A stretch of DNA of 50,985 nt, from the NCBI GenBank assembly GCA_034439615.1, contig JAWXAT010000002.1, positions 1-50,985 on the forward strand. The letters run 5' to 3'. The notes under the pieces were generated by a model. The model was not told where the DNA came from. It did no database searches and was given only the letters and a program-made list of their open reading frames with translations. How positions within the stretch are numbered: the first letter of the stretch is position 1; each line of letters starts with the position of its first letter. Source of the DNA: Oligoflexia bacterium (lineage in GTDB: Bacteria > Bdellovibrionota > Bdellovibrionia > JABDDW01). A program made the translations under genes and the position numbers. Below are positions 1-50,985 of the stretch, in pieces.

Positions 1-213
1 ACAAAATCACCTTAGCATGGCTTTTTTAGAGCAAAGAAATTTGTGAACGCAGGGAGAAATTAAAATAATTATTAAAACGACATAGCCGGGCTGCACGAAA
101 CAAGAATGGATAGGTTTAAGTTTTTTGAAATTTCACATGAAAAAAACTCGTGCCGACAAGATTATGCCGTAGAAAAAGACGTCAATAATAAAATTCAAGA
201 ATGTTAGCTCTCA

Positions 214-311
214 TCATTTTCGTACTTAAATATTCATGCGCAAATATTCGCGCCAACATATTCGGACTTACATATTCGCATCAACATATTCGCGCCCATC
301 ATTTTTTAAGT
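214..311. repeat. 14-bp AT-rich tandem repeat, about 7 units
   Basis: Units of exactly 14 bp follow one another; the best four (242-255, 256-269, 270-283, 284-297) fit the consensus ACATATTCGCGCCA with few changes. More degenerate copies flank them at 214-227, 228-241 and 298-311. The period is not a multiple of three, which argues against a protein repeat. The period, close to 1.5 helical turns, could suit a protein-binding array or a slippage-born minisatellite; the function is unknown. Confidence 0.75.
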
Positions 312-559
312 TTCCTCGATAAATTTGCGCAACTACAAACTGCGCGAACCTCAAATCATTTCACACTGTACGGATCAGCAGCTCTATTCCCAATACTCTC
401 CCTTAACTACCTTTAGAATTCACCTGTAGCTTTCCAAGAAAATCAGCCTAAATATCAATCTGCTGGGTCAAACCTAAACTGCGTTACATCTGACTAAAAT
501 TGTTTCTCACCGATGTTTGTTTCGTAATACAAAGTGAAATGAGCATCACAAAATTGCAC

Positions 560-598
560 CTATGGAGTTAGGCATCTATTAGGCGCCTAACTCTATAG
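560..598. other. Imperfect 14-bp inverted repeat (hairpin)
   Basis: Left arm 560-573 (CTATGGAGTTAGGC) pairs with right arm 585-598 (GCCTAACTCTATAG) at 13 of 14 positions, with the exception a G-T wobble; the loop is 11 nt. No T-run follows, so it is not a typical intrinsic terminator. It could be a processed 5' leader structure, an operator or the end of an upstream transcript. Confidence 0.6.
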
Positions 599-644
599 TG
601 TGATGATTTCCGACTTAAGGAGATGAAGTTCGCAGCCTAGTATG

Positions 645-673
645 TTGACGTTTGTGAGCCTTATACGTGTAAT
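645..673 (+). promoter_or_regulatory. Possible sigma70-type promoter
   Basis: TTGACG (645-650) and TGTAAT (668-673) are separated by 17 bp, about 95 bp ahead of the start codon at 769. The -35 matches 5 of 6 consensus bases and the -10 matches 5 of 6. This is a motif match only. Confidence 0.35.
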
Positions 674-768
674 TTCCACAAGTTAGTAAAGCCAAGTGGG
701 TTTATTTTCTATCTCAGCGCGGCACGGATATTGGAATAAAAACAGATAGCGAAACTCTGGAGTATTCA

Positions 769-2052
769 ATGATTTTCAAAAACTTGATGTTTGCATTTTT
801 ATTCGTATGTATTGGATTTTGTTCCATTGTATCGCAAGCCTCACCTTTAAATAAAAAGACACTTCTTTTTTTGGATCTTAATGATCCCTATGAAGTGGAT
901 ATGTGGATAAGTGTATTGGGTCTTTCTTCACAAGGTTGTGGAGCAAATATTGATTATTGTAATTCTGAATTCAATGCCTATCGACCCATTCAAAATTTAA
1001 GAGCACACGAAGATATCATTTCATGGCTTAGGGATTCTAATATTTTGCCAGACGGAATTTTTATCACCGGTCACCATGTAGCAGGTTTTTTTGGAATCTA
1101 CGGTGAACTAAGACCTCTTGATTTTTACAATTATGCATTCCCACAAAAACAAGGTCGCTTGACACATGATTTTTTTTTAAAACCGAAATTTGTTTATCTT
1201 GGTGGGTGCTTTACAACACAAAGTAAATTTTCACATATTGAAACAAATCCACTGACATATTTAAATCGAGTCATGAGTCATCAAGAAGTTCCTGAAGGTG
1301 ATTTAATGGTTTCAGCCATACAACAAATTGCTAATGGTGGAATGCCCAACCCATGGGCGCCGTATTTCCCAAACGCAGCTCTATTTGGATTTGATAAACG
1401 CGGCCCTGGTAAAAAATCAAAACCAAATATTCAACAACTCATCTCAGAATTTTCAGCACATGTGAAAACTCAACTCGCCACTCAAAGTTTTTCAACGGCG
1501 TTTGATCAACTCATCACAACAACTTCATACTCGTTCACAGAACCAGCGAAGTGGTGGTCTTCACAAGGTAGAAAACTTACGCAGACTGCAGCTGCAGCGC
1601 ATGTTCCTGAGAATGATAAGGTTCAAAAACTTGTTTTGGAGTTGCCCGCTGACCGCAATAAAAACAGTGATGAAATTTTAAGTAATATTCTTATGTCACT
1701 ATTAAAAAACGATCATACAAAAGCCCCATGGATCGCACAATTAGATCAAGACTCACGCATGCAACTTGTGACAGATATTTGGCGACTTATTGACTTTAGC
1801 CGTCTTGGTAAAGACCAGCTCATGACCTCTGATTCTCCACAAGAAATTATCAATCAACTTGATAAATGGCTTCATGACGCAAATGTTTCAAAAAGACGTA
1901 GTGCGATTTTCATGCTCACTAAAATTGTACACACGACTTATCGTTCACAACTTAAATCAGCACTTTTAGATTTAGCTTATGAAGCTCAACGTGACCCCGA
2001 CGCCATCGTGAAAGAGGCGGCTCGACAACTTATGATTAATTATATTAATTAG
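769..2052 (+). CDS. Secreted protein with caspase/CHAT-like His-Cys motif and HEAT-like tail
   Basis: This 427-residue protein begins with a hydrophobic signal peptide (about residues 1-25, possible cleavage after SQA). A GGAG element 7 nt before the ATG supports the start. Residues 95-150 have the look of a caspase-haemoglobinase fold: a hydrophobic strand ending in TGHH (His102/His103), then about 45 residues later the strand FVYLGGCFTT with Cys147. In CHAT and caspase peptidases the catalytic His and Cys follow consecutive strands in just this way. The last about 110 residues are helical and HEAT-like. I cannot name a family; peptidase activity is an inference from this motif pair, and a non-catalytic secreted protein is possible. 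It stands alone, convergent with the ferredoxin gene 2 bp away. Confidence 0.8.
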   Translation: MIFKNLMFAFLFVCIGFCSIVSQASPLNKKTLLFLDLNDPYEVDMWISVLGLSSQGCGANIDYCNSEFNAYRPIQNLRAHEDIISWLRDSNILPDGIFITGHHVAGFFGIYGELRPLDFYNYAFPQKQGRLTHDFFLKPKFVYLGGCFTTQSKFSHIETNPLTYLNRVMSHQEVPEGDLMVSAIQQIANGGMPNPWAPYFPNAALFGFDKRGPGKKSKPNIQQLISEFSAHVKTQLATQSFSTAFDQLITTTSYSFTEPAKWWSSQGRKLTQTAAAAHVPENDKVQKLVLELPADRNKNSDEILSNILMSLLKNDHTKAPWIAQLDQDSRMQLVTDIWRLIDFSRLGKDQLMTSDSPQEIINQLDKWLHDANVSKRRSAIFMLTKIVHTTYRSQLKSALLDLAYEAQRDPDAIVKEAARQLMINYIN

Positions 2053-2054
2053 AT

Positions 2055-2345
2055 TTAGATCTTACTCACAAAGTCTTCAAAGAGTTTTTGAATATCTGCA
2101 AATTTAACAGCACTGTACTGCTCATGACTTGGCTCAAAAAGTATGACCGTACCCTCAGGCTTACAATACCCAAGACATTTGGTGCGTGTTATCCAAAGTT
2201 TTTTATCAAGACCACGTTTTTTAACTTCGTCTTTCATCCAAAGAACAGCTTTTTCACCTTCGCCAGTTAAACAATAAGCTTTTGGTGACGGCTTTTCGTT
2301 GATGCAAACAAAGATGCGATACTGCGGAGAACTTTCTTTAATCAT
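2055..2345 (-). CDS. Thioredoxin-like [2Fe-2S] ferredoxin
   Basis: A 96-residue protein of the thioredoxin-fold [2Fe-2S] ferredoxin family (also seen as the NuoE-like domain). Four cysteines stand in the expected places: Cys14 in FVCINEK, Cys25 in AYCLTGEGE, and the pair Cys57/Cys61 in TKCLGYCKPEGTV. The following VILFEP strand is also typical. It likely carries electrons in the cytoplasm; the partner is unknown. Its ATG overlaps the stop codon of the upstream phosphatase gene by one base (TAATG), so the two are translationally coupled. Confidence 0.85.
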   Translation of the reverse strand: MIKESSPQYRIFVCINEKPSPKAYCLTGEGEKAVLWMKDEVKKRGLDKKLWITRTKCLGYCKPEGTVILFEPSHEQYSAVKFADIQKLFEDFVSKI

Positions 2346-3268
2346 TATTTTACCTTGTAGGCTTTCCCCAATTCGTCCATTGAGAGAACTGTAGGGGCAA
2401 CCATTTCATTAAGCTGACTTGGCTCAGGAAATATCAAAAGCCTACCTGGGTTTCCGCCCGCCACTCGATTAATTCCCACATCAATTTTAATAAACGTGTA
2501 ACCCTCTACAGCTTGAATTTCACTCGGCGTTCGAAAAGCATTGGGGTCATGCCCAAACACAACTCCAAATATTCCATTTTTATTAAGTACCGCCTTAACC
2601 TCCTTGAGTTGTGAATTATATTTCCACCACTCTTTGTCAGTTAAAATGGAATTTTCTCCAATTAAAAACTCATTTGAATAATCACCACTAGAAAGTACTT
2701 GCTGCGCTTTAGTTTTAAATGCCGCCCATGTCATTTTTGGATAATGCCCAGAGTGACAAAACAACCATTTACCCACACGTGCAGCTAGGGGCATCGAGCG
2801 AATAAATTTTCCGCGGGGAAAATTTTCATCGGTGAGTTCTTTTAGTTTAATTCCTTTTTCTTTTAATTCTGCTCTAAGTTCGTCGGCTTTGTAATTCATA
2901 GGGTCAGCTAAGAATTCAGCTTCGTGGTTTCCGAGAACATGAATAAATTTTCCGCCAGCCTGAGCAATTTGTGGTTCTAACTTCATCCATAGATCAAGAA
3001 CACCAATGCTGTTATGCCCCTTATCAATTGAATCACCTGTAACGATAAAAAGAGTGCGGCCACCCGTCCATTTGTCGGCATCATTTATTAAATTGGAATT
3101 TATAAGTAATTCGCGCAAACGTCGGATGGATCCATGAATATCGCTCACAGCCACAACACGGGTGTAATTTTGCGGCTGAGTAATCTCAATGACACCCGTA
3201 TTAGCCGCAATGGCGTTGAAAGTTAAAAGACTCGCTAATAAGAGGACAAAAAGCATAAATAGCTTCAT
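2345..3268 (-). CDS. Secreted calcineurin-like metallophosphoesterase
   Basis: The 307-residue product starts with a signal peptide (residues 1-22, ending NAIAA) and carries the metal-binding blocks of the PPP-like metallophosphoesterases: VSDIHG (Asp43, His45), TGDSIDKG (Asp79), LGNHEAE (113-119), a later FCHSGHYP and FGHDP. The GDxxDKG spacing resembles bacterial Shewanella-like protein phosphatases, so a periplasmic phosphoesterase or protein phosphatase is likely. It is the first gene of a two-gene unit with the ferredoxin and is divergent from bolA with about 90 bp between them. Confidence 0.85.
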   Translation of the reverse strand: MKLFMLFVLLLASLLTFNAIAANTGVIEITQPQNYTRVVAVSDIHGSIRRLRELLINSNLINDADKWTGGRTLFIVTGDSIDKGHNSIGVLDLWMKLEPQIAQAGGKFIHVLGNHEAEFLADPMNYKADELRAELKEKGIKLKELTDENFPRGKFIRSMPLAARVGKWLFCHSGHYPKMTWAAFKTKAQQVLSSGDYSNEFLIGENSILTDKEWWKYNSQLKEVKAVLNKNGIFGVVFGHDPNAFRTPSEIQAVEGYTFIKIDVGINRVAGGNPGRLLIFPEPSQLNEMVAPTVLSMDELGKAYKVK

Positions 3269-3358
3269 AGATAGTGACTATAGGCCCTGGCCCGATGAGT
3301 TCAAGAGTATTTTTTTCATAAGTCGACATTTAAGAAAAAGCAGTGTAGATAAAAACAC

Positions 3359-3607
3359 ATGACTCAATCAGAACTCCAAAAGAAAATTGAAGTGAAATTT
3401 CCTGGCTCTACAGTTCAGGTAAACGACCTCACGGGCACCTCAGATCACTGGCAGGTACTTGTGGTCTCAGCTTCTTTTGTAGGTAAATCTATGATAGAGC
3501 AACACCGCATGGTTAAAGGCGTCTTTGAAGCAGATATTGCTTCAGGCGAAGTACATGCATTGTCATTAAAAACATTCACCCCAGATGAATGGGAAAAAAG
3601 GCGGTAA
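3359..3607 (+). CDS. bolA: BolA family protein
   Basis: An 82-residue protein with the alpha-beta layout of BolA: an N-terminal helix (SELQKKIEVKFPG), strands around DHWQVLVVSASF, the IEQHRMV helix-turn segment, and the conserved HALSLKTFTPDEW end. BolA proteins bind [2Fe-2S] clusters together with monothiol CGFS glutaredoxins in the cytoplasm and act in iron homeostasis or cluster trafficking. The next gene, 3 bp downstream, is exactly such a glutaredoxin, which supports the call. The upstream region shows only a weak ribosome binding site. Confidence 0.9.
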   Translation: MTQSELQKKIEVKFPGSTVQVNDLTGTSDHWQVLVVSASFVGKSMIEQHRMVKGVFEADIASGEVHALSLKTFTPDEWEKRR

Positions 3608-3610
3608 TTT

Positions 3611-3925
3611 ATGGACGATCTAAAAAAGAAAATTGAAGAGCAAGTTAAGAGTAATAGAATCGTAATCTACATGAAGGGCACTCAAGATTTCCCTCAATGT
3701 GGTTTCTCAAATCAGGCTGTTCAAGTTTTGAAAACTTTAAATGAGCCCATACTATCAGTTGATGTGCTTTCTGATGATCCACTTTGGACAGCACTAGAAG
3801 AATTCACACAATGGCCTACAGTTCCTCAGATCTTTATAAACGGTGAGTTTATTGGCGGCTGTGACATAGTTACCGAGCTTCATGAGCGCGGTGAATTGCC
3901 AAAAATCGCTGAGAAAAAACACTAA
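3611..3925 (+). CDS. grxD: Monothiol glutaredoxin, Grx4 type (CGFS)
   Basis: The 104-residue product matches single-domain Grx4-type glutaredoxins in length and motifs: the MKGT block at 21-24, active site CGFS at 30-33, the WPTVPQIFINGEFIGG region, and a final GELP motif. These proteins bind a [2Fe-2S] cluster with glutathione and deliver or sense clusters, usually with BolA. It forms a two-gene operon with bolA; AAGGCGG about 7 nt before the ATG overlaps the end of bolA. A strong terminator follows. Confidence 0.93.
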   Translation: MDDLKKKIEEQVKSNRIVIYMKGTQDFPQCGFSNQAVQVLKTLNEPILSVDVLSDDPLWTALEEFTQWPTVPQIFINGEFIGGCDIVTELHERGELPKIAEKKH

Positions 3926-3951
3926 ATTGAGTTAGAGCCATATCGAATATA

Positions 3952-3984
3952 AATGGGGCCTTTGGCCCCATTAGTTTTGTTTTT
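3952..3984 (+). terminator. Rho-independent terminator after grxD
   Basis: A perfect 9-bp stem AATGGGGCC/GGCCCCATT (3952-3960 with 3964-3972) has a TTT loop and is followed by AGTTTTGTTTTT. It lies 27 bp after the grxD stop codon. Confidence 0.9.
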
Positions 3985-4137
3985 AGATCGAATTTAACCC
4001 CGAACCTACCTCAAGTTAAATTACTTCATAACTAGTTAAAATCATTGTATTAATAATTATGCTGCTTTGCGTAATATAGGAGTACAATTATATTAATGAA
4101 ACCCATTCTGGATTGAATGGACGTATGGGGGAATTCA

Positions 4138-7041
4138 ATGTTGTACGTAAGAAGTTTACGTATAATCTCGCTTGTAGCGATCGCAGCACTCAGTACCAGC
4201 TGCTTAAAAGGCTCAGAAAAAGAGACTTCTTCACTCCCTTTACCTTCAAATACTTGCAACACACAATACGATGTCACACTAAAATCTCGTAACCATTTTG
4301 AATGGCCATTTCATAATCAAGATCATGAGAAAAACGGTAAATTTTGGCTCTGGTATATTAAAAACCGTCTTCATGGCTTTCTTAGCCCTTCAGTGTATTT
4401 TGATAATTTAGATAAAGAAGCACTATCTAATGTTCAACTTGAACATGAAACTCTTGTTGGTAAAGCCATCGTATTTAATATCGAAGACATTAATTATAAA
4501 ACAATAAATCTATCAATGAACGGCTTAAAAGGTCTTGCGCTAAGTCATGATGCTATTGAAGTAAAAACTATCAATATATATCCGTTTAAAAAACACTTTG
4601 AAGTAGATTCCGGTGATGTCAGTGACGAACATAAAAAAGATAAGAAAGACAAAAAAGATAAAAATGAAAAGCACATTATTAAGCACGTTAAACTTGTCGA
4701 AATCACATTTCATTTAGAAAAATTTATCTTTGGTGTAAATAAATCTGCCGCTGAACTTATTCGAAGTACCGCAATGAATAACGGTACATTAAGTTTTAAA
4801 TTTAAACATCATGGTGGATTCTTTAAAGTATTTGATTCAAAGTTGCATCTTGAAGGGAAATTCCCTGGTTACTGCCCAAGTCCGACACCTGAAGCAAGTC
4901 CAACACCAACGCCAACACCGTCGGGAACTCCTGAACCTTCACCGTCGCCAAAACCTGCGCCAGTTGTGAGCATTGATAGAATTTCTGTAGGCACTTTGAC
5001 CAATTCAAATAACATCATTATTGAGTTTAGCGCTGATCAACCATCAAATTTTCGCTGTAGCATAGATTCAAGCGGTTTCACTGGTTGCACATCACCTTAT
5101 AATGCTTCAGCTTTAAGCGATGGCCAACATCACTTTACTGTACAAGCCATCAATGCCAACGGAACAAGTAGCCCAGCTCAATTTGATTGGACAGTTGATA
5201 CGACTGCACCTGTTTTAAATTTTACAAGCATTACACCTGCGCAAGCTGATACTTCTGAAACTCAAATTGGTTTTGAATTCGCATCTTCTGAGCCTACAGC
5301 TTTTGAATGTAATCTCGATAACACTTCATGGGATCCGTGTAATTCACCTAAGTCATATAATAGCTTAGGTGATGGTGCGCATTTATTCTCTGTACGCGGT
5401 AATGATATTGCAGGAAACATCAGCGCCGCGTTGTCATATAGCTGGAACGTAAAGACTTTACCTCCAACAGTGACCATTACCCAAGTGACGCCCAACACTA
5501 ATCCAACTAATTTAACGTCAAGAACATTTGATTTCACAGGCACTGCCGATACGAAGCGATTCACCTGTTCACTTGATGGAGAAGCTGAAACGCTTTGCAC
5601 ATCACCTTATCAAGTCAACAGCTTGAGCGATGACGCCCATCAAATTAAAATATATGGTTATGATATTGCATCCAACAAAAGTGCTCCAGCAATGAGCTCA
5701 TTCACGGTTGATACAATGGCTCCAGCTATGAATATTACTTCAACTGTGCCGAGCCAACAAATTACGAATCAAAATGTGATGGAAATTAATTTTGCATCAA
5801 ATGAAAGTTCGATCTTTTCATGTTCACTCGATGGAGCCATCAGTAGTGTTTGTGTAAGCCCCATTAGTTTTACAAATCTTTCAGAGGGGGCCCATGAATT
5901 TAGAGTAATGGCCACTGACACTGCGGGAAATCAAGGTTTGTCTGCTGCAATTTATCGATGGACAACCGACTACACAAATCCGTTAATTACAATTACATCT
6001 GTAAATCCATCAGCTGCAGTATTTAATCAAACAGAAATCTCATTGAATTTTAGCTTAAGTGAATCAGGTTCTGCACTTTGTAGCCTCGATGGTAACTTTG
6101 CTCAAGATTGTACAAGTGGTTCAACCAACTATTTAGGTTTGAGTGACGGCAATCATGCAATTCAGATTACAGCACTTGATTCTGCGGGCAATGCATCTGC
6201 ACCTATGAATTATGCTTTTATAGTCGATACAACTGTACCAGTTGTACAGATCACCATGGTGAACCCATCTGAGTTATTAACCAATCAATCAGCAGTTACA
6301 ATTAGCTTTTCATCACTCGACACATCAGCTCAATTTCAATGTCAGCTTGATAACGGAAGTTATGCCAATTGCTCATCACCACACTCCTATTTAGCGCTGA
6401 GCGATGGCAATCATAACTTTAATGTGCGTGCTGTTGACACAGCTGGAAATATAAGTGCAAACCCCGCAAACTACTCATGGACAATTGATACAGTTGCTCC
6501 AGTTACACAAATCACAGCAGTCACACCCACCGAAGATTCAACAACTTCTGATACGATTACATTTACACTTTCATCAAACGAAGCTGGAACTTTTGAATGC
6601 CAACTTGATGGCTCAGGATTCAGCCCTTGCATAAGCCCTGTGACCTATAACGGATTAGCCGCAACTTCACATACTTTTCAAGCGCGTGCTCGTGATCAAG
6701 CTGGAAATCTCGATGCAACAGGTGTTACTCGCACTTGGGATATCACAAGTAATCAACAACCACCGCCCGTAATCAGTAATCGTCGCGCTACTAATGTGAC
6801 ACAAACATCAGCAATTATTCGCTGGGATACTGATATCCAAAGCACCACACAAGTTTCATTCTCCACATCTGCTTCGGGACCATTTACTTTTACAAACCTC
6901 GACAATACTCTAGTAACTGCACACAGCATGACCATCACGGGACTTACGGCTAATACTTTTTACTATGTGTATGTGCATTCAAAGAATTCTTCTGGCCAAG
7001 AGTCTACTGGTAGCGTTTTAAATTTCAGAACACTTCGCTAA
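4138..7041 (+). CDS. Large surface lipoprotein with seven Ig-like repeats and an FN3 domain
   Basis: I place the start at the ATG at 4138 (967 residues) because GGGGGA stands 6 nt before it; an in-frame ATG at 4117 has no such site. Residues 1-22 form a lipoprotein signal (LSTSC, Cys22). An unrecognised N-terminal domain (about 40-245) contains a Lys/Asp-rich tract. A Pro/Thr/Ser linker (about 250-280) leads into seven tandem repeats of about 80-85 residues, each with a pattern like TFECxLDGxxFxxCxSP, LSDGxHxFxVRAxDxAGN and a closing W/F-x-VD. Two cysteines per repeat probably form a disulfide. The end is a fibronectin type III domain. It is likely a cell-surface stalk or adhesin; the ligand is unknown. 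Confidence 0.85.
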   Translation: MLYVRSLRIISLVAIAALSTSCLKGSEKETSSLPLPSNTCNTQYDVTLKSRNHFEWPFHNQDHEKNGKFWLWYIKNRLHGFLSPSVYFDNLDKEALSNVQLEHETLVGKAIVFNIEDINYKTINLSMNGLKGLALSHDAIEVKTINIYPFKKHFEVDSGDVSDEHKKDKKDKKDKNEKHIIKHVKLVEITFHLEKFIFGVNKSAAELIRSTAMNNGTLSFKFKHHGGFFKVFDSKLHLEGKFPGYCPSPTPEASPTPTPTPSGTPEPSPSPKPAPVVSIDRISVGTLTNSNNIIIEFSADQPSNFRCSIDSSGFTGCTSPYNASALSDGQHHFTVQAINANGTSSPAQFDWTVDTTAPVLNFTSITPAQADTSETQIGFEFASSEPTAFECNLDNTSWDPCNSPKSYNSLGDGAHLFSVRGNDIAGNISAALSYSWNVKTLPPTVTITQVTPNTNPTNLTSRTFDFTGTADTKRFTCSLDGEAETLCTSPYQVNSLSDDAHQIKIYGYDIASNKSAPAMSSFTVDTMAPAMNITSTVPSQQITNQNVMEINFASNESSIFSCSLDGAISSVCVSPISFTNLSEGAHEFRVMATDTAGNQGLSAAIYRWTTDYTNPLITITSVNPSAAVFNQTEISLNFSLSESGSALCSLDGNFAQDCTSGSTNYLGLSDGNHAIQITALDSAGNASAPMNYAFIVDTTVPVVQITMVNPSELLTNQSAVTISFSSLDTSAQFQCQLDNGSYANCSSPHSYLALSDGNHNFNVRAVDTAGNISANPANYSWTIDTVAPVTQITAVTPTEDSTTSDTITFTLSSNEAGTFECQLDGSGFSPCISPVTYNGLAATSHTFQARARDQAGNLDATGVTRTWDITSNQQPPPVISNRRATNVTQTSAIIRWDTDIQSTTQVSFSTSASGPFTFTNLDNTLVTAHSMTITGLTANTFYYVYVHSKNSSGQESTGSVLNFRTLR

Positions 7042-7104
7042 GACTTTCAACTAGGTCTTAATCACAATCGTCATTATTCACATAGTTATTTCCGATAAGT
7101 AAGT

Positions 7105-9420
7105 GTGGATAAATATCTTGTATCATTAGCTTTTATACTTCTTTGCTTTGAGTGCGGATGGCTCTTCCAAGATCTTAAGATTGTGGATCTACCATTATTT
7201 CTCAATGGCAAATCTGAAATTGAAGCCGGTGATCCTATGGGAAAAATAGTCCGTACAAAAAAAGAAGTACGCAGACGCCCTAGTAGTAGCCTTGTCTGGG
7301 AAGAAACAAATATTTCACAAAATCTTTTTGCCTACGATACCATTTTGACACTTGAGCAATCTACTGCAGAAGTAAGTTTACTCGGTGATACACAAATTAC
7401 TTTGCATGAGAACACGTTAGTGGCAATTGAGCCACTTCAAGAAAATGCCACCGATCAAGGCCCCATTCGATTACGATTTCGCCAAGGGTCTATGCGCGCT
7501 GCCTTTGGGCGCGAGCCACAAAGTGTAAAAGCCGGTGATTGGATTGTTGAGGCAACTAGCAATACAAAAATTTCTATTCGCTCTGACGGAGAAAATCAAT
7601 TTGAACTTGAAACTTATGAGGGCGAAGCAAAAATTATCAACGCAAAAACTCTTGCAACTTCTGAAACAATTAAAGCTGGGCAAAGCATTAAAATGGAGCC
7701 TGAAAAACTTTCTGAAGTCAGAAAAGTTTTAGAACTAGAATGGTTTAGTCCCAAAGATGGTCAACGGTATTATACACATCAAGATAGTATTGCAGTGCCC
7801 TTCGAATGGAAAGGTGTTGCAACCGGGATTAAAATTTTTAACCATGAAAGTATTCGAGCACGTGATGTGAAATTTGCTCATAGTACTATTGGTGAAGAAA
7901 AACTTTCGCTAACCAAAGGTAACTACGTCTTACGACTACACAATGAAGCAACCAGTACATTCGCACGAATTATTTCTGTTTGGCCGGCGCCAAAAATCCA
8001 TTTAATTTCACCCCTAACTCGTGAGCGAATCAAATTTAAAACTGATGTAGATTTTCTCTGGACTCAACATCGAGATGCGAAAAATTACTTATGGGAGATA
8101 TCAACTGACTCTGAATTTAAAAACATCATACGAAATAAACAGACTATTGATAATTCAATAAGTGCCAAGGATCTACCCTTGGGGCAATACTACTGGCGAA
8201 TACGCGCCCATGATGATCAAGGTTTTGAGATACCCGAAATATATAACAACACTTTTTATATTTTAGAAAAACCACTAGCTGCACCAAAATTAAAAACGCC
8301 ACAAATAAAAATGGAAACGGGATTTAATTTCTGGAACTGGCTTATACCACAAGCTCAAGCTTCAGAAAAATCGACTCACACTTTACGATTACCAAAAAAA
8401 TACTCAGCAGAATTTCAATGGGAATCTGTGGAAGGTGCAGACCGCTATGTCATTGAAATTAGCGAAACACCTGATTTTCAAAACACAGTAGGCAATCAAG
8501 TTATTAATAACCCTAGCTATAAATGGCGCAACTTTCCGTTGGGAAAATATTATTGGCGCGTCGCAGGGCAAGCAAACAATGAAGTGGGTCTTTTTAGCGA
8601 AGTCGCCTATGCGGATTTGACTACTATTCCACAAGGCCCCATAACTCCGATGTCAAAAGAAACAGTAGATGCAAAATTAAAAATTCAAAAACAGATTGCC
8701 ACACAAATTTCACAGCCCGTGGTTGCACCACGACCTACGCCAATGCCGACGCCACCATTAATTGCAAAACCAACACCGACTCCACCTTTAAAACAAAAAC
8801 CATTACAGTGGGGCTATGAAGTACAAGTCGGTGCTGGAGGAAAATACAACCACTTCCGAGGAAATGATTTTATCGCCCGTGAAATCGGCCCCGTATACGG
8901 TCAAGCCCGCATGGCAGTAACTCCAGATTATACTTTTAGTACTTGGCGCCTTGAAGCTGAGCTAGAACGACATACTTTAAGAATGAAAGATCTTACATCA
9001 GCCCCACTTCAAGCGCCGATCACGAGATACATGGGGCGAGTTACTTTTATTGATGAAAATCCGTATAAAGATTATGCAAGCTATGGTCTCGCCATTCACA
9101 CCCAAACATTGATTTATCGACGATCAGACTTAGAGATCCTAAACATCTATGCACCCGTTTTTGTTGGCCCCATCATTGATTGGCGTCATTATGATAATGA
9201 CACAGAAATAAATTATCGTTTGGGAGTTTTTATTGGCGATCCATTTACCGGCAAAGTGATTTCATTTGAAGGACGCGCTAATCAAACATGGCTTTTTGAA
9301 ATGTGGCCAGGATTTATTTATACAATGACACTCGAAGGAAAACTTTCAACAGGTGCTACGACAGAGAAATCTTTTTGGGGCGATGCGACTGGAAACCTCT
9401 TCTTAGGCGTCCGGTGGTAA
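7105..9420 (+). CDS. FecR-domain protein with FN3-like repeats and C-terminal barrel-like domain
   Basis: The 771-residue product starts at a GTG with only a weak ribosome binding site. It has an N-terminal hydrophobic segment, a FecR-like domain (about 60-180, with the LRFRQGSMRAAFG strand and the VEATSNTKISIR block), three FN3-like modules ending in YYWRIRAHD- or YYWRVAGQA-type strands (about 210-510), and a Pro/Thr-rich linker (about 545-570). The last 200 residues alternate in polarity and end VRW, as outer-membrane beta-barrels often do. FecR domains are periplasmic and, in the classic system, relay signals to anti-sigma partners; no sigma/FecR operon is present here. It is a fused counterpart of the two genes at 19017 and 20789, and it overlaps the convergent glycine-rich gene by 65 bp. 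Confidence 0.8.
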   Translation: MDKYLVSLAFILLCFECGWLFQDLKIVDLPLFLNGKSEIEAGDPMGKIVRTKKEVRRRPSSSLVWEETNISQNLFAYDTILTLEQSTAEVSLLGDTQITLHENTLVAIEPLQENATDQGPIRLRFRQGSMRAAFGREPQSVKAGDWIVEATSNTKISIRSDGENQFELETYEGEAKIINAKTLATSETIKAGQSIKMEPEKLSEVRKVLELEWFSPKDGQRYYTHQDSIAVPFEWKGVATGIKIFNHESIRARDVKFAHSTIGEEKLSLTKGNYVLRLHNEATSTFARIISVWPAPKIHLISPLTRERIKFKTDVDFLWTQHRDAKNYLWEISTDSEFKNIIRNKQTIDNSISAKDLPLGQYYWRIRAHDDQGFEIPEIYNNTFYILEKPLAAPKLKTPQIKMETGFNFWNWLIPQAQASEKSTHTLRLPKKYSAEFQWESVEGADRYVIEISETPDFQNTVGNQVINNPSYKWRNFPLGKYYWRVAGQANNEVGLFSEVAYADLTTIPQGPITPMSKETVDAKLKIQKQIATQISQPVVAPRPTPMPTPPLIAKPTPTPPLKQKPLQWGYEVQVGAGGKYNHFRGNDFIAREIGPVYGQARMAVTPDYTFSTWRLEAELERHTLRMKDLTSAPLQAPITRYMGRVTFIDENPYKDYASYGLAIHTQTLIYRRSDLEILNIYAPVFVGPIIDWRHYDNDTEINYRLGVFIGDPFTGKVISFEGRANQTWLFEMWPGFIYTMTLEGKLSTGATTEKSFWGDATGNLFLGVRW

Positions 9421-10957
9421 TAAGCCCACCCAAATTACACATCAAAAGCAGAAGAAAAAACTCACCAGGACCACTAAGTTTTCCGCATGCTGGAGTAAAA
9501 TCAAAATTTGTTGTTTGATGCCCCTCGTACTTTGCAGCAACTACATTAATTTTTAATGGCGTAGGTATAGGAGCTGTTTGCGGTACTGTAGGTAGATAAT
9601 TAAATGTCAGTCGGTAGCGGTACCACCGCTTCCCCTTTAATATTGATATTGCTGTAGCACTTATCCAACCCGTATTATCTGAATTAAAACCATCGTTACT
9701 CCCCGCAACTTTAAAATTTATAGTACTTGTTCCTGGGATAACATCTTCTTTAACAAATGCAGTATATGTCGGACTCGAATTCGCTGTATCAATAGGCAAC
9801 GATTGGGCCACATGGCTAAAACCTGAGCGATAGATTACTTCACCCGCATCTGGGCCGTCAAAATTTGGTGTGTTTGAAAAAGTTCCTGTAACTCCAAATG
9901 CGATCCATGTATTTCCGGGGGCGCCATCGCCATTACCACCACCACTTCCACCAACTCCACCTTGCGCATCAATTGTTCCGCCACCGGTAATTGAATTTGG
10001 AGTAAAGAGTGAAACAATTCCCCCAGCTCCTCCGCCACCGCCACCATTTCCGGCAGTGACTCCACCATTTCCACCAGTGGCAAGAATTGATCCTGTAAGT
10101 GTGACATTTCCACCAACAAATAAACGAATGATGCCGCCACCGGCTCCACCACCACCACCCGCAATAAAACCGCCGGTGTTGTAACCCCCACCACCGCCGC
10201 CACCGCCGCCACTTCCGGCACCGTATGTAAATGTATCGAGATAAGAATCTAAAGCAGATACTCCGGCAACACCACCAGCAGGAGTTCCTGCACCATTACT
10301 TCCGCCTGAACTACTGTTTCCACCACCACCACCACCACCTCGCGGATCTGCCGCATGATCAACACCGGCTCCACCGCCCGCACCACCCGCTGTACTTGAA
10401 GTTCCAACTGCTGAAGTTGCGCCAATACTTCCGTTACCACCCGAACCACCGCCACAACGACCAGTGCCACCTCTTGGTACTACAGAAATTGATCCGCCAC
10501 CCGCCGTACCAATATCACCACGACAATCAATGATGCCCGCAATAACTACATCACCCATGATTCGCATTATGAGTGGAAGTGAGCCCTTGCCTTTAAGTGT
10601 CCAGCCAGTTGGTAAATCAAAAGTTGTGAATTGTAATGAAGTGTAAATATCAGTATTGATCGTTATAATATTTCCTGAAGTTGATCCATTTTCGCTGAAC
10701 TTTGAAAATGTTGTTATGTTAAACGGCCCATGTCTCCCATCACCAATGTTTACAAGATCATTGGCATTGTCAGCACCACTACCAGATGAACGATCGACAT
10801 AAATCTGAGGGTGAATAAAATGTAGGACGTAATTCCAAACAGCTGTGGTGGTATTTGCATCGTGATAACGAGTATCATTAAATCGTTCAGCTATTTGTGC
10901 TGCACTAACTGACTGCGGAAGGAGTAAAGCGAATAACAAAACCGAAAAGTATATCAT
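9356..10957 (-). CDS. Secreted glycine-rich protein with CTERM-like tail
   Basis: The 533-residue product has a signal peptide (1-19, ending SVSAA) and an N-terminal region of about 150 residues. A very glycine-rich centre (about 150-350) is full of GGGGGG runs, and a beta-rich domain (about 370-480) follows. The tail has three parts: CGKLSGPGE, a hydrophobic stretch FFLLLLMCNLGGLI, and a basic end with GRLRRG and RPKK. This Cys/Gly motif, membrane segment and Arg/Lys cluster resemble CTERM-type sorting signals such as MYXO-CTERM, but I cannot assign a known class. It is the last gene of a four-gene operon, overlapping the receiver-TPR gene by 4 bp, which suggests it is an output of, or is controlled with, that signalling system. 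Confidence 0.75.
   Translation of the reverse strand: MIYFSVLLFALLLPQSVSAAQIAERFNDTRYHDANTTTAVWNYVLHFIHPQIYVDRSSGSGADNANDLVNIGDGRHGPFNITTFSKFSENGSTSGNIITINTDIYTSLQFTTFDLPTGWTLKGKGSLPLIMRIMGDVVIAGIIDCRGDIGTAGGGSISVVPRGGTGRCGGGSGGNGSIGATSAVGTSSTAGGAGGGAGVDHAADPRGGGGGGGNSSSGGSNGAGTPAGGVAGVSALDSYLDTFTYGAGSGGGGGGGGGYNTGGFIAGGGGGAGGGIIRLFVGGNVTLTGSILATGGNGGVTAGNGGGGGGAGGIVSLFTPNSITGGGTIDAQGGVGGSGGGNGDGAPGNTWIAFGVTGTFSNTPNFDGPDAGEVIYRSGFSHVAQSLPIDTANSSPTYTAFVKEDVIPGTSTINFKVAGSNDGFNSDNTGWISATAISILKGKRWYRYRLTFNYLPTVPQTAPIPTPLKINVVAAKYEGHQTTNFDFTPACGKLSGPGEFFLLLLMCNLGGLITTGRLRRGFQSHRPKKISLS
9925..10490. repeat. GGN/NCC triplet-rich tract
   Basis: The plus strand is packed with CCACC, CCGCC and similar triplets, and the minus strand with GGTGG and GGAGG, because it encodes the poly-glycine core of the protein above. 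It is far more GC-rich than its surroundings. The minus-strand runs of GG every third base could form G-quadruplexes and are prone to slippage. Proline- and histidine-rich open frames on the opposite strand are shadows of this tract. Confidence 0.75.
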
Positions 10958-11790
10958 CCCGTCTTTTGTAAATTATTGATCTCATTTAAAAGGCTATGAG
11001 CACCAACATGATAGGGTTGTAGTTTGACAGCTGTTTTAAGAAATTTTATAGCCTGATCAAATTCTTGTTTAAAAAAATACGCTTGCCCGACGTAAAAGTG
11101 TAAATCCGCATTATCAGGAAAGTATACGATGGCATCGCTACTCAGCTTAACCGCTTTATCAAACCACTTCACCTTCGTATATGATTTAGCTAAATTTATA
11201 ATAAGTTGAATGTTCATTTGCTTGAGATCATATTTTTCAGGAGGGAGTTCACTATTAATTCTCACAGTGCCCGTTTTGGGATTTATCTTAGCAGAGGTCT
11301 TGGCTACTTTAGCTAAAATATAATTATTTGATGGCACTTCACGATTAAGTGCGGCTTCGAACTCAGCAGCACTTTCGTCAATTTCACCATTCATAAGAAT
11401 ATTAATTTTATCTTTGAGAATATTTGCGCGAAATGGCTTTACAAGATACGCATCAACACGCGACTTTGCCGCTTTTGAAATTTTCATGCGCTCATGAGAA
11501 CTTTGCGAACTTACCATTAAGAACTTTATGCTAGCGCGCGCTGGGTCTTTACGCACGGCGCGCAGTAAAGTTAGACCATCGATGTGTGGCATCTCCCAAT
11601 CTGAAATGATAAAATCAATACGCTGGCTGTGATTTTGAATAATTTTAATTGCTGCCTTACCATCTTTAGCTTGAATTACTTTATTGAATCCAAAACTATT
11701 AAGGTACTGAGCTAAAATATCTCTTACTTGACCATCATCATCGACGATCAAAAAAGTTGCCTCTTTCGGATCAATCACATTGCTACTCAT
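10954..11790 (-). CDS. Response regulator with C-terminal TPR repeats
   Basis: The 278-residue cytoplasmic protein has a CheY-like receiver domain (about 10-135): acidic pocket DDD at 17-19, phospho-acceptor Asp64 in IISDWEMP, Ser94 in place of the switch Thr, and Lys118 in LVKPF. The C-terminal third (about 185-275) has two TPR-like helix pairs (SYTKVKWFDKAVKLSSDA, QAYFFKQEFDQAIKFLKTA). There is no DNA-binding domain, so output is probably through protein binding. It overlaps both neighbours by 4 bp, so it is made with the two kinases and the glycine-rich protein. Confidence 0.9.
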   Translation of the reverse strand: MSSNVIDPKEATFLIVDDDGQVRDILAQYLNSFGFNKVIQAKDGKAAIKIIQNHSQRIDFIISDWEMPHIDGLTLLRAVRKDPARASIKFLMVSSQSSHERMKISKAAKSRVDAYLVKPFRANILKDKINILMNGEIDESAAEFEAALNREVPSNNYILAKVAKTSAKINPKTGTVRINSELPPEKYDLKQMNIQLIINLAKSYTKVKWFDKAVKLSSDAIVYFPDNADLHFYVGQAYFFKQEFDQAIKFLKTAVKLQPYHVGAHSLLNEINNLQKTG

Positions 11791-13061
11791 AAACCCTCTC
11801 CTTCACCATCAATTGGTATAAGGATGCGAAACTCAGCACCACCTTGAGGGTGATTAGATACACTCAGATTTCCACCGTGTGTGATTTCAATAACTTCTTT
11901 GCAAATTGATAAACCAAGACCCGTCCCCTTGGCCCCTTTGGTCGTAAAAAACGCATCAAATATTGTAGCGAAATTTTCTTCAGGTATCCCAGGGCCAGAA
12001 TCATGAATTTTAATTTCAATTTGATCATCGACAACTTGGCCAGTAATTTCTATTTTTCCCTTATCTCCAATAGCGTGTGTTGCATTGATGATAAGATTCA
12101 TAAATACCTGGACCATTGCCGTATGATTTATGTAAACCAGAGGAAGCCCCTCAAGACTAACAACAACATTAATGCGCGAACGCATGAGTTCATGTTTCAT
12201 CAGAAGTATGGTTTCATCAATGGGAGTTGCGATATTAATTTTATTAAAACTTCCACCCGTATCAGACGGCTTCACAAGATTTTTAAAACGCTCTAAAACT
12301 TTACTCGCGTGTTCAGTTGCAATTAATATTGTTTCGAGTGCTTTTTTCATTTCCGGTTCAGCGCCATCTTTTGATAAATCAGCACGCCCCATGATTTGCA
12401 GTAAAATATTTCCAAATTCATGACCAACGTTTCTTGCAACCGCTGCAACCATCAATGTTTTTTCATTATCAAATATGCGCTTCTTGAGTTCGTCTAGATG
12501 TTCACGCAGAGCAATATCTCGTTGCCTGATATTCCACATCGAAACCATATTGCGTGCTTTTTGTAGTATTTCGCCCTCGGAAAAAGGTTTATTAAGATAG
12601 TCCCAACGGTCTGAGAATTCTTTGCCAAATATTTTTTGAATTGAATTTATATTTCTATCTTGATACGCGGTTACAAGCACTGCGTACATATGAGGATCCA
12701 AAGCATGAATCTGCTTTACTGTTTCAATACCATCTATGCCATCACCCAAGAGCACGTCAAAAAATCCCATGGCATATGGTTTATTCTCGGCTAAGGCTTT
12801 TTTAACCTCTTGCACTGCTTGTTCACCATTGTGAACGGTTGTTACTTCAAAATTATCAATAAAATTATCATCCGTAGTAAGTTCTTCTTTTTTTGAACGG
12901 CTGCTTTTAATTGAAATTACTTTTGCCACCGGGCTTAAGATATCGCGATAGGCTTGTGCAATCTCAATTTCATCTTCCACCACAAGAATTCGACGACTTA
13001 CAATCAGTTCAGGTTGTACTGGAATTTTTTCAACTTTTACGGCATTTTGATTGCTTTTCAT
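11787..13061 (-). CDS. Receiver-histidine kinase hybrid (soluble)
   Basis: The 424-residue protein has no membrane segment. An N-terminal receiver domain (about 23-175) carries DE at 30-31, Asp102 in FFDVLLGD, Thr131 and Lys158 in LNKPF; about 25 extra residues are inserted after its first helix. A coiled linker leads to a HisKA-like helix with His214 in NVGHEFGN and a HATPase domain (NLIINATHAI, HDSGPGIP, GTGLGLSICKEV). Receiver-first hybrids usually take a phosphate from another kinase and pass it on, so it may act between the membrane kinase upstream and the receiver-TPR protein downstream. It overlaps both by 4 bp. Confidence 0.9.
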   Translation of the reverse strand: MKSNQNAVKVEKIPVQPELIVSRRILVVEDEIEIAQAYRDILSPVAKVISIKSSRSKKEELTTDDNFIDNFEVTTVHNGEQAVQEVKKALAENKPYAMGFFDVLLGDGIDGIETVKQIHALDPHMYAVLVTAYQDRNINSIQKIFGKEFSDRWDYLNKPFSEGEILQKARNMVSMWNIRQRDIALREHLDELKKRIFDNEKTLMVAAVARNVGHEFGNILLQIMGRADLSKDGAEPEMKKALETILIATEHASKVLERFKNLVKPSDTGGSFNKINIATPIDETILLMKHELMRSRINVVVSLEGLPLVYINHTAMVQVFMNLIINATHAIGDKGKIEITGQVVDDQIEIKIHDSGPGIPEENFATIFDAFFTTKGAKGTGLGLSICKEVIEITHGGNLSVSNHPQGGAEFRILIPIDGEGEGL

Positions 13062-15163
13062 GCAGCTACCTCACGTTGCGTATTTTGACTTAATGGCAAT
13101 TCAATTCGAAATTTAGTTTCAGCATTTGAATCACTATGTACTAAATAAAGATCTCCATGAAATGCGCGAACAAATCTTCGACTAATACTTAATCCAAGCC
13201 CCGTGCCCAACTCAGGAGATTTTGTTGAAAACTGACTCTCAAAAAGTTTGATTTGATTTTCTTTTGAAATTCCAATTCCATTATCGCTAATATCAATGCA
13301 GAGTTTGTTTCCGTCATTAAAAGTTTCAATTCTTACAAAACCTTTTTTTGTCGGATCTTTTAATTCAGCTACTGCGTACAGTGCATTTCTCATTAAATTA
13401 GTGAGAACCTGTATAAGTTCATCGCGATCGATATTTGAAGAATCAATACTCGCATTATATTTTTCGATTACTTGAATTTTATTTTTAGCAAAGAGATCAG
13501 CCACAATATTCACGGCGTCATGGAGTATAGGGTGAATTTTCATTTTTGCCCGAGAACTTGATACAGCACTGAGAGATCTCATTTGTTTTAGAATTTTTTC
13601 TATACGGCCAGCTTGTTGCATTAAAAAATTTGTATCTTTCTCAAGGGTGCCCATATCATCATCCCAGTGTTTAAATATCTGAGTGATATTGTGAAGATCT
13701 TCTTGCATGAGTGTCATTTTAGGATCAATCGATGAGGGCTCCTGAAGAGATCTTAAAAATCCCTCAAATCCTTTTTCTTGAATTTCTTCTTGCCATGCTT
13801 TTACAATCTGCCCCAAAAGATCTTTGTGTGTTAGAACTTCATCGTTAAGACGTTTTTGAACTTTTTGTATACGCGTCATAAGACTTGTAAGTGGATTTAA
13901 AACTTCATGAGCTGTACGACCCGCAATCTCACCCACTGAGGCAAGACGTGTTGTTCTCAAAAGTGCCTCTTGAGCTTCTTTTACTGCGTGGTTTTGTTCT
14001 TCTAATTTTTTAGTGCGATCAATAACTTTATTTTCTAGCTCTCTATTTATTTCTTCTAACTGCACACGTGAACTTTTTAAATCAAGTGTCATGCGATTAA
14101 ATGAATTCGATAATACGGCAATTTCATCATGTGATTTTATTTGAAGTGCTGCATCGAGATTTCCCGCTGACACTTTCTCCATGGCCTCCATGAGTTTTTG
14201 AAGAGGCTGCGTTAATGTGCGTGAAAAGAAAATCGTTGCGATAAAAGTTACAGTCGTGATGATCAGTGCAAATAAAAGTGATCTTGTAATAAGTTGTTTT
14301 ACTGCCATAAAAGCTCGAGCACTTTCAACTTGTGAGATAATGCCAAGACCACCTACACTTACACGCGAGTAAGCACCTAATTGCTCTTTACCCTGATCAG
14401 AATACTCCATGACACCTGTAGAAAAACTGCCACGTCTAAATTCATTTACAATTGGTGATTTAGAAAAATCGCGGGCCTCTGACATATAAGTTGGTTTTGC
14501 ATGAATGAGCACACGTCCATCAGCCCCAATAATAAAAGCTTGAGTCAGTGTTGATGTTTTTAGGTTTTTCAAAAATTGATCAGCTTTTACATAACCTACA
14601 ACAGCCATTAGTTTTTCAGGTGTTCCGCTTGAGCCTTCACGAATTACAGAAATACCCATACCGATCAGTGCCGGGCCTTGTGGAATAGTTGCATTCCATA
14701 CCGCTAATGATTTTGATTGAATCAGATCAAAAGGAATTTCACGTATTGCAGGTAATATTTCATCATAGTATTTCTCATCAACCTTGTATAATTCAGCAAA
14801 ACTTTTATCTGTAATCTGAGAAATTCTTTTCATATTTTTTGAAAAGCCAAGTTCATACAATTCAAGTCGAACCAAGAGTGGATCTTTTTCTACAATTTCT
14901 TGAAAAGCTGTTTGGGTTCGGCGTTCTAAATTTCCAGCAAAAATTAAGGCATAGAGTTTTAATTTATCTGCTGCACCTAAAAGAGATGTTTCAACTTCTG
15001 CAGCAAGTGTTGTAACCACACTCTTATTTAGATCAAATACGAGAGCCTTTTTATCACTCTCAAAAATGCGTGTTGCTAATAATAAATAGAGACCAAGTGC
15101 TCCCACCAAGAGAACAGTCACAACTGATAAGATCTTGTAACGAATGGAGAATCTTAATTTCAC
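13058..15163 (-). CDS. Cache-HAMP membrane sensor histidine kinase
   Basis: I choose the GTG at 15163 (701 residues): AGGGAG lies about 8 nt upstream and translation then opens with the basic KLRFSIRYK stretch before the first membrane helix. A longer frame starting at 15223 lacks these signs. Order: membrane helix (about 10-30), periplasmic dCache-like sensor (35-285), second helix (about 293-314), HAMP (315-365), coiled coil, His419 in GRTAHEVLNP, then an unusually long dimerisation region (about 420-535), and a HATPase domain (N box NLMRNALYAV, DISDNGIG, GTGLGLSISRRF). It is the first gene of the operon. The sensor domain is a paralogue of that in the cyclase at 17078; the ligand is unknown. 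Confidence 0.9.
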   Translation of the reverse strand: MKLRFSIRYKILSVVTVLLVGALGLYLLLATRIFESDKKALVFDLNKSVVTTLAAEVETSLLGAADKLKLYALIFAGNLERRTQTAFQEIVEKDPLLVRLELYELGFSKNMKRISQITDKSFAELYKVDEKYYDEILPAIREIPFDLIQSKSLAVWNATIPQGPALIGMGISVIREGSSGTPEKLMAVVGYVKADQFLKNLKTSTLTQAFIIGADGRVLIHAKPTYMSEARDFSKSPIVNEFRRGSFSTGVMEYSDQGKEQLGAYSRVSVGGLGIISQVESARAFMAVKQLITRSLLFALIITTVTFIATIFFSRTLTQPLQKLMEAMEKVSAGNLDAALQIKSHDEIAVLSNSFNRMTLDLKSSRVQLEEINRELENKVIDRTKKLEEQNHAVKEAQEALLRTTRLASVGEIAGRTAHEVLNPLTSLMTRIQKVQKRLNDEVLTHKDLLGQIVKAWQEEIQEKGFEGFLRSLQEPSSIDPKMTLMQEDLHNITQIFKHWDDDMGTLEKDTNFLMQQAGRIEKILKQMRSLSAVSSSRAKMKIHPILHDAVNIVADLFAKNKIQVIEKYNASIDSSNIDRDELIQVLTNLMRNALYAVAELKDPTKKGFVRIETFNDGNKLCIDISDNGIGISKENQIKLFESQFSTKSPELGTGLGLSISRRFVRAFHGDLYLVHSDSNAETKFRIELPLSQNTQREVAA

Positions 15164-15371
15164 GAAACACTCCCTTATAAAGCTTTTCGGCACATGCGCA
15201 AAAAAACAAAAGGGAATTTTCATAAGTAATTACGAACATTTATGTGCTTATTTTTGACTTAAAATGTCGATTTTTTTACCGCAATGCGTTAAAAAGTATT
15301 AATATTAAGGTGCACCGACGATAAATTTGTTATTAAAAGACTCGTCATCACAATATTTAGAAAGGTTATTC

Positions 15372-15935
15372 ATGTCAGAAACTGTAGAAATTTCTCTCGA
15401 ATTTACACCAAATCCTAACTCACTTAAGTACGTAGTAAATCGTGTTTTACTTGAATCAGGAGCTGCGAGTTTTTCAAGCATTGAATCAGCAACACCGTCA
15501 CCACTAGCAGTAAAATTATTAAATCTACCCGGTCTTGTGGGTGTTATGTTGGGTCGCAATTTTATCACCATAACAAAAAGTGATGCTAGTGATTGGGATA
15601 AAATTCATCAGGCTAGTTCTGATTTAATTAAGGCGCATCTTGAAAATAATGAAACTGTTTTAGAAAAAACACATTCCAATGCTCCCGCCAATCACTCAAG
15701 TGCAACAGGAGAAATCGAAACAAAAATTAAGGAAATACTTGATGCTGAAATCAGGCCCGCAGTGGCAATGGATGGCGGCGATATCACTTTTGATAAATAC
15801 GAAGACGGCACGGTTTATCTTTTTCTCCAAGGTTCTTGTTCAGGGTGTCCAAGTTCAACAATGACACTGAAAATGGGAATTGAATCTCGCCTTAAAGAAA
15901 TGATTCCCGAAATTCGCGAAGTAGTGGCAATATAA
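15372..15935 (+). CDS. nfu: Nfu-type iron-sulfur scaffold protein
   Basis: The start at 15372 (187 residues) is preceded by AAAGG at 6 nt; a frame opening at 15327 is longer but unsupported. The N-terminal Nfu domain opens with EFTPNPNSLKYVVNR and includes LLNLPGLVGVMLGRNFITI. The C-terminal NifU domain (about 112-187) has the VAMDGGDI motif and the cluster-binding CSGC at 156-159. Such two-domain proteins carry and hand over Fe-S clusters in the cytoplasm. It is one more Fe-S gene in a window that also holds bolA, grxD, a [2Fe-2S] ferredoxin and aconitase. The lipoprotein gene follows after 5 bp. Confidence 0.92.
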   Translation: MSETVEISLEFTPNPNSLKYVVNRVLLESGAASFSSIESATPSPLAVKLLNLPGLVGVMLGRNFITITKSDASDWDKIHQASSDLIKAHLENNETVLEKTHSNAPANHSSATGEIETKIKEILDAEIRPAVAMDGGDITFDKYEDGTVYLFLQGSCSGCPSSTMTLKMGIESRLKEMIPEIREVVAI

Positions 15936-15940
15936 CTTAC

Positions 15941-17074
15941 ATGTTGCGCACACTTTTTTTTCTTGCTGGTTTAATTATAATTGCAAGTAGTTTTGCATGC
16001 ATGCAAAGCACTCAGTTCCCGCGCGGTGCAGTCAACACCGTTCTTACACCCCCAAAACTCTTGCATGTCTATAACGGAACAAGTCTTGGGTTTTACACAT
16101 CCACAGGCGCATATGGTTTTGGAACTTTAGCAAAGTCAGTATTTAGTGCTGCTTACGGAAATGCTGCACAAATGGTTCAGCATACAGTTTTAGGTGGAGG
16201 CACATTTTATATTGGCGCATCCTGCGCATCTTGTGCAACCGTTACATATTTTAATGGATATGCTGGGGGGTATAAATTTTCAGCAGAAGCAGTTTCAAAA
16301 TTTACTGTTTTCACAGGAAATAAATCCCAAGGCATTGCACTCAATAATCGACAAAATATTTTATATGCGACTGATACAACAAATAAGGGAATTACTTTTT
16401 TTAATTCTCAAACAGGGGGCTATGGAGCTGGTGGAACTTCGGGTTTTAGTTTTGCAGGGCCACCATTAAGCTTACAATATTTAACTGTTGATTCTTTAAA
16501 CGATCTTTTAGTTGCAACTGATCCAACAGGTGGTCGTGTGTACTTTATGGATGGTGTCACTGGTGCAGATCTGGGATCAACACTCATCAATGGAGCTTGC
16601 GCCGGTTACACGACCCTTGGCCATGCTATTACTTCAGATTCTCTGCATATTTCCTATGTAATTTGCAAAGGTACCAATGCAAGAGTAGTTTTAATTAGCA
16701 CCACAACCCAAGCGGTTTTAGCCACCGTTAATGTTCCCACAATCACAACAGCGACTGATTTAACTTACAATACAACAAATGGTAAAATTATTGTTGTTGG
16801 CGGAACAAAAGCGATTTCTATGAATGCCGCTGATGGTTCAGGTTTTGTAACATTTGATACAAATACTGCTCCATGCAATGTTGCCACGGCGACACTATCA
16901 GCAGCGGTTTATGATAGCGCATCTAGCACTATCTTCGTTTCCGATTCTACGAATAGCGTTATTTATAAAATTGATGCGGCTACTATGACTTGGAAAGACA
17001 TTACGTCTTGTACAAATTCAAGTTTTAGTGTTGCAGCGGATTTAAGCGCTCCGACGCGTATTGGATTTTTTTAA
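15941..17074 (+). CDS. Lipoprotein with beta-propeller-like repeats
   Basis: The 377-residue product has a lipoprotein signal ending SSFAC (Cys20). The rest looks like repeated four-stranded blades: segments such as NRQNILYATDTTNKGITFFN, LNDLLVATDPTGGRVYFMD, NGKIIVVGGTKAISMN and SSTIFVSDSTNSVIYKID share an aromatic/valine strand followed by an Asp/Thr turn, as in YVTN- or NHL-type propellers. I do not recognise a specific family. It follows nfu by 5 bp, perhaps by chance of packing, and converges with the cyclase gene at a distance of 3 bp. Confidence 0.75.
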   Translation: MLRTLFFLAGLIIIASSFACMQSTQFPRGAVNTVLTPPKLLHVYNGTSLGFYTSTGAYGFGTLAKSVFSAAYGNAAQMVQHTVLGGGTFYIGASCASCATVTYFNGYAGGYKFSAEAVSKFTVFTGNKSQGIALNNRQNILYATDTTNKGITFFNSQTGGYGAGGTSGFSFAGPPLSLQYLTVDSLNDLLVATDPTGGRVYFMDGVTGADLGSTLINGACAGYTTLGHAITSDSLHISYVICKGTNARVVLISTTTQAVLATVNVPTITTATDLTYNTTNGKIIVVGGTKAISMNAADGSGFVTFDTNTAPCNVATATLSAAVYDSASSTIFVSDSTNSVIYKIDAATMTWKDITSCTNSSFSVAADLSAPTRIGFF

Positions 17075-17077
17075 AAT

Positions 17078-18904
17078 TTACGCCGCTTCTTTTTTATCGT
17101 GCACGACTTTATCGGATTGTTCTGATTGGTACGTTGAATAAGCTGTTTCCACAATTATTTCTTTGCCACTTTCATCGATGTATCCTCTGACTTTAAATGC
17201 CTTGAGGGCATCAGCTTTACCTTTCACTTTTGATGTGATTGGCTCAACGATGAGTTTATTTTTTACTTGTTGATAAACTGCATCTGATATTAAAAGGTCT
17301 GTTCCATATTCTTTGGTCAAAGATTCAACCCGTGAAGCCGTGTTGACAGTATCGCCGATTACCGTGTATTCCATTTTTTCTGTCGAACCAATATTACCGG
17401 CAATTAATTCACCATAATGTAGACCCATACCGATTTTGATTGGTTTTTTTCCTTTTGCCATGCGCGCATCATTAAACACTACAAGTTGAACTCGCATCGC
17501 AATGCAGGCACTAACAGCGTTCCACGTATCATTGGGTTTAGGTACTGGAGCACCCCACACAGCCATGATGGCATCGCCCACATATTTATCAACCACACCT
17601 TTATGCTGTGTAATCACAGAAACCATTGAAGTCATATATTCATTGAGCATTTCTACTACTTGTTCAGCTTCAAGACCTTCACTAATAGAAGTAAATCCTC
17701 GAATATCACTAAAAAATACTGTGGCTTTTTGACGGGTACCACCAAGTTTTATTTCACCAGATAAAATAGCTTCGGCAATTTCTTTTGAGTGAAATTTATT
17801 AAATGTCTCTTTAAGTTTATCACGCTCTGCCAAACCTGTTGCCATCTTACCGAATGAATGAGTAAGGGCCGTGATCTCGTCATGGCCTTTTGGTTTTACC
17901 TTAATATTAAAATCCCCTGCTGCAATTTGCCGGGTGAGTTCAACGAGCAACTTAATTGGTTTTGTCAAAGTTGTTGAGAAGAAGTACACGGCAGCAAATG
18001 CTAAACAGAGTATGACCCCGGCAACAAGTAATGATCGGTATTTTACACGATTTGCAGTTTCAAATGCCTTCTCTTCTAAAACTTGTGAAATAACCCCAAC
18101 ACCTGCAACACCCACTTGTCTGAATGCACCTAAATAGTATTTACTATCTTGATCAAGAAATCGCAATTGGTTATTATTAACAGGGCTTTCAAGCATTGCT
18201 TTTACAATCTCAACATCTTTTAAATTTGCACCTGAACTCACTAAGGTTTCTTTTGGATGCGCCAATACATTACCTTCGCGATCAACAAGGTAAGATGTTA
18301 CAACACCTTTTTTCCCATAAATTTGTAAAAACTTTGTTTGATCAACAATTCCTACAGCTGCTGTAACGACATTTTTTTTATCATCAACAGCTAATGGAAA
18401 GCTAAGTGTAAGATAACTTTGCCCAGCGACAGTCACTCTTTGAATATCAATATCGCCTGACCAAGATTTATTAGATGGTTTTATACTATTAATGATCTTT
18501 TCATTTTTTGATTTATCGCTAGCGAAACTTTGTCTTTCTGCAGAAAGACCACCTTTTCTCCAGGTCATAACCGCAATCAATTCACTATTACGCTTAAATT
18601 GTAAATGTTGAGCAGTAGACTTTCGTGCTGCGTCTAGGTTTTGCGTTTGAATCTCAGTAATCGTTGTAACAACATTTACTAGTGTCCCTAGATATTCGTA
18701 TGTCTGATTGGCAAGCTGCCCCGCGACATCACTAGTCGCCTTTTGAATAAATGCTGTATTATCGTCACTAAAGAGTTTTGTAGCTAAAAATACCACAAGA
18801 AGTGTGGATGTTACCAACATAAGAGCCATCATTGATACCAGCTTAAAACCAATTGGTAGTTTTACTTTAAATTCTTTAACTTCGGCCTGGGGTTCTTTAC
18901 TCAT
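17078..18904 (-). CDS. Cache-HAMP membrane class III adenylate/guanylate cyclase
   Basis: The 608-residue protein has a membrane helix (about 21-43), a periplasmic Cache-like sensor (45-285), a second helix (about 289-310), HAMP (311-363) and a class III nucleotide cyclase domain (about 390-560). Both metal aspartates are present (Asp400 in FFSDIRGFTS, Asp444 in KYVGDAIMAVWG), as is the transition-state pair Asn521/Arg525 in NTASR. Lys510 and Asp518 in EKMEYTVIGD fit an adenylyl cyclase, though substrate cannot be proved by eye. The domain looks complete. It is divergent from the FecR gene at 19017 (112 bp between), and its sensor resembles that of the kinase at 13058. Confidence 0.92.
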   Translation of the reverse strand: MSKEPQAEVKEFKVKLPIGFKLVSMMALMLVTSTLLVVFLATKLFSDDNTAFIQKATSDVAGQLANQTYEYLGTLVNVVTTITEIQTQNLDAARKSTAQHLQFKRNSELIAVMTWRKGGLSAERQSFASDKSKNEKIINSIKPSNKSWSGDIDIQRVTVAGQSYLTLSFPLAVDDKKNVVTAAVGIVDQTKFLQIYGKKGVVTSYLVDREGNVLAHPKETLVSSGANLKDVEIVKAMLESPVNNNQLRFLDQDSKYYLGAFRQVGVAGVGVISQVLEEKAFETANRVKYRSLLVAGVILCLAFAAVYFFSTTLTKPIKLLVELTRQIAAGDFNIKVKPKGHDEITALTHSFGKMATGLAERDKLKETFNKFHSKEIAEAILSGEIKLGGTRQKATVFFSDIRGFTSISEGLEAEQVVEMLNEYMTSMVSVITQHKGVVDKYVGDAIMAVWGAPVPKPNDTWNAVSACIAMRVQLVVFNDARMAKGKKPIKIGMGLHYGELIAGNIGSTEKMEYTVIGDTVNTASRVESLTKEYGTDLLISDAVYQQVKNKLIVEPITSKVKGKADALKAFKVRGYIDESGKEIIVETAYSTYQSEQSDKVVHDKKEAA

Positions 18905-19016
18905 GTAAATGATTCTCCTTGTCCAGGTACCCTATCGGCAATTGGCAAGAGAGATTAAATATTAAAAATGGTCTGGATTATTTGAATTTCTAATTAATTT
19001 TGACGATGTAACAAGA

Positions 19017-20792
19017 GTGAAGAGAGTCCTTATATACAATTTCATAGTTATACTCGTCTCGCTAGGTGGTGCTAGTGCTTGCGGATACTATCTGTATGCT
19101 GATATTTATCTAAATCGCTCAACATCTGAAGGCCTTGAAATTGCTGGTGTGCTAACAGAAATACAACAATCTGTTAAACGCAAATTTGGCGACAATATGC
19201 TTTGGGACCTCGTTAATGCCAATGAAAAACTTTATTGGAATGATTCAATTCAAACTTCTGAAAAATCACAAGCGCACATTAGACTTGATGACGGGAGTAA
19301 AATATCACTCGGCGAATCAAGTCTTGTTGTACTTGAAAGAAATAACAACAAATTATCATTAAGTCTCAAAAGTGGACAATTGGTCGTTGATTCTCAAGCG
19401 TCTGCAGATTCACAAATTAAAATTAACGGTATGGATCTCGCAGCTGCAGGCAAAGGCACAATGTCATTGCAAGTAGATGCTGAAAAAGGACAATTAACTG
19501 CCACCACTATGGGGGTAGATGGTACAGGAAAACAAATCACCATTGATAAAGATGGTACGATGTCTGAAAAAGAAATTCCTACGATCCTAGAATCGCCAGC
19601 ACCTTTATCTCGAGAATATATAGACGCCGCACAAACTGCTATAACTTTTACTTGGCAGGCGAAAAATAATAGTCCCAGAATTCTAGAATTAGCAAAAGAT
19701 AAAAATTTTAAACAAATGGTCATTCAAAAGAAACTTACAACAAAAAAGTATTTAACAAACTTAAAAGCCGGTAGTTTTTATTGGCGCGTTAAGACCGAGG
19801 GTGAAAAAGAGATTAATGTGAGCGAAACACGTTCATTCGAAATTATTCAAATGAACACCCCAGTACTCACAACTCCAGATAAAAATCAATCTATGGCATT
19901 TAGAAACGATATGCCTGTTGTTGAATTTAGCTGGAAGGGTGATACAAATTCTACGAAGTATCTCTTTGAAACATCAGACAAAGAAGATTTTTCTAATATT
20001 CGATTCAAAGAAGAGACTAACAACTTATATGTTAGAACATCAAAAATTTCTGAAGGAAAGAATTTCTGGCGCGTTTCTGCTATTTACAATGAACATGTAA
20101 AAGTAAGTAACCCAAGCTTTGTACAGGTCAACAAATTAAAAGAAGCTCTACCACCAGAATTAATGTCGCCGGATAATAATTTTAAATTAACTTTTGATAT
20201 TTTTCAAAAAGCTAATGGCATTCAATTTCGTTGGAAATCACAAGTTACCGAGACTGTTGAAAAATTTAAATTTGTACTTTCACGAAACGAAAAATTAAAA
20301 GATGAACTTGTTTCATTTGAAACAACACAAAATGAAACCCTCCTTAAAGAAAATTATCCAGAAGGTATCTATTATTGGTCCGTAGGTCTCAAAAACCTTG
20401 ATGGCGAATGGAAGCATCATGAAATTCGTAAACTTGAACTAGGCCCTCTTGTTCCTCTACTTTCACCACCAGTCATTTTAGGTTGGTCAGACACTACAGA
20501 GCTTGATCTCTTAAAAAATCCACTTATCAAATGGCGCTGGAAAAAAGTCGAAGGCGCCGCCTCTTATAAATTTAAACTCCTAAAAATGGGCTCTAAAGAA
20601 GAAGTGGTTCTTGAAGATACACTTAATGGCGTTGAAAAAGAAAAAACAGATCTCCCAGACGGCAAATACAAATGGGTTGTATCTTCTATAGACCGCTATG
20701 GCCGCGAATCTGAACCAACAGCTCATCAATTCACTGTTTATCACGGAAAAACTCTTGAAGCTCCAGATTTTGATATGTCGGAGGTTCAATGA
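19017..20792 (+). CDS. FecR-domain protein with FN3-like modules
   Basis: The 591-residue product begins at a GTG and has one N-terminal membrane segment (about 4-27), then a FecR-like domain (about 70-175: AHIRLDDGSKISLGESSLVV, LSLKSGQLVVDSQAS). About four FN3-like modules follow (190-585), each closing with a strand such as FYWRVKTEGE, NFWRVSAIYN, YYWSVGLKN or YKWVVSSID. Its stop codon overlaps the start of the barrel gene (ATGA), so both are made together. The pair has the same domain order as the single protein at 7105. Divergence from the cyclase gene suggests a shared control region. Confidence 0.82.
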   Translation: MKRVLIYNFIVILVSLGGASACGYYLYADIYLNRSTSEGLEIAGVLTEIQQSVKRKFGDNMLWDLVNANEKLYWNDSIQTSEKSQAHIRLDDGSKISLGESSLVVLERNNNKLSLSLKSGQLVVDSQASADSQIKINGMDLAAAGKGTMSLQVDAEKGQLTATTMGVDGTGKQITIDKDGTMSEKEIPTILESPAPLSREYIDAAQTAITFTWQAKNNSPRILELAKDKNFKQMVIQKKLTTKKYLTNLKAGSFYWRVKTEGEKEINVSETRSFEIIQMNTPVLTTPDKNQSMAFRNDMPVVEFSWKGDTNSTKYLFETSDKEDFSNIRFKEETNNLYVRTSKISEGKNFWRVSAIYNEHVKVSNPSFVQVNKLKEALPPELMSPDNNFKLTFDIFQKANGIQFRWKSQVTETVEKFKFVLSRNEKLKDELVSFETTQNETLLKENYPEGIYYWSVGLKNLDGEWKHHEIRKLELGPLVPLLSPPVILGWSDTTELDLLKNPLIKWRWKKVEGAASYKFKLLKMGSKEEVVLEDTLNGVEKEKTDLPDGKYKWVVSSIDRYGRESEPTAHQFTVYHGKTLEAPDFDMSEVQ

Positions 20793-23122
20793 TAAAACTC
20801 TTTTTAGTGTTATTATCGGGTCTAGTAACTTTGCCCACATACGCAAAAGAAGTTAATTTAAAGTGGAGGGCTATCGAAGGAGCAAAGCTCTACAATCTCG
20901 AAGTAGCAACAGATGACAGTTTTAATAAAAAAGTAATTGAAAAAAGTGTGAAGCTTAATAATTTACCATCTAACTTAAAGCCCGGTGTTTATTATCTACG
21001 GGTTCAAGCTGTAGATGCCCTTGAGCGCCCTGGTATTTGGAGTAAACCTTTTCGCCTTGCTATTACCGCACCTGTTCAGCCTCTAGTCGAAATTGCAGAG
21101 CCTCAAAAAATAACATTTTCAAAGAAAAGCCCAAATGTTGAGACAAGCTGGAGGCCAGCAGAAAATGCGACTAACTATAAGGTTGTTATTTTAAAAGATG
21201 GTAAAGAATATAAGTCTTTTGAAACTAAAGATCCTAAATCTGATTTTAAACCCACTGAGCCCGGTAATTATAAAATTACAGTACGCACGGGAATGGAAGG
21301 TTCATTTGGCGCTCCAACTACTATACAAGAACTTAACATAGAAAAAAAAGAAATCACAGCTCCTCAGTTACAAATGGGGCAATCTGAAAAATGGAGTAGC
21401 AGAAAAAGTATCCCATTTAAATGGGCTCCGGTAGAAGCGGCACAATATTACCGACTTAAAATTTATAAAGTTGAAAATGGGCAAACCGATGTGCGTTCAC
21501 TTGCGAGCACCTCGCAACCCATTATTGATGCACCTCACATCGATTCACCCGAGTACTCAACAGGAAAACTTCCGCCTGGCAAATACATCGCTGTGATTGA
21601 AGCGCGCGAAAGTGATGAAACCGTTGCTCCAACAACTGAATATCAATTTGATGTAAAAAATATGAAACCCATTGATTTTGACCGCTTTGATTTTACGGCC
21701 AGATACACCGTGACTCCGATTGATTATTCAAGCACCATGCGTGAGATTTCTTCAGCCAACAATAAGTCATCGACTATTGGTGGGAATATGCTCCTCGAAG
21801 GACACTTGTGGTTTCCCGATTCGCGCTGGGGTGTCAAAGCTGGTGGAGTCTGGGGTGGATTTTCAATCAATAATACAAACATAACTTATAATGATTTAAA
21901 TTTAGCAGCTTCTTATAAATTTTCAGGAAGCAACAAAGGTCTTATGACAACAATAAGACCGTATGTAGGTGGTCGTTTATGGACTATCCCTATTATTTCT
22001 CGCGCACTCATCACAGCACCAATGCAAGTCTACACTCCAACTTTATACGGCCCGGTGGGTGGAGTCGATATTACAAAGCCACTTAACGACACGTGGGCAC
22101 TTACTGGACGGATGCAAGTTTCTGTACCACTTGGCAATTCTGCTATAGGCGGTGGCGGCTCTGCTGGATTTATCAAAGTAGATCCCGAAGTAAGTTCTAA
22201 AACAGAATTTGGTGCGAAATATGGATTTAAAGGAAACATGCGACTCCTTGCCATGGCTGGATTTCAACAAGATGTCATCCGATGGACTCCAAATGCGGGT
22301 TCACGAACTCAGAAATCCGAAGTTAATATGAGCTCACCTACATTTTCTATAGGCATTGAAGCCACAGATGACGGCGGAATGTTTAGAAGTTCAGAAAATA
22401 CTGTGCGAGAAGATAAATTTTCTAACTTTGATCTCACATTTCGCTACAGCCTAACACCCGCCTCTTATTCAAGTAAACTTCAAGAAAATAACAGTCAATC
22501 AACAAGCTTTAGCGGTGAAACAAGCGGCCTAGCCGATATCGATGCGACTGGATGGTTTCACGGATCAAATCATGCCCTACGTGCAATTGCAGGTTGGGGT
22601 GGTTTCACTTATAAAAATTCAACGGTGAGTTATCCTGAGTTCATGTTGCAATGGGGATATCGCCCGCAAATTAAAACTCCAAAAGGATCAATTTACATTA
22701 AGAATTTTTTTGGTCTTCGTTCGTGGCAAGTCCCCGTCTTGGCATATGATCAAGCAACGACTCAGTTTTACTCTAGAGCCCCACAATTATTGGGCCCGGC
22801 AAATACATTCCAAGTATTTCAAAAATTTAGCCAAGTATGGACAATGCGCTTGGGCGCAGAACTTTCAGCTCCAATTGTTGCAGCTAATAAACAAGCAGAC
22901 ATTGATCGAATTTTACCAGGGGCCATGAGTCACAAGCTTGATGTAGCTTTTATTCGAGAGTTTTCTGAAGATTTCTCAGTTGGTGGTGGGTTTGGTTATA
23001 AAGAAGACCAGATTCAATACATTCCAACAACGAGTCAGTCCGGAACACCAAGTGCTGAAAGATCTTCTCGCGCAGTGCTTACCACACCCGCTTATTCTGT
23101 ATTTGGGGTCTATACTTTTTAA
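20789..23122 (+). CDS. FN3-like protein with two duplicated barrel-like domains
   Basis: The 777-residue product has a signal peptide (1-19, ending TYAKE) and three FN3-like modules (about 20-290). Two homologous domains of about 230 residues follow: the first (about 295-525) opens FDFTARYTVTPIDYSS and the second (about 547-777) FDLTFRYSLTPASYSS. Both contain a GGxxxFxxxN-like strand pair and a GxRxWxxPxL block. Alternating polar and non-polar residues and a C-terminal phenylalanine (VFGVYTF) suggest outer-membrane beta-structure. It is coupled to the FecR gene by a 4-bp overlap and overlaps the convergent aconitase gene by 4 bp. Confidence 0.8.
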   Translation: MIKLFLVLLSGLVTLPTYAKEVNLKWRAIEGAKLYNLEVATDDSFNKKVIEKSVKLNNLPSNLKPGVYYLRVQAVDALERPGIWSKPFRLAITAPVQPLVEIAEPQKITFSKKSPNVETSWRPAENATNYKVVILKDGKEYKSFETKDPKSDFKPTEPGNYKITVRTGMEGSFGAPTTIQELNIEKKEITAPQLQMGQSEKWSSRKSIPFKWAPVEAAQYYRLKIYKVENGQTDVRSLASTSQPIIDAPHIDSPEYSTGKLPPGKYIAVIEARESDETVAPTTEYQFDVKNMKPIDFDRFDFTARYTVTPIDYSSTMREISSANNKSSTIGGNMLLEGHLWFPDSRWGVKAGGVWGGFSINNTNITYNDLNLAASYKFSGSNKGLMTTIRPYVGGRLWTIPIISRALITAPMQVYTPTLYGPVGGVDITKPLNDTWALTGRMQVSVPLGNSAIGGGGSAGFIKVDPEVSSKTEFGAKYGFKGNMRLLAMAGFQQDVIRWTPNAGSRTQKSEVNMSSPTFSIGIEATDDGGMFRSSENTVREDKFSNFDLTFRYSLTPASYSSKLQENNSQSTSFSGETSGLADIDATGWFHGSNHALRAIAGWGGFTYKNSTVSYPEFMLQWGYRPQIKTPKGSIYIKNFFGLRSWQVPVLAYDQATTQFYSRAPQLLGPANTFQVFQKFSQVWTMRLGAELSAPIVAANKQADIDRILPGAMSHKLDVAFIREFSEDFSVGGGFGYKEDQIQYIPTTSQSGTPSAERSSRAVLTTPAYSVFGVYTF

Positions 23123-25389
23123 CCGCGCTTATTCATCAAGTTAAGTGCTGAGCCCGCTTTAAACCATTCGATTTGCTCATTACTAAATGAATGTTTAAGT
23201 GAGATTTTTTCTTCGCTACCATTTGCATGACTAAGAACCATATCTAGATTTTTACCTGGAGCGAATTTATCAAGACCTACAATACTCACTTTGTCGCCAT
23301 CGAGAACCTTATCGTAATCAATTGGATTTACAAACGTTAGAGCAAGTAGACCTTGTTTTTTCAAATTTGTTTCATGAATTCTTGCAAAACTTTTTACAAT
23401 GACTGCAGCGGCTGATAAAAATCGAGGTGACATTGCAGCATGTTCACGGCTACTGCCTTCACCATAATTCTCATCCCCGATAACTACCCAACGTAATCCA
23501 TTGGCTTTGTAATTTCGAGCCACTTTTGGAATAGGTAAACTCTTTGCCCCCGTTTGAGAATCAGTGGCTTTACCGATTTCATCTGTGAAAGCATTTGTTG
23601 CACCTAAAAACATATTATCGCTGATGTTGTTAAGGTGGCCTCGAAATTTAAGCCATGGCCCGGCTGCAGAAATATGATCGGTAGTGCATTTACCCTTTGC
23701 TTTAAGTAAAATTGGAAGTTTGACAAAATCTTTTCCATCCCAAGGCTTGAAGGGCTCCAAAAGTTGAAGACGATCACTTTTTGAATCAACTTTCACCTGC
23801 ACAAGATCTGGATTCTCTGCTGGAGCAAGATAACCCAAATCACCCGTTGCATAACCTTGAGCTGGGAGATCATCAGCATAGGGAGGTGTAAATTTGATAT
23901 TTCCGTGTGGTGTTGTGAGTTCATCGGTTAACGGATTAAACGAAAGTGAACCCGCTAAACCCAAAGCCATAACGATATCTGGGCTTGCCAGAAATGATAG
24001 TGTTTCAGGATTACTGTCGTTACGACCTCGAAAATTTCTATTAAAAGAACTAATAATTGAATTTTTAGTCCCTTCTTTTACATCATCGCGTTTCCACTGA
24101 CCAATACAAGGGCCACATGCATTGGCTAACACTGTTGCACCAACATCATTGAGCACCTTCATTTGACCATCACGCTTAATTGTTAAATGAATTTGTTCAG
24201 AACCAGGTGATACCAAAAATGGTTGTGGCATTTTCACGCCATGCTCGAAAGCTTGTTTGGCAATATGGGCCACGCGCCCGATATCTTCATATGAAGAGTT
24301 TGTGCAGCTGCCAATAAGTGCTGCAGAAAGTTTATCTGGATATTCTTTTTCTTTAATCTCTTGTTTAAATTTTGAAATAGGTCTTGCCACATCAGGTGAG
24401 TGAGGGCCCACAACATAAGGCTCAAGTTTAGAAAGATCAATCTCAACAACTTTGTCGTAATATTTCTCAGGACTTTTTTCGACTTCACTATCAGCTCTTA
24501 AGTGCTGTGAGTATTTATTTGCAAGATCAGCAATCTTATCTCTGTTTGTGATTTTCAGATAATCAACCATGCGTTTATCAAATGGGAAGAGCGAAGTTGT
24601 CGCACCAAGTTCTGCACCCATATTTGTTATAGTGCCTTTACCTGTGCAACTAATGGCGGAAACACCTTCGCCAAAATATTCTACGATTTGATCTGTTCCA
24701 CCCTTGGTGGTGAGAAGGCCACAGAGATATAAAATTACATCTTTTGGTGAAGTCCAGCCATTGAGTTTGCCTTTAAGATGAATACCGATAAGTTTTGGCA
24801 TTTTAACTTCCCAAGCTAGGCCCGCCATAACATCTGCAGCATCAGATCCGCCGACACCAATAGCGATCATACCTAAACCACCAGCATTGGGTGTGTGTGA
24901 GTCTGTTCCGATCATTAATCCACCAGGAAATGCATAGTTTTCTAAAACAACTTGATGAATAATTCCGGCACCTGGTTTCCAAAAACCCAAACCATATTTG
25001 GTACAAACTGATTGTAAGAAATCATAAACTTCAGAATTCGTTTGAAGTGCTGTTTTTGTATCATCACTTGAACCGCGCCGTGCTTGAATTAAATGATCGC
25101 AGTGAACGGTTGCAGGAACCGCAGTTTGCTTTCGCCCTGATTGCATGAATTGCAAAAGCGCCATTTGTGCTGTGGCATCTTGCATCGCAACACGATCAGG
25201 TCTCAGAAGTACAAAGCTTTTTCCACGAACCATTTCTTGATCAAAATTATCTAAATGACTAAAGAGAATTTTTTCAGCATAAGTGAGAGCACTTTTACCT
25301 AACTTTTTTTTCGCCGCGGAAAGTTTTTCTTCCATTGAAGAGTAGAGTTTCTCAACATGTTCGGGTGTGGTTTCAATATTGACTTTCAC
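23119..25389 (-). CDS. acn: Aconitate hydratase (mitochondrial type)
   Basis: The 756-residue enzyme interconverts citrate and isocitrate in the TCA cycle. The three cluster cysteines are present: Cys362 in IGSCTNSSYED, and Cys425/Cys428 in NACGPCIGQW. Other family blocks are TVHCDHLI, GTDSHTPNAGGLG, CTGKGTITNMGAELGATTS and the swivel-domain ENYGEGSSREHAA. Length and motifs fit the mitochondrial-type aconitases rather than the about 890-residue AcnA or the AcnB forms. It starts at GTG with AAGGAG 9 nt upstream. It stands alone. Confidence 0.96.
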   Translation of the reverse strand: MKVNIETTPEHVEKLYSSMEEKLSAAKKKLGKSALTYAEKILFSHLDNFDQEMVRGKSFVLLRPDRVAMQDATAQMALLQFMQSGRKQTAVPATVHCDHLIQARRGSSDDTKTALQTNSEVYDFLQSVCTKYGLGFWKPGAGIIHQVVLENYAFPGGLMIGTDSHTPNAGGLGMIAIGVGGSDAADVMAGLAWEVKMPKLIGIHLKGKLNGWTSPKDVILYLCGLLTTKGGTDQIVEYFGEGVSAISCTGKGTITNMGAELGATTSLFPFDKRMVDYLKITNRDKIADLANKYSQHLRADSEVEKSPEKYYDKVVEIDLSKLEPYVVGPHSPDVARPISKFKQEIKEKEYPDKLSAALIGSCTNSSYEDIGRVAHIAKQAFEHGVKMPQPFLVSPGSEQIHLTIKRDGQMKVLNDVGATVLANACGPCIGQWKRDDVKEGTKNSIISSFNRNFRGRNDSNPETLSFLASPDIVMALGLAGSLSFNPLTDELTTPHGNIKFTPPYADDLPAQGYATGDLGYLAPAENPDLVQVKVDSKSDRLQLLEPFKPWDGKDFVKLPILLKAKGKCTTDHISAAGPWLKFRGHLNNISDNMFLGATNAFTDEIGKATDSQTGAKSLPIPKVARNYKANGLRWVVIGDENYGEGSSREHAAMSPRFLSAAAVIVKSFARIHETNLKKQGLLALTFVNPIDYDKVLDGDKVSIVGLDKFAPGKNLDMVLSHANGSEEKISLKHSFSNEQIEWFKAGSALNLMNKRG

Positions 25390-25549
25390 GACGCGCTGCT
25401 CCTTTATAAAATATCTTTGTTACACTAGAAGAGTAGCACTGCAGGCTGATGTGCTCAAGTGTTTCGCAACATGAATTTTGAATTCCAAAGATTACCGCAA
25501 GATATCTTACTAAATTGACAAATGTAGGGAAGATCGAAAGAATTTCGTT

Positions 25550-26731
25550 ATGGCCAAACTGCTTTTAGCCACGCTGTTGGTTTGCATTGGATGTGGTGTT
25601 ATAAATTATTCAGTAAATGGAATCGTAGGTTCAAGGCTTATTACCGCCGATGTCGTAAATCATCGAGTTCTTATCTGGAATAAAATCCCCAATTCAACTA
25701 ATCAAGCTGCTGATTTAGTACTTGGTCAACCCGATTTTACAGCTAATGTTATCAACAATACTCCCGATGCACCCGGGACAATAAGCGCATATAGCATACG
25801 ACACCCTCAAGGAATTTCAGACACAGGAGATAAACTTATTATCGCCGATCAACTTAATAATAGGATTACCATTTGGAATACATTTCCCACGCGAAATCAC
25901 CAGCCCGCTGACATTGTTTTAGGTCAACCAACGATGACCACTGGTAATGCCAATATTGGAGGCCGTTCTGCTCGCACACTGAGTAATGTCATACAACTTG
26001 CCTATGATGGAACTCATCTGATGGTTGCAGATCAGGTCAATCGACGACTTTTGATTTGGAATTCTTTGCCCACAGTTGATCAACAAGCCGCAGATCTTGT
26101 AAGATGCGCATTCGTCTCGAGCGTCGCAAGTACTGGCAAAAAAATGCTTATAACTGACAAAAATCAAAATCGAGTTATGATTTGGAATACATTTCCTACA
26201 GTATCCGGTCAAGCTGCAGATATTGTGTAGGGACAACCTGATTTTACAACGGCTGTTGTTAATAATACACCTGGCGCTGCAGGCACCGTGAGCGCACAAA
26301 GTCTCAGTGCTCCTGAAAGTCTTTCAATTATTGGAGAACGTCTTTTTGTATCAGATACAGGCAATAACAGAGTCTTGGTATGGAACACAATTCCCACACA
26401 AACTCAACAAGCCGCAGACTATGTTATAGGTCAGCTAAACATGACCACAGGAACAGCTAATGGCCCAGGCTTAAGCGGTTTAAGTTTTTCTTCTCCCATA
26501 GGAATTTATTACGGTGCAGGCAGACTTTTTATTAATGATTGCTTAAATCAACGCACACTGGGTTGGAGTTCATTGCCCACTCAAACGGGTGTGTCAGCTG
26601 ATTTAGTTTTAGGCCAGAGATCTCTTAGTACCAGCGCAACACAACCAGTTGATGCAACTTCTAACCCCTGTGCGACGGGAATTTCTGGTAATTTTCATTT
26701 GCCTGGGACTAAAAGGCCTGAGGGGTACTGA
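25550..26731 (+). pseudogene. NHL-type propeller gene with in-frame TAG
   Basis: One reading frame runs from 25550 to 26731 but is broken by TAG at 26228-26230. Both halves carry the same repeat, roughly RVLIWNxxPTxxxQxADxVLGQP, about six copies in total. The stop replaces the Leu of a VLGQPDF unit (GTG TAG GGA CAA CCT), a one-base change from TTG. An earlier unit reads ADLVRCAFVSS instead of ADLVLGQ..., suggesting an internal deletion of about 20 codons, and the last unit stops short at 26731, 32 bp before the metH stop. The N-terminus is hydrophobic with a poor lipobox (CIGC). Decay is the simplest reading; TAG readthrough is possible but TAG ends other genes here. Confidence 0.75.
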
Positions 26732-26763
26732 TTGACCACTGAATCAACGATGCTGGAGAATAA

Positions 26764-29700
26764 TCAACCTGGTTTTTGATCTGTTTGACTTGCTTCACCG
26801 ACGCCATAATATGTCGCAGCGGAATGATGAAACACAATAGCTGAAACACTAGCCTCTGGATCCATCATGAACCCTTCGGTCAAATTCACACCAATATCTT
26901 CTGGACGAATCAGTTTAAATAAATGTGTTTGATCATCTAAAACGGGGCAAGCCGGGTATCCAAAAGAATAGCGCTTTCCTCGATATTTCGCCTGAAAACG
27001 CTCCATCATGGTCATGTTAAACGCATCATCAAAACCCCACATATTTCGAATTTGAGAATGCAAAAATTCTGCATAGGCCTCGGCAGTTTCAAGTGCCAGT
27101 GCTTGAAGCGCATGACTCTTTAAATACTCGCCTTTTTGTTTAAGCTCTTCTGCCCACTCACGCACTCCCTCACCAGCTGTCACTACAAACATACAAATGT
27201 TATCAGGCTTTGGTGAGCCAAGAGGATTTACATAATCTGAAAGACAAAGTCCGTTGATTTTTGCTTGCCTTGGAAAATCAAATGTCACCAGTGGCTTGGG
27301 CGATTGTTTTGGTTCAGCCGGGGCCGTACGCAATCGAGCCGCTTCTTCATAAGAATAAATATGGAGATTATTGCCTTCACTTGCCGCTTCAAAAAACTGA
27401 AAAACAGCCTTGGGCTTAAACACACCTGAGCGACATCCTTCTTTGATGCTCTCGATAACTTCCATAAGTTGCAGAACTTTTTTACCTTCAGCATCAGCAC
27501 TCAATGCTGCTTTATCATCTTGTTCAATAAGTTTACATAAAGAGCCTTTAACACCTAAATGCCGACCATAGAGCATTCGCGGATTCACAAAACTCCAAAT
27601 GCGATTTAGTGGTGCATCTCGCAAAACATGACGATTAAAATCTGGAGGTTGTGGAATATCATCGACAGTATTTATAGCGCCCGAACGCACACGAGGCATT
27701 TCTTGTCGTTCAACTTTTTTAACTTCACCAGAAATTTTAAGGCGTCTGTTTTTTATATCAGCTTTAAGTTTTTCAAAACGCTCAGGCTCAACAATTTGCT
27801 TTGCATACTCTAAACCCGACATTGCGTCTTTTGAGTAAATGACAGTGCCAAGATCATAAGCTGGTGCAATTTTATTATTTGTAAAGTTCTCAGTCAATGC
27901 CGCACCTCCAACAAGAATTGGAGTATTTATTTTTGCCTGAGTAAAATCATTGGCGGTTAAAACCATTTGCTGCGCCGATTTTACGAGCAGCCCCGAAAGC
28001 CCAATGATGTCGGGTTTATGTTCTCTAACAGCAGCAATAAGTTGTTCTGGTGGAATTTTAATTCCGAGATTTATGACCTTAAAACCATTATTAGAAAAAA
28101 TAATATCAACTAGGTTTTTACCAATGTCATGCACATCACCTTTTACAGTGGCTAGCACAACTTTGCCTCGCACAGCTGTGTCAAGTTTGTCCATGAATTG
28201 TTCAAGATGATTCACAGCCGCTTTCATCGCCTCTGCACTTTGAAGAACCTCAGCCACGATGAGTTCATTGTTGTTAAACAATCTGCCAACTTCATCCATG
28301 CCCTTCATCAACGGGCCATTAATGATTGCAAGGGGCTTCATGTTTTTTAAGCAAAGGTCAAGGTCACGAACAAGCCCCTCTTTTGTACCTTCAATAATAT
28401 ATTTTGCTAATCGCTCCTCCACAGTAAGTTTAGAGTTATCAGTATCTACATTGCTTTTTGGTTTTGCGTCTCTAAAGTGTAGTGCGAATTTTGCAATTTG
28501 ATCATCATCACATTTATAAATGAGATTATTTGCCAATTCTTTTTCTTCATCAGGAATACTCGCATAACGTTCAAGCTTTTCAGAATTAACGATCGCTAAA
28601 TCAAGACCTGACTGCACACAGTGATACAAAAATACAGAGTTAAGAACTTCTCTACCAGCTGGTGGTAAACCAAATGAAACGTTTGAAACCCCCAGTACAG
28701 TTTTTGTCCCGGGAAATTCTTTTTTCACAAGCTTTATAGCTTCAATTGTTTCAATGGCTGAACCAACGTATTGTTTGTCACCCGTTGCACAGGGAAACAC
28801 AAGCACATCCCAGTAAATATCTTCTGGCTTAACACCATACTTATTCACCAACAGATCGTATGATTTTTTCGCAATTTCAAGTTTTCGCTCTCGTGTGACA
28901 CCCATACCTTGTTGAGGGTCATCATCAATTGTGCCCACAACAAGGGCTGCACCAAATTTTTTGGCCATCGGAACAACCAACTCAAAGCGCTCTTCGCCAT
29001 CTTCTAAATTAATTGAGTTAATAATCGCTTTACCCTGAGAATATGTCAGTGCTCGAGCAATAACCTTTTCATCAGTGCTGTCGATCATGAGGGGCACACG
29101 CACCATTTTTGTAACTAGTAATAAAAACTTTTCTATATCCGTAATTTCATCACGGTCAGGATTTGCAAAACATATATCTATGATCTGTGCTCCCTGACGA
29201 ACTTGTGCACGTGCAATTTCCGCAGCTTCTTCAAATTTATTTTCTTCAATTAATCGTTTAAATTTTCGACTTCCGATCATATTGGTACGTTCGCCAACGA
29301 TGATGGGCCTTTGATCTTCTGTGATGTCGAGATAGTCAATTCCAGATAAACTAGAAACACGGTTTTGAGGAGGTACACGAGGTTTAAGTTTTTTAGCAAT
29401 TTCACTTAAAACAGTAATATGCCCGGTGTGAGTTCCACAACATCCACCCAAAAGATTTATCCATCCAGATTCACCAAATCGCTGCAAGATACGACCAATC
29501 ATCTCGGGCGTTTCAATATATTTTCCGTCTTCATCGGGTAAACCAGCGTTTGGCACACAGGCAACACGTGAATGCGTCAGAGCTGAGAGAGATCGAATAT
29601 GATCTGTCATAAATTCTGGGCCCGTCGCACAATTCAAACCAATATATAAAAGATCTAAATGCGCCAGTGATGCTTGAAGCGCTTCAATTGATTGCCCCGC

Positions 29701-30327
29701 AAGCATGGTACCCATTGGTTCAATGGTTACTGAAACAGCGATTGGCAATCTCTCACTCTCAGGCACTTCATTCATAAGCTTATCGATTGCAATGAGTGCT
29801 GCCTTTACGTTGCGCGTATCTTGACATGTCTCGAGTAAGAAATAATCAACGCCACCTTCATAGAGAGATTTTGCTTGAGCGTAGAAATTATCTGAAAGAT
29901 CTTCGAAGGAAATTCCACCCGTAACGGATATGGCTTTAGTCGTGGGGCCAATTGATCCAGCAACAAATCGTGGTTTTTCTGGTGTTGAGAATTTATCACA
30001 AGCTTTTCTGGCCAATGTTGCAGCTGTAAAATTAATCAAGTGGGCCTGAGGTGTAAGATTATATTCCCCCAAAACAAAAGGTGTGCCGCCAAAAGTATTG
30101 GTTTCGATAATGTCAGCACCTGCTTTTAAATAATTTTCATGAATAGATTGAATTACATCAGGGCGCGTGATGACGAGATTCTCATTGCAGCCCTCTAATT
30201 CTGGACCACCAAAATCTGCGTCAGTTAGGTTTTTATCTTGTATAGCTGTACCCATAGCGCCATCGAGTACTAAAATCCGATGCGCCAGAGCATCTTTGAG
30301 CTCTTTAACTCTTTGATTACGTGTCAT
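26764..30327 (-). CDS. metH: Cobalamin-dependent methionine synthase
   Basis: The 1187-residue enzyme methylates homocysteine from methyltetrahydrofolate through methylcobalamin. All four modules are present in order: homocysteine domain (1-320; DGAMGT, zinc ligands Cys233 and Cys296/Cys297 in GGCCGT), pterin domain (about 340-600; GERTNMIGSRKF, MIDSTD), cobalamin cap and binding domain (about 640-880; DVHDIG with His733 as the cobalt ligand), and the AdoMet-dependent reactivation domain (about 900-1187; RYSFGYPACPVLDDQ). Keeping the reactivation domain within one chain is the E. coli-like form. No riboswitch fits in the 50 bp separating it from the divergent regulator gene. Confidence 0.97.
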   Translation of the reverse strand: MTRNQRVKELKDALAHRILVLDGAMGTAIQDKNLTDADFGGPELEGCNENLVITRPDVIQSIHENYLKAGADIIETNTFGGTPFVLGEYNLTPQAHLINFTAATLARKACDKFSTPEKPRFVAGSIGPTTKAISVTGGISFEDLSDNFYAQAKSLYEGGVDYFLLETCQDTRNVKAALIAIDKLMNEVPESERLPIAVSVTIEPMGTMLAGQSIEALQASLAHLDLLYIGLNCATGPEFMTDHIRSLSALTHSRVACVPNAGLPDEDGKYIETPEMIGRILQRFGESGWINLLGGCCGTHTGHITVLSEIAKKLKPRVPPQNRVSSLSGIDYLDITEDQRPIIVGERTNMIGSRKFKRLIEENKFEEAAEIARAQVRQGAQIIDICFANPDRDEITDIEKFLLLVTKMVRVPLMIDSTDEKVIARALTYSQGKAIINSINLEDGEERFELVVPMAKKFGAALVVGTIDDDPQQGMGVTRERKLEIAKKSYDLLVNKYGVKPEDIYWDVLVFPCATGDKQYVGSAIETIEAIKLVKKEFPGTKTVLGVSNVSFGLPPAGREVLNSVFLYHCVQSGLDLAIVNSEKLERYASIPDEEKELANNLIYKCDDDQIAKFALHFRDAKPKSNVDTDNSKLTVEERLAKYIIEGTKEGLVRDLDLCLKNMKPLAIINGPLMKGMDEVGRLFNNNELIVAEVLQSAEAMKAAVNHLEQFMDKLDTAVRGKVVLATVKGDVHDIGKNLVDIIFSNNGFKVINLGIKIPPEQLIAAVREHKPDIIGLSGLLVKSAQQMVLTANDFTQAKINTPILVGGAALTENFTNNKIAPAYDLGTVIYSKDAMSGLEYAKQIVEPERFEKLKADIKNRRLKISGEVKKVERQEMPRVRSGAINTVDDIPQPPDFNRHVLRDAPLNRIWSFVNPRMLYGRHLGVKGSLCKLIEQDDKAALSADAEGKKVLQLMEVIESIKEGCRSGVFKPKAVFQFFEAASEGNNLHIYSYEEAARLRTAPAEPKQSPKPLVTFDFPRQAKINGLCLSDYVNPLGSPKPDNICMFVVTAGEGVREWAEELKQKGEYLKSHALQALALETAEAYAEFLHSQIRNMWGFDDAFNMTMMERFQAKYRGKRYSFGYPACPVLDDQTHLFKLIRPEDIGVNLTEGFMMDPEASVSAIVFHHSAATYYGVGEASQTDQKPG

Positions 30328-30377
30328 AAACCCTTATACTGATAGCTGAATTCGCTATTATTGCCCACTAAAAAAGG

Positions 30378-31313
30378 ATGCGCGCCATCGAAAAGAAAAC
30401 ACGAATTTTAGTGGTTGATGACGAAACAAGTAATGTGGAACTCATGACTGAGGCTCTCGAACGAGAGGGTTATCATGTTGCCTCGGCTAATACAGGCGAA
30501 GATGGGTTACACAAACTCAAGGCTTGGTCACCCCAACTTGTTCTACTAGACATCAATATGCCTGGCATGAGTGGCCTTAAAACTTTAGAGCAAATCCGAA
30601 AAATGCCTGACCACGATTACATTGCGGTCATTTTCGTTTCTGCAAATCTCACAACTGAAGACATTGTGGTTGGCCTGGATCAAGGTGCAGATGATTACCT
30701 TGTTAAACCGTTTCGCATTGCCGAATTACTTGCGCGGGTAAGATCAAAAATCAGAATTAAAAATCTTCATGACCAGCTACATCGAGCAATGAAGCGTTTA
30801 GAGGGAATGGTCGACACTGACGACCTAACAGGGCTTTTTAATATGCGCTCGCTCTATCAAAAATTAGATGTGGAGCTTTTACGAGCGAAGCGTTATCGCA
30901 AGCAAATTTCTTGCATCATGATGGATGTGGATAACTTCAAAAACGTAAACGATGATAATGATCATCTCTTTGGAAGTTGGGTTTTAACGGAAATTGCAAA
31001 AATTATTCGCTCTAACACAAGAGCTATTGATATTGCTGCGCGCTATGGGGGCGATGAGTATTTACTCATATTACCCGAGACAGATCTTCCAGGTGCAGAG
31101 CGCCTTGCAGAAAGAATTCGAAAGACCATCGAAGCCACCGTCTTTTCACAAGAAAAACAACGAGCCGAGCTTACAGCTAGTTTTGGTATAGCAAGTTTTG
31201 ATTGTACAAAAAAAGAAATTCCATCTAAAGAGTTTGTACGTGCTGCCGACCAATTGCTTTTTGAAGCAAAAAAAGCAGGCCGAAATTGCCTCAAAACCAA
31301 AACATTGACATGA
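30378..31313 (+). CDS. Receiver-GGDEF diguanylate cyclase
   Basis: The 311-residue protein has a receiver domain (about 8-120: DDE at 14-16, Asp58 in LLDINMPG, Lys110 in LVKPF), a short helix and a GGDEF domain (about 145-310). The active-site motif is GGDEY at 224-228, an accepted variant, with DxDNFKxVND upstream. An inhibitory I-site RAID at 215-218 lies 5 residues before it, so product feedback by c-di-GMP is likely. This is a PleD/WspR-like layout with a single receiver. AAAAAGG abuts the ATG directly. The methyltransferase gene overlaps its stop codon. Confidence 0.93.
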   Translation: MRAIEKKTRILVVDDETSNVELMTEALEREGYHVASANTGEDGLHKLKAWSPQLVLLDINMPGMSGLKTLEQIRKMPDHDYIAVIFVSANLTTEDIVVGLDQGADDYLVKPFRIAELLARVRSKIRIKNLHDQLHRAMKRLEGMVDTDDLTGLFNMRSLYQKLDVELLRAKRYRKQISCIMMDVDNFKNVNDDNDHLFGSWVLTEIAKIIRSNTRAIDIAARYGGDEYLLILPETDLPGAERLAERIRKTIEATVFSQEKQRAELTASFGIASFDCTKKEIPSKEFVRAADQLLFEAKKAGRNCLKTKTLT

Positions 31314-31945
31314 GCATGGCTGAAAACAAAAGTGGTTATCAAAAAATATATGATCGTCTTGCCGACCGTTATGACCTTGTCTATGGTCGCATATTAAGCC
31401 GAGGACACAAATTAGCTATCAAAGCCATGGCTCTCAATGGTCCACATAAAATTTTAGAAGTAGGAATAGGAACCGGCCTCACACTCTCCCACTACCCCAA
31501 ACATGCTGATATCACAGGCATAGATATCTCAGATGCGATGCTTGAAATTGCGCGCGAAAAAATCAAAGATCTCAAACTAACAAATGCAAAAGTCAAAACC
31601 ATGAGTGCTGAAAAATTGGAATACGATGACAATTCATTTGATCGCGTATTTGCACCATCAGTAATCAGTGCTGTTGCTCAACCCGGAAAAGTCATTGAAG
31701 AAATGATTCGTGTTTGTAAACACGGTGGTCATATATGCATTGTATCTCATTTTGCAGGGAAAAAAGTACACGACAAGCTGGTTGATCTTCTCAGCGATTC
31801 TCTCACACAGAAATTTTTGGGCTTTAGAATGACAACACCACTTGAACTCGTAGAGAAAAACACACGAGTTGAAGTGGTGATGAAAGATAGTATTTTTCCT
31901 GTATGGAAGAATTTCAGCCGCCTTTATATTCTCAAAAAATTCTAA
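31310..31945 (+). CDS. SAM-dependent methyltransferase, PmtA-like
   Basis: I start this gene at the ATG at 31310, which overlaps the upstream stop codon as ATGA (211 residues). Motif I is ILEVGIGTGLTLSHYP, motif II the acidic end of ITGIDIS, and later blocks are FDRVFAPSVISAV and VCKHGGHICIVSHF. The start YDRLADRYDLVYG and the overall layout resemble bacterial phosphatidylethanolamine N-methyltransferases (PmtA) and ubiquinone-type methyltransferases. The substrate is an inference. Coupling to a diguanylate cyclase gene is notable but may only reflect compact packing. Confidence 0.82.
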   Translation: MSMAENKSGYQKIYDRLADRYDLVYGRILSRGHKLAIKAMALNGPHKILEVGIGTGLTLSHYPKHADITGIDISDAMLEIAREKIKDLKLTNAKVKTMSAEKLEYDDNSFDRVFAPSVISAVAQPGKVIEEMIRVCKHGGHICIVSHFAGKKVHDKLVDLLSDSLTQKFLGFRMTTPLELVEKNTRVEVVMKDSIFPVWKNFSRLYILKKF

Positions 31946-31958
31946 AAGCGACTAAATT

Positions 31959-34049
31959 TTACTCGCGTATACCCAATCTTTTAAAGAATGCTTTATTATT
32001 TGGCTTTCGACCCAAGAATGACACCAATAATTTATCAGCCGTCTTTACGTCACCTTGCTCAAGAATGTTCTTACGATAGCTCGCTCCAACTTTAGAATTA
32101 AGTAAGCCTGCATCCTCAAACTTAGTGAACATGTCATCGGCATATACCTCCGACCACAAATATCCGTAATAGCCAGCATCATAGCCACCCATCATATGAC
32201 CAAACGTCGCAGGAAAATGCGTCTCAGGATTCGGCTCAATGGTTGTAAGTTCTTTATACAATTTTTTATAAACTTCTGTTGGATCAGTAATTTTTGATGA
32301 AGAGTGTATCGTATAATCAAAAAACCCAAACAAAAGTTGTCGGGTGTAAAAAACACCCTGGTTAAAATCTCGAGCCTTAATTAATTTTGTAATGAGATCT
32401 TTGGGCAATTTTTTTGTAGTATCTTTGTAATGCCCCGAGAGTGTTTGCAAAATCGCGGGATCCCACACCCAATTCTCTAACATCTGTGAAGGAGCTTCCA
32501 CGAAATCACGAGCTACACTACTACCAGAAAGTGTGGCAAAGGGTGCCTTGGTTAAAGTTTGATGCATAATGTGCCCAAACTCATGAAAGAGAGTTTCAAC
32601 TTCATCATGGTCAAGTAATGAAGGCTTGCCATCAGCTGGAGGCGTAAAATTTGCTACGATAGATGAAACCGGTGTTCGATATTCACCATTAATCATGCGG
32701 CCTGATCTTAACGTAAATGCAGCTGCGTGACCGTATTTTCCGTCGCGAGGTACAAAGTCAGCAAAGAAATGTGCAATGAATTTTGAGTCTGCAGTATTTC
32801 GCACTTCGTAAAGTTTTACGTGAGGCGCCCAAACTTTTGCATCTTTTACTTCTACATATTTAACGCCAAGAATTTTAGAATACACATCAAACATTTTCTC
32901 AACAACGTAGTCTGACGGAAAATATTCTCTAATTACTTCGCTATCAATAGAGTAATCACGCTTCATTAATTGATATGCATAGTAGCCACTATCCCACGGG
33001 TTAAACTCTTTTGAAGCGGGCTCCATTTCTTTTTTGAATTTCATAAGCTTTGCTAGATCTTTTTTATTTCTTTCAGCAAGTTTTCCACGAAGTGAAGACA
33101 AAAACTCTTCAACTGTTTTTGAGGATTTAGCCATGCGATCTTCTGTGCGATAATCCACCCAAGTTTTATAACCCAAAAGTTCGGCAACTTGCGCCCTTAG
33201 ACCCATCGCCTCTTGAAGTAGTTTTGTGTTTTTATCGGCTGCACGATTTTCATAGAGCACTTGCATACGCCGACGTGTTTCTGAAAGCTTAGCGTTTTCC
33301 ATTACAGCACTATAATCAGTGGATTTTGCAGACACTTTAAATTTGGCACCAGATTTTTTAAATCTTCCTAAAACAGTATCCGGAACCCCTTCAAGATCTG
33401 CCGCTGTAAATTCAATAAAATCTGTATTTTCATTGAGATTTGAAGCAAATTGAGTCTCAAGTTTTGTAAGTTTTTGTTTTAGCTCTTTTACTTGATTTAA
33501 TTTTTCATCTGAAAGTGACAATCCATTATGCTTAAATTCTTTTATTATCTGTTCAGCCAATCTTTTTTGTTCTGGCGTTTGTTTTGTTTTCACAGATTTT
33601 TTTGAATTATCAGCTTCAACTAATGCATCGTAGAGATCTCGTCGCGTGAAGAGGCCAACGATGTACTGACCAAGTTCAGAATCACATTTTTCAGCTTCAG
33701 CTCTAATATTTTTATCTTGATGTACGGAGTACATAAAAGTTACCGGGCTTACCATCTCACTGAGATCAGCTAAGATAGTCTCAAATGTTTCTATTGTATT
33801 TGAAAAATTCTTCTCAGCACTTGGAACTTTTAACATCGCGGCTAAACGCTCATCGGTGAGTTTCATTTGGTCTTTGCAAATCTTTGTAATTTCATCGGAT
33901 GCATATTCATAGCGAATCACAGTGGGCTCCGTTGTTTTTGTGGTTACGGCTGGTGGCGACACCTTCGGTTGTTCTTGAGACTTTTGCCCCTTATTACAGC
34001 CCGTGGCCAGTACTACTAATCCAGTAATTAATATTAAATTTCGCTTCAT
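31959..34049 (-). CDS. M3-family oligopeptidase, lipoprotein
   Basis: I place the start at the ATG at 34049 (696 residues): GGGAG lies 9 nt upstream and the protein then begins with a clean lipoprotein signal MKRNLIL...LATGC (Cys18). A longer frame to 34109 would bury this signal. The zinc site is HEFGH at 489-493, with a third ligand expected in DFVEAPSQMLENW about 25 residues on, as in thimet oligopeptidase and Dcp. The family cuts short peptides; the lipobox implies it works in the periplasm or on the outer membrane rather than in the cytoplasm. It is divergent from the agmatinase-like gene. Confidence 0.92.
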   Translation of the reverse strand: MKRNLILITGLVVLATGCNKGQKSQEQPKVSPPAVTTKTTEPTVIRYEYASDEITKICKDQMKLTDERLAAMLKVPSAEKNFSNTIETFETILADLSEMVSPVTFMYSVHQDKNIRAEAEKCDSELGQYIVGLFTRRDLYDALVEADNSKKSVKTKQTPEQKRLAEQIIKEFKHNGLSLSDEKLNQVKELKQKLTKLETQFASNLNENTDFIEFTAADLEGVPDTVLGRFKKSGAKFKVSAKSTDYSAVMENAKLSETRRRMQVLYENRAADKNTKLLQEAMGLRAQVAELLGYKTWVDYRTEDRMAKSSKTVEEFLSSLRGKLAERNKKDLAKLMKFKKEMEPASKEFNPWDSGYYAYQLMKRDYSIDSEVIREYFPSDYVVEKMFDVYSKILGVKYVEVKDAKVWAPHVKLYEVRNTADSKFIAHFFADFVPRDGKYGHAAAFTLRSGRMINGEYRTPVSSIVANFTPPADGKPSLLDHDEVETLFHEFGHIMHQTLTKAPFATLSGSSVARDFVEAPSQMLENWVWDPAILQTLSGHYKDTTKKLPKDLITKLIKARDFNQGVFYTRQLLFGFFDYTIHSSSKITDPTEVYKKLYKELTTIEPNPETHFPATFGHMMGGYDAGYYGYLWSEVYADDMFTKFEDAGLLNSKVGASYRKNILEQGDVKTADKLLVSFLGRKPNNKAFFKRLGIRE

Positions 34050-34137
34050 TGAAGTGTCTCCCGGTTTCTTTTGCTTAATAACTGTGACAGTAAGATTGGT
34101 GATTGACAAGTGAGGAGTCAGATTTTAGCTTTGCGTC

Positions 34138-35169
34138 ATGAAAAAGAAATTCGACCCAAATTCTGCTGCTACAAAAGATTCAGGTATCTTTGGCCTTCCC
34201 TTTTCTATTAATGACGCCAAATTAGTCTTATTGCCCGTACCCTGGGAGGCCACGACCTCTTATGGGGGTGGTACCTCAAAAGGGCCCGAGGCTATTTTTC
34301 ATGCAAGCAAACAAGTCGATCTTTATGATGGCGAAATGGGAAACTTCTATGAAGCCGGCATTGCCATGCTCCCCATTTCAAAACAGATTTTAAAATGGAA
34401 TCAAGAGGCAAAGGCTGCCGCAAAACCTATTATAAAAGCCGGTGGTGATATCGGTAATAATACAAAACTTAAAAGCGCACTTCAAAAAGTGAATGCGTTA
34501 AGCGTTAAGGTTAATGATTACGTCTATGAAGAGACAAAAAAATATTTAGATAAAGGTAAAATCGTAGGGCTCATCGGCGGGGATCACGCAAGCCCACTGG
34601 GTGCTATCAAAGCTTACTTAGAAAAATATCCTGATATGGGTGTTTTACACTTTGATGCTCATATCGACATGCGCGTTGCCTATGAAGGATTTAAATATTC
34701 ACATGCTAGCATTATGTACAACCTGCTTGAAGAAACCGAAGTTAAAAAATTAATACAAGTTGGTATTCGTGATTTCTGCGAAGAAGAAATTAATGTCATT
34801 CGAAAACATGGTGATCGGGTTCAAACATTTTTTGATCAAGATATTGCAGAACTTAAGCTTGAAGGCGAAACGTGGTCAGAAATCTGCGATGATATCATAG
34901 CCAACTTGCCTGATGAAGTTTACATCTCGTTTGATATTGATGGATTTGATCCAGTTTTATGCCCCAACACCGGAACACCCGTCCCCGGTGGATTAAGTTT
35001 TCAAGAAGCGCTCTTCATTTTTAAAAAAATTCTAACGGCAGGCAAAAAAATCGTCGGCTTTGATCTCAATGAAGTTGCACCCGGCCCCAAAGGCGATGAG
35101 TGGAATGCTAACGTAGGGGCACGTTTACTCTACAAACTTTGTGGTAGAACACTCACGTCTTCAAGTTAA
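34138..35169 (+). CDS. speB: Agmatinase/arginase-family ureohydrolase
   Basis: The 343-residue enzyme carries every manganese ligand of the ureohydrolase family: His150 in GGDHASP, Asp173/His175/Asp177 in HFDAHIDMR, and Asp266/Asp268 in SFDIDGFDP. The TGTPVPGG loop after it is also typical. The family hydrolyses agmatine, arginine or formimidoylglutamate; sequence alone does not settle which. The nearby speA makes agmatine from arginine, so agmatine to putrescine is the likely reaction. It has an extra stretch of about 50 residues at 85-135. It converges with the chrA-like gene, overlapping it by 4 bp. Confidence 0.85.
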   Translation: MKKKFDPNSAATKDSGIFGLPFSINDAKLVLLPVPWEATTSYGGGTSKGPEAIFHASKQVDLYDGEMGNFYEAGIAMLPISKQILKWNQEAKAAAKPIIKAGGDIGNNTKLKSALQKVNALSVKVNDYVYEETKKYLDKGKIVGLIGGDHASPLGAIKAYLEKYPDMGVLHFDAHIDMRVAYEGFKYSHASIMYNLLEETEVKKLIQVGIRDFCEEEINVIRKHGDRVQTFFDQDIAELKLEGETWSEICDDIIANLPDEVYISFDIDGFDPVLCPNTGTPVPGGLSFQEALFIFKKILTAGKKIVGFDLNEVAPGPKGDEWNANVGARLLYKLCGRTLTSSS

Positions 35170-36356
35170 GAAAAATGATTTATAATAAAGTGTAAAACTC
35201 CAAATGTCGGGATCAACGACCACGCAGGCCATCGCCATTTAACCAAAACAAAAGAAGCCAAAACCAAAAGCAGCCAAAGAACTGGCGTTGTCACAGTTTC
35301 AAGCATCAGGCGAAAAACAATTCCAAGTAAACTACCAATGACTGCGGGAAAAGCCCAGTCAGTGAAGAATTTTAATCTTGGTGAATTTTCAATACGATTT
35401 TCAATGAGGGGTAATATGAAAAGAATGTTAACAAATGCAGGAAGCGCAATTGCGCATGTAGCAACAAGAGCCCCAATGAACCCCGCGACTTTGTAACCAA
35501 TAAATGTAGCAGTGATGATTACAGGCCCGGGAGTTATTTGACCAATAGCTAGGCCATCAAGAAATTCAGCGTGAGTTAGCCATTGATATTTCGTTACAAC
35601 GTCTGCTTCTAAAATTGGAACAATGGCCAATCCAGTTCCAAAAACAAAAGCCCCTGCTTTAAAACATGTCCACGCTAGTGGGCTTAAAACCGGATTTGTG
35701 AGCGAAAGAAAACCCCAGCTTCCGATAAGCGCCATTTCAGGTTTTGAATCTAAAGTTTGTGCTTGCTCAGGAAATGGTTGTGGAACAAGTGGTGATTGCA
35801 TTGTGGGTAATAAAAATATCGAGCGCATATTGTTTTTAAATCCATGAACAATAAAGGCACCAAATAAACCAAATCCTAAAATCATAAATGGTTCATAATT
35901 TGGTCTGACGGCAATAATGCAAGCTGATACCAATGCAATCAGTACAGCTCGCCCGTTATAGTAATAAGGTTTTGCCATACGCCAAACGCTATCACTAATA
36001 ATTACAAGGGCTGCCATTTGCATTCCCGCAAATAAAGCCCCAACATTTGGAACTGTCTGGTAGCGCATGTAAAAGTAACTGATGATTAAAACTAAAATAA
36101 ATGCAGGGAATAAAAATAAAAATCCCGCTAAAAAACCAACGAGCGGCCCACCACGCATGCGGCCTAGATAAATCGCAAGTTGTGTAGCCGTAGGGCCTGG
36201 CATCACTTTTAAAAGCGCAAATGTACGATTGAAATGCTCAGGGGTGAGCCATTTTCTGCGCATGACGGCTTCTTCTTCCATCATGGCAATAGTGGCGATT
36301 GGCCCGCCAAAACCGACGCAACCAAGCTTTAAAAAAAACAGCAAAGTCTCTTTCAT
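35166..36356 (-). CDS. chrA: ChrA-family chromate/anion transporter
   Basis: The 396-residue membrane protein has the two homologous CHR halves of long-chain ChrA proteins: FFLKLGCVGFGGPIATIAMM with PGPTATQLAIYLG in the first half, and FKAGAFVFGTGLAIVPILE with GQITPGPVIITATFIGY in the second. About ten hydrophobic helices are visible. Known members export chromate; many homologues have no tested substrate, so resistance is a guess. It sits between speB and speA, 62 bp downstream of speA on the same strand, and may be read from the speA transcript. Confidence 0.88.
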   Translation of the reverse strand: MKETLLFFLKLGCVGFGGPIATIAMMEEEAVMRRKWLTPEHFNRTFALLKVMPGPTATQLAIYLGRMRGGPLVGFLAGFLFLFPAFILVLIISYFYMRYQTVPNVGALFAGMQMAALVIISDSVWRMAKPYYYNGRAVLIALVSACIIAVRPNYEPFMILGFGLFGAFIVHGFKNNMRSIFLLPTMQSPLVPQPFPEQAQTLDSKPEMALIGSWGFLSLTNPVLSPLAWTCFKAGAFVFGTGLAIVPILEADVVTKYQWLTHAEFLDGLAIGQITPGPVIITATFIGYKVAGFIGALVATCAIALPAFVNILFILPLIENRIENSPRLKFFTDWAFPAVIGSLLGIVFRLMLETVTTPVLWLLLVLASFVLVKWRWPAWSLIPTFGVLHFIINHFS

Positions 36357-36418
36357 CAGCCTAAAGCTTTATCTAAAAAATGTGATCTTACAATCTTGAA
36401 AAGTGATAGAGATAAATT

Positions 36419-38452
36419 TTAAACTGTAGGGCCCACCATGACATTTGATTCTTCCTGTGCACCATCGTGGGTTAGGTAAGTATAATCTTTCATCACGGAC
36501 TCGTAAAAATCAGTGAGGTTTACACCTTCTTTGGGTTTTAAAACACCTTCGCGAATTTTTTGGTCGATGGCATTTTTAACCTTGCGAGCTAATTCTTTGG
36601 GTTCGTATTGAACTTGTGAAAGTACTTCGCCAATGGTGTCTCCAGGAATTACTTCTTCAATGTAGAAATCTTCTGGATCTTCATCATCAACAAATATGTG
36701 AACTTCATTTACACGGCCAAAAAGATTGTGCTTATCACCCATAATATCTTGGTAAGCGCCCGTCATAAACATACCTACGTAGTAGGGCTCACCTTCTTTA
36801 AGATTATGAAGGGCGATCGTATCGCCCACTTCAAGCTTTTCAACAAACCGATCAACTTTTCCATCACTATCACAGGTGATATCAACGAGTGTGCAATTAC
36901 GAGTGGGCACTTCATTGAGGCGATGTACTGGAGCAATAGGGAATAATTGATCAAAAGCCCAGTGATCAGGAGCCGATTGAAATAAACTAAAATTAGCCAT
37001 GTACTGATCGGCCAACTTATCACCTAAACCCATGGTATCTTTTGATGGTTTTTTTAATCGCTTATTGAGTTGAATCAAATCACGACAAAGTTGCCAATAA
37101 AGTGTTTCAACCTTCGCGCGTTCTTCGAGACTTAAAATTCCAAACTTAAACATAGAGAGCGCTTCTTCTTTTTTCGCAACAGCATCGTGATAACTCTCTC
37201 GCGCGTTTTTACCGTTAAGACCCGCTACGATTTCACGTAATTCTTTAACGATTTGAGATTCTGAAGCTGAAACTGGAGGCATCACTGTTGGCCCCCCAAC
37301 TTCGATACGACCAAACACGTTCATGATAATACAAGCATGATGAGCAGTAACTGCACGACCTGATTCACTGACGATATGTGGTTCTGAAACACCTTCGTTC
37401 GCACAGATTTGTTTTAGATTATAAGTAATGTCTGAGGCATATTCTTCAATGGTGTAGTTCATTGAATTTAAGACTGAAGAGCGCATTCCAACATAATCAA
37501 CGCCAAGACCACCACCAACGTCAAAATAAGTGATTCCTAAGCCCATTTTTTTAAGTTGAGCATAAATGCGCGCACCTTCACCCACAGCATCTTTAATAGT
37601 TCGAATATTTGTGAGCTGACTGCCCACATGAAAATGAAACAACTGAACTGCTTTTTCTTGGCCCGCTGCTTTTACGATTTCTACAGCCTTGATCAATTCA
37701 GGAATTGTAAGACCAAACTTTGCGTAGTCACCACTGGAACCCTCCCACTTACCAATACCTTTGGTTGTGAGCTTGGCCCTGAGACCAATCATAGGTTCAA
37801 CTTGCATTTCTTGAGCAACTTTTAATAACAAAGGAAGTTCAGATAACTTTTCAATTACAACAACAACTTTGCGACCTAGTTTGCGACCCAAAAGGGCTAA
37901 CCGCATAAACTCTTCATCTTTGTAGCCATTGCAGACAGTAATCGCATCAGGGTCTGTGTTTAGACCCAGAACTACTAATAACTCACCTTTACTGCCCGCT
38001 TCTAAACCGTAGTGATAAGGGGCTCCAGCATCAACAATCTCCTCAACCACTTCAGCCATTTGATTTACTTTAATCGGATAAACACCAAAGTACCTGCCCG
38101 TGTATGAGTTATCTTGAATGGCTTTACTAAAAGCCTCATTGAGAACCTTTACTCTTGTGCGCAAAATGTCTTGAAATCGAATAACACACGGAAATTTTAG
38201 ACCCTTTTCACGAACGTCTTCGACGATATCCATGATGTCGATACTTGGCCCGGGCTTGCCATTGGGATGAACGCACATATTGCCCTTATCATTCACACCA
38301 AAAAAACCTGCGCCCCAGTTTTCAATATTGTAGTGCTCAAGAGCTTGCTCAACTGTCCAGCTATTGCCGTTACCGTTAGTCGCATTTTTTATATCTGGTT
38401 GATTTGTGGAAAGTGGGTTTACAGCAGTAATGGTTGGATGCGTTGTTGCCAC
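36419..38452 (-). CDS. speA: Biosynthetic arginine decarboxylase
   Basis: The 677-residue enzyme decarboxylates arginine to agmatine with pyridoxal phosphate. It matches the large SpeA family in length and motifs: GVYPIKVNQ with the PLP lysine Lys128, HFHVGSQLTNIRTI, and the GGGLGVDY phosphate-binding loop. The C-terminal SESGRAVTAHHA, CDSDGKVDRF and LFGRVNEVHIF blocks are also typical. It starts at GTG with GAGG 7 nt upstream. The agmatinase-like gene about 1.2 kb away would use its product. It is divergent from the glycosyltransferase gene. Confidence 0.96.
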   Translation of the reverse strand: MATTHPTITAVNPLSTNQPDIKNATNGNGNSWTVEQALEHYNIENWGAGFFGVNDKGNMCVHPNGKPGPSIDIMDIVEDVREKGLKFPCVIRFQDILRTRVKVLNEAFSKAIQDNSYTGRYFGVYPIKVNQMAEVVEEIVDAGAPYHYGLEAGSKGELLVVLGLNTDPDAITVCNGYKDEEFMRLALLGRKLGRKVVVVIEKLSELPLLLKVAQEMQVEPMIGLRAKLTTKGIGKWEGSSGDYAKFGLTIPELIKAVEIVKAAGQEKAVQLFHFHVGSQLTNIRTIKDAVGEGARIYAQLKKMGLGITYFDVGGGLGVDYVGMRSSVLNSMNYTIEEYASDITYNLKQICANEGVSEPHIVSESGRAVTAHHACIIMNVFGRIEVGGPTVMPPVSASESQIVKELREIVAGLNGKNARESYHDAVAKKEEALSMFKFGILSLEERAKVETLYWQLCRDLIQLNKRLKKPSKDTMGLGDKLADQYMANFSLFQSAPDHWAFDQLFPIAPVHRLNEVPTRNCTLVDITCDSDGKVDRFVEKLEVGDTIALHNLKEGEPYYVGMFMTGAYQDIMGDKHNLFGRVNEVHIFVDDEDPEDFYIEEVIPGDTIGEVLSQVQYEPKELARKVKNAIDQKIREGVLKPKEGVNLTDFYESVMKDYTYLTHDGAQEESNVMVGPTV

Positions 38453-38609
38453 TTGGTTTCCTCTTTAAATGAGTAACTTGAAAAGCTAATGATCTTCTGT
38501 GTTTTTTTATACACTAAAGTCAACTGAGCACAAAATTATTTTTTCGTTAAGTCATGAAATGCCGGCTGTTGACTTTCAATACTTCGCTGAGGTCTATTTA
38601 CTCCTGAAA

Positions 38610-39389
38610 ATGAAAATCTCTGTTGTGGTTCCCGTATTTAATCATGTGCATCTGACCCAGCGATGCCTTCCCTCACTCGTTGAAGGAGCTCATCAAGCAC
38701 ATCAGCTGGTGATTATTGACAATCACTCAACCGATAACACCCCAGAATATCTCAGGGAATTTAAGAAAAAAGCAGAACTCAAAGGATGGTCCGTCATTAT
38801 CGTGACCAACGAAAAAAACCTGGGAGTCGGCGCTGCATTTAACCAAGGTATTAAAAACTCCACTGGTGATTTCATCGCACTTTTGAATAACGATACCTGG
38901 CTGATGCCAAATTGGGACTCAAGCTTGCTGCTAGCCACTGAAACCCTTGGTGGCGCAATGATTGCCCCTTATTACGATGAAACACCTTTTGACGAAAAAC
39001 AAATCCCCCTTAAGGCTCAACAGTTTATTCAACGCAATTATGCAAAACATTCTCACGATTGGGCTGCGATCTTAATGTTTTTTAGGCGGGACACTTTTGA
39101 AAAAGTAGGGGTTTTTGATGAGCGCTATTTCGTAGGATACGAAGACCGCGATCTACAAGAACGCATGGATCGCGCCGGTTTAAAGTATTACAAAACCGGT
39201 TCGTGTTTTATCTGGCATCACTCAAAAGGCACACGTGATTCTGCAAATCTTCCATCAGGATATGAACAAGACAGCCTTCAAAAATTTATATCTAAATGGG
39301 GTTTTGATCCAAGACCACTTGAGAATACAAAGTTTCAAAAATACCGCCGCAAATGGATCAGATTTAAAAATAAGTTTGGGTATTTTTAA
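38610..39389 (+). CDS. GT2-family glycosyltransferase
   Basis: A GT-A type glycosyltransferase of 259 residues if started at the ATG at 38610, where the usual MKISVVVPVFN opening begins; the frame is open back to 38499 and no upstream start has a clear ribosome binding site. Motifs: DNHSTDNT (37-44), NLGVGAAFNQGI, the nucleotide-sugar-binding LLNNDTW (92-98), and the YFVGYEDRDLQERM segment with the ED acceptor-site pair. No membrane helices are visible, so it is cytoplasmic or membrane-associated. It probably adds a sugar to lipopolysaccharide or another surface glycan; the sugar is unknown. Confidence 0.85.
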   Translation: MKISVVVPVFNHVHLTQRCLPSLVEGAHQAHQLVIIDNHSTDNTPEYLREFKKKAELKGWSVIIVTNEKNLGVGAAFNQGIKNSTGDFIALLNNDTWLMPNWDSSLLLATETLGGAMIAPYYDETPFDEKQIPLKAQQFIQRNYAKHSHDWAAILMFFRRDTFEKVGVFDERYFVGYEDRDLQERMDRAGLKYYKTGSCFIWHHSKGTRDSANLPSGYEQDSLQKFISKWGFDPRPLENTKFQKYRRKWIRFKNKFGYF

Positions 39390-39406
39390 TACCGGTAAAA
39401 GAAAAT

Positions 39407-40240
39407 TTAGAGTAACGCGTTGATACTTGCTAATGAATTTATACAGGTTTCTAGGGCTTTTTCATAAGGTGATACTCGCGGCAGTCGCTTTAAAACTTTA
39501 AGTCTTTCAATAACGATATCTCTTCGCTGATTGAATGCTCTGATATTAGCAGGCGAAACTCCCACCGTATTCTTAAGCTTAAAATGCAAAAGTTTTTGAG
39601 CCACCTCGTCGCCAGGAAGATACTCATCTGGAATATCTAAGAGTATCGGTTCACGAAATATAAATCCATGGTCAATGGCCACCACGCGATCACGCCATAA
39701 TAAAAGCCAATTACCTTCGTGACGATCTCCATTACTTAAAAGATAATCTAAAAGATAAAGATTTTTGTATTCAGGCGGGTAAGGCCTAATAGTAAAATCA
39801 GCAGCACCCCGCAGTGGCCCTTCAAATCCAGCTATAGTATCATCAACCATAATCTGAACTGAAATACGGTATTCCCTGCCGTTGAATTTATAGATTCTAT
39901 CTACAGTCGCAGGAATAAGGTAAAGGCCTAAAGCCTCTGAAACTTGGTAGGCTAGAACTTCATTTTCAATATGATAGAATTTCGCGATTACATGCTCTCC
40001 GGTGCTTAAGTAGCCTTTGTGAAAGCTTAACTTTTTATCGATTAATATATCGATAAACCCACTTGCAGGTGAGGATGCCTTCATTCTTAGCTCGAGTTCT
40101 TTTTTAAATTTTTCAGCCAGTGTATGATTGCCAGCTTCTTGATATGACCAAATAGCCTGCTGGAACTGATTATTTTTAATGTATAACTCTGCTTGCTCAA
40201 CAAGCTGTTGAGAAGTGAATGTGGAGGCGGCAGCAGTCAA
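39407..40240 (-). CDS. Fam20C/HipA-like atypical kinase domain protein
   Basis: The 277-residue frame opens at a TTG without a ribosome binding site. Residues 8-50 look like one TPR-type helix pair. The rest resembles Fam20C/HipA/PI-kinase folds: Lys87 in HVIAKFYH for ATP, the catalytic block LLSNGDRHEGNWLL (Asp172, His174, Asn177), and the metal-binding VAIDHGFIF (Asp190). In Fam20C and HipA the same NxDRHxxN...DxG order holds the catalytic and magnesium residues. The target may be protein or glycan. The upstream frame continues in phase through a TAG (40262-40264) to an ATG at 40321 and would encode a signal peptide (see findings), so the true start is uncertain. Confidence 0.78.
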   Translation of the reverse strand: MTAAASTFTSQQLVEQAELYIKNNQFQQAIWSYQEAGNHTLAEKFKKELELRMKASSPASGFIDILIDKKLSFHKGYLSTGEHVIAKFYHIENEVLAYQVSEALGLYLIPATVDRIYKFNGREYRISVQIMVDDTIAGFEGPLRGAADFTIRPYPPEYKNLYLLDYLLSNGDRHEGNWLLLWRDRVVAIDHGFIFREPILLDIPDEYLPGDEVAQKLLHFKLKNTVGVSPANIRAFNQRRDIVIERLKVLKRLPRVSPYEKALETCINSLASINALL

Positions 40241-40288
40241 GGCGCAAAAAAGGCTCAGCGCCTATATAAAGATTAGCCTTTTTAGGCT
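40241..40288 (-). promoter_or_regulatory. Overlapping hairpins, terminator/attenuator-like
   Basis: Read on the minus strand, AGCCT (40288-40284), AAAAAGGCT (40283-40275) and AGCCTTTTTT (40255-40246) follow one another. The middle segment can pair with the first (4-nt loop) or with the last (9-bp stem, 19-nt loop, ending in a T-run like an intrinsic terminator). GGCGC/GCGCC (40262-40258 with 40245-40241) offers a third pairing. It lies between the MBOAT gene and the kinase-like gene, and could end the first transcript or attenuate the second. Confidence 0.5.
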
Positions 40289-40365
40289 CCTAAAATGGTT
40301 TAAATACACCTCTACTGACATACCGAAATCAAGGATTCAACGTCTGTGCCAGTTCAACTTTTTAA

Positions 40366-41757
40366 TTAAAACTGAAAATACAAAAATGGCGAATTTTCAT
40401 TGGCTATAATTCTAAACATGCAGAGTAAAAACAAGCCCGCAAACACATAGGCCATAGCTGGGCGCCAGCGGTGTTTTAGCTCCATAGTATTTGGAGCAAT
40501 GTGAGCAATCAAACCAGCAATAAAAATAAATCCAACTAGCGAACCAACAGGCTGAGGCAACAAACCACTTTGCATTGAAAACATTTTATCTATAACAGCG
40601 TTGGCATGCCCTAATATTTCAGATCTAAAATACACCCACCCGATCACCACACACAAAAATGTAATAAATTGACCGATGAACTTTGGCAGTTGAATACTCA
40701 CATGGTTCTTAAATAAATTATTAATCGTCAGTAAAACTCCATGAAACGCGCCCCACACAATAAATGTCCAGTTAGCTCCGTGCCACAGACCGCCCAAGAG
40801 CATTGTGATTAATAAATTCACATGGGTTCGCACTTCTCCACGACGATTTCCACCAAGTGGAATGTACAAGTAATCTCTAAGCCACGTTGAAAGGCTGATA
40901 TGCCAACGACGCCAAAAATCACTAATGCTCACGGCCTTGTAAGGTGAATTAAAATTCTGTGGAATTCTAATTCCAAACATAAGACCCAAGCCCACGGCCA
41001 TATCGCTATAACCTGAAAAATCAAAATACAGTTGATAGGTGTAGCCAAGGGCCAGTAACCAACTTCCCTCTGTACCCATAAGGCCAGCGTTTTTAAATGC
41101 TGGATCTATAATTGTGGCGATACTATCAGCAATGAGTACTTTCTTACTTAAACCTATAAGAAAAATTGAAATACCCTCTTCGATTTTTGCAAACTGATTT
41201 GATTTATCAATATTTTCTAAATCATCTTCAATTTGTCTAAAACGCACTATGGGCCCGGCCACTAATTGAGAAAAAAGCGATACGTAACATGAGAATTCAA
41301 AAAAGTTTTTCGTTGGTTTAATAACACCACGATACGCATCAATCACATAACTCATGGTGTGAAACGTGTAGAATGAAATTCCAACTGGTAAAATAATATT
41401 AAGATGTGTGATGGGAATCGGAGCACCAGCAGCTGAAAAAACCGCTGCTACAGAATCGATAAAGAAATTATAATATTTGAAAAACCCTAAGAGTGTTAAA
41501 TCAATAACAACGGCAATGAGCATGGCTCGTTTTTTTTGAATTTGTGTATTCGCAGACAATATTGCTCGACCGGCGATATAACTTACAAGTGTTGAAAAAA
41601 GCATAAGCAGACAGAACTTCGCATTCCACCATCCGTAGAACACATAACCTGTGGCTGTGAGCCAAATATAACGACTGGTTTTAGTTTTAAGTCGCCAGTA
41701 CACAAAGTAGGTCACTGGCAAGAAAGCGAATATGAATATGACGCTGTTAAATAACAA
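40366..41757 (-). CDS. MBOAT O-acyltransferase, AlgI-like
   Basis: The 463-residue multi-pass membrane protein belongs to the AlgI/DltB-like MBOAT family, which moves an acyl group across the membrane to a glycan or other acceptor. Motifs: FWRRWHISLSTWLRDYLYIP (His286) and the catalytic GGLWHGANWTF (His326). The TTG start is supported by GAGGAG 7 nt upstream. AlgI-type proteins normally work with an SGNH-type partner (AlgJ/AlgX/PatB); none is seen nearby. The 191-residue lipoprotein gene lies 46 bp upstream on the same strand, so the two are probably co-transcribed. Confidence 0.93.
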   Translation of the reverse strand: MLFNSVIFIFAFLPVTYFVYWRLKTKTSRYIWLTATGYVFYGWWNAKFCLLMLFSTLVSYIAGRAILSANTQIQKKRAMLIAVVIDLTLLGFFKYYNFFIDSVAAVFSAAGAPIPITHLNIILPVGISFYTFHTMSYVIDAYRGVIKPTKNFFEFSCYVSLFSQLVAGPIVRFRQIEDDLENIDKSNQFAKIEEGISIFLIGLSKKVLIADSIATIIDPAFKNAGLMGTEGSWLLALGYTYQLYFDFSGYSDMAVGLGLMFGIRIPQNFNSPYKAVSISDFWRRWHISLSTWLRDYLYIPLGGNRRGEVRTHVNLLITMLLGGLWHGANWTFIVWGAFHGVLLTINNLFKNHVSIQLPKFIGQFITFLCVVIGWVYFRSEILGHANAVIDKMFSMQSGLLPQPVGSLVGFIFIAGLIAHIAPNTMELKHRWRPAMAYVFAGLFLLCMFRIIANENSPFLYFQF

Positions 41758-41803
41758 AGAAGTGCTCCTCTACTTTGTTTTTAACAGAAGAAAATTCAGC
41801 TAG

Positions 41804-42379
41804 CTAGTACGGAAAACTGCCAACAACACCATCTAGGCCCGGCGCAAGTTTGACCCCCGCTGCTGTAGGTACTGTTGTGTATGTCCAGGATTCTCCAATT
41901 TGAGTTGTCATTGATACATTAGCAGTTGCATGACTCACACGACCGCCTCCAGTTAAAACCGCATAACCAGGCACTGCAGGAGGTGTCGGGAAATAATTAA
42001 CATTAACCATGAGTGTCTTTGATTTTTTAGCACCAAGCCGAGCATACATTTCTACTTTGAACATTTGAGGTTTATGACCCTCAACAACTGGTAATTTAAG
42101 TGCAACCATTCCGTTTTTTGCGCATATGGCATCGATCGAGTTTTTTGGTGTTAGCGGACTTTCATAAGTAAAAATGATGGTCTTATTTCCAAAACATTTA
42201 CCCTCAGCCCAAAGCCATGATTCATTGGTGAGCGCTGACTTAGAAAACAAATTGTAATAGGGAGCGATTGGAACTGATTCCGCTAAAACAGGGGTCTTCT
42301 CTTCGCCTGGATTCTTAAAACAAGCGACAGTTAACACCACCATTAAGAGTAAAAAGCTCTTCATATACCTTTCCATCAA
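41804..42379 (-). CDS. Small lipoprotein of unknown function
   Basis: The 191-residue product has a lipoprotein signal with LTVAC (Cys20). The ATG at 42379 has AAAGG 7 nt upstream; an ATG five codons later would also keep the signal. The mature part is beta-rich, with a segment around KTIIFTYESPLTPKNSIDA and a second around FKVEMYARLGAKKSKTLMVN that look like an Ig-like sandwich. I recognise no family. It sits directly before the MBOAT gene and may be its periplasmic partner, a guess from position only. Confidence 0.75.
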   Translation of the reverse strand: MMERYMKSFLLLMVVLTVACFKNPGEEKTPVLAESVPIAPYYNLFSKSALTNESWLWAEGKCFGNKTIIFTYESPLTPKNSIDAICAKNGMVALKLPVVEGHKPQMFKVEMYARLGAKKSKTLMVNVNYFPTPPAVPGYAVLTGGGRVSHATANVSMTTQIGESWTYTTVPTAAGVKLAPGLDGVVGSFPY

Positions 42380-42445
42380 CTAACCTTTCGGCTAGTTGAG
42401 AGAAAACCTTAAGGAATGTAAGTGACTGTTTTTATTTGATTTATA

Positions 42446-43708
42446 TTAATTTCCAGCTGCTTTTAGGAGCTTGTAATAACGATCTAGGAGTACTCTGTGC
42501 TCCATCTGGTAAGTAGCTGGAATATCAGGATATTCCATATTCTGAAGAACACCTAGAGGCATATTTGAACCTAATAAATTCTCTCCAAACGTAACCTCTA
42601 CTCCTAATTGTCTGAGTATATCGCGAGTGTTTAGGGCTTCTTCTAAAACCTCACATAAATAAGCGAGTACATAAACAGACTTTTGAGAAAGCAAATGGGG
42701 TTTCCAAGCAGCCCGCCACATATTGCCTTTTTTAATAAGATTGCCAGCTTCAGTCCAAAGGGTATCAAAAATATTATTTGTACCTTCAAGGTTTAGCTTT
42801 GTGGCATTGGCAAGAGCTACACCCACAAGAAAATTAAATCGCAGTTGAAGTAAATATGTAGCTAAACCTTCATTTTCACCAATGAGACAGACAAATTTAG
42901 GTACAATAACTTTTGCTTTTTCAAACTCTACTTGAACTTGCTTTACCTGCTCAGAGTTTTTTGCCCGTAATAATTTATAACATTTCTCAGAAATATTGGG
43001 CACATTCGAACGGGTTTTTACAACCTCACTAAGACCCATAGCTATAATAGATTTCATACTCAAAAGGGCTTGATTATTGGGCCCCTTATTAATCTCTTGA
43101 TCTTCATGAACTGTATGAAGAGTTGCTACAAGCGCATAGAGGTTATTATGCTTATTATTTGGAAACAGCGGCAATAAGGGTCGACTATGTACAACAAATC
43201 TTTTCACATAACCAAAAAACTCACTCACCGCTTGGTCAATGAATTTTTCACGAGCTGCAGTGCCCTCATAGCGATGGTCCCAATGTTGAAATTCAAGTGC
43301 TAAAAAATACTTTGATGCATAGATAAACTTTGTATCTACGAGATCACTTGTTTCTTTATGAAGATTTGCAAATGCGTCGTCACGAATTGGTGATAAAATA
43401 GCAGGTCGAACTTTAGGCACTAATTCTTCAGTGATCTGAAGTAGGCTTGCCGTTGTAACATTCATTTCGGAAGTGAGATTTCGAAGATTTCGAGATTCGT
43501 CTAAGAGGCTATTTGTTTTGTTGGCAAGATAATCAGAGGTTTCAGAAAGGCCGTTCATTTCGACCTTCATTTCTTTTGTTTGCTTATTTGTCTCTTTGAT
43601 TTCATCGAGCATTTTGCTCATTTTGTCATTCATTTCATCCATATTTTTGGTGACTGAACAACCTGAAATGAAAACAAATACCACTATGAGAATTGCGAAA
43701 TTAAACAT
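42446..43708 (-). CDS. Coiled-coil lipoprotein of unknown function
   Basis: The 420-residue product has a lipoprotein signal with FISGC (Cys17) and GGGAGG 7 nt before the start. Residues 20-95 form a long coiled coil rich in Lys, Glu, Met and Asn (MNDKMSKMLDEIKETNKQ and so on). The remaining about 320 residues are alpha-helical with no motif I know. A lipid-anchored coiled coil of this length could span part of the periplasm. It is 66 bp upstream of the 191-residue lipoprotein gene, same strand, and begins just after a terminator-like hairpin. Confidence 0.78.
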   Translation of the reverse strand: MFNFAILIVVFVFISGCSVTKNMDEMNDKMSKMLDEIKETNKQTKEMKVEMNGLSETSDYLANKTNSLLDESRNLRNLTSEMNVTTASLLQITEELVPKVRPAILSPIRDDAFANLHKETSDLVDTKFIYASKYFLALEFQHWDHRYEGTAAREKFIDQAVSEFFGYVKRFVVHSRPLLPLFPNNKHNNLYALVATLHTVHEDQEINKGPNNQALLSMKSIIAMGLSEVVKTRSNVPNISEKCYKLLRAKNSEQVKQVQVEFEKAKVIVPKFVCLIGENEGLATYLLQLRFNFLVGVALANATKLNLEGTNNIFDTLWTEAGNLIKKGNMWRAAWKPHLLSQKSVYVLAYLCEVLEEALNTRDILRQLGVEVTFGENLLGSNMPLGVLQNMEYPDIPATYQMEHRVLLDRYYKLLKAAGN

Positions 43709-43760
43709 GATAAACCCTCCCTTACGACAAACAAAAGTAAGAGATAGATTTATAAAAGGA

Positions 43761-43795
43761 AAGAGGGTGTTTGTCTAGACATCCACCCTCTTTTT
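43761..43795 (-). terminator. Terminator hairpin between 43825 and 43708 genes
   Basis: AAGAGGGTG (43761-43769) pairs perfectly with CACCCTCTT (43784-43792), with TGTCTAGACA, itself a palindrome, inside the loop. T-rich sequence follows on both strands (TTTTT on plus, CTTTCCTTTTA on minus). It ends the minus-strand transcript of the glutamine-rich membrane protein gene. Confidence 0.8.
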
Positions 43796-43824
43796 AAACA
43801 TTCATGTAAATTATTCAGTAATTC

Positions 43825-44577
43825 TTATTCGAAAATCTTCTTCAAATTATAGGTAGCTTTGATTTGAGCATCAAGAGCTTCACGAACCATTCCTTCAGTG
43901 ACTTCTACTTGCTTGCCATCTGAAGCGGGAACGCGTTTTGTGCGTGCAGCAAGTTCAGCAATTGTTTGATCGTTATTCTTAGATGACTCAAGGGTGATGA
44001 GTTTCTCACGACCAAAGAATGCGCCTGATTTTTTCTCACAACCTTTACGCGCATCACTCTTGGTGGGTTGCTTAGCATTAAATGAAGCTAAAGCATCTTC
44101 CCAAAAATGGAGCTGACATTGATAAACATCTGAGATGCTTTTTGCATATTCAGCGCGAGCTTTTTTGTCTGCGAAAAGTTCTTTAAATGCACCAAAAAGT
44201 TTTGCTTTGTTCTCATCATTAATTTGCGCAGGATCTTGAACTAAGCTCTCAACAGATGTTAAGAAATTAGCTTTCATCTGAGTTGCAGGATCAACATTTT
44301 GTTGTTGTTGTGGTTGTTGTTGATTGCGCGCTTGTGCTTGAGCTTGTTGAACCGCTTGCTGATATGCGAACATCACACCATTTTGGTAGAGATTCACAAA
44401 AAGGTTTGCAGTCATAAACAAATGTACAACCGTTGCAACCAATACAGGCAATTCCCATTTGAATGCAAAGTGCTTGTAAAACTTAGTAAACAAGAACCAG
44501 CCACCTGTTGCTAAAACAACCAGTACGACCCAGTGACCAACGATTGATGGCAATAAAATTTTAAATTGTTCCCACAT
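43825..44577 (-). CDS. Two-helix membrane protein with Gln-rich segment
   Basis: The 250-residue protein has two hydrophobic helices (about 12-32 and 42-66), then a low-complexity stretch (about 70-97) of Ala, Gln and Asn with QQQPQQQQN. A soluble helical domain follows (about 100-250, with two cysteines and a final ATYNLKKIFE). GGAG 8 nt before the ATG supports the start. I recognise no family. It lies 16 bp after the GT9 gene on the same strand and is closed by a terminator, so the two form one unit. Confidence 0.78.
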   Translation of the reverse strand: MWEQFKILLPSIVGHWVVLVVLATGGWFLFTKFYKHFAFKWELPVLVATVVHLFMTANLFVNLYQNGVMFAYQQAVQQAQAQARNQQQPQQQQNVDPATQMKANFLTSVESLVQDPAQINDENKAKLFGAFKELFADKKARAEYAKSISDVYQCQLHFWEDALASFNAKQPTKSDARKGCEKKSGAFFGREKLITLESSKNNDQTIAELAARTKRVPASDGKQVEVTEGMVREALDAQIKATYNLKKIFE

Positions 44578-44593
44578 AGTATTTTCTCCTATT

Positions 44594-45778
44594 TCATAGT
44601 GATGACATTTGATTTATCGACGAAACATGAGAAAACTTAACAAGACCTTGGTCTATTAATTTACGAAGGCCTACACTGAGTGCACTTATGATTTTATCGT
44701 AATTCACTTGGTCATAACACATGACTTCTTTATCACAACTACGCTTCCAACATGGCGAACAGGGGGCCTCAGTTACGACCGCTGCCCCACGATCATAAAA
44801 GTCTATTTCATGGGCACAAGTGGGGCCAAACCAAGCGACGGTCCATTTATTTAATGCAATGGCCATGTGCATGCCCAAAGAATCACCTGTGATCACAGCG
44901 TCACACATATCTATATATATCATTCCCTGGCGAAGCCCCAACAACGTGGGTGTCGCAATAACAGTAGCTTGAGTTAGTATGGTCGCGATTTGAATATTGC
45001 GCTGAGTATCTTCTGGACCACCTAAAAGTAAAAGTGGTGAACCCGGGTATTTTAACGAAATCATTTCTATAAGTTTACACCAACCTGCAACAGTTAACTT
45101 TTTATACGAAATCGTGGGGCTACATCCCGTATTAAAACCAATGATAGGTTTTTTAGAGCGAATAAGGCCCAGTCTTTCTCGCTCCTTGGTTTTAAGTAAC
45201 TTCTCATCGCGCGTGAATTCAAAAACATATTTTTCTCTATGAGATTTAAAGCCTAGCGATTCAATAATCAATTGAGCTTCTGATTTTTTATTTACGTAAA
45301 ATTTTTCATAATTCGACAAACCGATTTCATACAGTTTTTGCGCGTCCAAATTCAGTGGTATGATCGCACCAGTTTTCTGATCAACACCAAAACCTCTTCT
45401 CTCACCACTATCAATCGGGATTTCCATTAAACCTGCGGCCACTAATGATTTATCTACGCAAAATGTGTAATCAAAAGCCAATGTTGAAAGCGCTAGAGTT
45501 CCCTCATGATTATTTTTCAAGAGACGATTGATATACGGATTATTTTCTAATAACGCTGAGGCCAAGGGATTAGTGATCCAAGTTACGTGCGCTTTTGGCC
45601 ACTGCGAATGAATTGCTCGCAGAATTACTGTAGCCCTTAAAACAGCACCCAAAGCTTCAAGGTGAATAATAAGAATGCGAGGTGTTGCTACTTCTTTTAA
45701 TTTGCAATGCTCAGAACATATTGTGTTTTTTGAGCACGGTTTATAACCTGAAAAATGACGACAATCAGTCTGGACCAT
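44594..45778 (-). CDS. GT9-family (heptosyltransferase-like) glycosyltransferase
   Basis: A GT-B glycosyltransferase resembling ADP-heptose:LPS heptosyltransferases. The first domain has RILIIHLEALGAVLRATVIL and HVTWITNPLASALLENNP; the second has PIIGFNTGCSPTISYKKL, LLLLGGPEDT and the donor-site region DAVITGDSLGMHMAIAL with WFGPTCAHE. I start it at the ATG at 45778 (394 residues), just before DCRHFSGYKPC; the frame is open to 45814. That opening plus CSEHC forms a cysteine cluster not needed for the GT-B fold and may bind metal. More cysteines lie near the C-terminus (CSPCWKRSCDKEVMC). A role in lipopolysaccharide core assembly is likely. Confidence 0.85.
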   Translation of the reverse strand: MVQTDCRHFSGYKPCSKNTICSEHCKLKEVATPRILIIHLEALGAVLRATVILRAIHSQWPKAHVTWITNPLASALLENNPYINRLLKNNHEGTLALSTLAFDYTFCVDKSLVAAGLMEIPIDSGERRGFGVDQKTGAIIPLNLDAQKLYEIGLSNYEKFYVNKKSEAQLIIESLGFKSHREKYVFEFTRDEKLLKTKERERLGLIRSKKPIIGFNTGCSPTISYKKLTVAGWCKLIEMISLKYPGSPLLLLGGPEDTQRNIQIATILTQATVIATPTLLGLRQGMIYIDMCDAVITGDSLGMHMAIALNKWTVAWFGPTCAHEIDFYDRGAAVVTEAPCSPCWKRSCDKEVMCYDQVNYDKIISALSVGLRKLIDQGLVKFSHVSSINQMSSL

Positions 45779-45905
45779 ATCTTTATTGTAGCAATAGGAA
45801 TCAATAACTCCCATAGAGCGAAAGTCTGGAACTTAGAACTGAAAGTAATTTGCCAAGACCATTAACCCAAAGCATCTAGACATGGGTCTTAATTACCAGG
45901 GGATG

Positions 45906-45956
45906 GGTTTGTGCAATGCAAACCTAGGGAACAATCTAAGGGGGATCTAAGGGGGA
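45906..45956 (+). promoter_or_regulatory. 5' leader with hairpin and duplicated Shine-Dalgarno
   Basis: A 6-bp hairpin GGTTTG/CAAACC (45906-45911 with 45919-45924) is followed by two exact copies of ATCTAAGGGGG (45934-45944 and 45945-45955). The second copy places its G-run next to two adjacent ATG codons (45957 and 45960). The duplicate may raise initiation or be a slippage product. Confidence 0.5.
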
Positions 45957-45959
45957 ATG

Positions 45960-47282
45960 ATGCATAAAAGGATTTATGTAATCGCAATAACGTCGTTTTT
46001 GTTTTTAGCAGGATGCCAAAATAAAAATCCAAATCTTGAAGTAAAACTCGCCAAAGATCCAGGCGCGGTAAAAGAAGATGTCATCTACGGAAATGATGAT
46101 CGCCTTGATCTCTATGAAGTTACAAATCAAGAGGTGTTAGCTTTAGCCAATTCAACCGTCGCTTTAATTCAATCAAGCAAACTTCGAAATAATAACGGCA
46201 CAACAGTTATATCGACTTCAAATTTTGGTTCAGCAATGAATCTTTGCCCGAGTGAAAAATACCGCGATCAACCAACAGCGGCATTTTGTTCAGGCACACT
46301 TGTAGGATCTGACTTGGTACTCACTGCTGGGCACTGCATTTCTTCAAGCGCTGATTGTACAAATACAAAATTTGTATTTGGTTTTGGTGTTTATCAAAAA
46401 GGGGTGAATCCATCGCAAGTTCCAACTTCTGAAGTTTATGGCTGTGGTCAGATTATTCATACCGAAAGAAATGACCGCGGTGCTGATTTTGCGGTCATAA
46501 AATTAGATCGCCCCGTCGCCAATCACCCACCCTTACCCGTTCGTGCTCAAGGTGGTGTGGGTTCAGGGGATGATATTTTAGTCATCGGATATCCTGTGGG
46601 CCTCCCCACAAAAGTAGCAGCTGGTGCAAAAGTTAGAAGTGTATCATCTGAATACTTTGTTGCTAACCTAGACACATACGGAGGAAATTCCGGCTCTGGA
46701 GTTTTTAATGCTCACACCGGACTCATCGAAGGTGTGCTTGTACGCGGAGAACAAGATTTCGCTTCACAAGGGTCATGCCAAGTTTCTAAAGTATGTACCG
46801 ATAGTAGTTGCCGCGGAGAAGACGTAACACAAATTTCAAAAGTTTTACCGTATCTTCCTGTGCAACAAACCAATCCTTCGCCAACACCACAACCCCAGCC
46901 CTCACCTTCTCCTGGTCAACAAGATAAGTACGAAGCAAAACCAAATTTGAATATTCCTGATAAAAACCTTACTGGAGTTTCATCACTTATTAACGTTTTA
47001 AGTGCACCCAATGGCAGAAAAGTTTTTGTATCAGTTAATATTTCACACACGTGGATTGGTGATCTCATCGTTACCTTGAAAGCCGCAGATGGCAAAACTA
47101 TCAAACTAAGTGATCGCGCGGGTGGATCAATCGATAACATTGTAAAGACCTATGAACTACCCAAAGAATTTTCTGAAATTAAAGTAAATGGCCCATGGAA
47201 ATTAAGCGTGTCTGACACCGAAGCCTATGACGTCGGAACACTAAATTCTTGGAGCGTGATGTTTCAATCGCGCCAAGGTTAG
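45960..47282 (+). CDS. Trypsin-like serine protease lipoprotein with P-domain
   Basis: Two ATG codons stand side by side; I use the second (45960, 440 residues) because the GGGGG run is too close to the first. In numbering from the first ATG: lipoprotein signal with LAGC (Cys20); a trypsin-like domain (about 60-300) with His126 in LTAGHC, Asp177 in GADFAVIKL and Ser245 in GGNSGSG; a Pro/Ser linker (about 305-325); then a proprotein-convertase P-domain (about 330-440: SVNISHTWIGDLIVTL, GPWKLSVSDTEAYDVG). The triad is complete, so an active surface- or periplasm-anchored protease is expected. P-domains usually stabilise proteases of subtilisin or metallo type. Confidence 0.92.
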   Translation: MHKRIYVIAITSFLFLAGCQNKNPNLEVKLAKDPGAVKEDVIYGNDDRLDLYEVTNQEVLALANSTVALIQSSKLRNNNGTTVISTSNFGSAMNLCPSEKYRDQPTAAFCSGTLVGSDLVLTAGHCISSSADCTNTKFVFGFGVYQKGVNPSQVPTSEVYGCGQIIHTERNDRGADFAVIKLDRPVANHPPLPVRAQGGVGSGDDILVIGYPVGLPTKVAAGAKVRSVSSEYFVANLDTYGGNSGSGVFNAHTGLIEGVLVRGEQDFASQGSCQVSKVCTDSSCRGEDVTQISKVLPYLPVQQTNPSPTPQPQPSPSPGQQDKYEAKPNLNIPDKNLTGVSSLINVLSAPNGRKVFVSVNISHTWIGDLIVTLKAADGKTIKLSDRAGGSIDNIVKTYELPKEFSEIKVNGPWKLSVSDTEAYDVGTLNSWSVMFQSRQG

Positions 47283-47292
47283 GCTTTGAAAT

Positions 47293-47772
47293 TTAGTGAT
47301 GATGGTGACCGTCGGCTCCATGGGCGTGACCGTGCTGCAATTCTTCTTCGGTAGCTTCACGCTTTTCAAGAACCTCCACATTAAACGTAAGATCTTGGCC
47401 GGAAAGTGGGTGATTGCCATCCATTTTCACATCGGTGCCAGTTACTTCAACAACTGTAAAAATTTGATTATGTCCATCGCCGGATTCGCCGCGAAATTGT
47501 TGACCCACTTCAATCTTATCGCCCTTTGGCAATTGAGAATGAGGAAGTGTGACAATGAGGTTTGGATCACGAGGACCATACGCTTGATCTGATACGACAA
47601 AAATTTCTTTCTTATCACCGACTTTAAGTTGTTTCATCGCTGCTTCTAGACCAGGAATAATTTGCCCACTCCCCTCAAGATACATCACTGGTGCACTTTT
47701 TTGTGACTCCTCGATGGTCTGGCCAGTTTTGTCTTTAAGCGTGTAATGGAATGAAACAACTTGAGTTTTCAT
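47293..47772 (-). CDS. slyD: FKBP-type peptidyl-prolyl isomerase, SlyD-like
   Basis: I start at the ATG at 47772 (159 residues), preceded by AAGGGA at 4 nt; the frame is open to 47829 but the added residues do not fit the family. The FKBP core has YLEGSGQIIPGLEAAMKQLKVGD, and the inserted-in-flap domain (about 65-125) has AYGPRDPNLIVTLP. The end is His-rich (147-159, HGHAHGADGHHHH), as in SlyD, where it binds nickel and other metals. It acts as a folding helper with isomerase activity in the cytoplasm. It converges with the protease gene 10 bp away. Confidence 0.9.
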   Translation of the reverse strand: MKTQVVSFHYTLKDKTGQTIEESQKSAPVMYLEGSGQIIPGLEAAMKQLKVGDKKEIFVVSDQAYGPRDPNLIVTLPHSQLPKGDKIEVGQQFRGESGDGHNQIFTVVEVTGTDVKMDGNHPLSGQDLTFNVEVLEKREATEEELQHGHAHGADGHHHH

Positions 47773-47900
47773 ATGGTCCCTTTCATTTAAAAGAGAAAAA
47801 ATACTTCTCCTTATCGCAGCAAGCAACAATAAAATCAGTTACCCCTACGCATCATTCAATATCCGTTAGAAAACCCAGAAACGTATGCTAGAATTTACAT

Positions 47901-49382
47901 GTGAGCGTCGACTTTAAAAAAGCATCAAACACAATTGTTTTAAGTGATATCCACCTTGCTGATGCAGAACCGCCTCATGCTTATAACCCCTATTGGAAGC
48001 GTTTTAAGCGGCCCAAATACTTCGTTGATCGAACTTTTAAACGCTTTTTAGAGTACATCGATGCAAAAGCCGCCTCACCCATTGAGTTGGTTTTCAATGG
48101 CGACATTTTTGATTTCGATTCTGTCATGAAGATTCCAGCCAAATATGAAACCAAAGTGAATTGGCTAGAGCGGCTCAGGGGTTTATCTGCGGAAGAACCA
48201 AAATCTAAATTTAAAATTCAAGTGATCTTAAGCGATCATCATATTTGGGTTCAAGCACTTCGCGATTTTTTGCTCAAAGGCCATCGCGCTGTTTTTGTCA
48301 TAGGCAATCACGATATGGAACTTCACTGGCCATCAGTTCAACAAGAAATCAGAAGTGCATTAGATCTTCCTGAAAATTTAAAAAACAATGTCCGCTTTTG
48401 CGAATGGTTCTATATCAGCAATCAAGACACGCTGATTGAACACGGAAATCAATACGACGCATACTGCTTATGCTCTAATCCCATTAACCCGCTGATTCGC
48501 AAAGGCCCGTTTGTTGTTGTAAGATTGCCATTTGGAAATCTCGCTGGCAAATACATGCTCAATGGCATGGGGCTTATGAACCCGCACGTCGATAGTAGTT
48601 TTATTAAAAACTCACTTAAAGAATATCTCGTATTTTTTTATAAGTATGTGGTTCGCACTCAACCATTTTTAGTTTTTACCTGGCTATGGGGCGCAATCGT
48701 TACATTGATGTATTCAGTCGGCGAAGGTTTACTTCCTGCCATGACAGACCCACTCACAATTGAATCGCGCATTAATGATATCGCTGATCGCTCAAACTCA
48801 AAAGTTCATACACTCTTAGGGCTTCGAGAGCTTCATGCTCACCCGGCGATTTTCAACCCCATGAGAATTTTGCGTGAGCTTTGGCTTGATCGCGCCATTG
48901 TTCTAGTCTTAATTCTCTTTGGTAGTTTTCAAGTTTTCACTTTTATGAATGTTTTTACACGCGCATCACTTTGGTGGTTTTTTGTTCCTGCGATGTTATT
49001 TATGCCTGCCTTGATATTTTATTCTCGCGCGATCAAATCAGATGTCGCTAAAGTTCAAAAAATGACTTTCATCAAGGCACCCATCAGTGCGCGCATTGCA
49101 AAGGTAAAACGAATCATTCATGGTCACACTCATCACGAAGGTCACACATGGACAGAAGGCATTGAGTATATCAACACAGGAACTTGGTCACCTGCTTACG
49201 AAGATGTAGAGTGTACAAAGGCGATGGGTAGAAAATGTTTCGCATGGATCAAACCAGGAACATCAGGACAACGCATTTCTGAATTACATGAATGGAAAGA
49301 CGACGCCGCAGTATTAATAAAAGTCATCGACACAGTCACAAAAGATGAAGAAGTAAAAACTTTCAAGTCTGCAATAATATAA
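47901..49382 (+). CDS. Membrane-associated metallophosphoesterase
   Basis: The 493-residue protein starts at a GTG. It has the full calcineurin-like metal set: LSDIHLAD (Asp16, His18), FNGDIFDFD (Asp68), IGNHDME (Asn136, His137), and late in the chain HGHTHHEGH. Unlike UDP-2,3-diacylglucosamine hydrolase (LpxH, about 240 residues) it has about 200 extra residues between the third and last motifs, with two or three hydrophobic segments (FLVFTWLWGAIVTLMY, and two near 335-380). The domain may thus be tied to the membrane. The substrate is unknown; a lipid or nucleotide sugar precursor is possible. Confidence 0.85.
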   Translation: MSVDFKKASNTIVLSDIHLADAEPPHAYNPYWKRFKRPKYFVDRTFKRFLEYIDAKAASPIELVFNGDIFDFDSVMKIPAKYETKVNWLERLRGLSAEEPKSKFKIQVILSDHHIWVQALRDFLLKGHRAVFVIGNHDMELHWPSVQQEIRSALDLPENLKNNVRFCEWFYISNQDTLIEHGNQYDAYCLCSNPINPLIRKGPFVVVRLPFGNLAGKYMLNGMGLMNPHVDSSFIKNSLKEYLVFFYKYVVRTQPFLVFTWLWGAIVTLMYSVGEGLLPAMTDPLTIESRINDIADRSNSKVHTLLGLRELHAHPAIFNPMRILRELWLDRAIVLVLILFGSFQVFTFMNVFTRASLWWFFVPAMLFMPALIFYSRAIKSDVAKVQKMTFIKAPISARIAKVKRIIHGHTHHEGHTWTEGIEYINTGTWSPAYEDVECTKAMGRKCFAWIKPGTSGQRISELHEWKDDAAVLIKVIDTVTKDEEVKTFKSAII

Positions 49383-49470
49383 TCGGTCTCACCGAGGTTC
49401 AAATGCAGTAAAATGTATTAAAAGAGGCGGAAATGGCTGAGTGCCGTATTTTGAATTCAGTACGCACTTC

Positions 49471-49941
49471 TTAAGCTTTTTTCTTAAGTGATAAAGTCAA
49501 AACAAAGCGAGCTATGGGTTCTTTACCCGTTTTCTTTGGTGTAGTTGCAGTTACATTTACCGCTAGGTTTTCACGCTCACCAGATTTAATGGCTCTTTCA
49601 ACCAATTCAGTAATGGCATCACCATCTTCGCAGCTAAAATGAACATCCGCCTCGGCTCGCTTAAGAAAATCAGCTTTAAAGTCTTTAAAAATCAAAGAAA
49701 TTTTTTCTTTTCTTTTGTGAATCAAACGCAAAGCTAAAATTCCACCAGCACAATCAGCACCCACACTCAGGGCTCCGAAATACATTCCATTAAGGTGATT
49801 TTTTGATCGCCTTGAAAGTGGGATTTTGATTTCAATGCGTTTCTCACTAACATCAACAACTGAAGGTCTTAAGAAAAATATCATCGGTATTTTTAAAAGA
49901 CCGAATGTTCTTAAAATAAATGTTTCTTTTAAAAGTTTCAT
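49471..49941 (-). CDS. Hotdog-fold protein, DUF4442-like
   Basis: I start at the ATG at 49941 (156 residues), which has GGGAGG about 10 nt upstream; a GTG at 49959 would translate that ribosome binding site itself. The sequence IEIKIPLSRRSKNHLNGMYFGALSVGADCAGGILAL is typical of the hotdog-fold DUF4442/YiiD_C group of thioesterase-like proteins, with the N-H-x-G motif at the helix start. Coenzyme A thioesterase activity is the family expectation but the substrate is unknown. It stands alone. Confidence 0.8.
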   Translation of the reverse strand: MKLLKETFILRTFGLLKIPMIFFLRPSVVDVSEKRIEIKIPLSRRSKNHLNGMYFGALSVGADCAGGILALRLIHKRKEKISLIFKDFKADFLKRAEADVHFSCEDGDAITELVERAIKSGERENLAVNVTATTPKKTGKEPIARFVLTLSLKKKA

Positions 49942-50176
49942 GATTTGCAAGCCTCCCACGGCCTAAGTACACTAACTGAATTATGCTATCGAAAAAAGAT
50001 AATATTTAATCACATGGTTCACTTACACGATTAGATCAAGTTTTCAAGAAAGACTCAAAAAAGAGAAAGAAGCAGAAGTGACTTCAAAATAATCACAGGC
50101 CTTATCAATCAATTTCCCCTTGCCATTCATAACAGGTAAGGAGCTAAAGACTAGTGTTAGATGTTCAATCTGACAG

Positions 50177-50803
50177 TCATTCAACGCGGTGGAAAATAAG
50201 ATTTTCTTGAATAACCTGGCGAGTCTGATCCTTTGGAGCTCGATAATATATCTTTGCATCGTTAAAAACGATAACATCTGAATTATATGAAGCCAGGGTC
50301 AATGAATGAAAACCTATTGGTAAGATAGAATAAGAAATACTCTCGCAAGCAAACTTAGCGAGCCCCAATGAAGTATGGGCAAGCTCATCTGTTTTCTTAA
50401 GTTCATTGGAGTAATAAATAGTTTTGCTTACTTTAGTGTCTATCTCAAATTCTAAATAAGTTTCTTTTGTCCCACTACCAAACCAGCTTGGTCTTTGAGA
50501 GTATTTTAGAACACTCCCTGTGACCACATGAGCGCAAGTTGGATCATTTTTATTTGCCAATGTTTTCATCTTTTTAGGATTAAGTAAGTACGGTTCAAAA
50601 CTTGTGCTAGGCGCGTAGTAACTAAAAGTCTTGGCGTTTCGGTCAAATTCGATGCGTGTTCCCGAGACATTTTGATACTTTCCATTAACAACACTCCAAA
50701 AATCCTGACTGGAATCTTTTGGAGGCACGGGATCGCTTAAGTACTTTGGCCCGCAACCCATAGAAAGGACGATAAATGGTGTTAAAAATTGTAAAAATTT
50801 CAT
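50177..50803 (-). CDS. Lipoprotein of unknown function
   Basis: The 208-residue product has a short lipoprotein signal ending LSMGC (Cys17). The mature part is mixed and beta-rich (YQNVSGTRIEFDRNAKTFSY, TYLEFEIDTKVSKTIYY), with no family I recognise. Two more cysteines (in DPTCAHVV and KFACESIS) could form a disulfide. No terminator is obvious after it. A 77-codon frame overlapping its 3' end (50044-50277) has no ribosome binding site and is probably spurious. Confidence 0.72.
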   Translation of the reverse strand: MKFLQFLTPFIVLSMGCGPKYLSDPVPPKDSSQDFWSVVNGKYQNVSGTRIEFDRNAKTFSYYAPSTSFEPYLLNPKKMKTLANKNDPTCAHVVTGSVLKYSQRPSWFGSGTKETYLEFEIDTKVSKTIYYSNELKKTDELAHTSLGLAKFACESISYSILPIGFHSLTLASYNSDVIVFNDAKIYYRAPKDQTRQVIQENLIFHRVE

Positions 50804-50985
50804 AAAAAATACCTTCAGATTAATTATTTATTATTGAGTGGTGAATACAATCCAATGAGCAAACAGTATGCCGTGGCTGTCAATGAAATGCTATGATTCC
50901 CCCAATTGACCGTCAACTCTCCAAATAGCGATCCATTGTCGATTTACCAAATGTGTGAAGTGCTTTGAGTTTATTGTGATTTGAA

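Follow-up and report, generated by a model that had tools for sequence, protein, structure and literature searches.

In the FecA–FecR–FecI system, a FecR-like domain in the periplasm links a barrel of the outer membrane with the inner membrane. We analysed a 50,985-nucleotide stretch of DNA from an Oligoflexia bacterium of the Bdellovibrionota (the window, always meant at its full length), in which a phosphorelay operon adjoins the gene of a protein predicted to make a comparable connection: as in FecR/PupR signalling, a FecR-like periplasmic domain and an outer-membrane barrel would be coupled to the inner membrane. The locus differs from FecR/PupR signalling in that FecR domain and barrel form one predicted chain, the barrel is OpcA/OmpT-like and not a TonB-dependent receptor, and the partner of the FecR domain is probably a histidine kinase sensor. 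It also lacks a cytoplasmic anti-sigma part, and the window neighbours run through Pfam include neither an ECF sigma factor nor a TonB-dependent receptor.

Three other described systems are close to parts of the locus. The BiofilmReg operon of Burkholderia, which controls biofilm formation, likewise unites a FecR-domain protein and a sensor kinase in one signalling locus (PMC5192318). The passages of that report describing the operon give it a CHASE2 sensor, a LysM domain on the FecR protein and a DNA-binding CreB-like regulator, none of which was found here, and describe no Gly-rich or barrel part (PMC5192318), whereas this locus has a Gly-rich protein and a predicted barrel. The MYXO-CTERM tag of surface proteins is described as a tripartite tail with an invariant Cys, a membrane helix and a basic end, which requires both its Cys and the CPBP protease MrtX (PMC11980579); the Gly-rich protein of our locus ends in a tail of the same tripartite build, in a different phylum. 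Finally, the signalling proteins resemble CheY and receiver–histidine kinase phosphorelays in their conserved His and Asp residues and in the CheY-like nature of the last receiver, but differ in the fusion of that receiver to TPR repeats, in the co-inherited envelope proteins and in having no Hpt domain that Pfam could find in the operon. The individual parts are thus of known kinds, whereas their assembly, and the tail, are new as far as our literature search shows: searches for such a locus, for FecR in Bdellovibrio and for a CTERM tag in Bdellovibrio returned nothing on this system.

Organization of the locus

The features of the locus are as follows.

13058-15163, minus strand: membrane histidine kinase with a weak Cache-like periplasmic sensor, HAMP and HATPase_c; phospho-acceptor His419
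11787-13061, minus strand: soluble receiver-histidine kinase (REC-HisKA-HATPase_c); Asp102, His214
10954-11790, minus strand: CheY-like receiver with TPR repeats; Asp64, Lys118, Tyr115
9356-10957, minus strand: Gly-rich secreted protein with a jelly-roll-like domain, a Gly-rich beta-helix-like insert and a C-terminal tag
9359-9487, minus strand: the C-terminal tag of the Gly-rich protein, with Cys491-Gly492, a short linker, hydrophobic helix 497-522 and a basic tail
7105-9420, plus strand: FecR-barrel gene, encoding an N-terminal helix, a FecR/PupR-like part, fn3-like domains, a Pro-rich linker and an OpcA/OmpT-like barrel (the domains as predicted)
9356-9420: convergent 3'-end overlap of 65 bp between the Gly-rich and FecR-barrel genes
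4117-7041, plus strand: lipoprotein-like protein of 974 aa with OmpL47/Big_13-type repeats and a C-terminal fn3 domain
17078-18904, minus strand: cyclase whose sensor is a homologue of the kinase's, a separate parallel module outside the operon
19017-20792, plus strand: second FecR protein, paired with the cyclase and followed by a gene at 20789-23122 (plus strand)

The original prediction had read the four minus-strand genes as a single translational unit, and the open reading frames of the window bear out the 4-bp overlaps on which it relied (13058/13061, 11787/11790 and 10954/10957), supporting that reading. The operon that it described therefore stands, although the FecR-barrel gene, the lipoprotein and the membrane-anchor tail had been overlooked. 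The kinase frame opens at 15223 (ORF 13058-15223, minus strand), but the start at 15163 given in the prediction agrees better with the homologues, and His419 is numbered from it.

Among loci of other class genomes, the 4-bp overlap between kinase and receiver-kinase is kept in all 12 that show the junction (L065-L077; L069 is cut). The junction of receiver and Gly-rich genes is less strict, with a 4-bp overlap in the window and L066 only. The 3' ends of the Gly-rich and FecR-barrel genes overlap in 10 of the 13 loci that show both (window and L065-L077); within the family, the three genomes have overlaps of 65, 62 and 59 bp. At this point L076 leaves a gap of 62 bp, and L070 and L071 have other ORFs there.

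The phosphorelay proteins

Pfam assigns HAMP and HATPase_c to the membrane kinase, a receiver, HisKA and HATPase_c to the receiver-kinase, and a receiver and TPR repeats to the third protein. In line with the original claim, Pfam finds no DNA-binding domain in the two receiver proteins, and these assignments support a relay whose output is not DNA binding. The residues of a phosphorelay are in place, with a phospho-acceptor His in each kinase and a phospho-acceptor Asp in each receiver: His419 of the kinase, within AHEVLNPL, is invariant in 12/12 class homologues, and Asp102 and His214 of the receiver-kinase, like Asp64, Tyr115 and Lys118 of the last receiver, are invariant in 14/14 sequences. 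That last receiver is CheY-like, being closest to CheY both in the PDB and by sequence (E. coli CheY) and carrying the switch residues.

The receiver of the receiver-kinase (11787-13061) has a long insertion after its first helix, and an IKSSRSK motif (residues 51-57) is conserved in the family. In the other families of the class whose loci were read (L067-L077), the CheY-like receiver stands alone without the TPR fusion. Outside the class it is doubled, either as two receivers plus TPR in one protein or as two separate receiver genes (L120 16659-17918; L128 15644-17256).

A predicted trans-envelope protein and its lipoprotein neighbours

The product of 7105-9420 is predicted from its structural model to be a trans-envelope protein. 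The model (mean pLDDT 77.7, pTM 0.51, so that the relative placement of domains is unreliable) has a helix at residues 3-23, a low-confidence linker at 511-565 and strands at 569-770. The modelled barrel matches OpcA (Z 19.7, rmsd 2.6, 189 residues), and OmpT-like proteins also match by fold; the middle part matches fn3 pairs. The FecR part matches the anti-sigma factor BDI_1681 (Z 14.4, rmsd 2.3, 124 residues) and PupR (Z 16.4, rmsd 5.4, 165 residues). With the Pfam FecR model the window protein scores 21.3 bits, below the gathering score of 24, and its L072 homologue scores 24.2 bits. Pfam score and model matches together point to a FecR-like periplasmic domain. No cytoplasmic anti-sigma region was found in the protein; the predicted N-terminal helix begins at residue 3 and so leaves no space for a cytoplasmic domain.

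Next to this gene, the product of 4117-7041 contains repeats of the OmpL47 barrel-domain type (NCBIfam, E 5.6e-26); the family takes its name from a surface protein of Leptospira. In the sister genome G002 (L066/L034), the same position beside the FecR-barrel gene is taken by a member of A9, a lipoprotein family with an fn3 end, and we infer that the lipoprotein-like protein of the window belongs to the system. In 21 genomes the kinase gene has an A9 gene less than 1 kb upstream; the family is not private to the locus, since 98 of the 143 class genomes have homologues, and a search of the window's genome at E 1e-20 returned none. A PA14-like character of the lipoprotein was rejected, as Pfam gave just fn3 and Pur_ac_phosph_N.

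The Gly-rich protein and its C-terminal tail

The Gly-rich protein has no Pfam match, and its N-terminus reads by inspection as a signal peptide. In its model (mean pLDDT 74.9, pTM 0.71) the Gly-rich stretch is flanked by short strands and a C-terminal helix spans residues 497-522. Foldseek returned no PDB match for the model at E 0.001 or better. VIA-align gave jelly-roll matches to phage tail parts and Eph ligand-binding domains (Z about 8-11 over about 107-145 residues), which may reflect merely a common arrangement. The matches, at modest Z scores, span residues ~18 to 480 with about 120 aligned, which suggests a jelly roll with a large insertion. Kinship with the gliding protein AgmC was rejected: 1 of 13 members matched, at 23 bits against a cut-off of 275, the match was confined to the Gly-rich stretch and is probably an effect of composition. 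A literature search for AgmC gave no result.

The tail has the build of MYXO-CTERM, namely a Cys, a membrane helix and a basic C-terminal end. Across the alignment, the Cys is invariant (20/20) and the neighbouring Gly nearly so; a linker and a hydrophobic stretch follow and, in most members, a basic end. Two tails in intact frames (L050 and L060) lack Arg and Lys beyond the scored part, and the frame of L059 is cut. When 491 ORFs in the loci read were scanned for the tail pattern, there were 17 matches, all of them Gly-rich proteins, so that the tail seemed private until a class-wide search with a profile of the Gly-rich tail revealed other carriers, among them matrixin-like, subtilase and C25 proteins (L165-L182, L184). 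The window's own genome encodes one, a 1128-aa fn3 protein (G000:C15, L177). All 19 non-Gly-rich matches at or below E 0.01 in frames of at least 150 aa were fetched. In 17 of them the Cys motif is present and the match ends 0-15 residues from the C-terminus; these 17 proteins are spread over 16 genomes, 9 of which have no Gly-rich gene. The remaining two are not tails but lie in what we take to be a TadC-like and a VWA-type membrane protein, the frame of the latter running beyond the fetched stretch. Three weaker matches were also fetched, of which L181 and L184 are tails and L183 is not. Carriers in L174-L176 are proteins of 2500 aa with the Cys tail, and that of L176 is a C25 peptidase related to the PorU-type sortases of type IX secretion.

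Searched against the NCBIfam library at E up to 10, the 13 Gly-rich proteins and 10 others with the tail matched none of its CTERM domain models. The CPBP family (PF02517), to which myxosortases belong, is absent from the window's genome and from G001, which rejects myxosortase-type handling by a CPBP protease in the window's genome. CPBP is thus no requirement, despite its statistical enrichment in genomes with the Gly-rich gene (23/37 versus 32/106 others). The Cys-Gly tail looks like a general sorting tag and is a candidate for a surface tag.

Joint inheritance within the class

In two other genomes of the same family, the order of all four genes and of the convergent 7105-9420 is kept, along with a NifU-like gene upstream. 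Identity to the window proteins is 42-46% for the Gly-rich protein, 55-57% for the receiver-TPR protein, 62% for the receiver-kinase and 61-64% for the kinase.

We extended the comparison to 143 genomes of the class by profile searches (E cut-offs: Gly-rich 1e-5, receiver-kinase 1e-60, kinase 1e-90, FecR-barrel 1e-30). Matches were obtained for the Gly-rich protein in 37 genomes, the receiver-kinase in 36, the kinase in 36 and the FecR-barrel protein in 40, or 38 once the matches of G019 and G029 (E ~1e-31 and ~1e-32) are removed as FecR paralogues. The co-occurrence table also omits second FecR matches in G000, G001 and G037, a second kinase match in G002 (6.1e-91) and a second Gly-rich piece in G098. 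The receiver-kinase is present in 35/37 Gly-rich genomes, and in the 32 that have both on one contig they always lie within 1 kb on the same strand; Fisher's test gives p ~8e-30 for this association with kinship ignored, and because the genomes are related the counts are not independent. The FecR-barrel gene is as faithful to the locus as the relay genes: it is found in 36/37 Gly-rich genomes and shares a contig with the Gly-rich gene in 28, on the opposite strand in all 22 cases within 1 kb and in the other six. Conservation of junctions and of co-occurrence in relatives takes the four-gene operon beyond chance.

Exceptions are few. The Gly-rich gene occurs without the receiver-kinase in G077 and G124, without the kinase in G083, G124, G127 and G129, and without the FecR-barrel gene in G079; the FecR-barrel gene occurs without the Gly-rich gene in G086 and G125. 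G079 and G086 (a FecR-barrel match only) are the few candidates among the 143 for loss of one part with the rest kept. A relative that keeps the three signalling genes and lacks the Gly-rich gene would have refuted the original prediction, and no such case is demonstrable in this set: G117, G125 and G138 have signalling genes and no Gly-rich match, and in each the contig stops before the expected Gly-rich start. Joint presence across the 143 genomes hence supports the functional link to the Gly-rich protein that had been proposed from the window. The locus was not found in the genomes of genus g10 listed in the class-wide Gly-rich search. Bdellovibrio itself falls in the same class as the window, and Bdellovibrio sp. 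qaytius is described as an epibiotic predator (PMC11656739).

Rearranged loci and the pairing of sensor and FecR

Among 368 genomes of the phylum, a broader profile recognises Gly-rich homologues in 91, of which 54 lie outside the class (91 less 37); from these 54 we read 12 loci, mostly the best scoring. A FecR gene lies beside the Gly-rich gene in 11 of the 12. Kinase and receiver-kinase adjoin in seven (L120, L123, L125, L126, L127, L128 and L130), in all of which the FecR and kinase genes point away from each other; in L122 the kinase, Gly-rich and FecR genes are present but a full receiver-kinase is missing. In L124, L129 and L131 the Gly-rich gene stays with the FecR gene while the signalling set is different, L124 having a sensor protein with a SpoIIE phosphatase domain and, nearby, a hybrid kinase and a small receiver. 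In L121 the Gly-rich homologue is alone and has no FecR or relay genes close to it.

A profile of the sensor part of the kinase, ending before HAMP, matches the window cyclase at 17078-18904 (E=6e-20), a cyclase on G000:C56 (L143; 7e-29) and a SpoIIE protein in L142 (1e-23), and each of these three genes is divergent from an adjoining FecR gene. The same divergent pair has a kinase as its output in L120 and like loci. Sensor matches are weak in L124 (3e-6) and L129 (1e-5), and the profile search gave none in L131. That the pair recurs with three outputs speaks most strongly for an action of FecR on sensors of this type; FecR is probably the sensor's partner and would act on it through the periplasmic FecR domain.

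Several of these modules have further parts. In the window (17078-23122), the cyclase and the divergent second FecR gene are accompanied by another envelope protein, and L143 holds a similar cyclase/FecR module whose cyclase bears a GYF domain. In genus g10 (Bdellovibrio-type) genomes, at L140 and L142, the homologous sensor is joined to a SpoIIE phosphatase (identified by Pfam in L142), and its gene is divergent from neighbouring genes for a FecR-barrel paralogue and a PAS/Hpt/HATPase protein.

A putative envelope-spanning phosphorelay

The reading that we favour, with a probability of about 0.5, is an envelope-spanning sensory phosphorelay that has the Gly-rich protein on its input side and a CheY-like output (here CheY-TPR). 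It builds on what was observed: the order and joint occurrence of the genes, their domains, the invariant His and Asp residues, the pairing of sensor and FecR across three kinds of output, and the conservation of the tail. The barrel, FecR-like fold and helix come from structural models, according to which the N-terminal helix would hold the FecR-barrel protein in the inner membrane and the C-terminal barrel would hold it in the outer one. We infer the direction of signalling, a surface location of the Gly-rich protein, the order of phosphotransfer and the target of the CheY-like protein. Jointly with the Gly-rich protein and, in many of the relatives, with a lipoprotein, the FecR-barrel protein would sense the condition of the cell surface, and its periplasmic FecR domain would act on the membrane kinase through the latter's sensor domain. 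Phosphate would then pass from His419 of the kinase via Asp102/His214 of the receiver-kinase to Asp64 of the CheY-like receiver, whose output would be contact with another protein, here through the TPR repeats. That the signalling genes travel with two envelope proteins suggests that surface conditions are reported to a CheY-like switch.

The original prediction ran the other way and suggested that the relay may control how the Gly-rich protein is exported, anchored or placed. The position of the Gly-rich gene at the end of a translationally coupled unit, its faithful co-occurrence and the receiver proteins without DNA-binding domains would all fit such an output. However, the proposal is weakened by the tail on unrelated proteases: in the 9 genomes where proteases bear it without a Gly-rich gene, handling of the tail needs no relay. 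The unit moreover contains no export or sorting gene. The Gly-rich gene keeps with the FecR-barrel gene where the kinase set is exchanged (L124, L129 and L131), so that the protein looks more like a part of the sensing apparatus of the envelope than like a controlled product. We regard control of the Gly-rich protein by the relay as improbable, and the direction of control as probably the reverse. Still more improbable is that the genes are neighbours kept by common descent without functional coupling. All the genomes are related and the counts ignore the tree, but presence is patchy within families f2, f3, f6 and f11 and yet joint, and outside the class the genes remain together though their order is rearranged.

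Two further alternatives concern the ends of the sensory phosphorelay. The tail might be a plain inner-membrane anchor, so that a periplasmic Gly-rich protein meets the FecR domain or the kinase with no sorting to the surface; the helix and basic tail suit an N-out/C-in topology, the window's genome has no CPBP sorting protease and no known CTERM model matched, whereas the invariance of the Cys and the recurrence of the tail on secreted proteases, as with known sorting tags, speak against this, and we consider it a real possibility that falls short of probable. That the CheY-like protein acts on the flagellar motor, as a surface-triggered motility switch beside ordinary chemotaxis, seems rather unlikely. 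The nearness of the receiver to E. coli CheY favours a motor target, and the presence of FliM in 36/37 Gly-rich genomes is compatible with one without being evidence for it; FliM is found in 123/143 class genomes anyway, too common to decide the output, G099 (83% complete) has the locus and no FliM match, and the TPR fusion here and the double receivers outside the class suggest other partners.

More tentatively, the envelope-spanning sensory phosphorelay may be one form of a modular receptor of the Bdellovibrionota, in which a FecR-barrel protein bridges the membranes and drives a sensor wired to a phosphorelay, a cyclase or SpoIIE, and in which a Cys tag handled by a non-CPBP enzyme displays the Gly-rich arm and surface proteases.

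Implications

If the sensory phosphorelay is real, the locus would be a concrete candidate for surface, possibly contact, sensing in relatives of predatory bacteria, in which transcription would not be the first output. FecR would then pair directly with the sensors of kinases, cyclases and phosphatases and not serve as an anti-sigma protein, and the tail would open a route to a putative surface-sorting enzyme of the phylum and to a list of the proteases displayed there.
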